Below are positions 1 to 50,305 of a DNA stretch of 50,305 nucleotides, in pieces. Each line of letters opens with the position of its first letter. Position 1 is the first letter of the stretch. The translations under genes were made by a program, and so were the position numbers. The stretch comes from a virus: positions 1 to 50,305 of the IMG/VR virus record IMGVR_UViG_3300033388_003879; one strand, written 5' to 3'. Below the pieces are notes generated by a model. It searched no databases and was not told the DNA's origin. It was given only the letters and a program-made list of their open reading frames with translations.

Positions 1-425
1 TGAATACGTCTGTATATTTTATTTTTTATATCCCGCATAGGAGTTGACTCACCATCTTTTACCTTAGATGGTATTATAAATCCAGTTTCAGGAAATTCTC
101 CCTGAAGAGTATATTCCGTATCAGTCCTATCGTGATGATCTCCTTTCAATACATCTTTAAAAAACTCTTCAATTTCAGAATAATACTCTTTAGGTATTCT
201 ATAAAAACATTGATTCTCATGTGGCCTTAATGTACAATCAGATTGCCTGACAAGAACACAATCACTACCAAAATCACCAGCCTCTAATCTTATTTGAACA
301 AGTTTTCCAAGCCTTGTTAGTGGGGTATTTTCCCCTGCAACAAGTCCGGTAATTATATATTCACCAAAATCTGAATCTTTCCATTCATTAATCATTTCAC
401 CCATATATTCGTTTTTAAGTTCCAT
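1..425 (-). CDS. Hypothetical protein, 3' end beyond window
   Basis: Open reading frame running off the left edge; 141 codons are visible. The ATG at 423-425 has a good ribosome site (AGAGGG) eight bases upstream and sits 3 bases after the stop of the upstream RHH gene, so the two form one leftward operon. The protein is soluble, acidic and without a motif I recognise; it starts MELKNEYMGEMINEWKDSDF and has two isolated cysteines. Function unknown. Confidence 0.7.
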   Translation of the reverse strand, partial: MELKNEYMGEMINEWKDSDFGEYIITGLVAGENTPLTRLGKLVQIRLEAGDFGSDCVLVRQSDCTLRPHENQCFYRIPKEYYSEIEEFFKDVLKGDHHDRTDTEYTLQGEFPETGFIIPSKVKDGESTPMRDIKNKIYRRI

Positions 426-428
426 TAT

Positions 429-680
429 TTATCCCTCTTGATTTCTAGGAACCCATAAATGGAAACTACCACCACATGAATATTTTCCGCAATTCCCGTC
501 AATTAAATTCCCGCAATTACTACAAGATTTTGATCCTTTAAATTCATCCATATTCATTTTATTTTGAATAGCAATAAATCCATAGTTAGAAACAGATCTA
601 TGATCTTTTTTTGCAGCCTCTTCAACTTTATTTTTAAACTCTTTACTACATTTTATCTGTATTGTTTTATCTTCTGGCAT
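429..680 (-). CDS. RHH-like DNA-binding protein with C-terminal zinc knuckle
   Basis: 83 aa. The N-terminal ~45 residues (DKTIQIKCSKEFKNKVEEAA, then a second helix) look like a ribbon-helix-helix (CopG/Arc) fold. The C-terminal half carries CSNCG, then NCGKYSCGG, likely a small zinc site. RHH proteins usually bind palindromic operators as dimers and repress themselves; a 31-bp palindrome lies just upstream of this gene (696-726) over its own promoter, so autoregulation and control of the rightward genes at 790 are inferred. The RHH-zinc combination is not one I know by name. No toxin gene is adjacent, so an antitoxin role is not supported. Confidence 0.6.
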   Translation of the reverse strand: MPEDKTIQIKCSKEFKNKVEEAAKKDHRSVSNYGFIAIQNKMNMDEFKGSKSCSNCGNLIDGNCGKYSCGGSFHLWVPRNQEG

Positions 681-695
681 GATTTCTCCTAATAT

Positions 696-726
696 TATTT
701 AATAATATAACTTATATTATTAAATA
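696..726. promoter_or_regulatory. Perfect 15-bp-arm palindrome, candidate operator
   Basis: TATTTAATAATATAA, one central C, then its exact reverse complement. On the minus strand a promoter (TTGATA at 730-725, 17 bases, TATTAT at 707-702) lies inside and overlapping the palindrome, so a bound protein would block transcription of the RHH gene at 429-680. A looser half-site (TAATAT/ATTATTA) follows toward the rightward promoter. Confidence 0.7.
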
Positions 727-740
727 TCAATAGTAATATC

Positions 741-769
741 TTGTATTATTATATTTTCACATATATAAT
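741..769 (+). promoter_or_regulatory. Sigma70 promoter for genes at 790-1934
   Basis: TTGTAT, 17-base spacer, TATAAT at 764-769, followed by an AAGAGAGG ribosome site and the ATG at 790. Confidence 0.6.
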
Positions 770-789
770 AAATTAAAGAGAGGTATTAA

Positions 790-1086
790 ATGAAACTGAA
801 TGAAAAGTATTCAATAGAAAAAGAAGCCAATGGATTTTCTTTAATAGAGAAAACATCTGTTGAAGTTACAAAAGACGGTAGGAAAACCGGAGAACTTAAA
901 GACGGTCAGGATAAGCGATCGTACGGGACTGTTTATCAGGCTCTGAAAGGATTCCTGAAGCTGTCAGTAGATGAAGCAGAAGAGGTCGATGAAATTACAA
1001 TTAAAGTAAAAAAGGCTGTTACAGAGATCGAAGAGGCTGCAGTTGAAATAGAAAAACGTTTTAGAATTGAAGTTTTGAGGTGTTAA
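790..1086 (+). CDS. Hypothetical protein with C-terminal coiled coil
   Basis: 98 aa, first gene of a rightward three-gene operon. Ribosome site AGAGAGG eight bases before the ATG. The N-terminal part (YSIEKEANGFSLIEKTSVEV) looks beta-rich and contains a basic stretch ending in YGTVYQALKGFLKL; the last 35 residues are rich in E, A and V heptads and are probably helical. Short phage proteins of this layout are common next to early regulators, but I cannot name a family. Confidence 0.7.
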   Translation: MKLNEKYSIEKEANGFSLIEKTSVEVTKDGRKTGELKDGQDKRSYGTVYQALKGFLKLSVDEAEEVDEITIKVKKAVTEIEEAAVEIEKRFRIEVLRC

Positions 1087-1437
1087 ATGAACAATATAGA
1101 ATTAGTTAAAAGAGCTGTTGAAGATTCAGAAAGATTTGAATTATGTGATTGCGGAAGATCTATAAAAAGTGTTCATAATAATATGGAATATCCGATCAGT
1201 GCATTTATTCTAAACAGAATTTTATATCCTGATTTTTTGCAATCAGCTATTGAGGGCATTAATAAAAAACACCTTAATGATAATAAATATCCTGTTACAA
1301 TAATTGATGCATGGGACATTGAAATAAGATTCTATTCTTCTGGATATAAAGATTTTGTGAAAGGGTTGGATAATTGGGATTCAATCGAAGAAGCCAAAGA
1401 AGAAGCTTTAAAACATATTTACGAGGTTATTTCATGA
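1087..1437 (+). CDS. Hypothetical protein
   Basis: 116 aa. Starts at the base after the upstream stop (TAAATG) and overlaps the next gene by four bases (ATGA), so all three genes are translationally coupled. Contains one CDCG near the N-terminus; the rest is mixed alpha/beta with many aromatic residues. No recognised family. Confidence 0.7.
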   Translation: MNNIELVKRAVEDSERFELCDCGRSIKSVHNNMEYPISAFILNRILYPDFLQSAIEGINKKHLNDNKYPVTIIDAWDIEIRFYSSGYKDFVKGLDNWDSIEEAKEEALKHIYEVIS

Positions 1438-1934
1438 AATACAAATTAACATCAAAAACAGGTCAATGCGGATATGAAGAATATGACAGAGAATATTTCG
1501 AGAAAACCAGTGAAATGAAAGCATGCGGGTGTGAAACGTCTATAAAAGCTGGTAATAAATTTGTCTGTATAAATCATCTACCGGCTGTTCTACTCGGAGA
1601 CAGTAAACCGGAAATGGAAGATCATAGACCGATTAAGAAAATCGTAAGCGGGACTATTTCCGGTATGAAATCAAATGAGAAAGATATCAAAAAAGGATTT
1701 AAAATTATTCCATTCAGAGAAGATTTTATTAAAATCGCGAAAGGTGAAAAAGTTAATATCCGGCAAATGAGCATGTTTGATAGTAAAGAAAATAGGCCGG
1801 ATAAAAAGGAAATGACTGAAGAGGAAAAGAAAATACGGCACTGTGATGGATGTACGGAAATAAATCCAACTGAAACACGGTGTAAGATCTGTAAAGGAGC
1901 TGATAATCAGCCAGTAACGATCAATGTCTTTTAA
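1434..1934 (+). CDS. Cysteine-rich hypothetical protein
   Basis: 166 aa. The ATG at 1434 overlaps the upstream stop (ATGA) and has GAGG upstream; an in-frame ATG 20 codons earlier lies inside the previous gene and is less likely. Two cysteine clusters are visible: CGCETSIKAGNKFVC near residues 31-45 and HCDGC plus CKICKG near the C-terminus, suggesting two zinc ribbons. The middle is basic. Ends just before a bidirectional terminator. Function unknown; a nucleic-acid-binding role is a guess. Confidence 0.7.
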   Translation: MKYKLTSKTGQCGYEEYDREYFEKTSEMKACGCETSIKAGNKFVCINHLPAVLLGDSKPEMEDHRPIKKIVSGTISGMKSNEKDIKKGFKIIPFREDFIKIAKGEKVNIRQMSMFDSKENRPDKKEMTEEEKKIRHCDGCTEINPTETRCKICKGADNQPVTINVF

Positions 1935-1940
1935 ATTAAA

Positions 1941-1968
1941 AATCCCTGCATTAAACAGGGATTTTTTT
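1941..1968. terminator. Bidirectional intrinsic terminator
   Basis: AATCCCTG, seven-base loop, CAGGGATT followed by a T run on the plus strand and preceded by an A run that serves as T run on the minus strand. It closes the rightward operon ending at 1934 and the leftward operon ending at 1967. Confidence 0.85.
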
Positions 1969-2086
1969 ATTTATACGATTTCTTTGCAATGCCTAAATGT
2001 ATTAGATTCTTAGCCATAAATACGGAAAGATTACGGATCTGACCTTTTATATGTTTACCATGGCTTTTTAGTATTTCGATTCTCAT
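1967..2086 (-). CDS. Small phage protein, KG...L..GIA type
   Basis: 39 aa, last gene of the leftward operon; its ATG overlaps the upstream stop (ATGA). The sequence has the shape of short phage proteins of the form I..L....G.I..LS...AK.LI..GIA; compare the N-terminal half of the 80-aa protein at 28375 (KEGDILEESRIVRRKLQEGG). Its stop codon lies in the terminator T run. Role unknown. Confidence 0.65.
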   Translation of the reverse strand: MRIEILKSHGKHIKGQIRNLSVFMAKNLIHLGIAKKSYK

Positions 2087-2469
2087 GATGGTTCCGGTGG
2101 TTTTGATAATGGCTTCCAGTGAGTTGGTTGATTAGCTTTCTGGAAATATCCACTGTTACCAATACTTGTTACGAAATAAGCTATATCTTCCATTTTCCCA
2201 TCATTTGTACAATTCCCATAGACTGAGTATCTTCCCATATCTTCAGGCAGTTTGTCTTTTACGTTTATCCATTGTTTTACTGTTTCGTATTCGCATCGTG
2301 TATTCCATGTCTTGATAAGTTTTTCTTTATCCCATTCAATCATCAATAACCCACAGTTAGAACATGTATACGAATATTTTACACTTGATCCTGTTTTCCC
2401 ATAAATATTCATCATATTTAATTCTGGTAATTCTCCACAAAACGGGCACGGTTTCAATTTCTCACTCAT
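2083..2469 (-). CDS. Lar-like zinc domain fused to DUF551 domain
   Basis: 128 aa. Residues ~4-45 match the Lar restriction-alleviation family (KLKPCPFCGELPEL, later CSNCG and WNTR). Residues ~65-128 match DUF551 (WINVKDKLPE ... THWKPLSKPP). Lar proteins modulate host type I restriction; DUF551 has no known function. The start is the ATG at 2469, which overlaps the upstream stop and lies 10 bases after AAGGAGG; a TTG three codons earlier is too close to that site. Both single domains are common in phages; the fusion places them in one polypeptide. Confidence 0.75.
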   Translation of the reverse strand: MSEKLKPCPFCGELPELNMMNIYGKTGSSVKYSYTCSNCGLLMIEWDKEKLIKTWNTRCEYETVKQWINVKDKLPEDMGRYSVYGNCTNDGKMEDIAYFVTSIGNSGYFQKANQPTHWKPLSKPPEPS

Positions 2470-3083
2470 AATAACCAATCCTCCTTAATCCTTCCATTTC
2501 TCAAATCATCTTCATAGTTCTCATCATGCTTTTCACGAGCAGATAATACACAGCACTTACGGCATACACAGTCCTTACACATATTATCAACAGTCTTTAA
2601 ATAATATTTTCCATAGTCTCCGCACGATGGACCATATACACGAACTCCGTCACCTCTTTTATCCGGTTTATATAAACTGCATTCAAAACAATGTTCCTGA
2701 ACCATTTTTATATCAGACGGGAAACTATCGGGAGAATCCCAATTTATGACAGTTCCTGAAGTTGATCCACAAGCCGGACAAGCTTTAGAACAGAATGAAT
2801 ATTTTGTATTACAGTCCCTGCATTCCCACCAACCGCGAAATTTTTCATGATGAGTTCTGATTAAACCGGATTTTTCCGCACCTTCCCAGAATAGATTCAT
2901 CATAGGTGGTTTATCCCATGATTTATGAGTCTTTTTTATATGGTCATAGATTCCCTGGCAATCGGCATTATATTTTAATTTATCACAGAATGAATTTACA
3001 TCGTCTCGGAAAACATCGTTTGCAGCAAGATTATTTTGTTTATAGCTGACTGTTATTTTTTCTTGAAATTGGTCTATTGTCAT
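2466..3083 (-). CDS. Multi-zinc-ribbon hypothetical protein
   Basis: 205 aa. The ATG at 3083 overlaps the upstream stop (ATGA) and has GGAG five bases before it; an upstream in-frame start lies within the previous gene. Sixteen cysteines: WWECRDCNTKYSFCSKACPACG around residues 87-105, HCFEC near 131, then CKDCVCRKCC near 170-180. The layout suggests two or three zinc sites. Likely nucleic-acid or protein binding; no family recognised. Confidence 0.7.
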   Translation of the reverse strand: MTIDQFQEKITVSYKQNNLAANDVFRDDVNSFCDKLKYNADCQGIYDHIKKTHKSWDKPPMMNLFWEGAEKSGLIRTHHEKFRGWWECRDCNTKYSFCSKACPACGSTSGTVINWDSPDSFPSDIKMVQEHCFECSLYKPDKRGDGVRVYGPSCGDYGKYYLKTVDNMCKDCVCRKCCVLSAREKHDENYEDDLRNGRIKEDWLL

Positions 3084-3370
3084 GGTTGCTCCGACTCGAT
3101 AATACGATTCGCTTCTTCGTATTCCTTTAACCATCTCTCGTGAGAAGAATGGACGTTAACAGAATGTTGATAATCATCTTCATCATATCCATGACATCTA
3201 CGTCCATCTGAAGCAACATAAAATGCGGTGATTGATTTAAATTGTGCAGGCGTTGGGGTTTTTGATTTTAGAGCTAAATTATAGGCTTTTTCTAGATTAC
3301 ATGATTTTACTATTCCAGTTCTAAAATCATGACCTCTTCCTGTTTTAACATAAATATAATAATCTTTCAC
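3080..3370 (-). CDS. Hypothetical protein
   Basis: 96 aa. GTG start overlapping the upstream stop (GTGA). Small and charged, with an acidic C-terminus; a helical segment EKAYNLALKSK is followed by aromatic residues (SITAFYVASDGRRC). No known domain. Confidence 0.65.
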   Translation of the reverse strand: MKDYYIYVKTGRGHDFRTGIVKSCNLEKAYNLALKSKTPTPAQFKSITAFYVASDGRRCHGYDEDDYQHSVNVHSSHERWLKEYEEANRIIESEQP

Positions 3371-4191
3371 TTTAATTCCCCTTCTTTAATCCTATCAAAA
3401 AAATTCGTTTCCGTAGTCCCTTTTTTCTCTGTTCCCATATCTTTTTTATCAATCAATACAAATGTTTTAGCCTTAGCAAACGATCTATTCAAAATAATAT
3501 TTTTAATCTGCAACTTTATATAATCAGTTCCTAAATTACCGTTAAAATCTGTAATAATTAACAATTCCCTGGATTTATAGAAATCAATTATACCGTCAAT
3601 ATCTTTTTCAGCTGATCTTATTTTATTCATTAAATCAACGTGAGATATCAATTCAATTTTATCCATACCGGACATGAAAAATGAAAGTAAAATGCTATAA
3701 CCTATCCGGTCGATATCTTTTAAAGATAATTTCGCCCAGTATCCGTAACCGCCATAATCACTGATATCTATAGGTTTAATTTCAGATATTATACTTTTCG
3801 GTAATGTCTGGAAAAATAATCGTTCTCTATCAGATGCTTCTACCTGTATTTTCATTTCTTCAGTTTTTTTATGTTCTATGATGCGTTTTTCTGATTCTGA
3901 GGTGTCAAATATTTCTTGACAATCTGAGCACCGGATTATTACGGGATTTTTTTCAGGTGATATCAACTGATCTGGAAAAGATTTCTGTTTATCGCAATCA
4001 GGACATTTTTTAATCATAGGTTGTAATTCGGAAGATGAGTTTTTAATGTAATCATTTTTTAGTTTTAACCGCCTGAAAACTTCCTTAAGCCATAACGGGG
4101 TTTTATCTACGTCATCCTCAGAGCGTAGAGATAGACAGGAGGCGCGAGAATCGATTATGTCAGTGGCGGTCATGAATTGTGATGTTTTCAT
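3367..4191 (-). CDS. DnaC/IstB-like helicase-loader homologue lacking a P-loop
   Basis: 274 aa. A zinc ribbon (CPDC ... RCSDC, residues ~63-92) precedes a region that follows the DnaC/IstB pattern: GYSILLSFFMSG, then KIELISHVDLMNKIR, a Walker-B-like strand ELLIITDFNG, then IKLQIKNIILNRS and a final strand AKTFVLID. In active loaders a GxxGxGKT loop precedes the first helix; here that position reads LSLKDIDRIG, so no ATP-binding lysine is visible. It sits in the leftward early operon and may partner with the replisome organizer at 6738. The family call rests on pattern only; a catalytically dead adaptor is the inference. Confidence 0.5.
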   Translation of the reverse strand: MKTSQFMTATDIIDSRASCLSLRSEDDVDKTPLWLKEVFRRLKLKNDYIKNSSSELQPMIKKCPDCDKQKSFPDQLISPEKNPVIIRCSDCQEIFDTSESEKRIIEHKKTEEMKIQVEASDRERLFFQTLPKSIISEIKPIDISDYGGYGYWAKLSLKDIDRIGYSILLSFFMSGMDKIELISHVDLMNKIRSAEKDIDGIIDFYKSRELLIITDFNGNLGTDYIKLQIKNIILNRSFAKAKTFVLIDKKDMGTEKKGTTETNFFDRIKEGELK

Positions 4192-4892
4192 TTATTCTTC
4201 CACTCTTCATATATTTCTGATACACCGAGAGCGTATTCATCCTCACAGTATTTTACAAAGATTTCTATCTGTTTTTCTAGTTCTTCGATGCGGGATAGTT
4301 GATCATGGTTTATGTTGTATTGATCTTTAAATCCTTCAAGTTGGTATTTAAATACTGAAATCTCTGATTGTGCTTTTTGGGTGGCTGATTTATAACCTGA
4401 AAAATACCCTTCTCTATAGCTTGGATGATTTTTCGAGTGGTCAATAGTCGTGAAGGTTACCTTTTCCTTTTCAAAAGCCTCTCTTATCTCATCCTTTTTC
4501 TCTTCTGGCTCCATAATCAAGCTTGTTATTTCATCTTGCGATAGCTCCACCCCATCATCACCATAATTAACTCTATCATGAATTATCTCATCACTGGTAG
4601 ACTGCTGTACATCAAGTCTTTTCTGTACTGATTTTGATATTATTTCTGGCTCTTTGCCTGCTTCGAATCCATGGATATAAGCACCCACTACTTTGTTGGT
4701 TTTTGAAATAACTTCTTTACGTTTCTTTGGCTCTTTGCCTGTTCCGTTGCATTTAGGGCAAACTGATCTGACTACACAAAGGTTATGCTCCGATCCTTCA
4801 CAATCACCATCTATGAAGACGGGACAATTCCTGCAATCTGGATCTTTCTGAAAATAATCTTCTCCATAACACATTTTACACTTTTCACCCAT
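4188..4892 (-). CDS. Zinc-finger and coiled-coil hypothetical protein
   Basis: 234 aa. ATG at 4892, two bases after the stop of the 41-aa gene (TGATATG); a GTG ten codons upstream is an alternative. The N-terminus is cysteine-rich (CKMCYG, CRNCP, then CPKCNGTG, the last resembling a DnaJ zinc repeat). The C-terminal ~70 residues are a coiled coil (QLSRIEELEKQIEIFVKYCE). Overlaps the next gene by ATGA. Function unknown. Confidence 0.65.
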   Translation of the reverse strand: MGEKCKMCYGEDYFQKDPDCRNCPVFIDGDCEGSEHNLCVVRSVCPKCNGTGKEPKKRKEVISKTNKVVGAYIHGFEAGKEPEIISKSVQKRLDVQQSTSDEIIHDRVNYGDDGVELSQDEITSLIMEPEEKKDEIREAFEKEKVTFTTIDHSKNHPSYREGYFSGYKSATQKAQSEISVFKYQLEGFKDQYNINHDQLSRIEELEKQIEIFVKYCEDEYALGVSEIYEEWKNK

Positions 4893-4893
4893 A

Positions 4894-5019
4894 TCATCCC
4901 ACCCACTTCGGAACAAAATCACAATTTATTCGAGTCGGAATTCCTAACATATAGTTATCTATGCGCTTTTTAGGTTTCGGCTGATTTTTCTTTATTTTTA
5001 TTATTGCTGGGTTTTTCAT
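4894..5019 (-). CDS. Small basic protein
   Basis: 41 aa, starts MKNPAIIKIKKNQPKPKKRI and ends VPKWVG. The ATG directly follows the upstream stop (TAAATG) with a GGAGG ribosome site. The lysine/proline-rich N-terminus suggests nucleic-acid contact, but nothing more can be said. Confidence 0.6.
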   Translation of the reverse strand: MKNPAIIKIKKNQPKPKKRIDNYMLGIPTRINCDFVPKWVG

Positions 5020-5499
5020 TTAATCCTCCAAGTCGGATATTGTGGCGAGACGAATAGATTTCACATAAATATCAGATGACTCACCTTGAAAAACGGCAGT
5101 ATTGCTATCTACCCCGTATAATTTCCACTTATAGTTATTGTAGACTATAACCATTGGCCTTAATTTAGCAATCTCATCAGTTATTTCGATTTCGGATATT
5201 TCACGCCAAACACCTCTATTGTAGGTTAATTCTCCATCTACACTACTAATCTGTTTTTCTGGATCTTTGCTATTTGGGTCTATACAAAACAAATCTGTAT
5301 TAAATGATCTAGCTACCCAAGTATCACCACTCTTTTTAATAATCGGCTGTTCTGGTTCTGGTTTTCGAATATCAGCTTTGCAATAAAGACAATAATTAGG
5401 ATTGTCTTTATTGTCAGGAAGATCTCTTTCCAAAAATCTGCCATCAAACTTTTTACACGGGTCAAACTTTCCATCTTTCCATTCACATTTTTTACTCAT
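5020..5499 (-). CDS. Hypothetical protein with N-terminal zinc site
   Basis: 159 aa. Cysteines at CEWKDGKFDPC and CLYCKADIRKPE form a probable four-cysteine zinc site in the first ~45 residues; the rest is beta-rich (DTWVARSFNT, MVIVYNNYKWKLYGVD) and could be a small barrel. Preceded by one of three identical 20-nt translation-start cassettes (5497-5516). Unknown role. Confidence 0.65.
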   Translation of the reverse strand: MSKKCEWKDGKFDPCKKFDGRFLERDLPDNKDNPNYCLYCKADIRKPEPEQPIIKKSGDTWVARSFNTDLFCIDPNSKDPEKQISSVDGELTYNRGVWREISEIEITDEIAKLRPMVIVYNNYKWKLYGVDSNTAVFQGESSDIYVKSIRLATISDLED

Positions 5500-5516
5500 T
5501 TAATCCTCTCTTTTAT
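5497..5516 (-). repeat. Translation-start cassette repeat, copy 1
   Basis: Minus-strand ATAAAAGAGAGGATTAAATG; identical 20-nt copies at 5749-5768 and 5972-5991. Each ends with the ATG of a gene and contains the ribosome site AGAGAGGA. Exact identity over 20 nt suggests local duplication or gene conversion of the start region. Confidence 0.8.
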
Positions 5517-5751
5517 ATCTCATAATCTTAAATAATATCGGTGAAATTATTTTCCACAGTTTAAATATGCAATAAATAATTAAAAATATAGGGGCAACCA
5601 TAGGCCAAAATATTACCATTGGTACAAATGCCGCTTCTGGCATTCTATTTTCTTCCCTTCTAGTCGAATTGAATTTTAACAAGCATACATAAAAAATCAT
5701 TCCAATAATAATGTATGCAAAACAGTAAACTAAAATTATTAATCCTCTCAT
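5500..5751 (-). CDS. Small inner-membrane protein, two TM segments
   Basis: 83 aa. Two hydrophobic stretches (residues ~4-26, and ~44-68 starting VPMVIFWPMVAPIFLIIYCI) separated by a short charged loop STRREENRMPE. Its last codons (RED, stop) overlap the next gene's ribosome site. Small membrane proteins in early operons often act in exclusion, but there is no specific evidence here. Confidence 0.65.
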   Translation of the reverse strand: MRGLIILVYCFAYIIIGMIFYVCLLKFNSTRREENRMPEAAFVPMVIFWPMVAPIFLIIYCIFKLWKIISPILFKIMRYKRED

Positions 5752-5768
5752 TTAATCCTCTCTTTTAT
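5749..5768 (-). repeat. Translation-start cassette repeat, copy 2
   Basis: Second identical copy, containing the ATG of the two-TM protein gene at 5751. Confidence 0.8.
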
Positions 5769-5974
5769 TTGCTTAATACAATATCTTTAATAATTTTTCC
5801 ATTTTTAGTTATAGCCAGAGTGTGACCTTTATCTGATTCCTTCATTGCATAAACATAAAGCGCTAAAGCATTTCTGATAATTCCAACTTTAGTGCTACAT
5901 TCACCTGAAGATATAATATTATCCATGTGTTGATTCATTTTTTTAGATATTTCAATAGTCATGCGTTTTTTCAT
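5765..5974 (-). CDS. RHH (CopG-like) transcriptional regulator
   Basis: 69 aa. MTIEISKKMNQHMDNII then STKVGIIRNALALYVYAM is the strand-helix-helix pattern of ribbon-helix-helix repressors, and the C-terminal tail (HTLAITKNGKIIKDIVL) is common in that group. First gene of the leftward early operon, directly below a pair of overlapping divergent promoters with a dyad (5998-6034). Autoregulation and switching between the two early operons are inferred. No toxin partner is adjacent. Confidence 0.7.
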   Translation of the reverse strand: MKKRMTIEISKKMNQHMDNIISSGECSTKVGIIRNALALYVYAMKESDKGHTLAITKNGKIIKDIVLSK

Positions 5975-5991
5975 TTAATCCTCTCTTTTAT
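5972..5991 (-). repeat. Translation-start cassette repeat, copy 3
   Basis: Third identical copy, containing the ATG of the RHH gene at 5974. Confidence 0.8.
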
Positions 5992-5997
5992 TTGTAC

Positions 5998-6034
5998 TTG
6001 ACTAAATATTATATTGATATTAAGATAAAGTCAA
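5998..6034. promoter_or_regulatory. Overlapping divergent promoters with dyad symmetry
   Basis: Plus strand: TTGACT 5998-6003, 17 bases, TAAGAT 6021-6026. Minus strand: TTGACT 6034-6029, 17 bases, TAATAT 6011-6006. The two -35 boxes face each other and the whole 37 bp is an imperfect dyad (TTGACTnnATnTTA in both arms). Only one polymerase could occupy the site at a time, the arrangement of a genetic switch. The RHH gene lies on one side and an HTH gene on the other. Confidence 0.75.
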
Positions 6035-6057
6035 CACTTTAATAAAGGAGTTTTACG

Positions 6058-6234
6058 GTGGTCATAACAAAAGAAGAATTAGAAAAAATCTACAAAGAAA
6101 ATAGTAATGATGAAGCATCTAAGATTTTAGGTATCTCAATTCCTACTATGCTTAAATATCTTGAAAATAATGGTATTCCGTTAAAAGGTGCCGGAGCGCA
6201 TAACAATACTAAGAAAATTCAGGTGGTAGATTAA
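6058..6234 (+). CDS. Small HTH DNA-binding protein
   Basis: 58 aa, GTG start with AAGGAG seven bases upstream. The central segment DEASKILGISIPTMLKYLEN is a classic helix-turn-helix (A..LGIS..T...YL) of the sigma-region-4/homeodomain-like kind. First rightward gene from the switch promoter; stop overlaps the HNH gene start (TAATG). Probably a regulator opposing the RHH protein encoded divergently, by analogy with cI/cro pairs (inference). Confidence 0.7.
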   Translation: MVITKEELEKIYKENSNDEASKILGISIPTMLKYLENNGIPLKGAGAHNNTKKIQVVD

Positions 6235-6731
6235 TGGACTACAAAGAACAATACCTTCATCCTAAATGGCAGAAAAAGCGACTTGAAATAATGAAGAGAG
6301 ACGGGTTTAAGTGTGTTAGTTGCGGTGATGGTGAATCGAAATTAAATGTACATCATAATTATTACATAAACAGTAAAGATGTTTGGGATTATCCACAAAC
6401 TGCCCTAATAACAGTTTGTGACATATGCCATAAAAATATTCACAAATCCATGGAAGACGAAGAACTAAACAAAAATATACCAATCTCAAGAATAGCTTTT
6501 TTAACTAGAACTACGATGGAAAAGTGTTTTTTCGACTACCAATTTTACATGGGTTTCATTTGTTCTGATTTAATAAACAGAAGTACAAGTAATGGCATTG
6601 TGTGCAACTTAGATGTTATAGACATTATAGAAAACGCAATACTAAACGGATTGAATGGAGATCAGTTTAGTACCTACTGGAACGCCTGTGAAGATGCAGG
6701 ATCAATCTTAAATATAAATACAGAGGTATAG
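6234..6731 (+). CDS. HNH endonuclease
   Basis: 165 aa. Zinc/HNH core in the first 70 residues: C27-V-S-C30, then H40-H41, then C62-D-I-C65 and H70 (VCDICHKNIH). Resembles phage HNH nucleases that act as free-standing homing enzymes or near packaging genes. Residues ~75-165 lack a recognised domain. Co-transcribed with the HTH gene and the replisome organizer. Confidence 0.75.
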   Translation: MDYKEQYLHPKWQKKRLEIMKRDGFKCVSCGDGESKLNVHHNYYINSKDVWDYPQTALITVCDICHKNIHKSMEDEELNKNIPISRIAFLTRTTMEKCFFDYQFYMGFICSDLINRSTSNGIVCNLDVIDIIENAILNGLNGDQFSTYWNACEDAGSILNINTEV

Positions 6732-6737
6732 ATTAAT

Positions 6738-7772
6738 ATGGCTTATACAACATTCCAGAAAGAATTTTGGTCAGATGATTATGTTCTAGAACTCACACCG
6801 ATTCAAAAACTCATTTATGCATATATAATTACAAATGAAAAAACAACCCAATGCGGGATATATGAACTTCCTCTAAAAAAGGCTACTACTGAATTATCAA
6901 TAAGTGCTGAAGAGTTTTTAATCCATCTTAAAAAATTTAACGATGATAAAAAGATATCATACAGCTTAGAGACTCAAGAAATATGTGTAATCAACTGGCT
7001 GAAACACAATGAAAATAGTTCATGGAAAACTATGGAGCGAGTAAAGAAAGAATTAACTAAAATAAAGAACCCTAATCTTGTTGTTCTTTTATATGATCCA
7101 AGAAAACCACTATTTGACGGCACAAGAAAAAAAAGGCAAGGCAAGGATTATATAGAAGAGCAATATATAATAAATAATCCATGGAATGAGTTATTTCAGG
7201 GATTATCAGATGAAATATTGATGGAAATAAGAAAACCTTTCCTAAAGTATGCCCCATTGATGCCCCTTCTATGCCCCATTGATGCCCCTTCTAAGGGCTA
7301 TTTACCATATACAAATACATTACATAACATAACAAATTCAGAATCATATACAAATACAAAAGCAGAAACAGATACAGTGGAACAAAGCCCCACCGAGAAA
7401 GAATTTTCTCCTCCCCCTCCGTACATCCAAGATCCTAAAGAAAAGTTTAAAAGTTTTCTAAACTTCTGGAATGAAACTATTCCTCAAGAAGCGATACCGA
7501 TAGATTTGAACATCAGCTTAGAGACAGCGCAATTGAACTTTATATCTACTACAGATTTTGAGCACTACAAAAAATGTGTAACACACTACAGCAAAGCATA
7601 TGATTTTAACACCACAAGGATCGGAGGATTTAAAAGTTCTCTTACTCCTAATTTTATTATGAACTGGTATAGTGAATCAGCTATAGAAAATTGTAGGCAG
7701 AGATCCGAAATAGGGAAATCTAAAAAAACGAATACTGCAGTAACATTCGAAAACGACGATAGAACATTTTAA
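6738..7772 (+). CDS. Phage replisome organizer / replication initiation protein
   Basis: 344 aa. The N-terminal ~110 residues (FWSDDYVLELTPIQKLIYAY, then NEKTTQCGIYELPLKKATTE) match the N-terminal winged-helix of phage replisome organizers such as the DnaD-like and gpO-type initiators. A low-complexity linker (residues ~190-240, containing SPPPPYIQ) leads to a C-terminal domain beginning FLNFWNETIP and ending near FIMNWYSESAIENC. Likely role is origin binding and loading of host helicase. No iteron array is obvious within the gene; a short duplication of ATGCCCCTTCT and ATGCCCC lies at 7250-7290. Confidence 0.7.
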   Translation: MAYTTFQKEFWSDDYVLELTPIQKLIYAYIITNEKTTQCGIYELPLKKATTELSISAEEFLIHLKKFNDDKKISYSLETQEICVINWLKHNENSSWKTMERVKKELTKIKNPNLVVLLYDPRKPLFDGTRKKRQGKDYIEEQYIINNPWNELFQGLSDEILMEIRKPFLKYAPLMPLLCPIDAPSKGYLPYTNTLHNITNSESYTNTKAETDTVEQSPTEKEFSPPPPYIQDPKEKFKSFLNFWNETIPQEAIPIDLNISLETAQLNFISTTDFEHYKKCVTHYSKAYDFNTTRIGGFKSSLTPNFIMNWYSESAIENCRQRSEIGKSKKTNTAVTFENDDRTF

Positions 7773-7784
7773 GAGAGGTGAAAG

Positions 7785-8321
7785 ATGAGAGAGAAGATAG
7801 AAGCGTGTTTGATTGATACTGATTACCCGATGTGTATTGAATCAGAAGTCAGAAAACTAGAATCAGATTATAAAGAGCTCCAAAACAAATACAGAAAAGA
7901 TATTTTGAATAACGATATAATCCATAGGTCTGACATAGCAGAACTTGAAAACAAAATAGACGACGTGATACTACAAGAAAATCAATCCCTTAAAGAACAA
8001 ATAAAAATATTAGCTCATATCACATACACATACAATCCAGATGTAGATATAAGTAAATATCTGCATAATCTATCAACAGAAGATTACCAGTTGTTTCTTG
8101 AAAATAATAAAACAGAAGATTATGAAAAACTTGAAAACAAACTAAAGATTGCTGTTGAGGCTTTGGGAAACGTAAAGGAATCGTGGGAATATCTGAAAGG
8201 TGGTAGGAGCTATTCATCTACAGAAATAGATAATTGGTTGTCTTATCCAATGAAACAATCAATCGATAAAGCTCGTGAAGCTATCTTGCTAATCTCCAAC
8301 ATACCGGAGGAATCAACATGA
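7785..8321 (+). CDS. Coiled-coil hypothetical protein
   Basis: 178 aa. Starts 12 bases after the organizer with an AGAGAGGTGA ribosome site. Heptad-like helices span residues ~20-75 (VRKLESDYKELQNKYRK) and ~110-130; an ending EKLENKLKIAVEALGNVKES is often seen in small phage proteins of unknown role. Overlaps the next gene by ATGA. Confidence 0.65.
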   Translation: MREKIEACLIDTDYPMCIESEVRKLESDYKELQNKYRKDILNNDIIHRSDIAELENKIDDVILQENQSLKEQIKILAHITYTYNPDVDISKYLHNLSTEDYQLFLENNKTEDYEKLENKLKIAVEALGNVKESWEYLKGGRSYSSTEIDNWLSYPMKQSIDKAREAILLISNIPEEST

Positions 8322-8485
8322 AATCAAAATGGCAGAAAAAACAGATACATAACTGGAAGCATCATAAACCAATGACTAAAAAAGAAGCTACTCAGATCCA
8401 GACAATGATCTGTATGATTTTATTCGTAGTGATAATAGTAGGGCTTATCGTTAAAGAAATTATTGTTAAGGAGGTTTGGTTTTGA
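8318..8485 (+). CDS. Small single-TM protein
   Basis: 55 aa. Basic N-terminus (KSKWQKKQIHNWKHHKP) followed by one hydrophobic helix (residues ~29-47, MICMILFVVIIVGLIV). Start overlaps the upstream stop by ATGA; the stop overlaps the next start. Predicted N-in inner-membrane peptide, function unknown. Confidence 0.6.
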   Translation: MKSKWQKKQIHNWKHHKPMTKKEATQIQTMICMILFVVIIVGLIVKEIIVKEVWF

Positions 8486-8697
8486 GTGTGGCAATGATAA
8501 TTTTCCTCGTATTACTCGGGATTATTTTGCTTTCTTGTTTAATTACTTATTACATTGATTTCGACGTAAAAGAAAGACAAGCTGATGCAGAAACTAAAAA
8601 AGAGTTTTTGCTAGGCATGATCCCTTTTTATTGGTGGTATGTAGATCTATTGGAATGGATTGAAAGCTTAAAAGAAAGATGGAGAAAGTTAAAATGA
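8482..8697 (+). CDS. Small membrane protein with amphipathic C-terminus
   Basis: 71 aa. A TTG start at 8482 overlaps the upstream stop (TTGA) and lies seven bases after AAGGAGG; a GTG at 8488 is the alternative. One long hydrophobic helix (residues ~4-27) then a charged linker and a tryptophan-rich tail (YWWYVDLLEWIE). Unknown role. Confidence 0.55.
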   Translation: MSVAMIIFLVLLGIILLSCLITYYIDFDVKERQADAETKKEFLLGMIPFYWWYVDLLEWIESLKERWRKLK

Positions 8698-8807
8698 GCC
8701 AGCGCCGGTCATCCAAGAAGGTAAAAGCCATAGATAAGTTTATCATGGAAAATTACCCGATACATGGAGCTAAATTATACTCTCAGAGCTTCACATTGCT
8801 TCTCTAG
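8694..8807 (+). pseudogene. Truncated HTH-type phage protein
   Basis: 37 codons, starts at an ATGA overlap. The sequence KKVKAIDKFIMENYPIHGAK resembles the start of an HTH domain found in phage proteins, in which GAKYCA and an LG.S motif normally follow; here the frame degenerates after GAKLYSQSF and stops. Probably a remnant truncated by the rearrangement that brought in the HNH gene at 9052. Confidence 0.4.
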
Positions 8808-8871
8808 CGTATTTTATACTAAAAGATGTCAATTATATGGTTGATGATAGTACAGGCCGATTATGAGGCTA

Positions 8872-8929
8872 TTGCTATTATCTGGAATATCTGTTATTAT
8901 GTTGTTATCAGTTGGTACCTGATAACAAC
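8872..8929 (+). promoter_or_regulatory. Promoter with 11-bp inverted repeat (operator or RNA hairpin)
   Basis: TTGCTA 8872-8877, 17 bases, TATTAT 8895-8900. Directly after the -10 lies GTTGTTATCAG, a seven-base centre, and its exact reverse complement (8901-8911/8919-8929). At this position the repeat would cover the transcription start, so it may be a repressor site; in RNA it would be an 11-bp hairpin with a weaker outer TATCTGG/CCAGATA pairing. Confidence 0.5.
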
Positions 8930-8954
8930 CAGATATAATCCAATATAGATTATG

Positions 8955-9039
8955 AAGCCTGTTAAGGCATTGAGAGAATATTTAGTTTTATCTGGGACTA
9001 TTTTATTCGTACCAACTCGATGTTTTAACAGGCTTTTTT
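8955..9039 (+). terminator. Terminator with 11-bp stem and long loop
   Basis: AAGCCTGTTAA (8955-8965) pairs exactly with TTAACAGGCTT (9025-9035), followed by a T run. The 59-base loop is unusually long. It closes the 6058-8807 operon just before the HNH gene, whose ribosome site GGAG lies at 9043-9046. Confidence 0.6.
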
Positions 9040-9051
9040 ATTGGAGTTTTT

Positions 9052-9621
9052 ATGAATAGATCTGATTTAGTGTCAAAATATAACTTTTTGTACAAGACAA
9101 TTATTCCATACGATAAAAGATATCATGATACTTGTTTTTACTGCGGAGAAGTTCAAGATGTTATTGATCATTATCCAGCTCTAGCTACTACCGAAAAGAT
9201 GTATGGTCTGTATTATGGAGATTATTTGCTTATACCGTCCTGTAGATCTTGTAATTCATTTTTATCAGACTCTTATCAAAACAACATTCATGACAGAATA
9301 AAATACGTAAAGAAATTGATTTTCAAGAAAAATAATAGAATAATAATCAATGGCTTTAAATGGTTTCCAGAAGAAATTGAGGAATTAGAAAAAGGCCATT
9401 TAATGGATATCGTTTTGAAAATGAAATATAAATCCACAGTCATGATAGATAGGCTGACATACAAGCCTTATGATTTTTATATCAAAAAAGAAAAAGAAAA
9501 GATTCTATATGCAATATCAGAAGACGTAAATAAGGATTATTACTATCTCATAGAATCGCTAGAAGAAGAGAAAGAAGATTTACAAAAATTGTTTAGAGAA
9601 AATTTATATTTGAAAGTTTAA
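9052..9621 (+). CDS. HNH endonuclease, free-standing
   Basis: 189 aa. C28-F-Y-C31, D39-H40, and C64-R-S-C67-N68 form the HNH zinc core. The C-terminal half is lysine-rich and helical (EKEKILYAISEDVNKDYYYL). It is a lone gene between a terminator and a new promoter, and the gene before it is truncated; this fits a homing-type insertion. No RuvC domain, so it is not an IsrB/HEARO nuclease. Confidence 0.75.
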   Translation: MNRSDLVSKYNFLYKTIIPYDKRYHDTCFYCGEVQDVIDHYPALATTEKMYGLYYGDYLLIPSCRSCNSFLSDSYQNNIHDRIKYVKKLIFKKNNRIIINGFKWFPEEIEELEKGHLMDIVLKMKYKSTVMIDRLTYKPYDFYIKKEKEKILYAISEDVNKDYYYLIESLEEEKEDLQKLFRENLYLKV

Positions 9622-9670
9622 CATTCCAAACTTCACGCTAAAACATTTATATTATTTGTATATTATCTTC

Positions 9671-9699
9671 TTGACATACTTTAATAGATGTATTAGATT
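9671..9699 (+). promoter_or_regulatory. TTGACATACT-family promoter
   Basis: TTGACA, 17 bases, TAGATT; followed by AAGAGGTGATGAGATG at the next gene start. One of a family of closely similar promoters. Confidence 0.65.
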
Positions 9700-9729
9700 A
9701 GAGATAGATTGAAATTAAGAGGTGATGAG

Positions 9730-9888
9730 ATGACAAAAACTTATAATAATTTAAATGATATTGAAAAGAACATAATTAGAGAATATAGAAGCTGGTGTAA
9801 ATCTGATTGTGATTTAAACTATAAAATAGCCATGGCTACACAATGGAGAGAAAGAGCAGTTTCCGAAAATATCCAGCATTTATTATAA
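9730..9888 (+). CDS. Small hypothetical protein
   Basis: 52 aa. Start MTKTYNNLNDIEKNIIREYR, with two cysteines SWCKSDC. First gene after a TTGACATACT promoter with the stereotyped AAGAGGTGATGAG leader. A predicted helical hairpin; no family known. Confidence 0.55.
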   Translation: MTKTYNNLNDIEKNIIREYRSWCKSDCDLNYKIAMATQWRERAVSENIQHLL

Positions 9889-9900
9889 TAATCATCTTAC

Positions 9901-9931
9901 AGCCGTCTTCATCACTGGAGGCGGTCAGTAA
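9901..9931 (+). ncRNA. 31-nt conserved hairpin element, copy A
   Basis: AGCC ... GGTCAGTAA flanks around a stem CCGTCT/AGGCGG. The second copy at 24182-24212 has identical length and flanks but a different stem (CCAGCA/TGCTGG), so base changes are compensated. Lies between a small ORF and the AGAGAGGT ribosome site of the next gene; no T run follows, so it is not a normal terminator. An RNA-level control element is inferred. Confidence 0.5.
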
Positions 9932-9954
9932 TTTTATTATTAGAGAGGTATGAA

Positions 9955-10140
9955 ATGAGAACATTTGAAGGTCAACAGATTGTTAGGTATCATAAAAACT
10001 TATCACCGGACGTTTTGCCATTAACAATAGATTGTGAAAATGAAAAAGAATTAGTTGCAGAACAGAAACGAATTAAAAAATGTAGAATCGATCTTGATGG
10101 TGCAATTATGGTAACGTTTAATATGAGCGAAAGATTATGA
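9955..10140 (+). CDS. Small hypothetical protein
   Basis: 61 aa, ribosome site AGAGAGGT, start overlap with the hairpin leader region. Overlaps the next gene by four bases (ATGA). Contains two short strands and a helix (ELVAEQKRIKKC). Unknown. Confidence 0.6.
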   Translation: MRTFEGQQIVRYHKNLSPDVLPLTIDCENEKELVAEQKRIKKCRIDLDGAIMVTFNMSERL

Positions 10141-10415
10141 GCAAATTAAATCCTGAAGAATTCCTGAAAAAATTAGCTGATAAGTTGCAGCATGACAGAG
10201 GTGATATTACAACTGTCATTGAAGATTATTTAGACGATGAACATGAAACCATTGATGATTTATTCGATGAGCGTTACGTCTCCGCTAAAATTCCTGGAGA
10301 AAATAAAATCGATGTGGAATATGATACTTTTACCGGTACATTGCATTATCGAAAATTATCCGAAGAATGGAATGAGTGTGAAGATTATGAAACCAGAAAA
10401 GATGAGGTGATTTGA
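10137..10415 (+). CDS. Small acidic hypothetical protein
   Basis: 92 aa, very acidic (clusters DYLDDEHETIDDLFDE and EWNECEDYE). Helical N-terminus PEEFLKKLADKL, then a beta-rich segment DVEYDTFTGTLHY. Coupled to both neighbours through overlapping start/stop codons. Unknown role; DNA-mimic activity is only a thought prompted by charge. Confidence 0.6.
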   Translation: MSKLNPEEFLKKLADKLQHDRGDITTVIEDYLDDEHETIDDLFDERYVSAKIPGENKIDVEYDTFTGTLHYRKLSEEWNECEDYETRKDEVI

Positions 10416-10681
10416 TGAAGATAGGTGATTTTGTAAAAGTTAGAAAAATGAGGAAGTCTCATAAGTGGAATAATTCTTTTGGTGTTTTATTCACAGGATT
10501 AATAGGAAAAATAGAAGCAGACCATGAGGCTTATGATGGAAGGTGTTTATTTGTATGCTTTGAAGGTGAAGTAGGAACAGGTCAATCAAGCCATTTTTAT
10601 GAAAAAGAATTAAAGCTTGAATTTGAAAATCCTATTTGTAAAAATATGAAGCCGTTAAAAAATCCAGAGGCCATAAAATGA
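10415..10681 (+). CDS. Small beta-barrel-like hypothetical protein
   Basis: 88 aa. ATG at 10415 (TGATG overlap with the previous stop), preceded by GAGGTGA. The pattern IGDFVKVRKMRKS, GLIGKIEADHE, CLFVCFEG resembles SH3/KOW-type small barrels that bind nucleic acid or protein; this is a pattern call only. Confidence 0.5.
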   Translation: MKIGDFVKVRKMRKSHKWNNSFGVLFTGLIGKIEADHEAYDGRCLFVCFEGEVGTGQSSHFYEKELKLEFENPICKNMKPLKNPEAIK

Positions 10682-11055
10682 AAACAATATCAGTACGCCA
10701 GCCATACGCGACTTTAATTTGCGCCGGAGTAAAACCAATTGAGAATCGTTCCTGGAGAACTAAATTCCGAGGTAGGATTTATATCCATGCTCCTGCTAAA
10801 AGTGAAGTTGGAGATATTGTTTTTTCTGATGATCAATTGTTTGACATGAAGGAAAATAATTTTAGTTATGATGGTCTTGAGACTTCCGCTATTATTGGAT
10901 ATGTAGAAATTGTTGATTGTATTCGTGATAGTAAATCAATTTGGGCTGAATATGATTTTTGGCACTGGGTTTTAAAAGATCCTATTTTATTTGATGATCC
11001 TATTTTGAATGTAAAAGGAAAACTAAGTTTATGGGATTTCCAGATTCCGGCCTGA
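10678..11055 (+). CDS. ASCH domain protein
   Basis: 125 aa. MKTISVRQPYATLICAGVKP followed by IENRSWRT and RIYIHAPAK is the canonical start of ASCH/PUA-like proteins (SVRQPWA..I..G.K..E.R.W.T..RG...IHA). ASCH domains bind RNA or modified nucleosides, and some are N4-acetylcytidine amidohydrolases. Phages carry them often. Here it ends the early operon just before the terminase genes. Confidence 0.8.
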   Translation: MKTISVRQPYATLICAGVKPIENRSWRTKFRGRIYIHAPAKSEVGDIVFSDDQLFDMKENNFSYDGLETSAIIGYVEIVDCIRDSKSIWAEYDFWHWVLKDPILFDDPILNVKGKLSLWDFQIPA

Positions 11056-11105
11056 TCTTGAAATAATTTTACTTCAGGATTATTATTAAAGTGTGGAGAC
11101 GAACA

Positions 11106-11750
11106 GTGCCTAAGAAAAATGAACCAGATAAATTAAACCCAAAGCAGAAAGCTTTCTGCCATGCTCTTATAGAACTTGACTGGAATCAAACACAGGCAGC
11201 TATTAAAGCCGGATATGCTAAAAAATCAGCTCATGTGACTGCTTCAAGATTGCTAAAAGATGATAAGGTGATCAAATATCTCGATGAGTGCGTTGATAAG
11301 AGCCTAGGAGCGATGAAGTCACAAATCAGGCATAAAGTCTTATCTGAGTTAATACCGATAGCTACACAGAACAGCACTGAGATTGTGAATGTACTTACTA
11401 AGACATACGAGAAGCCTATTTTAAATAGTGAAGGTGAACCAACCGGAGAGACTGAAACTAAAGAATATCAAACAGTAGAAATAGCTGATACTACAAACCT
11501 TACACCTCAACAGCAAAAGACAATTTCCAGTATTAAACAGGATTCAAAGGGCTGTATTGAAATAAAGTTCCATGATAAAAAATCTGCTCTTGAATTGTTG
11601 GGGAAGCATGGTGGCTTGTGGAATGATACAAATAAGGTTGAACTTTCTGGAAAGCTTGAAACTGAGAATACAAATATAAATGTAGATGTTTCTAATTTAA
11701 CTGAAAGTGAAGCAAAAGAATTATTCTTTCAGACTATTAATAAAGATTGA
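11106..11750 (+). CDS. terS: Terminase small subunit
   Basis: 214 aa. The N-terminal LNPKQKAFCHALIELDWNQT followed by QAAIKAGYAKKSAHVTASRL is the terminase_2/TerS HTH signature (KQ..F...Y..N.tqAa..AGYs...A...a.rLL). C-terminal region ends KELFFQTI. TerS selects phage DNA and stimulates the large subunit. GTG at 11106 has GGAG seven bases upstream; a GTG five codons earlier is also open. Confidence 0.85.
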   Translation: MPKKNEPDKLNPKQKAFCHALIELDWNQTQAAIKAGYAKKSAHVTASRLLKDDKVIKYLDECVDKSLGAMKSQIRHKVLSELIPIATQNSTEIVNVLTKTYEKPILNSEGEPTGETETKEYQTVEIADTTNLTPQQQKTISSIKQDSKGCIEIKFHDKKSALELLGKHGGLWNDTNKVELSGKLETENTNINVDVSNLTESEAKELFFQTINKD

Positions 11751-11924
11751 AATTATTTGTAATAAATGTTATCCTTAATTAAGGTCGTTGGCCTACTTCT
11801 TTGACGGGGAGTTTTATACATAAGTTCAGGGTTAAGAAGGCTGCTTCAGCTTCCTGCCCTATATAGTTTGCCTGAACTGACTATCTACGGGACGTCACAG
11901 GAAACTGAAGGAGTCTTTTTTTTT
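11751..11924 (+). other. Structured intergenic region before homing endonuclease
   Basis: No gene. Contains CCTTAATTAAGG, an AGTTCAGG/CCTGAACT stem (11823-11830/11871-11878) enclosing a bulged hairpin GAAgGCTG-ctt-CAGCTTC (11836-11853), and AAGGAG upstream of the next ATG. Could be RNA structure delaying translation of the nuclease. Not a group I intron as far as I can see: the genes on both sides are intact at this junction. Confidence 0.4.
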
Positions 11925-12617
11925 ATGCATAAAATAGATATTGGAGATGTATTTGGTGATCTTGTTGTTTTGGATGTTTTTTCAAATACTAAAAAATGCG
12001 GGAATAAATATAGAGCTGCTAAATGTCGGTGCGTAGTGTGTGGAGCTACTGGCCATACTGACGTATGGAAACTTGTTAAGAATAAAGTAAAATCGTGTAA
12101 AGGATACAAAAGAAGAGTAGAAGATTTTACTAATTATTCTGTAGCATATACTCATAACCTGGAAAAAGTTTTTGTGTCCAAAGAAGATAAAGATATTCTT
12201 GAAGTTTCTTCTCTACATACTGATGAAGCTGGATATTTTATTACAAAACTAAATAGCAAGAACAAGAGAATCCATTTAATTATTTCTGAAAGGATTTACG
12301 GTGAGTTTGAGATAATCGATCATAAAGATCGAGATAAAAGCAATTGCCGTAGAAATAACCTTAGAAGATCTACAAGAAAGCAAAATAATAGGAACATGCC
12401 ACTAAAAAAAATGAAAACCAAAACAAGTAAATATAAGGGAGTTTATTATTCCAAAGAAACAATAAACAAGTGGCAATCCTCAATAACAGTGGATGGTGAA
12501 AAAATATTATTAGGTAGGTATGATTCAGAAATGCAAGCGGCAATAGTTTACGATGAATATGCTTTGATTTATCATAAAGAATTTGCATGCACTAATACTA
12601 TGCTGGGTCTTTTATGA
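11925..12617 (+). CDS. Homing endonuclease, HNH_3 plus AP2 domain
   Basis: 230 aa. N-terminal cysteine knuckle (KCRCVVCG, later SCKG, residues ~25-60), HNH motif with IDHKDRDKSNCRRNNLR at ~131-147, and an AP2/ERF DNA-binding domain at ~168-222 (SKYKGVYYSK ... GRYDSEMQAAIVYDEYAL). This is the usual layout of phage HNH-AP2 homing enzymes. It is wedged between terS and terL; its stop overlaps the terL start (ATGA). ATG chosen at 11925 after AAGGAG; an earlier start would read through the structured leader. Confidence 0.85.
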   Translation: MHKIDIGDVFGDLVVLDVFSNTKKCGNKYRAAKCRCVVCGATGHTDVWKLVKNKVKSCKGYKRRVEDFTNYSVAYTHNLEKVFVSKEDKDILEVSSLHTDEAGYFITKLNSKNKRIHLIISERIYGEFEIIDHKDRDKSNCRRNNLRRSTRKQNNRNMPLKKMKTKTSKYKGVYYSKETINKWQSSITVDGEKILLGRYDSEMQAAIVYDEYALIYHKEFACTNTMLGLL

Positions 12618-13045
12618 AAATCCCATGGACTGAAAGGGCAAAAATAATAACAGATCCAGAACAAATAAAAAAATATTACAACGCTTACCATATTCAATCA
12701 GTGGAGTCTGTTATAGATTTTATTGACCGATTCTGTATAACTGTTGATCCAAGAAAAACAGATAATAGAGAATTACCTTTTGAACTTTTTGAAAAACAAA
12801 TTTCCTATATTCGATGGCTATGGAAGCAATATACGGATAGAAATGATGGTGTTGTAGATAAGTGTCGTGGGATTGGTATGTCATGGATGAATGCTGCTTT
12901 CTCTACCTATCTTTTACTCTTTCAAAAGCAGGTTACTATCTCTATGTATACCTATAAGGCCGATGAATGTCACGAAAAGGATAATCTTGATACCCTTATT
13001 GAGACTCTCCTGGTCGTGGAGGCCGTAGCTCTATTTATTTCTTAG
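12614..13045 (+). pseudogene. terL: Terminase large subunit, N-terminal part (frame broken)
   Basis: 143 codons. Walker A-like motif DKCRGIGMSWM (as in KSRQIGMTW of Mu/P22-type terminases), then YTYKADECHEKDNLDTLIE, where the family normally continues into EKI and a ~50-60 residue segment before the Walker B. Here the frame goes directly into LLVVEAVALFIS and stops, because the next bases encode SPGRGGRSSIYFLDE in another frame. A deletion with a frame change at ~13000 explains both facts. The packaging motor would be inactive as written, unless the deletion is an assembly error. Confidence 0.75.
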
Positions 13046-14025
13046 ATGAGTGTGCATTTTATCCCAGAGCTGATTCAATAGAAGCCGCCGTTTCCCGTAA
13101 TGCCGATTGTAAAATATGGGGTAGTACTCACCACGGCACAAATACTTTATTTTACAGAAAATGCACTTCTGGGATAAATAGCGTTTTCACTTTCGACTGG
13201 TGGGAATTGGGGGAAATGTATACTCAAGAGTGGTATGATTCAGAAAAAGAAAAAGCAGAGGCAGAGGGAACCTTGCATATTTTTCAGCAGGAAGTAGAGC
13301 GAAATGCAGCTGCCTCCCTTGAATCTGTTTGCTGTCCTCCTGAATGGGTAGCATCTTCCAAGAGAAATGAAACTATTCTGAATGGGCTTAAAATAGCGGC
13401 TCTTGATCCAGCTAATGAAGGCGGTGACACTCATGGGTTTGTTGTAGTTGATGGAAATCAAATTATACATGCCGATGAATCAGGGGAAGGTGACCCAGGA
13501 GAAGCTACAGATAAATACTTTTGGCGTGCCGTCAAAATGGAATGTGACGAATTTCGTTATGATCCAATAGGGATTGGTGCCGCAGTTTCTTCACGGCTGA
13601 AGGAAATTTTAAAACATCTAGCTGCTGATGATCCAGGCAAGAAGATAAAAATAAGGCCATGGAATGCCGGTGCTGCTGTGATTAGGCCAAATGAAAAAGA
13701 TTATGCAGAGACTAAAAACGAAAAGTTTTTTAAGAATAGTAAATCTCAAGCGTGGTGGAAAGTCAGGCATGAATTTTTACAGACATATAGAGCCGGTAAT
13801 GGTAAAGAATATAAGCCTGATGAAATTATTTCAGTTGGTGAAATAACAAGGAAAATAGAAAAGTTATTCCTTGAACTATCACAACCTCAATATATTATGT
13901 CGGTAGATGGGAAATTATTGATTGACAAGAAACCGAAAGGAACAAAATCACCAAATATCGCAGATGCTTATATAATGTGTCGAGCTGAGGTTAAACAAGG
14001 CTTCCAACCATGGACTGTCATATAA
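13003..14025 (+). pseudogene. terL: Terminase large subunit, C-terminal part
   Basis: Continues the same protein in the other frame from 13003: DSPGRGGRSSIYFLDE (Walker B DE), AVSRNADCKIWGSTHHGTNT (coupling motif), then the nuclease domain with LKIAALDPANEGGDTHGF (first acidic RNase H strand) and KGTKSPNIADAYIM (terminal acidic residue). The frame has no plausible own start before the ATG at 13207. Domain order and length downstream look normal. See the N-terminal part for the break. Confidence 0.8.
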
Positions 14026-14029
14026 TCTC

Positions 14030-14057
14030 TTGACATACTACGTAATATAGATATAAT
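14030..14057 (+). promoter_or_regulatory. TTGACATACT-family promoter
   Basis: TTGACA, 16 bases, TATAAT: full consensus boxes. Followed by ATTAAGAGGTGAGAAGATG. Confidence 0.8.
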
Positions 14058-14088
14058 ATAGGTAAAGATTAAATTAAGAGGTGAGAAG

Positions 14089-14259
14089 ATGAAGAAAACA
14101 ATATTAACAATGGGGATTATCTACTTTGTAGTAGGCGTTGTAGATTTATATCTGGATTATGATAAATGGACTATCCTGTGGCTTTCTAGCGGAATATTTT
14201 TTACTTTGATCGGATTAGGTATTTGGGCTATAGGCGAAATAAGGAAGATATCAAAATGA
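14089..14259 (+). CDS. Small membrane protein, two TM segments
   Basis: 56 aa: TILTMGIIYFVVGVVDLYL then WTILWLSSGIFFTLIGLGI. Ribosome site AGAGGTGA. First gene from a consensus promoter, coupled by ATGA to the next. Function unknown. Confidence 0.65.
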   Translation: MKKTILTMGIIYFVVGVVDLYLDYDKWTILWLSSGIFFTLIGLGIWAIGEIRKISK

Positions 14260-14543
14260 ATCAAATTGACAAAATATTACCGAGTAAAGAAGAGGTTGAT
14301 GAATTGTTAGGTGAGGATAAACCGAGAGTTTATATAGTAGATGGAACAACCATGGGGCTAACTGATATAGAATTAGCGGCTCTTTCTGCAGTATGTTTAA
14401 AAGCCTCAGACGCTGCATTGATGTTTAAAAATTCTTCTGATAGATCTGAAGTAAATATATTTATGAAAGAGGAACCTAAAAAGAAAAATAAATTCTTTAA
14501 TCTGCCGTCAGTTCCATCGAATAAACGGAGGTTCGGAAAATGA
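14256..14543 (+). CDS. Hypothetical protein
   Basis: 95 aa from the ATG at 14256 (overlap with the upstream stop). Contains a strand-turn KPRVYIVDGTTMGLTD and a helix LAALSAVCLKASDAALM, with a lysine-rich tail. No family recognised. Confidence 0.6.
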   Translation: MNQIDKILPSKEEVDELLGEDKPRVYIVDGTTMGLTDIELAALSAVCLKASDAALMFKNSSDRSEVNIFMKEEPKKKNKFFNLPSVPSNKRRFGK

Positions 14544-14848
14544 AACTCTGTAAAAAATGTCATCAACAAAATCCCGATATCGTTATGATAAAAAATACCT
14601 GTTATATCTGCGTATTAAAACAATGGCCGCCTAAAACTAAAAAGCAGTACCGGAGATATGAAAATGCTGTAGCTGTACGGTTATTGCTATCTACTCCTAT
14701 AAGCAGCCAGAAAAGCGCAATGGATATTGTCCGGAAAATAGGACTTGATAATTTATTAAAAGTTCAGAGTGTTATTGATGGTAAGATTGTTAAACATATG
14801 CCTAGAAATACTTTTGAGCAGAGATTGATTGAGGTGTTAGATGAGTAA
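14540..14848 (+). CDS. Zinc-knuckle hypothetical protein
   Basis: 102 aa. CKKCHQQNPD followed by CYIC in the first 30 residues is a likely C4 zinc site; the rest is helical and basic. Overlaps neighbours on both sides. Unknown. Confidence 0.6.
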   Translation: MKLCKKCHQQNPDIVMIKNTCYICVLKQWPPKTKKQYRRYENAVAVRLLLSTPISSQKSAMDIVRKIGLDNLLKVQSVIDGKIVKHMPRNTFEQRLIEVLDE

Positions 14849-15116
14849 AAATAAAGTCAGTAGATTTTGCAAAAGATGTATATTTCTTGACTGTGGAGGA
14901 TGCAATAAAACTATAGAATGTTCTGGTAGTTCTGAATTTATAATGGATCAGTTGCCAGCTGTTAAAGATTCATTATCCCTAACAGATATTCTATGGCGTG
15001 AATTGAAAGAATATTATTTCTCTACTCGCGATTTAGAAGGATTTTCAGAATCAGAAATAAAATTACTATGGCAAAATAATCAGCTAAGATTAATTCATGA
15101 AAGTCATGGTAATTAA
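14841..15116 (+). CDS. Cysteine-rich hypothetical protein
   Basis: 91 aa. N-terminal CKRCIFLDCGGCNKTIEC may bind zinc. The remainder is amphipathic helix (LWRELKEYYFSTRD). Starts inside the end of the previous gene. Confidence 0.6.
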   Translation: MSKNKVSRFCKRCIFLDCGGCNKTIECSGSSEFIMDQLPAVKDSLSLTDILWRELKEYYFSTRDLEGFSESEIKLLWQNNQLRLIHESHGN

Positions 15117-15117
15117 T

Positions 15118-15363
15118 ATGAAAAATAATTGCCCTGATTGTATGAAATGTGGTCAAAGAAATGATGAATATTGCCGTAATTGTAATTGGTTGATTAAGTG
15201 GAAAGATCAAATAGAAGAAAAAAATATCACCAAATTAGCTCAAAAATTATATCATTCCTCAGATTTAGGAGAAGATATAGACCATGTTATCTTTGAAAAC
15301 ATTTTCGAAGCTGCTTACATTTCTGGTAAAAATCGAGAAGGTAGAACCAATGGACTGGAATAA
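15118..15363 (+). CDS. Zinc-knuckle hypothetical protein
   Basis: 81 aa from the ATG at 15118, one base after the upstream stop; an ATG seven codons earlier is alternative. CPDCMKCGQRNDEYCRNCN is a dense CxxCxxC..CxxC cluster. Unknown function. Confidence 0.55.
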   Translation: MKNNCPDCMKCGQRNDEYCRNCNWLIKWKDQIEEKNITKLAQKLYHSSDLGEDIDHVIFENIFEAAYISGKNREGRTNGLE

Positions 15364-15514
15364 ATTAAAAGATTCCAGAATTAAAACACCTGATAATCCA
15401 GGCCGGTATATGTGGTGGTCTCGGTATCTAAAATACATTCCTGTTAAATGGGATGGTGAAAACTGGCGTTTATTGAATGGTGATATGATTAATACAGTGA
15501 GGTATTGGAGATGA
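15350..15514 (+). CDS. Small tryptophan-rich hypothetical protein
   Basis: 54 aa, starts within the end of the previous gene (frame shift of reading). MDWNKLKDSRIKTPDNPGRY, then a WWSRYLKYIPVKWDGENW segment. Pattern like a fragment of DUF551-type folds (W..L.D..P..GRY..W), but shorter. Low certainty. Confidence 0.5.
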   Translation: MDWNKLKDSRIKTPDNPGRYMWWSRYLKYIPVKWDGENWRLLNGDMINTVRYWR

Positions 15515-15684
15515 CTGATAAAGAATTGCACGATAATTACTGTGATAAAGGGATGTTAGATAATTGCGCAGCGACACAAGAAGAGCATAAAAAAGAAAAT
15601 CTGTGTGATAGCTGCAATGATATAGCCAATTGCTTAATTGGCACACCTTGCCCTGTGTGTCATCCTCATCCTGTTGATTCTTGA
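15511..15684 (+). CDS. Small cysteine-rich protein
   Basis: 57 aa, ATGA overlap with the previous gene. Eight cysteines (YCDKGMLDNC, LCDSCNDIANC, PCPVCHPH) suggest zinc binding. Last gene before the head module. Confidence 0.55.
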   Translation: MTDKELHDNYCDKGMLDNCAATQEEHKKENLCDSCNDIANCLIGTPCPVCHPHPVDS

Positions 15685-15716
15685 TAAATAACCTAATTCG
15701 TTTTATCATGTAGTCT

Positions 15717-17057
15717 ATGGGAAGAATCAAAGATTATATAAACCGTAAAAGAGAGGCTTCAGAGCCTATACAAGAAAAATCAAATAACAATATGAGTCAG
15801 AAATCAGATAGTTTCCAAGGATTTTCGAACTATGTATTGAGTCAGCTTTCCGGTGGTTTGGGTGGTGGCTACTTTACCGATCAAGAAGCTTTCTGGATGT
15901 TCGAGAAGTCGGCAGTCGTCAAGGATGCTATTGAAAAAATAGCTCTTCCATTTTCTGATATTTCTCCTGCTCTTCAGGATAAAAAAACCGGCGAATTTCT
16001 CACTAAGCCGGATGATCACCCATTGCTGAAAAAACTATCAGAGCCGTCTTTTAATTTCGATTCTACTAAATTAAAATATTCTCTAATGGTTTCATATCTC
16101 GTTTCAGGCGCTGCTTATCCGGTATTAGGTGGTAATGTCAATTTTGAACCATCGCAAATAGAATCTATAATGTCAAACAGAGTTACGCTGCAGCCAGGAA
16201 GAATTGATGAGTTGGGAAAAATCCAATTTACCAGTACTAATCAGAATGTCTATGACCGTCAAGAAATCCCCAAACGGAAAACAGTTGTATTCCAGACCCA
16301 AACGCAATTATCTGAAACTATGCAGATTTGTTTAATGCACAAATCATCAGGCATACAGCCACTATCTCCATTAGAAAGTGTTTATTTTCAGGCTCTTACT
16401 AAATATTTCGGAGATAAGCACAATTATGGCCTTGTTAAAAATGCAGCACGTCCAGGTGGATTATGGTCATCCATGGAAAAGGAAGGTATGACCCAAGAAC
16501 AATGGGAAATATTAAAAAGTGAAGTTGAAAAGTTCGTAGCTAATCCAGGTAAAGATATTGTTGCTGCTTCTGGAGTTAAATATGAAAATTTCCTATTAAA
16601 ACCAACTGACATGGATTTTGTCAACTTGATTGATGCCTCCAAGCCGGATATTTATAATATTTATGATATACCTCTGGCATTAACTACGGTTGGTGCAATG
16701 ACTCAAAGCAACTACGAAAATTCGATGATCGCATTATACGATAACGGTGTTTGTCCAAGAGCTTCATATGTTTTTAATAGACTTGGGGAGATGGCTTTAC
16801 CCAGATACAAAGATGGAGACAAATATATTCTCACTTATGATAAAAAATCTATCGATGCTTTGAAATCAAGAATGCTTGCTCAATCTAAAGAAATGCGAGC
16901 AATTGGAAGCTTTGAAGAAAATGAAATCAGAAACGTTGCAGGATATGAGAATCTCGACGATAAAGAAGCAGGTGAAACTATTTATAGACCTGCTAATTTA
17001 GTGAATGGTGAAGAAATTGATGAAGGATTAGACGAAGGATTGGATGGTGATCTTTAA
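15717..17057 (+). CDS. Portal protein, HK97 family
   Basis: 446 aa. Typical portal features: N-terminal GGYFTDQEAFWMFEKSAVVKD leading into IEKIALPFSDI, middle DHPLLKKLSEPSFNFD, and the late NYENSMIALYDNGVCP helix region with YILTYDKKSIDALKSR. Portal dodecamer forms the DNA entry vertex. The usual order terL-portal-head morphogenesis-protease-capsid is kept. C-terminus is acidic (EEIDEGLDEGLDG). Confidence 0.85.
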   Translation: MGRIKDYINRKREASEPIQEKSNNNMSQKSDSFQGFSNYVLSQLSGGLGGGYFTDQEAFWMFEKSAVVKDAIEKIALPFSDISPALQDKKTGEFLTKPDDHPLLKKLSEPSFNFDSTKLKYSLMVSYLVSGAAYPVLGGNVNFEPSQIESIMSNRVTLQPGRIDELGKIQFTSTNQNVYDRQEIPKRKTVVFQTQTQLSETMQICLMHKSSGIQPLSPLESVYFQALTKYFGDKHNYGLVKNAARPGGLWSSMEKEGMTQEQWEILKSEVEKFVANPGKDIVAASGVKYENFLLKPTDMDFVNLIDASKPDIYNIYDIPLALTTVGAMTQSNYENSMIALYDNGVCPRASYVFNRLGEMALPRYKDGDKYILTYDKKSIDALKSRMLAQSKEMRAIGSFEENEIRNVAGYENLDDKEAGETIYRPANLVNGEEIDEGLDEGLDGDL

Positions 17058-17908
17058 TGCCAGGATTGTCCCGTAAACAAAAAATACACGCCTTAAAAAT
17101 CGCACGTAAATATGTAGCCATAAAACAAAAACTAGAATCTCCATTTAGAACAGAACTCCGTAAATATTTCGCAATCCAAAACCGTAGAATTGCTGCAGGT
17201 CTCGAAATTCAGACAATTGCGCCCGTCTTAGATCATCAGTACAAACGTATAGTCAGAAAATTAACCGGCATAAGATTAAAACAAGATGACCAGGAAACCG
17301 AAGACAGAATATTATTAATCCTCTTCGGTCGTGCCGGACTTCAAGCCCAGAGAATCGATAAAACAACTAATAAATATTTACGCCGGTCGATAGAGCTTGC
17401 ACGTGCTGAACTAGCCGAATCAGGTGATATTCTTCCCAGTATATTAACTATCAATCTAATAGCTGCAAACATTATGCGTGGATATAATAAAAACCGCGTC
17501 GGTGGAATATCTGTATTCGAGACTCAGGCGTTAACTGAAAAAATACGCGATGAATTAACAAATATAGCAACCGAAAAAATGAATATAGCAATATTTGAAG
17601 AAAATCAGGCACTTGCTCAAGAGGCTGCAGATTTAGCGGAGTCTATCAGATTTCAGAGTATAGCCGATGATATTGGAAAAGTTCCAATAGGTGAATTATT
17701 TCTAGCTGTGAAATTGTTGATGAAGACATGGGTCACTATGGGTGACAAAAAAGTGAGGCCGACACATAATGTAGCTAATTTTCAAACGATACCGGAAAAT
17801 GAGGCTTTTGTAGTTGGTGGGTTTAGATTAATGTTTCCTGGAGATAGTAGTTTAGGCGCTCCGCTTAAAGAAACGGCTGGATGTCGGTGTACTAAGGTTA
17901 ATTTGTGA
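17057..17908 (+). CDS. Minor head protein, Mu gpF-like head morphogenesis
   Basis: 283 aa. The C-terminal block KTWVTMGDKKVRPTHNVANF, then MFPGDSSLGAPLKETAGCRC follows the Mu gpF/SPP1 gp7 signature (W....D.rvR..H....g..v......F..PGD.....e..nCRC). Helical N-terminal half. Overlaps the portal stop. Likely bound to the portal and involved in head assembly or DNA ejection. Confidence 0.85.
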   Translation: MPGLSRKQKIHALKIARKYVAIKQKLESPFRTELRKYFAIQNRRIAAGLEIQTIAPVLDHQYKRIVRKLTGIRLKQDDQETEDRILLILFGRAGLQAQRIDKTTNKYLRRSIELARAELAESGDILPSILTINLIAANIMRGYNKNRVGGISVFETQALTEKIRDELTNIATEKMNIAIFEENQALAQEAADLAESIRFQSIADDIGKVPIGELFLAVKLLMKTWVTMGDKKVRPTHNVANFQTIPENEAFVVGGFRLMFPGDSSLGAPLKETAGCRCTKVNL

Positions 17909-17915
17909 GGTAGAT

Positions 17916-18089
17916 ATGAAAGAGAAAATGAATTGTGATAGAGGGGACATTTACTATTCAGGGTACTGGAAACCCAAAGGTAAATATTGCAAAAGATGGA
18001 TACACAAATTAGCGAGAAGAAGTAAAAACCTAGATACTGGCAGAAAGGGAATATACAATAGAATTGGTGTTAATTGGGAGTGGTCATGA
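17916..18089 (+). CDS. Small basic hypothetical protein
   Basis: 57 aa, MKEKMNCDRGDIYYSGYWKP and a basic middle HKLARRSKN. Ribosome site GAGGT upstream. Overlaps the next gene. Confidence 0.5.
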   Translation: MKEKMNCDRGDIYYSGYWKPKGKYCKRWIHKLARRSKNLDTGRKGIYNRIGVNWEWS

Positions 18090-18292
18090 TGAAATTATGG
18101 GTTGTTGGTAAGTTTTTATGTGAAACCGAAAAAGGTAGAGCGTGGGATATATTAGGTATTTACGATTCAGAAGAAATAGCCGTAGAAAATTGCCTTGATG
18201 AATGCTGTTTTGTCGGCTCTGTTATTCTTAATGATAAATCTTCTCTTGAGCAGAAAGAATGGAAAGGTGCTTATTATCCTCTATCGCTCTGA
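18089..18292 (+). CDS. Conserved small phage protein
   Basis: 67 aa from the second ATG (GGAG eight bases upstream); 18086 is also possible. The pattern W.VG....E......W.ILGIYDSEE.AV..C....FVG.VILN ... W.GAYYPL is one seen in many phage head regions, without known function. Confidence 0.65.
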   Translation: MKLWVVGKFLCETEKGRAWDILGIYDSEEIAVENCLDECCFVGSVILNDKSSLEQKEWKGAYYPLSL

Positions 18293-18295
18293 AAG

Positions 18296-18324
18296 TTGAC
18301 ATATTTTTTAATCAGCATTATGAT
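18296..18324 (+). promoter_or_regulatory. Promoter for protease/capsid genes
   Basis: TTGACA, 17 bases, TATGAT. Strong start for the late head genes at 18346. Confidence 0.65.
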
Positions 18325-18345
18325 TATTTTTAAGTGAGGGAGATA

Positions 18346-19365
18346 ATGCCTAGAAAACATGCACCGTTTATTATTTGTAAATTTGAAATTAAAGCGGTTG
18401 ACGATAAAACAGATCCAGACAATTTTATTATCGAAGGTTTAGCTTCTCCTTACGGGAATATCGATTCCTATAGAGATGTTGTTATGCCTGGATCATTTAC
18501 GACAGACATTATTTCAAAAGGTGCCGGTCGACCTATCTTATGGCAACACAACAGAAGCGAGCCAATTGGAAAGGGTGAAATGACAGATCAGACAGCCGGT
18601 CTTGCATGTCAGATAAGACTACCGAAAGCTGATACTTTTGTTAGTGGTAGGGTAATGCCTCAAGTAAAAATCGGTTCTGTTACAGGTTTGTCTATTGGAT
18701 ACCGGACGATTAAAGAAGAATGGGACGATGTAGCTAGAGTGAATAGACTTCTTGAACTTGAATTAAAAGAGGTATCACTGGTTACTTTCCCAGCCAACGA
18801 TAACGCTAGAATAACAGCAGCTAAAGAATATATAAAAAGTTTCGGAGAAAATCCTGATTCAGAAACATCTTTCAAAGAATATCCATTGGCCGATGATAAA
18901 ACAGATTTCAACGCTGTAGATTCTATGGTTTCCCTTAAAGAAACCTTAACACTCGAATCTCCAAATTATGAAAAATGTTTCCTCATTCAGAACGGTGAAA
19001 AATCACAGCTTCCATATGCTGATTTTGTTAAAGGTGATTTAAAAATTATTCCAGGTGCTATTTATAGTTCTGCTGCTCAGTTTATAGCCAGAAAATCAGA
19101 TGATATTGAAGCCAAAGAATTCATAAATAAAATATATGCTAAAATGGGTCAGGAAATTCCTTTCCAGGAAAATAATGTTTATGTAGACCATAAAACCTAT
19201 GAGGCATTGAAAAAACAGGATCTAACCGCTATTTTTAATAGCGATGTTATATTAAGTAATTCAGTAAAAAATCTTATTGTCAAAGAGCTTGGTTCTAATC
19301 AGGGTTCGGTTCAACCTACCGATAAAAGCGATTTACTGGATGAATTAAAAGAATTAAATAAATAG
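18346..19365 (+). CDS. Prohead protease, HK97 family, with long C-terminal extension
   Basis: 339 aa. S78/U35-type protease core: GLASPYGNIDSYRDVVMPG, catalytic His in LWQHNRSEPIG (H68) and Ser in GSVTGLSIGYR (S116), then LKEVSLVTFPAND. Residues ~170-339 are extra compared with ~180-220 aa proteases and may serve as a scaffold or regulatory domain. ATG at 18346 with GAGG six bases ahead; an upstream GTG is less likely. Confidence 0.85.
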   Translation: MPRKHAPFIICKFEIKAVDDKTDPDNFIIEGLASPYGNIDSYRDVVMPGSFTTDIISKGAGRPILWQHNRSEPIGKGEMTDQTAGLACQIRLPKADTFVSGRVMPQVKIGSVTGLSIGYRTIKEEWDDVARVNRLLELELKEVSLVTFPANDNARITAAKEYIKSFGENPDSETSFKEYPLADDKTDFNAVDSMVSLKETLTLESPNYEKCFLIQNGEKSQLPYADFVKGDLKIIPGAIYSSAAQFIARKSDDIEAKEFINKIYAKMGQEIPFQENNVYVDHKTYEALKKQDLTAIFNSDVILSNSVKNLIVKELGSNQGSVQPTDKSDLLDELKELNK

Positions 19366-19375
19366 GAGCGCAATA

Positions 19376-20716
19376 ATGCCCGAAGTAATCACTAAAGAAG
19401 AAGCTGTTGAGTTCGCTCAATTAGCTAAAAAAATGCAGACTGTCGTCGAAAAAAGCGGTACTGATTCTGTCGAATATAAAGCACTCACGGAAAAATCCGC
19501 GAAAGATTTCGAAGATTTTGTAGAAAAAAATGAAGAGCTCGTAAAAGAATATGAGCTTACAAAAAAGACTTCTGAAGAAAACGCAGAAAAGGTTAAACAC
19601 CTTGAAATGCTTTTTGAGAGAGGAAACGCCGGAAGTAAAGCAGATCCTGAACAGGCAAAACTTGATGCCTTTGAAGTATACGGTAATTTACTGAAAGGTG
19701 ATTTCGCCGGTGCTATGGCAGGGGATGAGTTCAAAGCCAAAGCAACAAAAGTTTTTTCCAATATGGCGAAAATGGATTTCACAGATCAGGAACATCTTGG
19801 CGTTAAATCCATGATGGCTAACATTAAAACCCTCGGTCAAAAAGCTGATGCCGGCGTACTTCGTTCTGATATCGGCGAACTCGGAGGCTATTTAATGGCT
19901 CCCGAAATCTCAACAGAACTGAATAAGCTCATCGTTGAAATGGGTCCGGTAAGAAGTTTCGCCAGAATTAAAAGCACCTCTGCAAAAACTTATACTGAGT
20001 GGATCAGAACTGGAATTCCTATAGCAAAGCGTGCGGGAGAATTAAGATCCGGTGATAAATCCGCTTCAAAATATGCCGAACAACAGTGGAATCCTCTTCG
20101 GATGACTAACACTATTCCAATATCTTCAGATCAGCTTTTATTCAGCCCTGTTGATATGGTTTCAGAACTCATCCAGGATAACGCCCAAGCGTTCGCACTT
20201 CTTGAATCTCAAGAATTCTATAATGGTGACGGTGTGAAAGGTTCTCAAGGTTTCAGTAATGATGGTAACGTTCCAGAGTTTGAAACAGCCACAAGCACCC
20301 TTGCTATGGATGACTTGAGACTGATGATCGGGGAACTTAAGCGTGGATACAATCCTCTGTTTATGTTCAATAGAAGAACTCTTGCTCAGTTGATGGTTCT
20401 TAAAGATGATTATGGACGTTACCTGTGGAATCCTCCTTTTGGAGATGCTGCAAGCGGTGCTCCTGCTACGATTGCCGGTGTTCGTTATTCAGCTGACTTT
20501 ATCGAGTTCCCAGATATCGATGTTGATAATGCATTTCCTATTCTTCTAGCTGATATGTCAAAATTTTATCAGATTGTTGATAGAACTGATATCACAATGA
20601 TTCGTGATCAGTACACCGAAGCCCAGGAAGCAGCCGTGAATTTCACAATGCACAAATGGTCTTATGGTAAGCCTAAACTTCATGAAGCCGGAATAAGACT
20701 TAAAAAGATTTCTTAA
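19376..20716 (+). CDS. Major capsid protein, HK97 fold
   Basis: 446 aa. N-terminal ~100 residues are a helical scaffolding (delta) domain (VEKNEELVKEYELTKKTSEE) probably removed by the protease. Mature shell begins near GGYLMAPEISTELNK and continues with typical RTGIPIAKRAGELRSGDKSA and NPPFGDAASGAPATIAGVRY loops. AGGAG ribosome site seven bases upstream. Ends before a 7-bp stem-loop. Confidence 0.9.
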   Translation: MPEVITKEEAVEFAQLAKKMQTVVEKSGTDSVEYKALTEKSAKDFEDFVEKNEELVKEYELTKKTSEENAEKVKHLEMLFERGNAGSKADPEQAKLDAFEVYGNLLKGDFAGAMAGDEFKAKATKVFSNMAKMDFTDQEHLGVKSMMANIKTLGQKADAGVLRSDIGELGGYLMAPEISTELNKLIVEMGPVRSFARIKSTSAKTYTEWIRTGIPIAKRAGELRSGDKSASKYAEQQWNPLRMTNTIPISSDQLLFSPVDMVSELIQDNAQAFALLESQEFYNGDGVKGSQGFSNDGNVPEFETATSTLAMDDLRLMIGELKRGYNPLFMFNRRTLAQLMVLKDDYGRYLWNPPFGDAASGAPATIAGVRYSADFIEFPDIDVDNAFPILLADMSKFYQIVDRTDITMIRDQYTEAQEAAVNFTMHKWSYGKPKLHEAGIRLKKIS

Positions 20717-20724
20717 TATATTTA

Positions 20725-20758
20725 GCCCTGAGATTATTCAGGGCAATATTTTGATTTT
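20725..20758 (+). terminator. Stem-loop after capsid gene, possible weak terminator
   Basis: GCCCTGA, six-base loop, TCAGGGC, then AATATTTTGATTTT. The T tract is interrupted, so partial termination or mRNA 3'-end protection fits a highly expressed capsid transcript. Confidence 0.5.
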
Positions 20759-20772
20759 AGGAGAATATTAAA

Positions 20773-21270
20773 ATGATAAAAGAACAATTTTCATGCAGTA
20801 AGCCAGTTCTGGCAATAGCTGCAACAGAAACAATAAATAGCAATACCACAACTTACGGGGCGTGGATTGATACTCAGAACTATAGAAGCTTAACAGTTCC
20901 TATAGATGCTGATTGGACAACTGACGGACAGATTGATTCAATAGGATTTCAGGAATCTGCAGTAGTTGGGCACGGTGATGCCGCAGATATACCAGAAGCA
21001 GAAAATCTTTATTATCCAGGTTCTTTCCCGATTGTAGCCGACGCGTTAATTCATGTAGGGTGCGTTGCAAAAGAAAGATGGGTAAGACTGAAGATCGTTA
21101 CAACCGGATTTTCTTCTGGAAATATTGTTATTCCGAAAACTGCCGGATTGCTTCAGGATTCAGTAATTAAGCCACAGGTAAAAGAATCTTCTGTTGTTGC
21201 TGATGCTGATATGATTATGCCGTCAAGCACAGCTGATGCCGTAACAACACCGCCTAAACGTACAGCGTAA
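20773..21270 (+). CDS. Putative head decoration or accessory structural protein
   Basis: 165 aa, directly after the capsid gene with its own AGGAG site. Beta-rich (YRSLTVPIDADWTTDGQIDS, RWVRLKIVTTGFSSG). Position and fold class suit a decoration/capsid-associated protein, but no family signature is seen. Confidence 0.5.
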   Translation: MIKEQFSCSKPVLAIAATETINSNTTTYGAWIDTQNYRSLTVPIDADWTTDGQIDSIGFQESAVVGHGDAADIPEAENLYYPGSFPIVADALIHVGCVAKERWVRLKIVTTGFSSGNIVIPKTAGLLQDSVIKPQVKESSVVADADMIMPSSTADAVTTPPKRTA

Positions 21271-21280
21271 GGGGGATTAG

Positions 21281-21655
21281 ATGCAGATAATTTTTGATAA
21301 AGCCGGAAAGAGAATGAATAATTTTCATATCCTGTCAGTAACTGAAAGTCAGGTTGAAGACGGGGCTGTCTTTGAAGTCGATGAGAAAAACGCCAGAGAT
21401 TATATCAAGGCTAAAAAAGCTCATGAATATAAAGAGCCTGTCAAACCTGAACCTCCGAAAGATACCGGAGACGGTGAAGAACTTGGAACTGACATTGATA
21501 AAATGACTGTTCCTCAGCTCGAAGAGTTCGCAGCTTCTGTTGAACCGGTCATTGATATCAGTGAAGCTAAAAATAAAGCTGAAAAGCTGGAAATTATCAG
21601 CACTGAAATCGCTGTGAGAAAAGCAGCTCTTGAAGAGTTAAATAAAGACAATTAA
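21281..21655 (+). CDS. Hypothetical protein with C-terminal HeH/SAP-like motif
   Basis: 124 aa. The C-terminal portion IDKMTVPQLEEFAASVEPVI then ISEAKNKAEKLEII resembles the HeH/LEM/Rho-N helix-extended-loop-helix that ends many phage proteins in the head-tail joining region (DM.v.eL...A...gidl...k.K.e.l..I). Proline-rich linker KEPVKPEPPKD. Followed by a strong terminator. Confidence 0.6.
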   Translation: MQIIFDKAGKRMNNFHILSVTESQVEDGAVFEVDEKNARDYIKAKKAHEYKEPVKPEPPKDTGDGEELGTDIDKMTVPQLEEFAASVEPVIDISEAKNKAEKLEIISTEIAVRKAALEELNKDN

Positions 21656-21660
21656 AACTT

Positions 21661-21680
21661 AAGCCCTTCGGGGCTTTTGT
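21661..21680 (+). terminator. Intrinsic terminator with TTCG loop
   Basis: AAGCCC TTCG GGGCTT then TTGTT. Ends the capsid transcript. Confidence 0.8.
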
Positions 21681-21704
21681 TATTTAATAGTGGGTGTTTG
21701 GTCG

Positions 21705-21802
21705 TATAATCCCTTGCTTGTAATAGCATAAATGAGATGGACTCAATCAGAGGAGCTGATGAATAAAGGCAAGCCGGAGCCAGTCTGACAAATCCGGCAT
21801 TT
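21705..21802 (+). ncRNA. Possible short structured RNA
   Basis: No gene between 21656 and 21814. A TATAAT at 21705-21710 lacks a clear -35 box; downstream are ATCAG-aggag-CTGAT (21746-21760) and a GCCGGA/TCCGGC stem (21773-21778/21793-21798) followed by ATTTT. Could be a ~85-nt RNA or a leader for the connector gene. Weak evidence. Confidence 0.25.
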
Positions 21803-21814
21803 TAAGGGGAAATT

Positions 21815-22510
21815 ATGTATTCAGTAAAGCCATTAATAACCAGAAAAACAGAGATAGTTCAAGATCCAATCTTAACCAAAGAAGAGGTTGGATTATGGCT
21901 CAATCTCCCCGCTGGAATTATCGCAAAAAATACTTTATTGATTGAATCCCTGGTTAAAACCGTCACTGATGTTGTTCAGAATTATACATGGTTAAGATTA
22001 CAGAGAACTACTTTTGAAGCAGAATTTTCACTCGATTATTGCTACTGGGGTTATTTTATATCCGGTAATTTAAAACTAATGCTTGAAAGATCCCCTATTA
22101 TCGCACTTTCAGATATAGAAAAAATAGAATACTTGAATGAAGACGGTGTTTATGTAGAATTTGACCGTGGAGCGATGACGACCGCCGGACTATATGAAAA
22201 CACCACCGAGAAACAGGAACAGCGCGGGTGGGCTTCTGTGTATACCCGAGAGGCTATTCCATTTGACAATACAAGATATAATGCCTACAAAATCCGTATA
22301 ACGTTCGTAGCAGGATTTACTATTGACGATGATCCGGTTACAGATATCCCGCCGGCTTTAAAAACTGCTATGTTGCAGATAATCGCGAGTTATTATACTA
22401 ATCGTGGTGATTGTGCGGAGCGTGGCTGTAATTTGAATGGGTTTCCAGTGCCGTGCGAAGCGAAAGGAATTATGGATCAGTATACACTTGCACGGACTGT
22501 TTTGTGTTAA
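21815..22510 (+). CDS. Head-tail connector, gp6-like
   Basis: 231 aa. N-terminal LTKEEVGLWLNLPAGIIAKNTLLIESL and late FVAGFTIDDDPVTDIPPALK then AMLQIIASYYTNR match the HK97 gp6/YqbG-type adaptor (L..V..yL.l......D..i..li.aA...iP..lk.ail.la..ly..R). The connector ring sits beneath the portal. Its stop overlaps the stop of the convergent gene by four bases. Confidence 0.75.
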   Translation: MYSVKPLITRKTEIVQDPILTKEEVGLWLNLPAGIIAKNTLLIESLVKTVTDVVQNYTWLRLQRTTFEAEFSLDYCYWGYFISGNLKLMLERSPIIALSDIEKIEYLNEDGVYVEFDRGAMTTAGLYENTTEKQEQRGWASVYTREAIPFDNTRYNAYKIRITFVAGFTIDDDPVTDIPPALKTAMLQIIASYYTNRGDCAERGCNLNGFPVPCEAKGIMDQYTLARTVLC

Positions 22511-23028
22511 ATTAATAAATTTCTTACTTTTTCAACTGTCTCAACAGCAACTATAGAAGTTGTTTCTTTTGAATCAAAAAGTGTAATCATGATCGGTTGC
22601 ATCTCTGGAATAGTTTCAATAAGTTGTTTTTCTGTATTACAACTATTCATAACATTCCATAACATTTCTTTTGCTTCATCTCTATTTTTTTCTAGAACTT
22701 TTTTACCTTTAGCAATTTTCATCAACTCTGTGTTTTTCTCACCAGAGAAGTACCAGTTTTTATGCTTAGGGTCTGGCACTCTATTTACCTTTACAGAGAA
22801 AACCTCTCCACTTCTATAAGATTGAGATTCACCGAAACCATAGTGTGCGTAAGTCGTGAATGATATAAATTTTTCACATGCTTTATATGGAACGCCAGAA
22901 AGCTCTTTCGATATCAATGATTCAACAAGAGAAGACGCTAATTGATTTAACGCTTCATCTTTATCATCAAACTTTCTCTTTAAAACTTCATTTACCAATC
23001 TCTCTTTCTTCGATTTGCTTAATTTCAT
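22507..23028 (-). CDS. Accessory protein, possibly Nmad5-type
   Basis: 173 aa on the strand opposite to the head genes. MKLSKSKKERLVNEVLKRKF and a helical middle, with SFTTYAHYGFGESQSYRSGE and a C-terminus ETIPEMQPIMITLFDSK. The N-terminus recalls the phage Nmad5 (nucleotide-modification-associated) family, but I cannot confirm it. Part of a four-gene inverted cassette. Confidence 0.35.
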   Translation of the reverse strand: MKLSKSKKERLVNEVLKRKFDDKDEALNQLASSLVESLISKELSGVPYKACEKFISFTTYAHYGFGESQSYRSGEVFSVKVNRVPDPKHKNWYFSGEKNTELMKIAKGKKVLEKNRDEAKEMLWNVMNSCNTEKQLIETIPEMQPIMITLFDSKETTSIVAVETVEKVRNLLI

Positions 23029-23049
23029 TCTCTACCTCTCTTAAAATAT

Positions 23050-23235
23050 TTATTTTTCTGGATATGTAGCTTTTAATGCTTGCTCAAATACAGAAACTAT
23101 TTCTTTTACTGTTGTTTCTCCAGTATTTATAGATTTATTTAAATCCTCAACGCTTAAATCTTCATCTTCTTTTCTGTCATAAAAAACAAAACCTGTTACC
23201 AAATCTTTTACAGTATTTCTTATTTCTTCTGTCAC
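23050..23235 (-). CDS. Small conserved phage protein
   Basis: 61 aa, GTG start overlapping the previous stop (GTGA), AAGGAG upstream. KDLVTGFVFYDRKEDEDLSV then TTVKEIVSVFEQAL is a layout I recognise from short phage proteins (DLV..F.yyDRKEDE.L......G..tv.EIv..F...L) of unknown role. Confidence 0.6.
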   Translation of the reverse strand: MTEEIRNTVKDLVTGFVFYDRKEDEDLSVEDLNKSINTGETTVKEIVSVFEQALKATYPEK

Positions 23236-23432
23236 GCCTCTACTCTCCTTTTCTTCTGTTCTCTGACTTCAAATTTCCAGTCAGGATTATCTATATTCAA
23301 ATGTTCACACTTTTTATCTGCATGTGATTTATCTTGATACATTACTGCATGGATCAATCTATTTACTAATCCAATTTTTCCTAATGCACTGAATTTTTTA
23401 CAGGTCGGTGATTTTCCGTAGATTATGTGCAT
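23232..23432 (-). CDS. Small basic hypothetical protein
   Basis: 66 aa, MHIIYGKSPTCKKFSALGKI and a basic tail REQKKRRVEA. One base separates it from the upstream stop (TAATATG). Unknown. Confidence 0.55.
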   Translation of the reverse strand: MHIIYGKSPTCKKFSALGKIGLVNRLIHAVMYQDKSHADKKCEHLNIDNPDWKFEVREQKKRRVEA

Positions 23433-23433
23433 A

Positions 23434-23688
23434 TTAATATCCTCTTCGAATTTTTCTAGCTTCTCTTTTGATCGAATTAGAAACTGTTCCGTTATATTTT
23501 CTTAACTGATTAAAGGCATTATCATAATTAGACTTAGCTCTTTTGTATTCAGTGCTATTTTTAGTTTCATCATTTACCATACCGGTATCTGTCAAGTTTC
23601 CTTCTCTTATTTTATTAAGCTTTTCACTTGTAATATCAACCAGCTGATTGTATTTATTACTTGCATCTATAAATTCGTTGACTGTCAT
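23434..23688 (-). CDS. Hypothetical coiled-coil protein
   Basis: 84 aa, mostly helical with heptads (YNQLVDITSEKLNKIREGN). First gene of the inverted cassette, downstream of a consensus promoter at 23744-23717; ribosome site AGGTGA. Confidence 0.6.
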   Translation of the reverse strand: MTVNEFIDASNKYNQLVDITSEKLNKIREGNLTDTGMVNDETKNSTEYKRAKSNYDNAFNQLRKYNGTVSNSIKREARKIRRGY

Positions 23689-23716
23689 TCTTCACCTCAT
23701 CCTCAATCTACTACCT

Positions 23717-23744
23717 ATTATACAGGTATATTTAACCATGTCAA
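23717..23744 (-). promoter_or_regulatory. Consensus promoter of inverted cassette
   Basis: Minus strand TTGACA (23744-23739), 16 bases, TATAAT (23722-23717), followed by a GATGAGGTGAAGAATG start. Same promoter type as the rightward TTGACATACT family, and divergent from the one at 23801. Confidence 0.8.
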
Positions 23745-23800
23745 TAAGATACTATAAAATAATAGATAATAAAAATAATCACTAATTTGTTTATATTCTC

Positions 23801-23828
23801 TTGACATACTATAAATACTGTATATAAT
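23801..23828 (+). promoter_or_regulatory. TTGACATACT-family promoter
   Basis: TTGACA, 16 bases, TATAAT; followed by AAGAGGTGATGAGATG, identical to the leader of the gene at 9730. Confidence 0.8.
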
Positions 23829-23859
23829 TAGAGGTAGATTAGAGAGAAGAGGTGATGAG

Positions 23860-24021
23860 ATGAGCGAAAAAAGATTTGAACTTAGAGAAGAAATAACCAA
23901 ACATACCATTCAGTATTTTGATAATTTGGAAGAAGCTCAGGAAGAACAAAATCTTCTAAATAAAATAAATACAGAAGTTTACGATATAGAATGGAAGGAA
24001 ATTAGACTTCCTATGTTCTAA
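23860..24021 (+). CDS. Small hypothetical protein
   Basis: 53 aa, MSEKRFELREEITKHTIQYF, then a helix EEAQEEQNLLNKINTEV. First product of the 23801 promoter. Resembles short phage proteins of the DUF type with a Y/F-D-N..EA pattern. Unknown. Confidence 0.55.
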   Translation: MSEKRFELREEITKHTIQYFDNLEEAQEEQNLLNKINTEVYDIEWKEIRLPMF

Positions 24022-24034
24022 GAGGAGTTAGAAT

Positions 24035-24172
24035 ATGAAAGATTCAAAGCAATGTGATATATGCATCCATGATCCTTTAGATCCATCACCTGATACATAT
24101 TGTGATGATTGTGATAATGGAAGTGAATATATTGAGAACAGTATTAAAGTAGAAATTCTTCGAAATAAATAA
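24035..24172 (+). CDS. Small zinc-knuckle protein
   Basis: 45 aa with CDICIHDPLDPSPDTYCDDC, a likely four-cysteine site, as in short phage zinc proteins. AGAGGAG ribosome site. Precedes hairpin element copy B. Confidence 0.6.
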   Translation: MKDSKQCDICIHDPLDPSPDTYCDDCDNGSEYIENSIKVEILRNK

Positions 24173-24181
24173 TACATTTAT

Positions 24182-24212
24182 AGCCAGCATTTTAAAAAGT
24201 GCTGGTCAGTAA
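24182..24212 (+). ncRNA. 31-nt conserved hairpin element, copy B
   Basis: AGCC...GGTCAGTAA flanks identical to copy A (9901-9931), stem CCAGCA/TGCTGG. In both places the element follows a small ORF driven by a TTGACATACT promoter and precedes an AGAGAGGT ribosome site. Confidence 0.5.
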
Positions 24213-24235
24213 ATTGATTATTAAGAGAGGTGAAC

Positions 24236-24421
24236 ATGTTAGATAAAGAATGTCGTAAGTGTGGACCAGACAATAGAGATTTCAATAAACTATTCGAAGA
24301 TTTTTGTGAAAAGTATAGTCTTGTTTATGACTTTACAAGACTTGGAGTTTGCGGTTACAAATCGAACGAAACACACAGAGCTTTCATTGTATGGTCAAAG
24401 GCTTCAGGTATTGGAAAATGA
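24236..24421 (+). CDS. Small hypothetical protein
   Basis: 61 aa, ATG after AGAGAGGTGA. CRKCG near the N-terminus; alternating helix/strand. Overlaps the next gene (ATGA). Confidence 0.6.
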   Translation: MLDKECRKCGPDNRDFNKLFEDFCEKYSLVYDFTRLGVCGYKSNETHRAFIVWSKASGIGK

Positions 24422-24564
24422 AAAAACGATTTATCAAAAGAAAACTTAACCGGATCAATGAGAAAATTCTCAACACTGAAATCGGAAAAGACGGTAGATT
24501 GATGCAGCTATGCAAGGAAAAGAACCAACTGGAAAATGCTTTTTATAGAGAGGTGCGGAAGTGA
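24418..24564 (+). CDS. Small basic helical protein
   Basis: 48 aa, KKRFIKRKLNRINEKI at the start, then LCKEKNQLENAFYREV. Coupled to both neighbours. Confidence 0.5.
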   Translation: MKKRFIKRKLNRINEKILNTEIGKDGRLMQLCKEKNQLENAFYREVRK

Positions 24565-24743
24565 AATGTAATTGCCAGTACTGCCAACAAAAAGAGCAGA
24601 TTGAAAAACTCGAAGTCCAACTCGATGCAAATAAAAATTGTCTGAATTGTACTAATTATATTTTCATTCCTGCCGATGTCTTAGGTTGCAAGATACATCA
24701 TAGAGAATACCGGAAAATATGTGATAAATGGAGTCAGTTGTGA
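24561..24743 (+). CDS. Small zinc-binding protein
   Basis: 60 aa, GTG start overlapping the previous stop. CNCQYC then CLNCTNYIFIPADVLGC, KICDKW: two CxxC-type pairs with a coiled helix between. Unknown. Confidence 0.6.
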   Translation: MKCNCQYCQQKEQIEKLEVQLDANKNCLNCTNYIFIPADVLGCKIHHREYRKICDKWSQL

Positions 24744-25075
24744 AATGCAATACTAAAAAATGTAAATCGGAATGTTGCGGAATTGTTCCTATTGAAAAAG
24801 TAATTGTTGATTTGCATAGGAATAAAATAAATCCAAAGGCTCAAATAATTGAAGCGACAGAATCTACAAATATTGTTTTTATTCCTGAATCTGGTAGATG
24901 TGGATTTTTAAACTCTGATCACGGATGCAAAATTTACAATGATAGGCCATTGGTTTGTAGGATGTTCGGCGAAAAAGGAAATATCAATCCGCTGTTGAAA
25001 TGTCCGCATTTAAACCAGTTAACCGAAACCGATAAAAAGATTGTAGATAGCAAGTTTAAAAACTTAGGACTATAA
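24740..25075 (+). CDS. YkgJ-like cysteine cluster protein
   Basis: 111 aa. Pattern C..CC near the N-terminus, then FIPESGRCGFLNSDHGCKIY, NDRPLVCRMFG and a later CPH matches the YkgJ/CxxCxxCC family, thought to bind iron or zinc. GTG at 24740 overlaps the upstream stop with GGAG six bases ahead; ATG at 24728 is alternative. Ends before a strong terminator. Confidence 0.75.
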   Translation: MKCNTKKCKSECCGIVPIEKVIVDLHRNKINPKAQIIEATESTNIVFIPESGRCGFLNSDHGCKIYNDRPLVCRMFGEKGNINPLLKCPHLNQLTETDKKIVDSKFKNLGL

Positions 25076-25080
25076 TATCC

Positions 25081-25107
25081 AATCCAGCTTAACCGCTGGA
25101 TTTTTTT
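25081..25107 (+). terminator. Intrinsic terminator
   Basis: AATCCAGC, six-base loop, GCTGGATT, T run. Closes the 23860-25075 operon. Confidence 0.85.
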
Positions 25108-25130
25108 ATCTCTCAGGTTTACAATAAATC

Positions 25131-25541
25131 ATGAGCTGTATTAAAACACAATATACCAGACAAATTATCTGCGCCGGTGCTATGAAAGATTTTATAGAAA
25201 TCTATAGCCGGACTATGCCAGGAACTAATCCAGGTAAAACAATTCAATCAGAACCTACATTCAGCAAAATATCTGACTTTGCCGGTCTACTGGAAGCTGT
25301 CAGAGCAACACCACGTCAAGAAGGTGTGAATCCTTCAGATGCAGATACACATGTCTGCTACATTCCATATGATCAAACCGTATTTGAAATGGATAAGAAT
25401 AAATTCTTCATTAAAATCACTCGCACTCGATCACGGTATTTTAAATTTACTGCTGTTATGGACTGGGGCGAACAGGAACAATATTTACAGATACGATTGA
25501 ATGAAACAGGGTTTTCAGATTTGGAGGCTAGCGGTGGCTAA
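25131..25541 (+). CDS. Head-tail stopper / joining protein
   Basis: 136 aa. Middle LLEAVRATPRQEGVNPSDAD then THVCYIPYDQTVFEMDKNKF and YFKFTAVMDWGEQEQYLQIR follow the phage head-tail joining (SPP1 gp16-like) beta-barrel pattern, in which H..yir...I......I......Y.i......d.....L.i...E recurs. Position after the connector supports this. Confidence 0.65.
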   Translation: MSCIKTQYTRQIICAGAMKDFIEIYSRTMPGTNPGKTIQSEPTFSKISDFAGLLEAVRATPRQEGVNPSDADTHVCYIPYDQTVFEMDKNKFFIKITRTRSRYFKFTAVMDWGEQEQYLQIRLNETGFSDLEASGG

Positions 25542-25950
25542 TAATCCGAGTGCTAATTATACTCAAGAAATAATGATTAGAGAATTAGAAAAACATAAAG
25601 ATAATATACGGCTCGCTTTAAAAGTTCATGGTAAAAAAGTCACTGTGAAATTAAAAAGCACTATTAAAACAGCCAGAGGAACCGGTACTAAATACCCGAA
25701 TCTACCCAATAGATCATCTGCACCGGGAGAAATTCCCGTTAGTCAGTCCGGTAAATTAGAACGCGGTTTCGGATATAAATCGAGAGTTAATGAATTGCTG
25801 GTATTTAATAAAGCCACGAGCAGCGGTGCGCCATATCCTTTATTTTTGAATGAAGGTACAAGTAAAATGAAACCACGGCAATATTTTGATAATACAATTG
25901 AATCTATGAATATGCTGTTATATGTCGATTTACAGAATATATTTCATTGA
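25534..25950 (+). CDS. HK97 gp10-like minor tail/neck protein
   Basis: 138 aa. GTG at 25534 with GGAGG six bases ahead. Sequence pattern: N-terminal helix, a basic stretch, SSAPGEIPVSQSGKLERGFG and APYPLFLNEGTSKMKPRQYF, the last typical of gp10-like proteins (Ya..vE.GT.km..rPf). Role: neck/tail-tube attachment. Confidence 0.8.
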   Translation: MANNPSANYTQEIMIRELEKHKDNIRLALKVHGKKVTVKLKSTIKTARGTGTKYPNLPNRSSAPGEIPVSQSGKLERGFGYKSRVNELLVFNKATSSGAPYPLFLNEGTSKMKPRQYFDNTIESMNMLLYVDLQNIFH

Positions 25951-25975
25951 TAAAATTTTGGATGTGGATTATATT
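25947..25975 (+). promoter_or_regulatory. Promoter of structured RNA
   Basis: TTGATA, 17 bases, TATATT, placing the start about base 25982, exactly where the first hairpin begins. Confidence 0.6.
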
Positions 25976-25981
25976 TAAATA

Positions 25982-26147
25982 GTCCTAGTCGAGGCTAGGA
26001 CAGCACGGCTGGAGAGCTTAGACCGAAAGGTGGATACTTGAAAAATGGGTGATACGCTACCCTGAGTGCGAGATTGAAAAACCTATTTTTAGGTTAATCC
26101 GATTTGATCACGGATTATTTAAAGCTTCTCAGACGAGAGGCTTTTTT
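25982..26147 (+). ncRNA. Candidate 166-nt structured RNA with own promoter and terminator
   Basis: No ORF. Consecutive hairpins: GTCCTAG/CTAGGAC (25982-25988/25995-26001); GGGTG/TACCC (26047-26051/26058-26062); AACCTA/TAGGTT (26080-26085/26090-26095); AATCCG/CGGATT (26096-26101/26111-26116); terminator AAGCTTCTC/GAGAGGCTT with T run (26122-26130/26135-26147). A sigma70 promoter lies directly upstream. The piece between 26002 and 26046 (GGAGAGC, GACCGAAAGG) has no obvious stem and may be the interacting or conserved part. No match to a riboswitch class I know. Confidence 0.6.
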
Positions 26148-26177
26148 ATTCTAATCATAAAATAATTAAATATTCTC

Positions 26178-26205
26178 TTGACATACCATGATATAAAGAT
26201 TAGAT
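26178..26205 (+). promoter_or_regulatory. TTGACATACC promoter
   Basis: TTGACA, 16 bases, TTAGAT. The same TCTTGACATAC core as the others but with no standard gene start behind it; a GATAAT-gtag-ATTATC hairpin follows at 26226-26241. Confidence 0.55.
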
Positions 26206-26211
26206 TTAGGT

Positions 26212-26320
26212 AGATTAAAGAGCTTGATAATGTAGATTATCCATATTATATTTAACGTATCTGAACTAACCACTCAGGTGCATAGAACATGGAATTTTTT
26301 AAAAGCATTGAGCGCTTTTT
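26212..26320 (+). ncRNA. Possible short RNA ending at AAAAGC hairpin
   Basis: Promoter at 26178, then hairpin 26226-26241, then AAAAGC/GCTTTT with T run (26301-26306/26314-26320) as terminator. A larger ACATGGAA/TTCCATGT pair (26287-26294/26331-26338) encloses the last hairpin. A second similar hairpin AAGCG-CTGAG-TGCTT lies at 26365-26379. Overlaps a possible small ORF. Confidence 0.35.
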
Positions 26321-26423
26321 ATGTCAGATCTTCCATGTGTCTGGCTCCCTATGTGGTGTAGGGGAAGCGCTGAGTGCTTTTCTTATTGTTCAGCTCGTGT
26401 TTTGTAACGGTTTGACGTAATAG
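26289..26423 (+). CDS. Possible small hydrophobic peptide
   Basis: 44 codons: MEFFKSIERFLCQIFHVSGS followed by a hydrophobic tail ALSAFLIVQLVF. An AGGTG lies nine bases before the ATG. Overlaps hairpins that could themselves be the functional element, so coding status is uncertain. A small membrane peptide encoded on a structured RNA would resemble a type I toxin, but no antisense RNA was identified. Confidence 0.25.
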
Positions 26424-26537
26424 TAGTCTATCCACCGTAGTACAGGTAAAGGTGAGTAGGAGCACTGCAAGTAGAGATAAATGTATCTTGACAGGTTCGG
26501 TATAGGTGGGTTTTAAAAAAAAAAGAGAGGATAGAAT
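26424..26537 (+). other. Leader region without gene
   Basis: No gene seen. A TTGACA at 26488-26493 lacks a good -10 partner; an A10 tract precedes the GAGAGGA ribosome site of the next gene. Confidence 0.4.
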
Positions 26538-26762
26538 ATGAAAGGAGGGAGAGGTAACAAGAGAATGAGGAGAGTGTGCCGAAAGAAAAGGACATTCCAC
26601 TCTTTGCAAGATGCTTATGATTCATCTTTTGCCTTAAATAGAAGAGGCTTTATGTTGAAGCCTTATGCTTGTGGGAACCATTGGCATTTATGTAAAAGAT
26701 CAAAAGAAGAACGATTGATGATAATATTTGATAAAATCGAAAATGAAAGGAAGAATAGATGA
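26538..26762 (+). CDS. Small conserved phage protein with CG.HWHL motif
   Basis: 74 aa. Basic N-terminus, then KRTFHSLQDAYDSSFALNRR and YACGNHWHLCKRS: the Y.C..CG.WHL..R pattern of short, widespread phage zinc-ribbon proteins. Coupled to the next gene by ATGA. Confidence 0.65.
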   Translation: MKGGRGNKRMRRVCRKKRTFHSLQDAYDSSFALNRRGFMLKPYACGNHWHLCKRSKEERLMIIFDKIENERKNR

Positions 26763-26995
26763 AAATATTTACAAAAAAGAATTTTATGAGATTTATGGGA
26801 ATAGCATTTATGTATATCCCAGTATGGTCGGCTGTTAAGTTGTATCAAATATATAGCGGTACTGTTTCCTTTTCTGGACTAGACATGATAATGTTGGTTG
26901 GGTACATAGGGGCAAGCTTTTTTATAAAGGCTGTAGATCTTATTATTACCGGAAATTCTGGCACATTGACAATTGAGTTAAACAAACGTAGTTAA
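26759..26995 (+). CDS. Small membrane protein
   Basis: 78 aa with two hydrophobic segments (FMRFMGIAFMYIPVWSAV and LDMIMLVGYIGASFFIKAV). Followed by a TTCG-loop terminator. Unknown. Confidence 0.6.
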   Translation: MKIFTKKNFMRFMGIAFMYIPVWSAVKLYQIYSGTVSFSGLDMIMLVGYIGASFFIKAVDLIITGNSGTLTIELNKRS

Positions 26996-27000
26996 TATAG

Positions 27001-27028
27001 AGCTTCTCTTCGGAGAGGCTTTTTTTTT
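27001..27028 (+). terminator. Intrinsic terminator with TTCG loop
   Basis: AGCTTCTC TTCG GAGAGGCT then T8. The arm sequence is the same as in the terminator at 26122-26147. Confidence 0.85.
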
Positions 27029-27029
27029 A
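27013..27029 (+). repeat. 17-nt direct repeat flanking 49-aa gene, copy 1
   Basis: GAGAGGCTTTTTTTTTA, the right arm and T run of the terminator. Identical copy at 27191-27207 on the other side of the small gene. Confidence 0.75.
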
Positions 27030-27038
27030 GGAGGCATT

Positions 27039-27188
27039 ATGAATAATTTAGAAATATATAATCTACTGGAAATTATTAAATCTAAAACTAAGGAAATAAA
27101 AGCTAATCCTGAAGTCTCTAGAAAACTATTGATAAACGCCGGAATATATAATACTGATGGAACTCTGACTGATAATTATTCCATATAA
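27039..27188 (+). CDS. Small conserved phage protein
   Basis: 49 aa. EIIKSKTKEIKANPEVSRKL then AGIYNTDGTLTDNY is close to a very widespread short phage protein (I..K..A..ASKEVS..FLI.AGI.....G.L...Y) of unknown function. Ribosome site AGGAGG. Flanked by 17-nt direct repeats, suggesting insertion as a unit. Confidence 0.75.
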   Translation: MNNLEIYNLLEIIKSKTKEIKANPEVSRKLLINAGIYNTDGTLTDNYSI

Positions 27189-27190
27189 CT

Positions 27191-27207
27191 GAGAGGCTTT
27201 TTTTTTA
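27191..27207 (+). repeat. 17-nt direct repeat flanking 49-aa gene, copy 2
   Basis: GAGAGGCTTTTTTTTTA again, here without the left arm that would make a terminator. Confidence 0.75.
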
Positions 27208-27232
27208 TTCCATCCTGATCTATAATTACAGC

Positions 27233-28312
27233 ATGGCAACATTCTACAGTCCAGTAGCAATTCAAGAGCACTTAATGAAATATCTCCCACGTCTAACCTC
27301 CCGATTTTCAGACAACGCAGCTGTCAGTGCTGAAATAGTCGCCGGTGATCCTCAAGTATTAAGAATTACAGATAATAGCCACGGCTTAGATGTTGACGAT
27401 CAAATAATTTTAGTTGACGGTTTAATTGATAATGTCATAACAAATGTAGTTGATAATAACGATGGATCATTCAGATTTACAACTGCTGAAGAACATGATT
27501 TAACTCAGGATTATACAACTGAAATTGAACTAGCCGGTTTTACAGATAGTCAATTTAACGGAAAATTCCCACTACTGGCAGTTCCCAGTCGTAATTTATT
27601 CGAAATAGAATTACCTTCCCTTCCAGCTTTAACCGGAGATCCGGTATTGAGAGAAGACAGAGAAATCGGAATAAACGGAAATTTTAAAATTACCACTATA
27701 ATAGACACAGATATTTATGAAATAGAGTTAACCGGAAAACCTTTCTTTACTCCTCAGACAATACCGATTTTAATAAGAGCAAAAGATTTTAATATTGATA
27801 TTGTCGCAAATGCGGAAAGGGCAACTGATAAATATCAGACAGATGGAGCCGGTAAAAACTGGATCTTTATTATAATGGGAGTTTCCAATATTTCAAAAGA
27901 TCAGGATATTACATCAGATGCAATTCAACAGAACGGGGCAGGAACTGAATCAAGGCCATTGAATATGAATAACTTTTCCTTAAATGTATATATCGATACA
28001 ACAAAAGATATCGGTGGAGCAGAGGCAATACAACTGGCATATGAGGAAATTTATCAGATATTACTTGCTGTGTGTTCTGGAATCAGGTTTGATGATTTCG
28101 GTGAATCAAGATATCTAACAACACTGATAAATCATGAGCTTGATTTATATAAGAAATCCTTTTATTCCCATATGTACACATTTGAATATAATTTTGAAAT
28201 TACTCAGGAAGAACAGTTCTTAACTAAATTTATTGAGTCCAGAAGATTTAATGATTCTGATTTAAGCTTTTCAGAACAACAGGACGGCTCAACTCAGGAT
28301 TTAGACGGTTAA
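27233..28312 (+). CDS. Putative tail terminator with inserted beta modules
   Basis: 359 aa. The C-terminal ~170 residues (KNWIFIIMGVSNISKDQDIT, NNFSLNVYIDTTKDIGGAEA, YSHMYTFEYNFEIT) fit a tail-completion/terminator fold located just before the sheath gene. Residues ~25-165 hold two or three repeats of a beta module (HGLDVDDQIILVDG, HDLTQDYTTEIELAGF, FTDSQFNGKFPL) that also occurs in the baseplate J protein at 43023. The terminator call is by position and pattern; length exceeds the usual ~150-200 aa because of the modules. Confidence 0.55.
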   Translation: MATFYSPVAIQEHLMKYLPRLTSRFSDNAAVSAEIVAGDPQVLRITDNSHGLDVDDQIILVDGLIDNVITNVVDNNDGSFRFTTAEEHDLTQDYTTEIELAGFTDSQFNGKFPLLAVPSRNLFEIELPSLPALTGDPVLREDREIGINGNFKITTIIDTDIYEIELTGKPFFTPQTIPILIRAKDFNIDIVANAERATDKYQTDGAGKNWIFIIMGVSNISKDQDITSDAIQQNGAGTESRPLNMNNFSLNVYIDTTKDIGGAEAIQLAYEEIYQILLAVCSGIRFDDFGESRYLTTLINHELDLYKKSFYSHMYTFEYNFEITQEEQFLTKFIESRRFNDSDLSFSEQQDGSTQDLDG

Positions 28313-28321
28313 TATAGAACC

Positions 28322-28350
28322 TTGAAATATTTATTAAACGGTTATACAAT
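28322..28350 (+). promoter_or_regulatory. Promoter for sheath operon
   Basis: TTGAAA, 17 bases, TACAAT, followed by AGGAG and the ATG at 28375. Confidence 0.55.
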
Positions 28351-28374
28351 TAAATTATTGATATAGGAGTCGTT

Positions 28375-28617
28375 ATGGCGAAGAAATACATAGTGATTAA
28401 GCCTTTCGGAAATCACAAAGAGGGCGACATACTGGAAGAGTCCAGAATTGTCCGCAGGAAATTGCAGGAGGGTGGCACTGTGGAAGAGTTGACAGACGAG
28501 CTTCTGAAGAAAAAAAAGACAGAAAAAGAAAAACGAAATAAGAAATTCCAGAAAATGCAGAAACCTGTGAAAAATAAAATGGAATTCGACGATTCAAAAA
28601 ATAAGGGAGATAAATAA
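28375..28617 (+). CDS. Small phage protein before sheath
   Basis: 80 aa. YIVIKPFGNHKEGDILEESR resembles short phage proteins found next to sheath genes in Mu-like phages (gp38-type position). C-terminus lysine-rich. Stop overlaps the sheath start. Confidence 0.55.
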   Translation: MAKKYIVIKPFGNHKEGDILEESRIVRRKLQEGGTVEELTDELLKKKKTEKEKRNKKFQKMQKPVKNKMEFDDSKNKGDK

Positions 28618-30191
28618 TGGGTACAACTTCCCTACCTTCAGTTCAACAGCAATTACTTGCAGCAATAGCAGCAATAGCAGCTGAACCATTTAGAGTTATG
28701 ATTAATGGCCAGATCGGAGTCGGTGGAACCGCCGTATCCGGCCAGACATATAAAGAAGTCCAGGATTTGACAAATGATGAAGTTTTCACCTTATTCGGTG
28801 CAAACAGTTATCTGTCAAATACGATCCAGAAAAAAAGAGCTATCTGTAAGAAAAGATTTTCTATATGGGTAATCGCTCTTGATCCTGCCGCCGGGGATGC
28901 TGCAGAACTTGCTCTTACATACACCGGAACCGGTGCAACCGAAGCGAAAATAATGAAAGTTAAAGCGATTTCTGAAAAAGAATTCACTTTTAACATTTCT
29001 ATAGCTGTCGGGGATAGTGCTAATGATGTAGCTCTAGCAGTAGAAGCCGCTCTTGATGCATTACCTGCTTATTTCCCTGCTTCAAATGTTGTTGCCCTCG
29101 ATGTTGTAACTTTAACAGCCTCAGACCTCGGAACTCTCGGAAATAAATATACTGTTGTTCATGAAAATATTCCCGACGGAATAATTGTAAATGGGAACAT
29201 AACAGAAGATAGAGCGCAGTTTGCCGGTGGTGCAACTGATCCGGTTGTTACTGGAATATTCGATAATGTCCAGGCTACAAGATTTCATCAGATTTTATGG
29301 CCATGGGAATTAACTTTTTCAACTCCTAATGATTTTCTCAGTCCTAGAAACATTATTAATAATGCATTTCTACAGGGTGTTTGTTATATCGGGCTTGATG
29401 GAACAGAAGCAGAAATTAAAGCTGTTGTAAACGGTGTAACTCCATTAAATAGTTTAAATCTATTTTTCATGGGAAACAGGACAATATCCGGTGTATCTGG
29501 AATCATAGAACCGGCTGACTGGCGCGTGGCAGAGTTTGCAGCAATTGAAGGTCTAAGGCTCACCGATGGCGCATCTATTAGTCAGTATGTCACTGTAGAC
29601 GCTCCACTTGATAATGTCGGGGGATCTGCTCTTGCTTCTCTTGGTTATTATGCAACTCCTCTTGCAAATACTTCTCCTGTACCTCCTGATTTACTTTTCG
29701 ATGAACAGGAACAGAAGAATCTTAAGGCAGATGGTTACACAATAATCGGTGTAAATGAAAGCGCTGATAGTACTATCATGGGTGAAGTGGTAAGTACATA
29801 TAAAAAAGACGATGCCGGTAATGATGATCCTAGTTTTAAGTTTTTAAACTATATTAGAACTGGATGGTTAATACTTGAGATTTATTTCAGAACTGTTAAG
29901 ACATCGTATAAACAATTTAGATTGACTGAAGGTGCTTTAGTTCCCCGTCGTGCAATGGCTAACGCCGGAAGCGTAACAGGTAAATACTTAGGGATCTTTA
30001 AAGAACTAGGTGGACCTGATTTTGTATTAACTCAGGCGGGAGTTGCAGCTGAAAAGAGATTTTCCGATGCGCTTGTAGTAAATACTGATTTATCGGTTGG
30101 TAAAGTTTCCAGTTCTGGAGTATTACCGATAGTGACACAGACAAGAGAATTTGACATGGTATGGCAGATAGCCTTTACCATCGGAGGGTGA
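28617..30191 (+). CDS. Tail sheath protein
   Basis: 524 aa. Mu gpL-type sheath: tail-end sequence YLGIFKELGGPDFVLTQAGV, DLSVGKVSSSGVLPIVTQTR and FDMVWQIAFTIGG; core EILFR-type segment LILEIYFRTVKTSYKQFRLT. Contractile tail evidence. Overlaps the previous gene's stop; the tube gene follows after three bases. Confidence 0.85.
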   Translation: MGTTSLPSVQQQLLAAIAAIAAEPFRVMINGQIGVGGTAVSGQTYKEVQDLTNDEVFTLFGANSYLSNTIQKKRAICKKRFSIWVIALDPAAGDAAELALTYTGTGATEAKIMKVKAISEKEFTFNISIAVGDSANDVALAVEAALDALPAYFPASNVVALDVVTLTASDLGTLGNKYTVVHENIPDGIIVNGNITEDRAQFAGGATDPVVTGIFDNVQATRFHQILWPWELTFSTPNDFLSPRNIINNAFLQGVCYIGLDGTEAEIKAVVNGVTPLNSLNLFFMGNRTISGVSGIIEPADWRVAEFAAIEGLRLTDGASISQYVTVDAPLDNVGGSALASLGYYATPLANTSPVPPDLLFDEQEQKNLKADGYTIIGVNESADSTIMGEVVSTYKKDDAGNDDPSFKFLNYIRTGWLILEIYFRTVKTSYKQFRLTEGALVPRRAMANAGSVTGKYLGIFKELGGPDFVLTQAGVAAEKRFSDALVVNTDLSVGKVSSSGVLPIVTQTREFDMVWQIAFTIGG

Positions 30192-30194
30192 TAA

Positions 30195-30575
30195 ATGAAG
30201 ACTAGAAGTGATCCAACTATAATTGTAAATGATATTCCTTACTCATATGTTCCTGGTTCATTAGAACACAATTTTGGACTGGGAGAAGAAACAGTGGATT
30301 CAGCGACCGGTGGAAATGGTGCCGTAGAAACGGTAGTGACTGTTAATGCAGAAACGAAAGTATCTGAAATTAAGTTCAAGATGAATACTACCGAAGAAAA
30401 TGAAGAGGCGTATAAGATCTGGAAATCTACTCCTGGGAAAAATACAGTAGTAGAGGAAGAGTCGGGATTAAAACCGATTACAGGAACTCAGATGACTTGT
30501 GTAAGTAACCCGAGTTGGGCAGTTGGACCAAGTGGTCAGGTTGAAATGCTGTTTAAAGGTGCTCCTTTAACGTAA
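30195..30575 (+). CDS. Tail tube protein
   Basis: 126 aa, Mu gpM-like position and size: beta-rich, VKAETKVSEIKFKMNTT-type strands and EVEMLFKGAP-like end (QVEMLFKGAPLT). Follows the sheath directly; forms the inner tube. Confidence 0.75.
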   Translation: MKTRSDPTIIVNDIPYSYVPGSLEHNFGLGEETVDSATGGNGAVETVVTVNAETKVSEIKFKMNTTEENEEAYKIWKSTPGKNTVVEEESGLKPITGTQMTCVSNPSWAVGPSGQVEMLFKGAPLT

Positions 30576-30582
30576 ATTTTAT

Positions 30583-30605
30583 ACCGCCTTTCGGGGCGGT
30601 TTTTG
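30583..30605 (+). terminator. Intrinsic terminator
   Basis: ACCGCC, six-base loop, GGCGGT, T run. Ends the sheath-tube transcript. Confidence 0.85.
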
Positions 30606-30644
30606 CTTCATGCTGGATCGAACAATCTAAAGTGAGGTGATTAT

Positions 30645-30890
30645 ATGGCTACTTCAATGGTGCCAGTTCCTGCGAAAGCATGGACAGAGGTGTCTGATGT
30701 TACAGTTAAATTCCAGATACCGGAGCAGAACTCAGCATATATAGTTGAAGCTGCAAGCATTCCATCCGATTTGAGTATCAGAGTTAAAGCACACCCAGGG
30801 AAAATATATACTTTTAATCAAATCGGCACTGATAAACTCTATATCTATAGCGATTCCGCAATAAAAGTTGCTAAATGGCCGGTGGCATAA
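30645..30890 (+). CDS. Small structural protein of fibre module
   Basis: 81 aa, beta-rich (WTEVSDVTVKFQIPEQNSAY, IRVKAHPGKIYTFNQIGTDK). Short proteins of this look occur beside fibre or fibritin genes. Coupled to the next gene. Confidence 0.5.
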   Translation: MATSMVPVPAKAWTEVSDVTVKFQIPEQNSAYIVEAASIPSDLSIRVKAHPGKIYTFNQIGTDKLYIYSDSAIKVAKWPVA

Positions 30891-31385
30891 ATGAGCATTT
30901 CAGAAGACAGCGCGGGTGTATCTACTGCTGAATTAGAGTTAAGACTCGGAGCCTATGGAGAATACGGCGAATTGTTCATTCAGGATTCAGACGGTTATTC
31001 AAAATCAATCCCAGCTACTGACTGGACAATAATTGACGATATGAATGATGGTATTTTCGGTGGCTCGGTCGCACTAGATGGGGCAACCGGGAAAATGACT
31101 TTTAATAAAAAGGGAGTTTACCGAGGGATCTTTTCTACTTCATTCGGTCTGAATAACGGTGCTGTAGTACGTGGCGGTGTCTTTATTAACGGCGTTCTAT
31201 CTGACAAATCAGAGTTTACAAGAACAATAGCAAATCCGAACGATTTCGGAGCTGCTACTATCACAAGTATGTCCGACATTGTTGTTGGAGTCCTCCCGGT
31301 AGTGGTAGAATTTAAAGTTTTTTTTGACACTGCCAGAACAATATCTATCGAAAACATGAACATCAATATTGCGGGGATCTCATGA
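30891..31385 (+). CDS. Fibre-like jelly-roll protein
   Basis: 164 aa. The last ~110 residues (GVYRGIFSTSFGLNNGAVVR, GGVFINGVLSDKSEFTRTIA) follow the C1q/TNF-like jelly-roll of phage head or tail fibres. A trimeric decoration or fibre tip is inferred. Confidence 0.55.
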   Translation: MSISEDSAGVSTAELELRLGAYGEYGELFIQDSDGYSKSIPATDWTIIDDMNDGIFGGSVALDGATGKMTFNKKGVYRGIFSTSFGLNNGAVVRGGVFINGVLSDKSEFTRTIANPNDFGAATITSMSDIVVGVLPVVVEFKVFFDTARTISIENMNINIAGIS

Positions 31386-31942
31386 TAACAGATACTGAAG
31401 GGCTTGCTAGAAGTATTCTAGGTGGTATCATAACTCAGAATACTGCAAATTATCTTATAGAAAAGGGGTTAATGTATTCTATTAGAATAGTAAAAACTAT
31501 TCCGGCAGGTTTGTCGAATATTATTTTTGACTCTTCGGCAATACCAATATACCCATTGCCAGGGTCTAAATTCGTAGTAATCCAGCCTCCATCGTTCACA
31601 GCAGTTGGTGGAGACCAAGTTATAATTTCACTCTTTAATGGCAGCACTTATACCCTAGGAACAATAGAAAGTGCGGTTAATAGAGACGAAGAATCTGGAG
31701 CAAATAATGATTCTTTTATTGTTTCTTTCCCTGCGACAGTGCCGGTTGCCGGAGTTGATACAGGTATTAAATTTTTAATACCATCAGCAGCTCAAGGGAA
31801 TGTTACAGCTGGGGGAACTGCATCGTCTCCTTTCCCATTTGTATCTATCCCTGGAATAAAACGGTTTGAAATAAATAATACAGGGCTTACGGCTCAGTAT
31901 CTGGAACTTGTATTTACATGGGTAGAAATACCTAGATCATAA
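31382..31942 (+). CDS. Beta-rich structural protein
   Basis: 186 aa. ATG overlaps the previous stop. Beta strands throughout (KFVVIQPPSFTAVGGDQVII, YLELVFTWVEIP). Possibly part of the same fibre or fibritin set; no named family. Confidence 0.45.
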   Translation: MITDTEGLARSILGGIITQNTANYLIEKGLMYSIRIVKTIPAGLSNIIFDSSAIPIYPLPGSKFVVIQPPSFTAVGGDQVIISLFNGSTYTLGTIESAVNRDEESGANNDSFIVSFPATVPVAGVDTGIKFLIPSAAQGNVTAGGTASSPFPFVSIPGIKRFEINNTGLTAQYLELVFTWVEIPRS

Positions 31943-31962
31943 AAAACAAATAAGGAAGAACA

Positions 31963-32301
31963 ATGAAAAAATTACTCATGAAAATTAAAAGCTACATATC
32001 TATATTGATATTAGTAAACGTATTGGTTAAATCATTCAAGAAAGGAATTAAAGCCGTATTACTCAGAGAAGAAAAAGAACCGGGATATCTGGCACAAAAT
32101 CAATTTGAGTCTTGTATGGATCGAGCGAAAGCAATCATCATGGAGGCTATAAATAAACCTCTCCATATTTTAGCATTAGCTATAGCTTTACATCGGGAAA
32201 AGTTCCACAAAGAATCTCATCTTAAAGAAAAAGCAGATTTAAGTAGGCAAATGACTGCAAAAGAGGTTAAGATAAGTGCAAGGGGTTTCTGGAACCTCTA
32301 A
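31963..32301 (+). CDS. Hypothetical protein with N-terminal hydrophobic helix
   Basis: 112 aa. N-terminal hydrophobic stretch (YISILILVNVLVKSF) then a helical, basic body containing HILALAIALHREKFHKES. Membrane-associated at one end. Unknown. Confidence 0.5.
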   Translation: MKKLLMKIKSYISILILVNVLVKSFKKGIKAVLLREEKEPGYLAQNQFESCMDRAKAIIMEAINKPLHILALAIALHREKFHKESHLKEKADLSRQMTAKEVKISARGFWNL

Positions 32302-32315
32302 TTAAAGGGGTTGAG

Positions 32316-32996
32316 ATGAGGATCGAACAAAAACTCGCAATTCCATTGTTTTTAATATCGGTGGGAAATCTTATTAAAGTATTATCAAAGGCATACCCTC
32401 TATGGTATATATCAATATGGGTTTTGCCTTTTTTGGTTATAGCTATAATTCTTGCAGCTATAAAGATAAAAATAAACTACAGAATTTTATCTATCTTCCT
32501 GCTGTTTTTATCTTTTTTCTCTATAGCGTATTCAGAAAAAGATTCAATGGAAGGAATATTTTATTTATTTTATTCCTTGTATATTTCAACTAAGAATAAA
32601 AGAACATATCTTATTTATGGGATAATGTCATCTATAGCAGTGATGCTGAGATTTTATATTTTAAACATGGGATCATCTTCTACTATAAATTACATTGCTG
32701 GTGGCTTATTTATCTCTTTATTCTACTTCCATTTTATACACCCAAAACCAAAATCTAAAACTCTCTACAGAAACCCAGATAAAGTACCTTACGTAGTCGT
32801 GGACATCATGGAACTAAGAATAAAAGGATTCAGGAATAAAGAAATACCAGACAAATTAGGCATAAAATTAACAGAAGCCGGTGTAGGTCAAAAACTAAAG
32901 CGGTGTCGTGATGATCTCGGCATTGCAAGTAACGAAAAATTGGCCTTATACTTAGATAAGAATAATTATATATGTTTAGATAATGACAAATATTAA
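32316..32996 (+). CDS. Membrane-anchored LuxR-type HTH protein
   Basis: 226 aa. Four to five TM helices over residues ~7-140 (IPLFLISVGNLIKV, YISIWVLPFLVIAIILAAIK, ILSIFLLFLSFFSIAY, YIAGGLFISLFYFHF). The cytosolic C-terminus carries a GerE/LuxR helix-turn-helix: VVVDIMELRIKGFRNKEIPD then GIKLTEAGVGQKLKRCRDDL and LALYL. A membrane-bound transcription factor is unusual in a phage; it lies in front of the lysis cassette, so sensing membrane state and timing lysis or late genes is possible (inference). Confidence 0.65.
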   Translation: MRIEQKLAIPLFLISVGNLIKVLSKAYPLWYISIWVLPFLVIAIILAAIKIKINYRILSIFLLFLSFFSIAYSEKDSMEGIFYLFYSLYISTKNKRTYLIYGIMSSIAVMLRFYILNMGSSSTINYIAGGLFISLFYFHFIHPKPKSKTLYRNPDKVPYVVVDIMELRIKGFRNKEIPDKLGIKLTEAGVGQKLKRCRDDLGIASNEKLALYLDKNNYICLDNDKY

Positions 32997-33020
32997 TTTA
33001 TAGCTAATTTCATGCTAGAT

Positions 33021-33079
33021 TACAGACGTTCGATCCTTCCGGTCAGTCTGTACTTTGTGCAACTGGCCGGATTTTTTTT
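33021..33079 (+). terminator. Terminator with alternative stem (attenuator or pseudoknot)
   Basis: TCCGGTCAG (33038-33046) pairs with CTGGCCGGA (33063-33071), then a T8 run. A competing stem TACAGAC/GTCTGTA (33021-33027/33046-33052) encloses the left arm of the first. The two stems either compete, as in attenuation, or form an H-type pseudoknot. It sits between the LuxR-like gene and the lysis genes. Confidence 0.65.
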
Positions 33080-33121
33080 GGTCTAAAAGGATTGAACAAC
33101 TATATGGCTAAAGGGAAAAAT

Positions 33122-33571
33122 ATGGATTCTGAAACTAGAACCGCTCTTGATACTATAGAAGGAAAACTGGAAAATCTCATTAGGAGTCTGATCGATAATG
33201 GATTTAAGGGAGTTAAGGGGATAATTACAGAGTTATTCAATAAAGACATTGACCATATAAATGAACACCTTACGAGACTTGATAAATACTCTGAAGAGCA
33301 TTACAAGGAAGATAAAAAAATATGGAAAGAAATTGATCTTCTTAGGGCTTCGATGCCCACTGAAATAGACAGAAAACTAAAACCCCTTATTGATGATATT
33401 GAAATGTTGAAAGAAAAACAGATTACAGCTTTTGTATCCCACGAAACAGAGGATAAAATCGAAGATAAGCAGGATAGAAAAAAAGAATTATCATATGGAA
33501 AAGTTGGAGCACTTGTGGCTATTGCCTCTCTTATTAGCGGGGGAATTGTATTTTTAATTAATTATATTTAA
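33122..33571 (+). CDS. XhlA/holin-accessory-like protein
   Basis: 149 aa. Long coiled coil (DHINEHLTRLDKYSEEHYKE, KKIWKEIDLLRAS) followed by a C-terminal TM helix (KVGALVAIASLISGGIVFLI). This matches haemolysin XhlA-type proteins that assist holins. ATG at 33122 has AAAGGG six bases ahead; earlier in-frame starts at 33104 and 33092 (TTG) are less likely. Confidence 0.65.
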   Translation: MDSETRTALDTIEGKLENLIRSLIDNGFKGVKGIITELFNKDIDHINEHLTRLDKYSEEHYKEDKKIWKEIDLLRASMPTEIDRKLKPLIDDIEMLKEKQITAFVSHETEDKIEDKQDRKKELSYGKVGALVAIASLISGGIVFLINYI

Positions 33572-33592
33572 TATTTGCAAAGGAATCGAACA

Positions 33593-34219
33593 ATGAAAGT
33601 GCAAAGAAAGTATTTTGAGAGATCGGAAAAACGATTACTAAGAGAAATTAAAGCAATTGTCATTCACTGGCCTGGACCCAAAAAAACAATTGACGGGTAC
33701 AGGACGCAAGATATTAATTATCTATGGAAATGGATGAATACCGGTACTGAAAATTCCTATCATTTCTTAGTTTCTCAAGACAAAATTATTCAATGCAGAC
33801 ATACCAGCTATAGAGCAATTCATTGTGGCCATGTTTCATACAGAAAAAAAGCAAAAGATTTTTTCGGCGGCAATATTTGTTCTCCTAATGATTCCCCGAA
33901 TAATTATACTATTGCTGTCTGTATGCTCCATGATTTTGAAACCGGTGGGTATGATACTAAAACTATTAATACTTCAGTTGATCTACTGGCTCACTTGTGT
34001 ATTGATAATAATCTATCACCTGAAACTGATTTATTGAGACATTCGGATATTACTAATGAAAAGAAAGTACCTTGTCCTTTAGGATTCTTCGAAGATGACG
34101 ACGATCCAGATGATTTATGGAATTCTTTTAAAAGTTGGGTAGCTGCGAAGATAACACAGATATATCGGGATATTGGTATAGTGGAAAATAAATTTGATAA
34201 AGGACATATGGAGAGGTGA
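33593..34219 (+). CDS. N-acetylmuramoyl-L-alanine amidase (endolysin)
   Basis: 208 aa, Amidase_2/PGRP fold. Zinc ligands visible: H25 in IVIHWPG, H150 in LLRHSDIT, C161 in VPCPLGF. SYHFLVSQDKIIQC supplies the conserved strand. Cuts the bond between the glycan and stem peptide. ATG at 33593 with AAAGGA eight bases ahead; TTG at 33575 is possible. Confidence 0.9.
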   Translation: MKVQRKYFERSEKRLLREIKAIVIHWPGPKKTIDGYRTQDINYLWKWMNTGTENSYHFLVSQDKIIQCRHTSYRAIHCGHVSYRKKAKDFFGGNICSPNDSPNNYTIAVCMLHDFETGGYDTKTINTSVDLLAHLCIDNNLSPETDLLRHSDITNEKKVPCPLGFFEDDDDPDDLWNSFKSWVAAKITQIYRDIGIVENKFDKGHMER

Positions 34220-34222
34220 AAT

Positions 34223-34390
34223 ATGAATGGTAGAAAGGTTCCATGGACACATTCAAGAGCTATTGCTTTTATGTATCAAAATGTTCCATCAAATAGATGT
34301 ATGCCATATCTGAAAAGACAGGCATCAAAAGAGAGTCGAAGATATCTTAAAAACGAGCTTAGAAAAGAACTTATCAATTTAGAGGAGTAA
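34223..34390 (+). CDS. Small basic protein in lysis cassette
   Basis: 55 aa, NGRKVPWTHSRAIAFMYQNV, basic tail. Starts 3 bases after the amidase with GAGAGGTGAA. Unknown. Confidence 0.5.
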   Translation: MNGRKVPWTHSRAIAFMYQNVPSNRCMPYLKRQASKESRRYLKNELRKELINLEE

Positions 34391-34393
34391 TTT

Positions 34394-34621
34394 ATGTCAA
34401 AATTATTAGAAGATAAAGATGGAAATCCTTCAAGCAAAAGAGTAGCAGGATTTGTAACTCTTGGAATGGGTATTTTTATGTTAGCTATGGGTGGCTTTAT
34501 ATCGATGAAGTGGGAGCTTAAAGACTCATTGACATTTATAGAGGTTGGTAAAGTTTTGTGTTTGACTGGTGGCGGTTTACTCGGTATCGGCGTAGCTGAA
34601 TTTTTTGGTAAAAAATCATGA
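34394..34621 (+). CDS. Putative holin
   Basis: 75 aa, two TM helices (VAGFVTLGMGIFMLAMGGFI and VLCLTGGGLLGIGVAEF) with a charged N-terminus. Size and position between amidase and spanins fit a class II holin. Confidence 0.65.
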   Translation: MSKLLEDKDGNPSSKRVAGFVTLGMGIFMLAMGGFISMKWELKDSLTFIEVGKVLCLTGGGLLGIGVAEFFGKKS

Positions 34622-34935
34622 CAACATTTGTGATAATCTTAATATCTATTGCAGTTGCCGGAGTCGGTGGTGGTATCATATACCTTAAACGCCGTCTGAA
34701 AAAAGGTGATATCGGTATTGCTGAATCAAAAACTCTCAAGAAACAAAAAAAGAAAACAGCCGAAGTCGAGAATAAAAAAAATAGAATCAGGGAGAAACAC
34801 GATGAAATCGAAAATAATATTATTAACGATCCTGGTAATGATCATGGTGTCATGCCAGTCAATACCAAAAGAAAGCATAATCATACCCATGGTCGTCCCT
34901 GTGGAGTCAGCTGCCCTTCTTACAGTGATGATTGA
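34618..34935 (+). CDS. Rz-like inner-membrane spanin
   Basis: 105 aa. N-terminal TM (FVIILISIAVAGVGGGIIYL) then a charged helical domain with LKKQKKKTAEVENKKNRIRE. Its end overlaps the start of the o-spanin in another frame, as in lambda Rz/Rz1. Confidence 0.7.
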   Translation: MTTFVIILISIAVAGVGGGIIYLKRRLKKGDIGIAESKTLKKQKKKTAEVENKKNRIREKHDEIENNIINDPGNDHGVMPVNTKRKHNHTHGRPCGVSCPSYSDD

Positions 34936-35056
34936 AGACGAATATACAGATGGTGTATTTCTTTTGATTAATGAATGGGGGAAAGTGAAAATCAATTACT
35001 CTCGTTATCAGAAAGAAATTGATTTACTTAGAGCTGAATTGGAAAAGTTTGAATAG
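34802..35056 (+). CDS. Rz1-like outer-membrane lipoprotein spanin
   Basis: 84 aa. Signal peptide KSKIILLTILVMIMVSC with lipobox VMIMVSC; lipid attached at that cysteine. Starts within the Rz-like gene in a different frame with GGAG upstream. Together they bridge the inner and outer membrane at lysis, so the host has an outer membrane. Confidence 0.7.
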   Translation: MKSKIILLTILVMIMVSCQSIPKESIIIPMVVPVESAALLTVMIEDEYTDGVFLLINEWGKVKINYSRYQKEIDLLRAELEKFE

Positions 35057-35063
35057 ATAAATC

Positions 35064-35125
35064 ACTTCCTGCCATCGGAGTGAGACCGCACGTATTACAA
35101 GGATACATGGCGGGAAGTTTTATAT
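35064..35125 (+). terminator. Long stem-loop terminating the lysis operon
   Basis: ACTTCCTGCCAT (35064-35075) pairs with ATGGCGGGAAGT (35107-35118) over 12 bp with one G-U pair; 31-base loop containing CGG/CCG; then TTTTATATT. Terminator-like. Confidence 0.55.
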
Positions 35126-35154
35126 TTGACATACTATGATAAATAAGCTATATT
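35126..35154 (+). promoter_or_regulatory. TTGACATACT-family promoter of sRNA
   Basis: TTGACA, 17 bases, TATATT. No gene start follows before the terminator at 35224-35257. Confidence 0.65.
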
Positions 35155-35159
35155 TCTAT

Positions 35160-35258
35160 TGAAGCAAGTCAACAGCAATTCCCGTTCTGGGAAACTTTTC
35201 ATTTGCCTCGAATTTAATCTACTAGCTACCGTTGGCCTCTCTTCGGTAGCTTTTTTTA
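35160..35258 (+). ncRNA. Candidate small RNA, ~99 nt
   Basis: Promoter at 35126, hairpin TTCCC-gttct-GGGAA (35179-35193), single-stranded stretch, then terminator AGCTACCG/CGGTAGCT with T7 (35224-35231/35244-35257). No ORF with a ribosome site. Consistent with a trans-acting phage sRNA. Confidence 0.5.
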
Positions 35259-35318
35259 TTGTATTTTTATTCATGGTATGTTAAAGTAATAGTAAGATTA
35301 AATTAAGAGAGGTGAAGA

Positions 35319-35759
35319 ATGATAATAGTTGATATTGACGGAACGATTGCAAAAGTAGGCGATAGATTGAAATATTTACAACAGTCTCCGAAAGACTGGG
35401 ATTCATTTTATGCTTCATCTTTTGACGATGAGCCAATAAAAGATATAATTGATTTAGTCGTTTGCTTATTCAATAAAGGGCATTCAATCGTCTTCTGTAC
35501 CGGTCGCCGTGAAAGTTGCAAATACGACACTATAGAATGGATTAAAAAGCATTTTCCTGTTCATTTTACCTATCATAAATTATTAATGAGACCGAACAAC
35601 GATTACAGGCATGATACAGAAACAAAAATAGAAGCCTGTTCCAATGCTGGAATAATGCTACAGGATATAAAAATGGTTTTAGAAGACAGGAATTCTATGG
35701 TTGAAAAATGGCGTTCGCTAGGAGTTCGATGTCTTCAAGTTGCCGATGGAGATTTTTAA
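35319..35759 (+). CDS. HAD-family phosphatase, Pnkp-like
   Basis: 146 aa. IIVDIDGTIA (nucleophile D5, D7), VFCTGRR (T61), a lysine in HKLLMRP (K87) and LEDRNSMVEKW (E122, D123) are the four HAD motifs. Similar to the phosphatase domain of T4 polynucleotide kinase, which removes 3' phosphates. Placed between lysis and tail genes; possibly RNA/DNA end repair. Confidence 0.8.
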   Translation: MIIVDIDGTIAKVGDRLKYLQQSPKDWDSFYASSFDDEPIKDIIDLVVCLFNKGHSIVFCTGRRESCKYDTIEWIKKHFPVHFTYHKLLMRPNNDYRHDTETKIEACSNAGIMLQDIKMVLEDRNSMVEKWRSLGVRCLQVADGDF

Positions 35760-35760
35760 A

Positions 35761-36243
35761 ATGAACCCCTACCACCCCCTAATCGACTACGCAAAAACAG
35801 AACATATCCGTTTATTAATCGAAACATACAAAGATGGTTTCACAATTATATATTGCGATAAAACAGAAAAGCGGAATATATTAAAACAGATCAGGTTAAA
35901 TAAAATTAAATCCAGAGCTAAAATTATTGCCCATGATTATAATACCGAGTTCTTAGAAGAGCCTAAATTATTCGAATTAAATTTTGTCAGAAGTAGAATA
36001 TTGAGACGGTTTATTAAGAAGCGGGAGATTCATACATATAAAAATTTCACTCCTCAAGAATTATTTAACATCGTATGTGTAGATTTTCCAGAATCAGATA
36101 GATATAATTTCATCATGGATATTAAGAATTTCTACTTCACTGATATTGAGAAATTAAAGAAATTCGCTTTGAAACATAAAATAGATTGCAGTATTAACCG
36201 TGATCGTAAAACTTTTATTATATATTACAAAGGAGTCGAATAA
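35761..36243 (+). CDS. Hypothetical protein
   Basis: 160 aa. ATG at 35761 directly after the previous stop. Basic, alpha/beta (EHIRLLIETYKDGFTIIYCD, KFALKHKIDCSINRDRKTF). No family recognised. Confidence 0.55.
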   Translation: MNPYHPLIDYAKTEHIRLLIETYKDGFTIIYCDKTEKRNILKQIRLNKIKSRAKIIAHDYNTEFLEEPKLFELNFVRSRILRRFIKKREIHTYKNFTPQELFNIVCVDFPESDRYNFIMDIKNFYFTDIEKLKKFALKHKIDCSINRDRKTFIIYYKGVE

Positions 36244-36245
36244 AA

Positions 36246-36791
36246 ATGCTAACAAACGATAGATTACAGGGAATATTATCATTCAATATTAAAAATCCCT
36301 ATAAAATTACAGTGGATGGAGATTTTGAAGATCGGACAGAAATAATCTGTCATGAGTTCAATAATAAAGCCAGTGCAAATACTGCATGGGATCTTGAACA
36401 ACTTCTATTATCTGCATTCAGCAGCATAGAGCGTAAAGCGGAAAAGATGACAAAAAAGCAGATCCAGAAAGAAGAAAAAGAGGAAAATCTTTTCTATGAA
36501 AATAATAGTCCATCTGAAAAAGAAGTAGCTGAAAGATCCGACCAATTATTGTTAATGTTCAAAATGCAGAAAGAAGTCAAAATGTCTGAACTCATGGATT
36601 TATTTGAAGACATGGTAGCCGAAAAACTCTTATCAACTGCCGGAGATGTTAAGATGTTTGCCCCTGTATGGGATTCTATAAAGCCTAAAGACAAACTCGA
36701 TATCGTTTTCCGGTATATAGTTTTTTTCGTCAATCCCTTGCAGTCACTACAGCAGATGGCTATAGCAGACAGCGAGGGAAATACAAAGTAA
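36246..36791 (+). CDS. Tail assembly chaperone, short form (gpG-like)
   Basis: 181 aa. Helical middle (QLLLMFKMQKEVKMSELMDL, VRFRYIVFFV-type end) and position between sheath/tube and tape measure fit the Mu gp41-type chaperone. The slippery site T_TTT_TTC at 36722-36728 lies 21 codons before the stop (see long form). Confidence 0.75.
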   Translation: MLTNDRLQGILSFNIKNPYKITVDGDFEDRTEIICHEFNNKASANTAWDLEQLLLSAFSSIERKAEKMTKKQIQKEEKEENLFYENNSPSEKEVAERSDQLLLMFKMQKEVKMSELMDLFEDMVAEKLLSTAGDVKMFAPVWDSIKPKDKLDIVFRYIVFFVNPLQSLQQMAIADSEGNTK

Positions 36792-36931
36792 GAAACCCTC
36801 AATTATTTTCAGATGCTTTAAAAGTGTCGGCTAATATGAACGGTGGTATAAAGTTTGAAGAATTTTTATATTATCCATATACAATGAGACAGAAGATAAT
36901 AGAAGAGTTGAATAGCTGGAAAGATAAATAA
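36246..36931 (+). CDS. Tail assembly chaperone, -1 frameshift long form (gpGT-like)
   Basis: Zero-frame reading through GTT TTT TTC; a -1 slip at T_TTT_TTC (36722-36728) leads into RQSLAVTTADGYSRQRGKYK, then NPQLFSDALKVSANMNGGIK and ends LNSWKDK at 36931. The product would be ~228 aa. The -1 frame is long, lacks a good start of its own (first ATG 36836) and has protein-like composition. Programmed frameshifting here is a hallmark of tail chaperones. Confidence 0.75.
36722..36728 (+). other. -1 ribosomal frameshift slippery site
   Basis: T_TTT_TTC in the zero frame (X_XXY_YYZ). Connects the G and T frames of the tail chaperone. No strong downstream hairpin is obvious by eye. Confidence 0.75.
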
Positions 36932-36940
36932 GGAGCGATT

Positions 36941-37234
36941 ATGAAATATAGAAAAAAGCCGGTAGTTATTGAAGCAATTACATTTGAGGAAGTAGTTGAA
37001 TATGGAAAAGAGTATTGTAGAAAAAGAAACATTGCTCTTGTTGATGGAATGCCTTGGAGTTTTGAATATGAAGGACATCCATTAACGCATGAAAATAATG
37101 AGTGCTACTTATTCGATACTCTTGAAGGTTCTGAGCGTATGACTCCCAAAGATATGATGATTACTGGAGTTGAGGGTGAAATATATCCTATTAAGTTGAA
37201 TATATTTGAAAAAACCTATGAACTGGTCAAATAG
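36941..37234 (+). CDS. Conserved phage protein (KYRKKPV type)
   Basis: 97 aa. KYRKKPVVIEAITFEE at the start and DMMITGVEGEIYPIKLNIFE near the end match a widespread phage family (YRKKPVVVEA ... GDWII.GV.GE.YPCK..IFe.tYE). Function unknown. Followed by a terminator. Confidence 0.8.
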   Translation: MKYRKKPVVIEAITFEEVVEYGKEYCRKRNIALVDGMPWSFEYEGHPLTHENNECYLFDTLEGSERMTPKDMMITGVEGEIYPIKLNIFEKTYELVK

Positions 37235-37250
37235 TGTTAAACACGTAAAA

Positions 37251-37278
37251 GAGTCCTCTTAAATGAGGGCTTTTTTTT
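37251..37278 (+). terminator. Intrinsic terminator before tape measure
   Basis: AGTCCTC, six-base loop, GAGGGCT, then T9. Confidence 0.8.
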
Positions 37279-37306
37279 TACTCAGAAAAGCTTTACAATA
37301 TAATCA

Positions 37307-39370
37307 ATGTTCTCAATTAATTATTTATATTCGATAATCGATAAATACTCTCCAATTCTCGATAAAATGGCTAGAGCCGGTGCAAAATTTGATAAATCTG
37401 TTTCCCGCATTCAAACCGGACTCGGCAGAATGGAAGATAAGTTTAAATCAGCCGGTGCTAAAATGGCTAATCTTCAGACAGGATTAGCTTCTCTCGGTGC
37501 GGGTGTATTCCTTAAATCCACTATAGATGAAGCGAAACAATTCCAACAGGCTTTAAATCTTACGAAAGCCGTAACTAAAGCCAACTCAGAGCAAATGGAC
37601 ATCATGAGGGCGAAAGCTCTTGAATGGGGAGCTAGTACCCAATTCAGTTCATTGCAAGTTGCTGGAGCTATGGCTGAACTCGGTAAAATGGGAAATGATA
37701 CAAATCAGATCCTTGATTTAATGCCTGGAACGATGGCACTTGCTGCAGCCGGTGAAATATCCATGGCTGAAGCTGCCAATTATACAATGGCTACAATAAA
37801 TCAGATGGGTCTTGAATTATCCGATGCCGGAATGGTTGCGGATGTTTTCGCCACCGGTGCCAGTAATGCAGCCACTACCGTTTCAGGACTTGCCAGTGCT
37901 TTCACTAATACCGGACTACAGGCCAAACTATCAGGATTAAGTGTCACTGATACCACTCAAGCGTTAATGGCTCTAGCCAGTGCCAATCTTGAGGGTGCTA
38001 TGGGTGGTACGATGATGATGAACGCCTTAAAAGATCTAGAGAAAATGTCAGGGAAAACCAGAGACGGTTTTGATGCTCTTGGAATTGATATAGATAATTT
38101 TAGAGATGCTACAACCGGTCAGATGACAGATTTCTGGGGTTTGATAGAGGCAATGAAAGCCGCCAATGTAACCGGTAAAGATTTAGGGGCTATGTTCGAT
38201 ATTCGTGGTAAAAAAGCTATGTCAGTTTTGATTGAAACAACTACTGAAAAAATGGACGGGTTCGCAGAGTCTTTAAGAGATACTACCGGAGCTTCTAAAG
38301 AAATGCAGGACACTTTATTAGAAGGTCTGCAGCCTTTCGTTGAATTCGAATCAGTTACTCAGAATCTTAAAGTAATTATGGGAACATTTGTTATGGAAGC
38401 ATTGTCTCCACTGCTTAATAAATTTAATGAGTGGCTTGGAAATATGCAGAAAAATAATCCTGAGACTCTTAAATGGATTACTTATCTACTTATGGGAGTA
38501 ACTGCACTTGGAGCAGTATTGATTCCTCTTGGTCTTTTTATATCCGCTCTCGGGTCTCTTTTCGGAGCCTTGAAACTTGCTCTTGGAATAACTAAAATAT
38601 TCGGACTCGCTCAAGCTCTTCTTGCCGGAGTAATGGGAACTTCAGGGGCTTCAATTGCCATAACAACGGCCTCTACGAAAGCTTATGTAATCGGTACAAA
38701 AATTGCAGCCGTAGCAACTAAAGTATGGTCTGTTGTTCAGATCGCTTTTAATGCTGTCATGAGTGCAAACCCTATCGCATTGGTAATAATTGGAATTGCT
38801 GCATTAGTCGCTATAATCATACTTGCTGTTAAATACTGGAAACAGATAACAGCTGCGGTAAAAGCTGCATGGGAATGGATTGTAAATTTTTATGATGCAA
38901 TGAAAGGATTGATTGTAATATTTGCGCCGTTTTTAATTCCTTTATTAACTACAATTGAAGTTATTCGAGAATTGGTAAAATCTTTCGCAGATATAAAAGC
39001 CGCTTTTACTGATGAGGGGTTTATTGCTGGAATCCTATCTATAGGACAGGCGATATTTAAAGGACTCATAGAGCCGTTTAAGGGTGTTCTTGATCTTGTG
39101 ATAGCCGTTAAAGATAAAATAGGCGGTGCGTTCGTAGCTGTTAAGGATTTCTTCACAGGTGGCGAAGAGCCTGGATCATATACAGGTAACCCCAGTGGCC
39201 GGATGAGACAACAAGAAGCCCCAACCCCTGGAGATGGGAGAAGAGGAGCAAACGCCACTGCTAACGCCACTTTATCTGTATACACTGAAAAGGGAATGGG
39301 CGTGAAACCATATGAAGCTTCTGGGGATCTCGGTTATAATATGTCTAATAATTATTCGAGAGGTATGTAA
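37307..39370 (+). CDS. Tail tape measure protein, TP901 family
   Basis: 687 aa. N-terminal LDKMARAGAKFDKSVSRIQT and the conserved FQQALNLTKAVTKANSEQMD, WGASTQFSSLQVAGAMAELG segment define the TP901-type tape measure core. Hydrophobic helices at ~residues 390-430 and 490-510 (NPIALVIIGIAALVAIIILA) are typical. Sets tail length and may insert in the membrane during DNA injection. Confidence 0.9.
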   Translation: MFSINYLYSIIDKYSPILDKMARAGAKFDKSVSRIQTGLGRMEDKFKSAGAKMANLQTGLASLGAGVFLKSTIDEAKQFQQALNLTKAVTKANSEQMDIMRAKALEWGASTQFSSLQVAGAMAELGKMGNDTNQILDLMPGTMALAAAGEISMAEAANYTMATINQMGLELSDAGMVADVFATGASNAATTVSGLASAFTNTGLQAKLSGLSVTDTTQALMALASANLEGAMGGTMMMNALKDLEKMSGKTRDGFDALGIDIDNFRDATTGQMTDFWGLIEAMKAANVTGKDLGAMFDIRGKKAMSVLIETTTEKMDGFAESLRDTTGASKEMQDTLLEGLQPFVEFESVTQNLKVIMGTFVMEALSPLLNKFNEWLGNMQKNNPETLKWITYLLMGVTALGAVLIPLGLFISALGSLFGALKLALGITKIFGLAQALLAGVMGTSGASIAITTASTKAYVIGTKIAAVATKVWSVVQIAFNAVMSANPIALVIIGIAALVAIIILAVKYWKQITAAVKAAWEWIVNFYDAMKGLIVIFAPFLIPLLTTIEVIRELVKSFADIKAAFTDEGFIAGILSIGQAIFKGLIEPFKGVLDLVIAVKDKIGGAFVAVKDFFTGGEEPGSYTGNPSGRMRQQEAPTPGDGRRGANATANATLSVYTEKGMGVKPYEASGDLGYNMSNNYSRGM

Positions 39371-40680
39371 TGTCAGAATTCACAGATTCCCAACTGCAGG
39401 GTAAATATAAAAATATACCGTTTTTAGTTCACAGCGAATCTCTCAATGATGTCGGACAGGCTATAGTTATACATACCTATCCAAAATCAAGCGTTCAATA
39501 TCTTGAGCCGATGGGAGAAAATCCATTTGATGCTACTGTTTCTTTATTTTTCCATGGAGACAAAGCAAAAGACCAGTTTGAATCTTTTAAAAAAGCAATT
39601 CAAGATCCTGCACCAGGAAGATTATATCTTCCTTCGTTCGGAATATTTGACAATATTAAAGCTCATCCAACCGCTTTTTTATCTGATCAGAAAACACTCG
39701 GTAAAATTTCCGCTTCTGTCAGATTTTCATCATCCATAGACAGGCCTTCTCCTATTGATTCTGAAATATCAGAACAGGATGTTGCCAGTAAATCGATTGA
39801 AGCAATGGCAGAACTGGAAGAGACATTTAAAAAAGAATATGTTGAACCTGAAACAGAAAAGAATTTTTTAACTGCCCTTACCGATGCTCTTGGAATATCA
39901 GATGATATAAAGAAAATTACAGGTCTGATTAAAGAGGCAAGGAATTTTGCAAGAAAAGTTGATAGATCAATCAGAGAAGTAGATAAATACGCAGCTCTTT
40001 TATTAAATCCCGGTCAACCGTTGGGATATCTTCAGTCAATTATATTAGGTACTAGAAATACAGGTGCATTTTCATTGTTTACTAGAATTGCAAATATCGG
40101 AAAGAATCAGTCAAACTCTATAAACGATATAGATGCCGGTATTTCACCTAACCCATCAACTGTGTTCCCTGATGAACCTTTAAGTCTTCAGGTAGATGTT
40201 AATATCAATCTATGGGATAACGACACAACGGAGAGAATAGAGCGAAACGTAAACAGATTAGCAGTAATAAACACATTTAGAATTACCGGATTGATAGGTA
40301 TGTTCGAAAGTGCTTCAAACGCAAATTATACAACTACAGAAGAAATTGATAAAACGATTTTAGTATTAGAGGATTACTATACAGCCCTTGTAGAAAATGA
40401 TGCATCGTGCGTGATTATATGTTCTATGAAATCTATAATTGATGAATTAAAAAATCTAACTGATAAAGTGTTGGAAAAGAAACGGCAGCAATCATATGTC
40501 GTTATTGAAATAAATGAAGTCAGGCCGATTTCAAGCGTATTGCTGGCCTATAAGTTATATGGTGAACTGATAAATAAAGAAGTTAATTTATTCTTTATGG
40601 CCTCTATTATTGCCGGACTGAACAGAAATCAACCGGCTCACGCTCTTGAGGGCACCGTAAGGGTGGTTGAAATTGCTTGA
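39370..40680 (+). CDS. Baseplate DNA circulation protein, Mu gpN-like
   Basis: 436 aa. N-terminal YKNIPFLVHSESLNDVGQAI then VIHTYPKSSVQYLEPMGE matches the DNA circularisation N-terminal domain of Mu gpN. C-terminal half is helical with SYVVIEINEVRPISSVLLAY. Follows the tape measure with a one-base overlap; part of the baseplate inner ring. Confidence 0.8.
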   Translation: MSEFTDSQLQGKYKNIPFLVHSESLNDVGQAIVIHTYPKSSVQYLEPMGENPFDATVSLFFHGDKAKDQFESFKKAIQDPAPGRLYLPSFGIFDNIKAHPTAFLSDQKTLGKISASVRFSSSIDRPSPIDSEISEQDVASKSIEAMAELEETFKKEYVEPETEKNFLTALTDALGISDDIKKITGLIKEARNFARKVDRSIREVDKYAALLLNPGQPLGYLQSIILGTRNTGAFSLFTRIANIGKNQSNSINDIDAGISPNPSTVFPDEPLSLQVDVNINLWDNDTTERIERNVNRLAVINTFRITGLIGMFESASNANYTTTEEIDKTILVLEDYYTALVENDASCVIICSMKSIIDELKNLTDKVLEKKRQQSYVVIEINEVRPISSVLLAYKLYGELINKEVNLFFMASIIAGLNRNQPAHALEGTVRVVEIA

Positions 40681-41932
40681 AGTAAGAGTTAACGGGAAAA
40701 CTTTTAACAGGTTTAAAGAGGCTGGTGGTTTATTTTCAGATGATACTTTCGCCGGTGAATTTTCAATAACTACGTCACCTTCCCCGAATAATAATTCATT
40801 TTTAAAACTAGGTGATTCAGTAGAAATACTTCTTGATGGGATTCAAAAACACACCGGATATCTAGAAGATGTAGAAGATTCTGAAGCAAGAACAAATCAT
40901 GATATAAAATTCGTTGGTCGTGATATTGTCTCAGATCTAATAGATTCTTCAGTCCCTGAAAATGTGAAATCTTTAGAGGATGTTTCTAAATTTTCTGAAT
41001 TGGTTCAATTGTGTATTGACGGGTTGGGGTTAACAGATAAAATAAAAGTTATTGATGATGTCGGTGCGACTTTCGGAGATAGTACGAAATTAAAAGCGGC
41101 ATCAACAGGTCAGACAGTTGGTGATTTTTTAGCAGAAAATTCCCGCATAGTTCAAGTATTTTTAAATACTGATGGTTATGGCAATGTTTTAATACGTAGG
41201 CTTGGTGGAAAACTAAAGACAACCCTTCAGTTAGTACCCGGAGCCATAAACAATAATATAAAATCATCTAATCTGAAAATAAATTGGAGAGAAAGGTTTT
41301 ACAAATATACAGTTTATAGTAACTCCTCTCTTGCCAGTGATAGTGCTACAGTGAATGATATAAACAATTCTGGAACTGCTTTTGACAATGCAATAAGAAA
41401 ATCGAAAGTGTTGGAAATTATTGCAGATAAACCAATGACTTCTGATCAATGCAAAAGAGCAGCCGAGGAAGAGGCAAATATAAGGCGTGGGCGATCATTT
41501 AATTATGATTGCGATGTAGCTGGATTTTCTGCTAATGGTGAACTATGGGAACCAGGACTAATAGTTCCGGTAAAAGATGAAGATCGGAAAGTCAAAGGAG
41601 AGTTTCAGATTTCAACTGTTCGTTGGGGTTGGTCTGGTTCTGGTGAAGTAGTAAATATATCAGTTACTTATCCAGATAAAGGATTTGTAGAGCCAGAATT
41701 AAGGCCAGCTATCGAAAAGACAGTTGAGGATAGCAGGACATATATTAAAAAAGAAAATGAGCCAGAACCGGAGCCGGAAACAAAAATATTCAACAGTTAT
41801 GCAAGAGCAGATCAGGTGCCATATATAATAGAGCCTCCTGTAACAGAAATTAAAACCCCTGTAGTACAAGTGGCAGAGGGGGAATTTAACAGCTTCGCAA
41901 AAGCTAATGAAAACCCATACGGAGGGTCTTAA
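40667..41932 (+). CDS. Baseplate hub, Mu gpP / GpD family
   Basis: 421 aa. VRVNGKTFNRFKEAGGLFSD, LKLGDSVEILLDGIQKHTGY and VKFVGRDIVSDLIDSS-like segment (IKFVGRDIVSDL) fit the Mu gpP/T4 gp27-like hub. TTG start at 40667 inside the end of the previous gene; no ATG is available. The C-terminus contains a duplicated motif (FNSYARADQVPY and FNSFAKANENPY). Confidence 0.8.
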   Translation: MKLLEVRVNGKTFNRFKEAGGLFSDDTFAGEFSITTSPSPNNNSFLKLGDSVEILLDGIQKHTGYLEDVEDSEARTNHDIKFVGRDIVSDLIDSSVPENVKSLEDVSKFSELVQLCIDGLGLTDKIKVIDDVGATFGDSTKLKAASTGQTVGDFLAENSRIVQVFLNTDGYGNVLIRRLGGKLKTTLQLVPGAINNNIKSSNLKINWRERFYKYTVYSNSSLASDSATVNDINNSGTAFDNAIRKSKVLEIIADKPMTSDQCKRAAEEEANIRRGRSFNYDCDVAGFSANGELWEPGLIVPVKDEDRKVKGEFQISTVRWGWSGSGEVVNISVTYPDKGFVEPELRPAIEKTVEDSRTYIKKENEPEPEPETKIFNSYARADQVPYIIEPPVTEIKTPVVQVAEGEFNSFAKANENPYGGS

Positions 41933-42430
41933 ATGATAAACCCATTCAAAATAGGAATATTTAAAAAAATGCTCTCTTCTCGATTAGGTAGAGTTTTATT
42001 TGAAGGGAAAGAACAGCCAGGAGTAGTTTATATTCCGTATGGAATGTTTGCAAATATACAGGAAGATATACCTTCAGGAATATTACTTGATCAGGGAAAT
42101 GAAGAATCTCTTTTATTTATTCCTTTTGATATAAAAAACCGTGAAGAATTAAATAAAAATGAAATAGGTTTCGGAATACCTAGTGAAAAAAATAGGATGT
42201 ATTTTAGGGAAGGGAAAATTACTTTTAAAATAGAGGATACAGAGGGCGGCGACTTTGCAGTACGATATCTTGAACTGAAATCCGCATTTGATGAACTGAA
42301 GAGTGATTTTAATTCATTTTTAACTCATGTCCATGGATTTAGTGGAACGCCTCCAGTACCTCCCGCGATTCCATCTACTGCAGACATGTCAGATGCAAAG
42401 ATTGATAAAATAGAGCTTCCCGAGCTATAA
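41933..42430 (+). CDS. Baseplate assembly protein, Mu gp45-like
   Basis: 165 aa. Late block FLTHVHGFSGTPPVPPAIPS is characteristic of the Mu gp45/gpV tail-spike tip (H.H.G....P..P..). GG-rich middle. Starts at the base after the hub stop. Confidence 0.8.
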   Translation: MINPFKIGIFKKMLSSRLGRVLFEGKEQPGVVYIPYGMFANIQEDIPSGILLDQGNEESLLFIPFDIKNREELNKNEIGFGIPSEKNRMYFREGKITFKIEDTEGGDFAVRYLELKSAFDELKSDFNSFLTHVHGFSGTPPVPPAIPSTADMSDAKIDKIELPEL

Positions 42431-42448
42431 TGATGATAAGGGGATTAA

Positions 42449-42595
42449 ATGAAGATTATTAAAAAATGCGTAGCATGGAGATATAATTTACCTCTTTTTT
42501 ATTTTACAGGATGGAGAGTCAAATATCCATGGTTTAGATTTTTCGTATATAAAGTTTATTTTATATGTCCAGAAACTTTAAAGGGATTAAATTAA
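42449..42595 (+). CDS. Small aromatic-rich protein
   Basis: 48 aa, WRYNLPLFYFTGWRVKYPWF, very aromatic and basic. GGGG ribosome site; TAAATG junction with the next gene. Unknown; inserted between gp45 and gp46 genes. Confidence 0.5.
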   Translation: MKIIKKCVAWRYNLPLFYFTGWRVKYPWFRFFVYKVYFICPETLKGLN

Positions 42596-43033
42596 ATGAA
42601 TATCCAAGACATTAAAGCAGTCCAATCAAATATAGGGCAATATGATTTTGAAATAGACACCGATACAAGAGACATTGCTACAGTTCAAGGTTTTGAATCA
42701 GTTGTATCTGTACAGCTTGATACTGATCAACGCGCCAACAGAGATGAACGGTCGGACGCTCAGAATAGGCAGGGATGGATTGGAGATATATATAATGAAG
42801 GATATAAAATCGGCTCTAAATTACATTTAAAACAACAGGCCAGAGATACACCGTTAGATAAAAATGAAATTGCAGCTGAAGCAAAAAACGCACTGGAATA
42901 TCTGGTAAAAATCAGAGCTGCTAAAGAGATTACAGCCGCTTTTCTAGGTAACACAATTGATGGTAAAATAATTGTAGATGCAAATAATGTGAGTAGATAT
43001 AATAGACTATGGAGAAATACAAGTGGCAATTAA
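42596..43033 (+). CDS. Baseplate wedge, Mu gp46-like
   Basis: 145 aa. IATVQGFESVVSVQLDTDQR, then RSDAQNRQGWIGDIY is the GP46 signature (..L.aal...L.td.R.......... RGWWGD). Position after gp45 agrees. Confidence 0.85.
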   Translation: MNIQDIKAVQSNIGQYDFEIDTDTRDIATVQGFESVVSVQLDTDQRANRDERSDAQNRQGWIGDIYNEGYKIGSKLHLKQQARDTPLDKNEIAAEAKNALEYLVKIRAAKEITAAFLGNTIDGKIIVDANNVSRYNRLWRNTSGN

Positions 43034-44360
43034 ATTAAAATCATTTGCAGATTTTGTTAATCTCATGATCGGGAAAGGATATAAAGCATTACCCGGAATA
43101 GATCCGACAATAAAAGCCTCAATTATAAACGCTTCTATTGTATCTAATGCCGCCGGGATGGTGTCATGTCAGGAAGGCATTAAAGATGCTGTTAATCAGT
43201 CTTTTCCACAAACCGCCGATGAAGGTTTTTTAGAACTTCATGGTGAACCGAATAACGTAGTGAGGTTTTCACCTCAAGAGGCAATCGGTCAAGGGGCGGC
43301 ACCTGGGATTTTAGGAACTGAAGTTGATATCGATTCACCTATAACATTTAACGGAAATTCTTATATAAATACAATCGCCTCAGTTGTTCAAGCATATTCA
43401 GGATCACTGTCATTATCTTTTTCTTCTGGCTTAGTAACTGTAGTCACAACTATAAATCATACACTGTCTACAGGTTTAGAGGTGACAATATCAGACGCTG
43501 TTCAGACAGAATATAACGGTACATTTGAAATAATAGTTTTATCAGATAACTCTTTTACTTATGAGTTGGTAGCTGGAGTTTTAAATGTAGATACCGGGAA
43601 TTATTCCAGTGAATATGCATTATTACAGATTGAATCAGTCGAAGCAGGATTAAATAAAAACGCCGGAGCCGGTTCTTTAATGACTATAAATGAAACTGGA
43701 TTAACTGGTTTTGTCAGTGTTGGATTCGGTGGTTTAGTTCTCGGAAGAGACTTAGAAGATTTCGAAGCCTTGAGAGTACGGGTTATGGACGCAAATAGTT
43801 TAACTCCCGGTGTTGCTACACCACCAATGGAAGTATTTTCAGCTAAATCTATTACCGGAAATACAAGAGTTTTTATACAGAGAGCAACGGCCACGGCTTC
43901 GGGAACTCCTGGACAACCGGGATATATCCCAGGGGTAGGTGAAACTGTAATTTATATTGTAAGGGATGATGATCCGTCAATAATCCCTAGTGCTGCGATT
44001 CTGGACGCTACGAAAGCGCAATTAATAGCTGATGGCGTGTGGCCGACAATGGTGCCGGATGAACATTTATACGTTATTGCGGCTACTTTAAAAACCCAAG
44101 ATTTTAATTTTACGTCGATTACGCCGAATACAATTACAATGCAGAATGCCATCAATAATCAACTTCCTGCATTTTTTCAGGACAATACAACTACCCTCGG
44201 CGGTACTATTTTACTGACAACAATAAATAAATTCCTTGATCAGGTTCAAGATCCTGATACCGGAAAAATATTGACAGCATATGTCTATGATATACCTCCA
44301 GGTGATATAGTTCAGCTTCCAGGGGAATTGTACACGAGAGGAGAGGTAACCTTTGGATAA
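43023..44360 (+). CDS. Baseplate J protein, Mu gp47-like, with inserted beta module
   Basis: 445 aa. Baseplate_J core: TADEGFLELHGEPNNVVRFS, NAGAGSLMTINETGL, EDFEALRVRVMDA and ATATASGTPGQPGYIPGVGE. Residues ~120-205 contain a beta module (TINHTLSTGLEVTISDAVQT, YNGTFEIIVLSDNSFTYEL) that resembles those in the protein at 27233. GTG start at 43023 with GGAG eight bases ahead. Confidence 0.85.
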   Translation: MAIKLKSFADFVNLMIGKGYKALPGIDPTIKASIINASIVSNAAGMVSCQEGIKDAVNQSFPQTADEGFLELHGEPNNVVRFSPQEAIGQGAAPGILGTEVDIDSPITFNGNSYINTIASVVQAYSGSLSLSFSSGLVTVVTTINHTLSTGLEVTISDAVQTEYNGTFEIIVLSDNSFTYELVAGVLNVDTGNYSSEYALLQIESVEAGLNKNAGAGSLMTINETGLTGFVSVGFGGLVLGRDLEDFEALRVRVMDANSLTPGVATPPMEVFSAKSITGNTRVFIQRATATASGTPGQPGYIPGVGETVIYIVRDDDPSIIPSAAILDATKAQLIADGVWPTMVPDEHLYVIAATLKTQDFNFTSITPNTITMQNAINNQLPAFFQDNTTTLGGTILLTTINKFLDQVQDPDTGKILTAYVYDIPPGDIVQLPGELYTRGEVTFG

Positions 44361-45030
44361 ATCCATTTTATCATTTCAACCATTAAATGAAACTCAATCC
44401 GAACATTACGCAGCCGATCATTATCCAAAAGGAAGATTATGGTCTAAGCGTCACGTAAAAGATACAATTATATATAATTTCATATTGGTTTTATCAACTG
44501 TTTTTAAGTTATTTTTCGGTGATTTATTTACACTGGTAAAAAATAGAGATATAAATCAGGCAAATGAATTACTTGAAGAATGGGAAACATCCTTAAGAAT
44601 TCCAGAGCATATACCCAGAAGAACTACCATTGAAGGACGGCGTGAAGCAGTCAGGTGTAAAAAATCTAAGATTCCGGTATATAATATAGATAATGGAATT
44701 GTTCCAATTGAATCGACATTTGAACATTATATTGAATGCTTGACAGGAATTGAAGTTAATATCAGAACTGCACAAGTTGAGGGTACTGGTTCAGTTTTTC
44801 CAATGGAATTTCCTGTAGAGTTTGGAGTAGGTGCGGCTTCTGGAAGTTTCATTTTTATTATAGGAGTTCCGGTAATAGGTGATTTTGCAAATAACTTTTT
44901 CCCTATGTCGTTTGCAATAAACTTTTTTGATCCTTCGGTACCGGATGCGACTATTGAATTATTAGATTTAATTTTAGACGATGTTATACCTAGTTTTTGC
45001 TATTGGGTATATGAAGCAATACAAATATAA
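44353..45030 (+). CDS. Baseplate protein, Mu gp48-like (DUF2313)
   Basis: 225 aa. Segment EEWETSLRIPEHIPRRTTIE, GRREAVRCKKSKIPVYN-type middle matches DUF2313. TTG start with AGAGGTAA ahead. Connects wedge to fibre. Confidence 0.75.
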   Translation: MDKSILSFQPLNETQSEHYAADHYPKGRLWSKRHVKDTIIYNFILVLSTVFKLFFGDLFTLVKNRDINQANELLEEWETSLRIPEHIPRRTTIEGRREAVRCKKSKIPVYNIDNGIVPIESTFEHYIECLTGIEVNIRTAQVEGTGSVFPMEFPVEFGVGAASGSFIFIIGVPVIGDFANNFFPMSFAINFFDPSVPDATIELLDLILDDVIPSFCYWVYEAIQI

Positions 45031-45041
45031 GGAGTATTTAA

Positions 45042-46064
45042 ATGCAAGAAATACCGAGTAAAAGCGATTCAACGGCTGGAGCTAATGGAGTTTTACCAGC
45101 TGCTGAATATAACGATAGAAATGTAGAAATAGAAAAAGTTATAACTAAATCAAACCAGACATTAAGCGCTGGAATAACAGACCAGTTCTCAAAAGCGATT
45201 TTCATAAATGCGATTGGTGCTGCTTCGATGATTGATAGTGGTTCAGGTAATACAATTACTCTTGCACCTGTAACCGGAGGCAGTGGCTTAACACCCCCCG
45301 GAGACTATACGCATTTCAACGGTGGTGTAGTCTGCTTTAATAAAGCTGATCCCAACACTGGAACTGCGGTGACAATTTCACCGTGGGGATTGAGTGCTAA
45401 ATCTCTTGTCAGAAAAGATCTGTCTTTACCTCTTGCCGGGGATATAATCGGTACTTGTTTTGTTAAATGGGATAATGGAGAAGATAAATGGATATTGTTG
45501 AGGAATGAAACAGATACCTATGGATATTTCATAGATGCCTCGGGTCCGGTTGTTCCGAAATTTTCTAATAATGTAGTAGAGATGGATGTCAGTTTAGGGA
45601 ATGTAGATATTGACGCGCTAGATTTATCTGATTTCATCGGTCAGCATGTTCATTTCTACGCTGTAGGTTCTGGTATCGGATCAATTGCCGGTGGTAATGG
45701 TGTTTATGTGAATGATATTTTTATTACTACTAATACTGGTGGTGCTCATGGGTATGGCGTTAGTGGCGGATTGTGGAAATTTGATAATGGGGTTACTGCT
45801 GATTATTTCAGCGCTTTACGGATTAGACAGCATTCAAATGGCTATATGATTCAAACCGGAGCAGGGTCAACAACAACAACTTCATGGACTGGAAATTTTC
45901 CTATCCCGTTTTTGATAGAACCGGTTAAAGAGGCATCTTTTACAACAGATACAGGTGGGTTTTTATTTCAGCTACGCCCAACTCCACTTACTGACAAATG
46001 GAGCCTCTCATCATCTCAAGCAGGAGCTAATATCTATCACTTAGAAGCGCAGGGAGATTATTAA
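45042..46064 (+). CDS. Tail fibre protein
   Basis: 340 aa. N-terminus IPSKSDSTAGANGVLPAAEY, NDRNVEIEKVITKSNQTLS fits the tail-fibre baseplate-attachment region; the glycine-rich distal half (GGNGVYVNDIFITTNTGGAH) is beta-helical in look and ends with a receptor-binding tip I cannot place. Host recognition is inferred from position. Confidence 0.7.
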   Translation: MQEIPSKSDSTAGANGVLPAAEYNDRNVEIEKVITKSNQTLSAGITDQFSKAIFINAIGAASMIDSGSGNTITLAPVTGGSGLTPPGDYTHFNGGVVCFNKADPNTGTAVTISPWGLSAKSLVRKDLSLPLAGDIIGTCFVKWDNGEDKWILLRNETDTYGYFIDASGPVVPKFSNNVVEMDVSLGNVDIDALDLSDFIGQHVHFYAVGSGIGSIAGGNGVYVNDIFITTNTGGAHGYGVSGGLWKFDNGVTADYFSALRIRQHSNGYMIQTGAGSTTTTSWTGNFPIPFLIEPVKEASFTTDTGGFLFQLRPTPLTDKWSLSSSQAGANIYHLEAQGDY

Positions 46065-46065
46065 A

Positions 46066-46119
46066 ATGAAAATAAAAGCAACATTCAATAAAAATCAAAT
46101 ATCCGAGGCAATAAGATGA
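46066..46119 (+). CDS. Possible 17-codon leader peptide
   Basis: MKIKATFNKNQISEAIR with GGGAG nine bases ahead and an ATGA overlap with the next gene. Might serve translational coupling or be a remnant of a fibre chaperone. Low certainty. Confidence 0.3.
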   Translation: MKIKATFNKNQISEAIR

Positions 46120-46706
46120 CATATAAAACAATACCAACAATGAATAAAAAGAATCATGATGATTTCTCAATATCTGGAAATATTATTACAATCAATGACA
46201 CTGATTACGATCTGGAAAATCCACAAGTACTGCAAGAAATCGGTAAAGATGAGGAAGACAATCCAATCCTTGAATCATATGAAAATCAAAGAGTCTACCT
46301 TGAAAATGATATCTGCTATGTCAGGTTGATTGTAGATTTTTTACAGTTTCATTTATTTGCTAATAGCGGATATCTCATTTTTCATGATAAAGATTCTAAT
46401 GGTGAATTGGATTTATTGGAATATATGAATTTTTTAGGTTGTCTGTTAAACTCGGATTCTGAGCGTAGAGAAGAACATAGACAAGTAATAACTGAGTTTT
46501 GCTTAAAGTCAGTCTCTGAAAAGAACCCCGATAAAGCAAGGGAATTTTACAACAGTAGAACACCTGGAACTTTAAGAGCAAATTACACGAGGACTTTGAA
46601 ACAGTTTATTGCTGATAACAAACTTGATGAAGTTTTTAAAGCTGAAGTTATGAGCGGTTATGAGGCATGGTTGAAACATGTTAAGGATTGCATGGAAGTG
46701 AAGTAA
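46116..46706 (+). CDS. Fibre-adjacent protein with EF-hand loop and lipoprotein-like module
   Basis: 196 aa. FSISGNIITINDTDYDLEN, ESYENQRVYLENDICYVRLI then D91-K-D-S-N-G-E-L-D-L-L-E102, a textbook EF-hand calcium loop. Its layout parallels the two repeats in the lipoprotein encoded on the opposite strand (46932-47723): FKISG..., TEYNIE, SYTDTERIISVQITI, F..N..., DP.....EEF. Location after the fibre suggests a fibre chaperone or tip-bound protein, but the family is unknown. Confidence 0.55.
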   Translation: MTYKTIPTMNKKNHDDFSISGNIITINDTDYDLENPQVLQEIGKDEEDNPILESYENQRVYLENDICYVRLIVDFLQFHLFANSGYLIFHDKDSNGELDLLEYMNFLGCLLNSDSERREEHRQVITEFCLKSVSEKNPDKAREFYNSRTPGTLRANYTRTLKQFIADNKLDEVFKAEVMSGYEAWLKHVKDCMEVK

Positions 46707-46734
46707 AAAAAATGGCCGGAGTATTATTCCGGTC
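46705..46734 (-). terminator. Minus-strand terminator
   Basis: GGCCGGA/TCCGGTC (46714-46720/46728-46734, one G-U) with a plus-strand A8 run that reads as T run leftward. Would stop leftward transcription entering the fibre operon. Confidence 0.6.
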
Positions 46735-46813
46735 AAGGTGTCATCTTTAGATATCGTATAAATTGCTTTGCAAATAAATAGTACTGATTATTCAATGATA
46801 AGTCAATAAAAAG

Positions 46814-46831
46814 AGGGGCGGTTAAGCCCCT
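46814..46831 (-). terminator. Minus-strand terminator
   Basis: AGGGGC, six-base loop, GCCCCT with a T5 run on the minus strand (46812-46808). First stop for the leftward SSB-lipoprotein operon. Confidence 0.65.
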
Positions 46832-46836
46832 ATTAA

Positions 46837-46935
46837 TCAACTGAACAAATCAAAACCTTGCTGTGATTCTTCACAAGTCCCATTATTTTCACTTTCAGAA
46901 AACAACCATTTAATAAATTCTATAATCTTTTTCAT
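46837..46935 (-). CDS. Small leftward peptide
   Basis: 32 aa, MKKIIEFIKWLFSESENNGT, an amphipathic/hydrophobic start and acidic end; ATGA overlap with the lipoprotein stop. Last gene before the terminator. Confidence 0.45.
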   Translation of the reverse strand: MKKIIEFIKWLFSESENNGTCEESQQGFDLFS

Positions 46936-47723
46936 TGTGGATAATCCTTCCATAAATCAGGAATAGTTTCTTCAGGATACCGATTTAAAATATCAGCAGC
47001 AATAATCAAATCGTCAAAACTCATATCTGTAAAATCAATACCGAAAAACTCATACATATTATTATTGATAAACAGAAAACTATCACTACTATTTATCTGC
47101 ATATCAATCATTATTTTCCTAACGTCGCCACTATAAACTTTATTCATTTCTTCCCAGAAATTGACGATACCACCGATCATAATACTATCCTCAGAAACTA
47201 TCAGTTGATCGCTCACAGCTCCACCATGTCCCGATAAATGATATCTAGTCTCCGAGTATTCCGGTATTTCCGGCTCAGGTGGCGGATAAATAAAAGTTAA
47301 CATTTCCTGAAATTCTTCACCATTCATATTTTGCGGATCAATATTTTTTATATCTATCATATTGTTATTGATGAAATAAAACGACGTGTAACTATCAATT
47401 GTAATTTGTACCGATATAATTCTCTCGGTATCTGTATATGATGTTTTAACAGGTAATCCGTTTACATCAGGAGTCATCGTCTCGATATTATATTCTGTAC
47501 CGTCAAAATCAATAATAGGATCTGATAATTCCAGTGCCGTTGTTTCTGATCCACTGTAACCGGAAATTTTGAAAATATTTTGAAATATAATTATTTCAGG
47601 CTCGACAGTTATCTCATCCTCTACCGGTGGTGGATCTGTTACCGGCATATCTGGAAGATATTCTAAAGCCGGTTCACAGCTGAAGAATAAAATTGTTAAT
47701 AATATAAATAATAATTTTTTCAT
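46932..47723 (-). CDS. Surface lipoprotein with two repeats
   Basis: 263 aa. Signal peptide KKLLFILLTILFFSC, lipobox with C16, proline/acidic linker (DPPPVEDEITVEPE). Two homologous repeats each with F.ISG/Y.LSG start and a late segment SFYFINNNMIDIKNID or SFLFINNNMYEFFGID. Exported and lipid-anchored, probably on the outer membrane. Phage-encoded lipoproteins of this kind often block reinfection (for example T5 Llp), so superinfection exclusion is an inference. Ribosome site AGGAGAG. Confidence 0.7.
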   Translation of the reverse strand: MKKLLFILLTILFFSCEPALEYLPDMPVTDPPPVEDEITVEPEIIIFQNIFKISGYSGSETTALELSDPIIDFDGTEYNIETMTPDVNGLPVKTSYTDTERIISVQITIDSYTSFYFINNNMIDIKNIDPQNMNGEEFQEMLTFIYPPPEPEIPEYSETRYHLSGHGGAVSDQLIVSEDSIMIGGIVNFWEEMNKVYSGDVRKIMIDMQINSSDSFLFINNNMYEFFGIDFTDMSFDDLIIAADILNRYPEETIPDLWKDYPQ

Positions 47724-47752
47724 TTAATCTCTCCTAATCTATATTTTATCAC

Positions 47753-47772
47753 AGCCCTGAATAAACAGGGCT
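47753..47772 (-). other. Stem-loop between SSB and lipoprotein genes
   Basis: AGCCCTG, six-base loop, CAGGGCT. No T run, so perhaps a processing or partial-attenuation site. Confidence 0.45.
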
Positions 47773-47778
47773 TAAATG

Positions 47779-48141
47779 CTAAAAAGGAATGTCCGAGTCA
47801 TCGAAAGATTCACAACTATCATATGGCGGTGGCGGTGTGAATGGCTTACTTTCCGGCTCTGGCTTATTCTCCTGCTCACTAACAGTTAAATGCCAGATCT
47901 TAACATCTATATACCATTTCTCATTATATTTTCTCTGGAAAATCTGACCGGATGTAATTTCAATCACGTCACCCTTTACTATTTCTTTTTCCGAAGCTGA
48001 ACCCAAAAGCAGACAGTCAAACCATGTGCAATATTCGGTTTCTCCATTTTTATCCTTTCTACCGTCTCCAAGGTCAAGTTTAGTGTATCCATTAGATTCT
48101 TTTACTTCCCAGACCTTCATGAATTTTCCTTTAATATCCAT
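47779..48141 (-). CDS. ssb: Single-stranded DNA-binding protein
   Basis: 120 aa. KFMKVWEVKESNGYTKLDLG, then EYCTWFDCLLLGSASEKEIV, VIEITSGQIFQRKYNEKWYI and VKIWHLTV is the OB-fold layout of phage SSBs. The C-terminus FDDSDIPF is the classic SSB tip that recruits partner enzymes. Own promoter/operator at 48161-48199. Confidence 0.85.
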   Translation of the reverse strand: MDIKGKFMKVWEVKESNGYTKLDLGDGRKDKNGETEYCTWFDCLLLGSASEKEIVKGDVIEITSGQIFQRKYNEKWYIDVKIWHLTVSEQENKPEPESKPFTPPPPYDSCESFDDSDIPF

Positions 48142-48160
48142 ATATTACCTCTCTTTATTG

Positions 48161-48199
48161 ATCTACTATTATATTAACATACTATAATAGTAGATGCAA
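48161..48199 (-). promoter_or_regulatory. SSB promoter with 13-bp-arm palindrome
   Basis: Palindrome ATCTACTATTATA, nine bases, TATAATAGTAGAT (48161-48195). Minus-strand promoter TTGCAT (48199-48194), 17 bases, TAATAT (48176-48171) is inside it, so this is probably an operator. The centre reads TTAACATAC, close to the TTGACATACT promoter core. Confidence 0.7.
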
Positions 48200-48210
48200 G
48201 TATTTATTTT

Positions 48211-48465
48211 TTATAAATCCGTATCGTGCCACAATTCCCAAAGCCAGAATTTACCTTTTCTGGTTAATTTGTATTTACTGGTGATCAATCCTAATTCTAT
48301 TAAAATGGTTTCAGAAGTGTGACCTTGAGAATATCCAGAAGCACATTTTAAAATCCCGTTCCTGACTACTTGAGTTTTAGTTAGACTTCCGAAATTAGCG
48401 TTACCCCAAACTTTATTTACTTCTATATTAAAATCGTATAGAGTTTGGCTGAATTTTTTCATCAT
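48211..48465 (-). CDS. Winged-helix-like hypothetical protein
   Basis: 84 aa. TKTQVVRNGILKCASGYSQG, then ETILIELGLITSKYKLTRKG and FWLWELWHD: helices plus a wing, as in small winged-helix proteins. Start ATG at 48465 overlaps the SbcC-like stop; GGAGGGG upstream. Unknown. Confidence 0.5.
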   Translation of the reverse strand: MMKKFSQTLYDFNIEVNKVWGNANFGSLTKTQVVRNGILKCASGYSQGHTSETILIELGLITSKYKLTRKGKFWLWELWHDTDL

Positions 48466-50305
48466 TCCCCTCCCATGAAAAAATCTTCTACATTAACGGT
48501 ATTCAATCCCATTCCTTCAGCTATTTCACTATGACTGACAGATATCAATTTTCTCTTTCCATCCATAGCCTGTATGAGCATATTATAGAAGTCAATCATT
48601 GCCTCTTTATCCAAAGATCCATCGGCTTCATCGATAATACTCCACAAATATGTTCTACCTGATCTTTTAGATCTCACATAACTAATAGCTTCCTGTATGG
48701 CTTTTATGCCCCAAAGTGACTGACTACCGGATAAATTAGGTAAGTTCTTAGGTTCAAATCCTTTGGCATCATGAATCATTATAGCAAATTTTTCCGCTAT
48801 CTGATTTTTACTGTCCAGATCCTGCGTAATTATATCAACAGAAAATCGGTTATTATAATCAGATAAAAATTCATTTGCTTTCTGATTTATAGCCGGAGCA
48901 AGTAAAGATAACTCAAGAGCAGGAATTCCTTTAGAATTAAAAGTAGATTCCACTATCTCCCATTCAGTTAAATCCGCTTGCTGTTTATTGAGGCTGTCAG
49001 TCAACAGTTTGATTTTCTCTTCCCTCTCTATGTTTTTCTGCAGTTGTTTCTTTAGAGCTTCAATTTCAGCGGTTAAACGGCCTATTTCAGATGAATCCAG
49101 GTTGATTTGACCTTCGATTGTCTGAATAATCAGTTTAATGGAATTGTATTCTTTAATATCTACCGGCTTAATCTCTGATTTTAAAGTTTCAACCTGTTCT
49201 GATATTTCAGATATCCGATTATTTTTCTGATTTATTGATGTTTCAAGTTCTGTTTTTCTGTCTTCAGAAGATTTCAAACCGTTGATAATCGTTTCCAGTT
49301 CTGAAATTTTGGAAGGATCGGGCTTAAATAAATCCATTGACTTTTTAAATTCTGCTATTCCTTCCGGTTTAACCGGTTTTGGGAAAATTGAATCCTGTAT
49401 TATTTTATAATCGTCGCGGAGATTTTGGAGATCTGTAGCACCAGTGGCTATAAGCTTGCCATTAGAAAGAATATTTTTAGCCAAAATTTCTATATTTTTA
49501 TTAAACTCAGATATCTCTTTTTCGGCTGTTGTAGATAGTTTCTTACAGTGTTCACATGGCTTATTCAGAAATGATACCGAAGTTTTCATTTTTTCTACAT
49601 CATTTTTAAATCCAATGTTCAAGTTTTCATTTTTATCGATTTCTTTTTTTATCGATTCCGCTTGTCCTTTAATAACTTCCAGCTTCTCATCTTCAATATC
49701 TTTTTCACTCTGCCAGTCCTCAACCTTCTTGTTAAATGCTCCCTGAGCCTCAAAATAAGCCCGTGATGCATTACCGTGACTTTCCTGTACAGTTTTAAGG
49801 TTTTCAAGTTCAGAGCGTGTGCTATCGATATTTTTAAGGCTGTGGCTTATATTCCGTAGCTCGTGGTCGAGTAATGCATTATCTGAAGTAAGGTTTGTTG
49901 CCTCACTCATGATAGTTGATATCTGAGAATCTATATTGCTATTTTCTAGAACGGTTTTTTCATAGCCGGAAAGCTCAGTTTTTTTATCAGTCAATGACGA
50001 TTTATTATTAGATAATGAGACTTCTTTGCCAGTTATTGATATTTTACATCTTTCAATTTCTGTTTTTATGTCACCAACCGATTCCTCAACAGCTCCCAAC
50101 ACTTCTACTTCACGATTATCAAGAGCAATATTACTTTTCAATTTCTTAACTTCAGAGTTCGCATAGTTTTTAATAGGAGTCCTGTCTATACCTGAAAGCT
50201 CTGTAAAAATCTGTCTCAAATCTGCTTCTTTCGCATTTTCTAACGACGGCATTTTTAAATTTTCTTTCTGAGCTTTTAAAACAGTAGCCATAAACATTTT
50301 AACAG
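48462..50305 (-). CDS. SbcC/Rad50-like ATPase, N-terminus outside window
   Basis: At least 614 codons in view; the frame stays open to the right edge. Visible: long coiled coils, a zinc hook NKPCEHCKK in the middle, ABC signature LSGSQSLWGI, Walker B YLWSIIDEADGSLDKEA, and an H-loop SVSHSE. The Walker A and the first ~100 residues must lie beyond 50305, because the visible N-terminus (FMATVLKAQKENLKMPSLEN) corresponds to the Q-loop region. Likely works with an SbcD-type nuclease in recombination/repair near SSB. Confidence 0.8.
   Translation of the reverse strand, partial: VKMFMATVLKAQKENLKMPSLENAKEADLRQIFTELSGIDRTPIKNYANSEVKKLKSNIALDNREVEVLGAVEESVGDIKTEIERCKISITGKEVSLSNNKSSLTDKKTELSGYEKTVLENSNIDSQISTIMSEATNLTSDNALLDHELRNISHSLKNIDSTRSELENLKTVQESHGNASRAYFEAQGAFNKKVEDWQSEKDIEDEKLEVIKGQAESIKKEIDKNENLNIGFKNDVEKMKTSVSFLNKPCEHCKKLSTTAEKEISEFNKNIEILAKNILSNGKLIATGATDLQNLRDDYKIIQDSIFPKPVKPEGIAEFKKSMDLFKPDPSKISELETIINGLKSSEDRKTELETSINQKNNRISEISEQVETLKSEIKPVDIKEYNSIKLIIQTIEGQINLDSSEIGRLTAEIEALKKQLQKNIEREEKIKLLTDSLNKQQADLTEWEIVESTFNSKGIPALELSLLAPAINQKANEFLSDYNNRFSVDIITQDLDSKNQIAEKFAIMIHDAKGFEPKNLPNLSGSQSLWGIKAIQEAISYVRSKRSGRTYLWSIIDEADGSLDKEAMIDFYNMLIQAMDGKRKLISVSHSEIAEGMGLNTVNVEDFFMGGE

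What the first reader, a model, noticed from the sequence alone, without database searches (positions are those of the whole stretch)
25947..26147. Independent 166-nt multi-hairpin RNA between neck and tail genes
A sigma70 promoter (TTGATA-17-TATATT) predicts a transcript starting at 25982, exactly at the first of five consecutive stem-loops, the last being a terminator. There is no ORF, and no riboswitch, intron or tRNA class I know matches. The 45-nt unpaired stretch at 26002-26046 would be the part to look at for conservation. This is the best candidate here for an undescribed phage RNA.
Basis: partly seen in the sequence, partly recalled or inferred. Interest (0 to 1): 0.8.

Follow-up and report, generated by a model that had tools for sequence, protein, structure and literature searches.

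The report
Phage RNA copying a bacterial antitoxin
Between its head and tail genes this virus of bacteria carries what looks like a small RNA gene holding one near-perfect copy of the RNA antitoxin (ToxI) with which bacteria restrain the suicide enzyme ToxN, but no ToxN; the likeliest use is as a decoy that keeps the host's ToxN switched off during infection, and similar toxin-less copies turned up in many unrelated phages.

Summary
In detail: promoter, stem-loops, no ORF, terminator. The "undescribed class" reading does not. Window 26045-26082 is one canonical repeat of ToxI, the pseudoknot RNA antitoxin of type III (ToxIN) toxin-antitoxin systems. A covariance model built only from ToxI repeats lying next to toxN in other organisms finds this one place in the 50 kb (E=5e-11; next hit E=1.3). 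It is 32/33 identical to a ToxI repeat on Pseudomonas plasmids. A degenerate second unit lies in phase 37 nt upstream, so GAAAAA, a ToxN-type cleavage motif, flanks the good unit on both sides. No toxN (PF13958) was found in this record or in 38 other viral contigs with the unit; two toxIN plasmids were positive controls. Similar lone units are hit in at least 229 public phage records (many near-identical) from five or more unrelated lineages, against 2 phage records with ToxN. Most likely it is an RNA decoy that neutralises host ToxN during infection. The precedent is phage phiTE's "pseudo-ToxI" (Blower 2012), but here the unit is complete and appears to have its own promoter and terminator. 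Identity is shown; expression, host and function are inferred. No report of how widespread such decoys are was found in the papers available here.

The parts
25947..25975 (+). Sigma70-type promoter TTGATA-17-TATATT, predicted start about 25982
   Evidence: one of only two exact copies of this box pair in the window (expected 0.08)
25982..26001 (+). 5' hairpin GUCCUAGU-CGAG-GCUAGGAC (8 bp) at the predicted 5' end; possible 5' stabiliser (inference)
   Evidence: pair probability 0.99
26011..26045 (+). Unit 1: degenerate ToxI-like repeat in phase 37 nt upstream of unit 2; third pair of stem 2 broken; supplies the 5' GAAAAA motif
   Evidence: PSSM local shuffle p=2e-4; only 3 of 100,530 positions in the window score as high. 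Not detected by covariance model R1 at E<=10
26040..26046 (+). GAAAAAU, A-rich ToxN-type cleavage motif 5' of unit 2
   Evidence: Sequence; ToxN sites AA|AU, GAA|AU, AAA|AA as given in PMC8860590
26045..26082 (+). Unit 2: canonical ToxI repeat (H-type pseudoknot plus 3' tail)
   Evidence: R1 34.4 bits, E=5.2e-11; 32/33 identical to Pseudomonas plasmid ToxI; blastn to toxIN plasmids 94.7%, E=8e-6
26047..26062 (+). Pseudoknot stem 1: 26047-26062, 26048-26061, 26049-26060, 26050-26059
   Evidence: pair probability 0.84; homologous pairs
26055..26070 (+). Pseudoknot stem 2: 26055-26070, 26056-26069, 26057-26068
   Evidence: Covariation in homologues
26076..26082 (+). GAAAAAC, ToxN-type motif at the 3' end of unit 2
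   Evidence: its TTGAAAAA lies 36 nt after the upstream TTGAAAAA
26121..26144 (+). Intrinsic terminator (10-bp stem, 4-nt loop, T run)
   Evidence: 7 such sites in 4 kb against 1.7+/-1.4 in shuffles

Best explanation
The locus is a stand-alone phage gene for a toxin-less ToxI-type RNA antitoxin. A short transcript (about 25982-26147) carries one complete ToxI pseudoknot unit flanked on both sides by ToxN-type cleavage motifs. During infection host ToxI is expected to run out when host transcription stops, freeing the RNase ToxN. The phage transcript then gives ToxN a substitute: ToxN cuts it at the GAAA motifs, keeps the released pseudoknot unit in its active site as it does its own ToxI, and stays inactive, so abortive infection fails. 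Shown: ToxI identity, pseudoknot covariation, absence of a recognisable toxN, recurrence of lone units in unrelated phages. Inferred: promoter use, processing, ToxN binding, and a host carrying a matching toxIN.
For: (1) Model R1, built from 13 repeats of 7 plasmid toxIN loci picked by ToxN protein similarity, finds only 26045-26082 (E=5.2e-11; next 1.3). (2) Stem 2 covaries in host units (two pairs changed on both sides; 0/500 shuffles reach the covariation score) and in phage units (C-G 20, U-A 7; 0/500). (3) 32/33 identity to ToxI on P. putida pGRT1 and Pseudomonas pBYT5-2, each beside an annotated ToxN. (4) No PF13958 in the window or 38 other viral contigs holding the unit; both control plasmids positive. 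(5) Lone units: 30 viral contigs by pattern, all 30 with the stem-2 complement and 28 with a GAAA-like tail, neither in the pattern; 28 of 29 non-redundant loci intergenic, 40 of 50 flanking ORFs on the same strand. (6) 44 and 229 phage records hit by two ToxI consensus units against 2 with ToxN. (7) Precedent: expanded phiTE pseudo-ToxI suppresses ToxIN abortive infection (PMC3475682).
Against: No expression data. Host unknown, so a matching ToxN cannot be shown. Host antitoxins are tandem arrays, whereas this is one good unit plus a degenerate one; single-unit or wild-type phiTE pseudo-ToxI failed against pECA1039 ToxN (PMC3475682). Predicted pairing 26003-26006 with 26066-26069 (probability 0.61) would compete with stem 2. 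The promoter is weak evidence. The record is a linear contig that may be incomplete, so a toxN outside it is not excluded.
Confidence: 0.78

Rival explanations
1. Decay remnant: the phage once carried, or picked up by recombination, a toxIN locus, lost toxN, and the antitoxin unit is a fading relic with no current function.
For: Unit 1 is degenerate; phiTE can capture ToxI from a plasmid by recombination (PMC3475682).
Against: Unit 2 keeps all stem pairs and the conserved tail. Lone units recur, mostly intergenically, in unrelated phages while ToxN is nearly absent from phages. No toxN remnant in the window.
Confidence: 0.1
2. Antitoxin half of a working toxin-antitoxin system of the phage, with a diverged or distant toxin.
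For: Promoter, unit, terminator order resembles a toxI leader; the contig may be incomplete.
Against: No PF13958 in the record; no ToxN by tblastn in the window; the next ORF of phage-like placement, 26538-26762, is 74 aa with no family match; no integrase or serine recombinase found.
Confidence: 0.07
3. Carrier function: the RNA is expressed in an infected or carrier cell to keep a toxIN plasmid silent or to favour its transfer by the phage.
For: phiTE escape phages gained capacity to transduce ToxIN replicons (PMC3475682).
Against: No lysogeny genes found; position among structural genes suggests lytic expression.
Confidence: 0.04
4. Chance resemblance inside an unrelated structured RNA.
For: Matches to a 17-base pattern do occur by chance in large collections: only 46 of 81 genome-contig places have the stem-2 complement.
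Against: E=5.2e-11 with a model built from other loci; 32/33 identity.
Confidence: 0.01

Closest known systems
Phage phiTE pseudo-ToxI (Blower et al. 2012, PMC3475682)
   Same: Toxin-less ToxI-like sequence in an intergenic phage locus; after expansion to 4.5-5.5 repeats it suppresses ToxIN abortive infection
   Different: Wild-type phiTE has 1.5 repeats out of phase and no complete pseudoknot unit; here the unit is complete, flanked by cleavage motifs, and lies between a predicted promoter and a terminator in an unrelated phage
ToxI of toxIN loci: P. putida pGRT1, Pseudomonas pBYT5-2, Enterobacter plasmids, P. atrosepticum pECA1039
   Same: Pseudoknot core, conserved 3' tail, A-rich cleavage motif, terminator downstream
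   Different: Host loci have several tandem repeats and toxN follows; here one good plus one degenerate unit and no toxN
TifA of T4 (PMC9391042, PMC10853763)
   Same: Phage-encoded inhibitor of ToxN
   Different: TifA is a protein that tethers ToxN to cellular RNA
Racr RNA anti-CRISPRs (PMC10651486)
   Same: Solitary copy of a host defence repeat used by phages as an RNA mimic
   Different: Target is a CRISPR-Cas system, not an RNase toxin; no sequence relation tested

Membership tests
ToxI-type type III antitoxin RNA unit | Sequence and stem-1 profile of toxN-linked ToxI repeats | tested here: met
   E=5.2e-11, filters off, whole window
ToxI-type type III antitoxin RNA unit | H-type pseudoknot, stems 1 and 2 | tested here: met
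   All pairs present in unit 2; stem 2 covaries across homologues; folding itself not measured
ToxI-type type III antitoxin RNA unit | A-rich ToxN cleavage motif bordering the unit | tested here: met
   GAAAAA at 26040-26045 and 26076-26081; cleavage itself untested
ToxI-type type III antitoxin RNA unit | Tandem repeat array | tested here: inconclusive
   One canonical unit plus a degenerate unit in phase
ToxI-type type III antitoxin RNA unit | Neutralises ToxN | not testable with these tools
   Needs an experiment
Complete toxIN toxin-antitoxin system | toxN downstream of the antitoxin | tested here: not met
   PF13958 absent from the record, control plasmids positive; tblastn negative. So it is not filed as a toxIN system
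Phage pseudo-ToxI (RNA mimic of ToxI) | ToxI unit in a phage genome without toxN | tested here: met
   phage gene context
Phage pseudo-ToxI (RNA mimic of ToxI) | Expressed in infection and suppresses ToxIN | not testable with these tools
   No transcriptome or host available
Rfam families, tRNA, tmRNA | Match at curated threshold | tested here: not met
   Rfam also misses the original ToxI locus

The most novel reading that the evidence does not exclude
Stand-alone ToxI units are a widespread, repeatedly acquired class of phage RNA anti-defence genes, the type III toxin counterpart of Racr RNA anti-CRISPRs. They move between unrelated phages as modules of about 38 nt whose tails match particular host ToxN variants, and this locus is one that has become a self-contained promoter-to-terminator gene.
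Probability: 0.6. Interest if true: 0.8.

Novelty: new member of a known kind. Interest (0 to 1): 0.66.

Why it matters
Blower et al. 2012 asked how other phages escape ToxIN and whether such escape is as widespread as ToxIN itself. Lone ToxI units in many unrelated phages would answer that an RNA mimic is a common route, already present in wild phages. It makes defence-counterdefence matching readable from a 33-nt sequence: which ToxN a phage resists should follow from the tail of its ToxI unit. It also shows a class of short phage RNA genes that neither protein annotation nor Rfam detects.

Tried and rejected
Rfam at gathering and relaxed thresholds: only sub-threshold matches, mostly to the terminator end. 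tRNA/tmRNA: none. Blastn of the 3-kb neighbourhood against phages: none. Close relatives of the tail sheath and capsid in viral contigs: none, so within-lineage conservation could not be tested; portal best about 26% identity, Desulfofustis phage. Host prediction: not achieved. The first stem count on host alignment A1 used a mis-registered bracket string and was redone. Most of the 81 genome-contig pattern places look like chance: 46 have the stem-2 complement, 23 also the tail. Unit 1 is reported as degenerate only, since R1 does not find it. The second structured region 26259-26393 has no relatives in phages or plasmids. PMC2630095 (the 2009 ToxIN paper) is not held.

Full report
What was checked. 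Region 25947-26147 holds a TTGATA-17-TATATT promoter-like site, a set of stem-loops, no ORF, and an intrinsic terminator. The fold of 25982-26147 is better than all 200 shuffles (z -3.7), but 25982-26093 alone is only z -1.98, so structure alone would not carry the claim. The exact promoter box pair occurs twice in 50 kb, both times in this gap, against 0.08 expected.

Identification. Blastn of 25950-26160 hit short stretches (window about 26043-26079) in Pseudomonas and Enterobacter plasmids, three places per plasmid, beside an annotated type III ToxN/AbiQ toxin, and intergenic stretches of several T4-like and other phages. In those plasmids the match is the repeat of the ToxI RNA antitoxin. 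To test this separately I collected toxIN loci by ToxN protein similarity, took the repeats upstream of each toxN, and built covariance model R1 from 13 repeats of seven plasmids (pECA1039, pPA21A, two E. coli, two Klebsiella, one Pantoea), leaving out the Pseudomonas and Enterobacter loci that the window had found. Two caveats: the ToxN query P0001 was itself found through the window, and one of the seven plasmids (pKpnJMC) also appears as a very weak hit. R1 finds 26045-26082 with E=5.2e-11; the next hit in the window has E=1.3. Unit 2 differs at one of 33 positions from a ToxI repeat of pGRT1 and pBYT5-2.

Structure. Mapping to the published ToxI numbering (PMC8860590, PMC3475682) gives stem 1 at 26047-26050/26059-26062 and stem 2 at 26055-26057/26068-26070. 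Stem 2 varies in a compensated way: C-G and U-A at one pair, G-C and A-U at the next in host repeats, C-G and U-A in the phage set. All 30 viral contigs found with a pattern that does not constrain the outer stem-2 pair satisfy it, and 28 have a GAAA-like tail. Some of those contigs are near-duplicates.

Anatomy. Thirty-seven nt upstream of unit 2, in phase, 26011-26045 resembles a decayed ToxI unit (local shuffle p 2e-4); its tail TTGAAAAA repeats 36 nt later at the end of unit 2. Unit 2 is therefore bordered on both sides by an A-rich motif of the kind that ToxN cuts in its own precursor. In the pseudoknot-free fold, 26003-26006 pairs with 26066-26069 at probability 0.61 and would compete with stem 2.

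No toxin. PF13958 is absent from this record, from 30 viral contigs and two phage isolates with the unit, and from eight further contigs, while both toxIN plasmids are positive. Several of these contigs are fragments. No integrase or serine recombinase was found. The phage is a contractile-tailed phage with HK97-type portal, protease and capsid and no close relative in the collections searched.

Distribution. A window-type ToxI unit hits 44 phage records and a pECA1039-type unit 229. At least five records are in both lists, and many are near-identical genomes or duplicate accessions, so these are not independent events. Annotated examples lie in Straboviridae (Kanagawavirus, Lazarusvirus), Demerecviridae (Sugarlandvirus, inside a tRNA cluster), Kuravirus (between terminase and portal), Zobellviridae, and rv5-like phiTE (L010 has phiTE's length and locus). 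ToxN was found in only two phage records. A 37-39 bp exact match covering only the ToxI unit joins Salmonella phage 7-11, Kuravirus XT32 and Erwinia phage IT22, as expected of a short module under strong selection.

Mechanism and limits. The simplest account is an RNA decoy for host ToxN, as shown for expanded pseudo-ToxI in phiTE (PMC3475682). There, wild-type pseudo-ToxI failed against pECA1039 ToxN because of tail changes C27G and U28A and lack of a complete unit. The phiTE unit is identical to ToxI repeats of another P. atrosepticum plasmid, pPA21A, so it may be a proper match for a different ToxN. By that logic the window's unit should act on a pGRT1-like ToxN. Expression, processing, binding, host and benefit are all untested.

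Novelty. A toxin-less ToxI mimic in a phage is known (phiTE). New here are a complete unit in what looks like its own small gene in an unrelated phage, and the breadth of the phenomenon, of which I found no report in the papers searched. The library holds only part of the literature, so an existing report cannot be excluded.

Noticed in passing
26224-26393: A second exact copy of the same promoter box pair (26224-26252) is followed by a strongly folding non-coding stretch 26259-26393 (z -4.56) with no relatives in phages or plasmids; possibly a second small RNA.
   Followed up: partly
L010 (phiTE) 2949-2984; L107 (plasmid pPA21A) 284-750: The pseudo-ToxI unit of phage phiTE is identical to ToxI repeats of P. 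atrosepticum plasmid pPA21A, suggesting it mimics a ToxIN variant other than the one it was tested against.
   Followed up: partly
Phage records, e.g. L120, L121, L122, L123: Unannotated lone ToxI-like units in at least 229 public phage records across unrelated families.
   Followed up: partly
Erwinia phage IT22 OP586623 66806-66844; Pseudomonas phage PPSC2 MF893340 95896-95933: ToxI-like units lie under annotated tRNA-Ser and tRNA-Ala genes; overlap or mis-annotation.
   Followed up: no
window 26121-26144 and 26999-27022: Two near-copy intrinsic terminators (AAAGCTTCTC..GAGAGGCTTT and AGAGCTTCTC..GAGAGGCTTT).
   Followed up: no
L038 (Symploca sp. contig) minus strand near 1097-1119: A lone ToxI unit in a cyanobacterial contig with no ToxN detected in the 8-kb locus.
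   Followed up: partly
window 32316-32996: ORF that by eye looks like a membrane protein with a C-terminal LuxR-type helix-turn-helix, among tail and lysis genes; no Pfam match.
   Followed up: no
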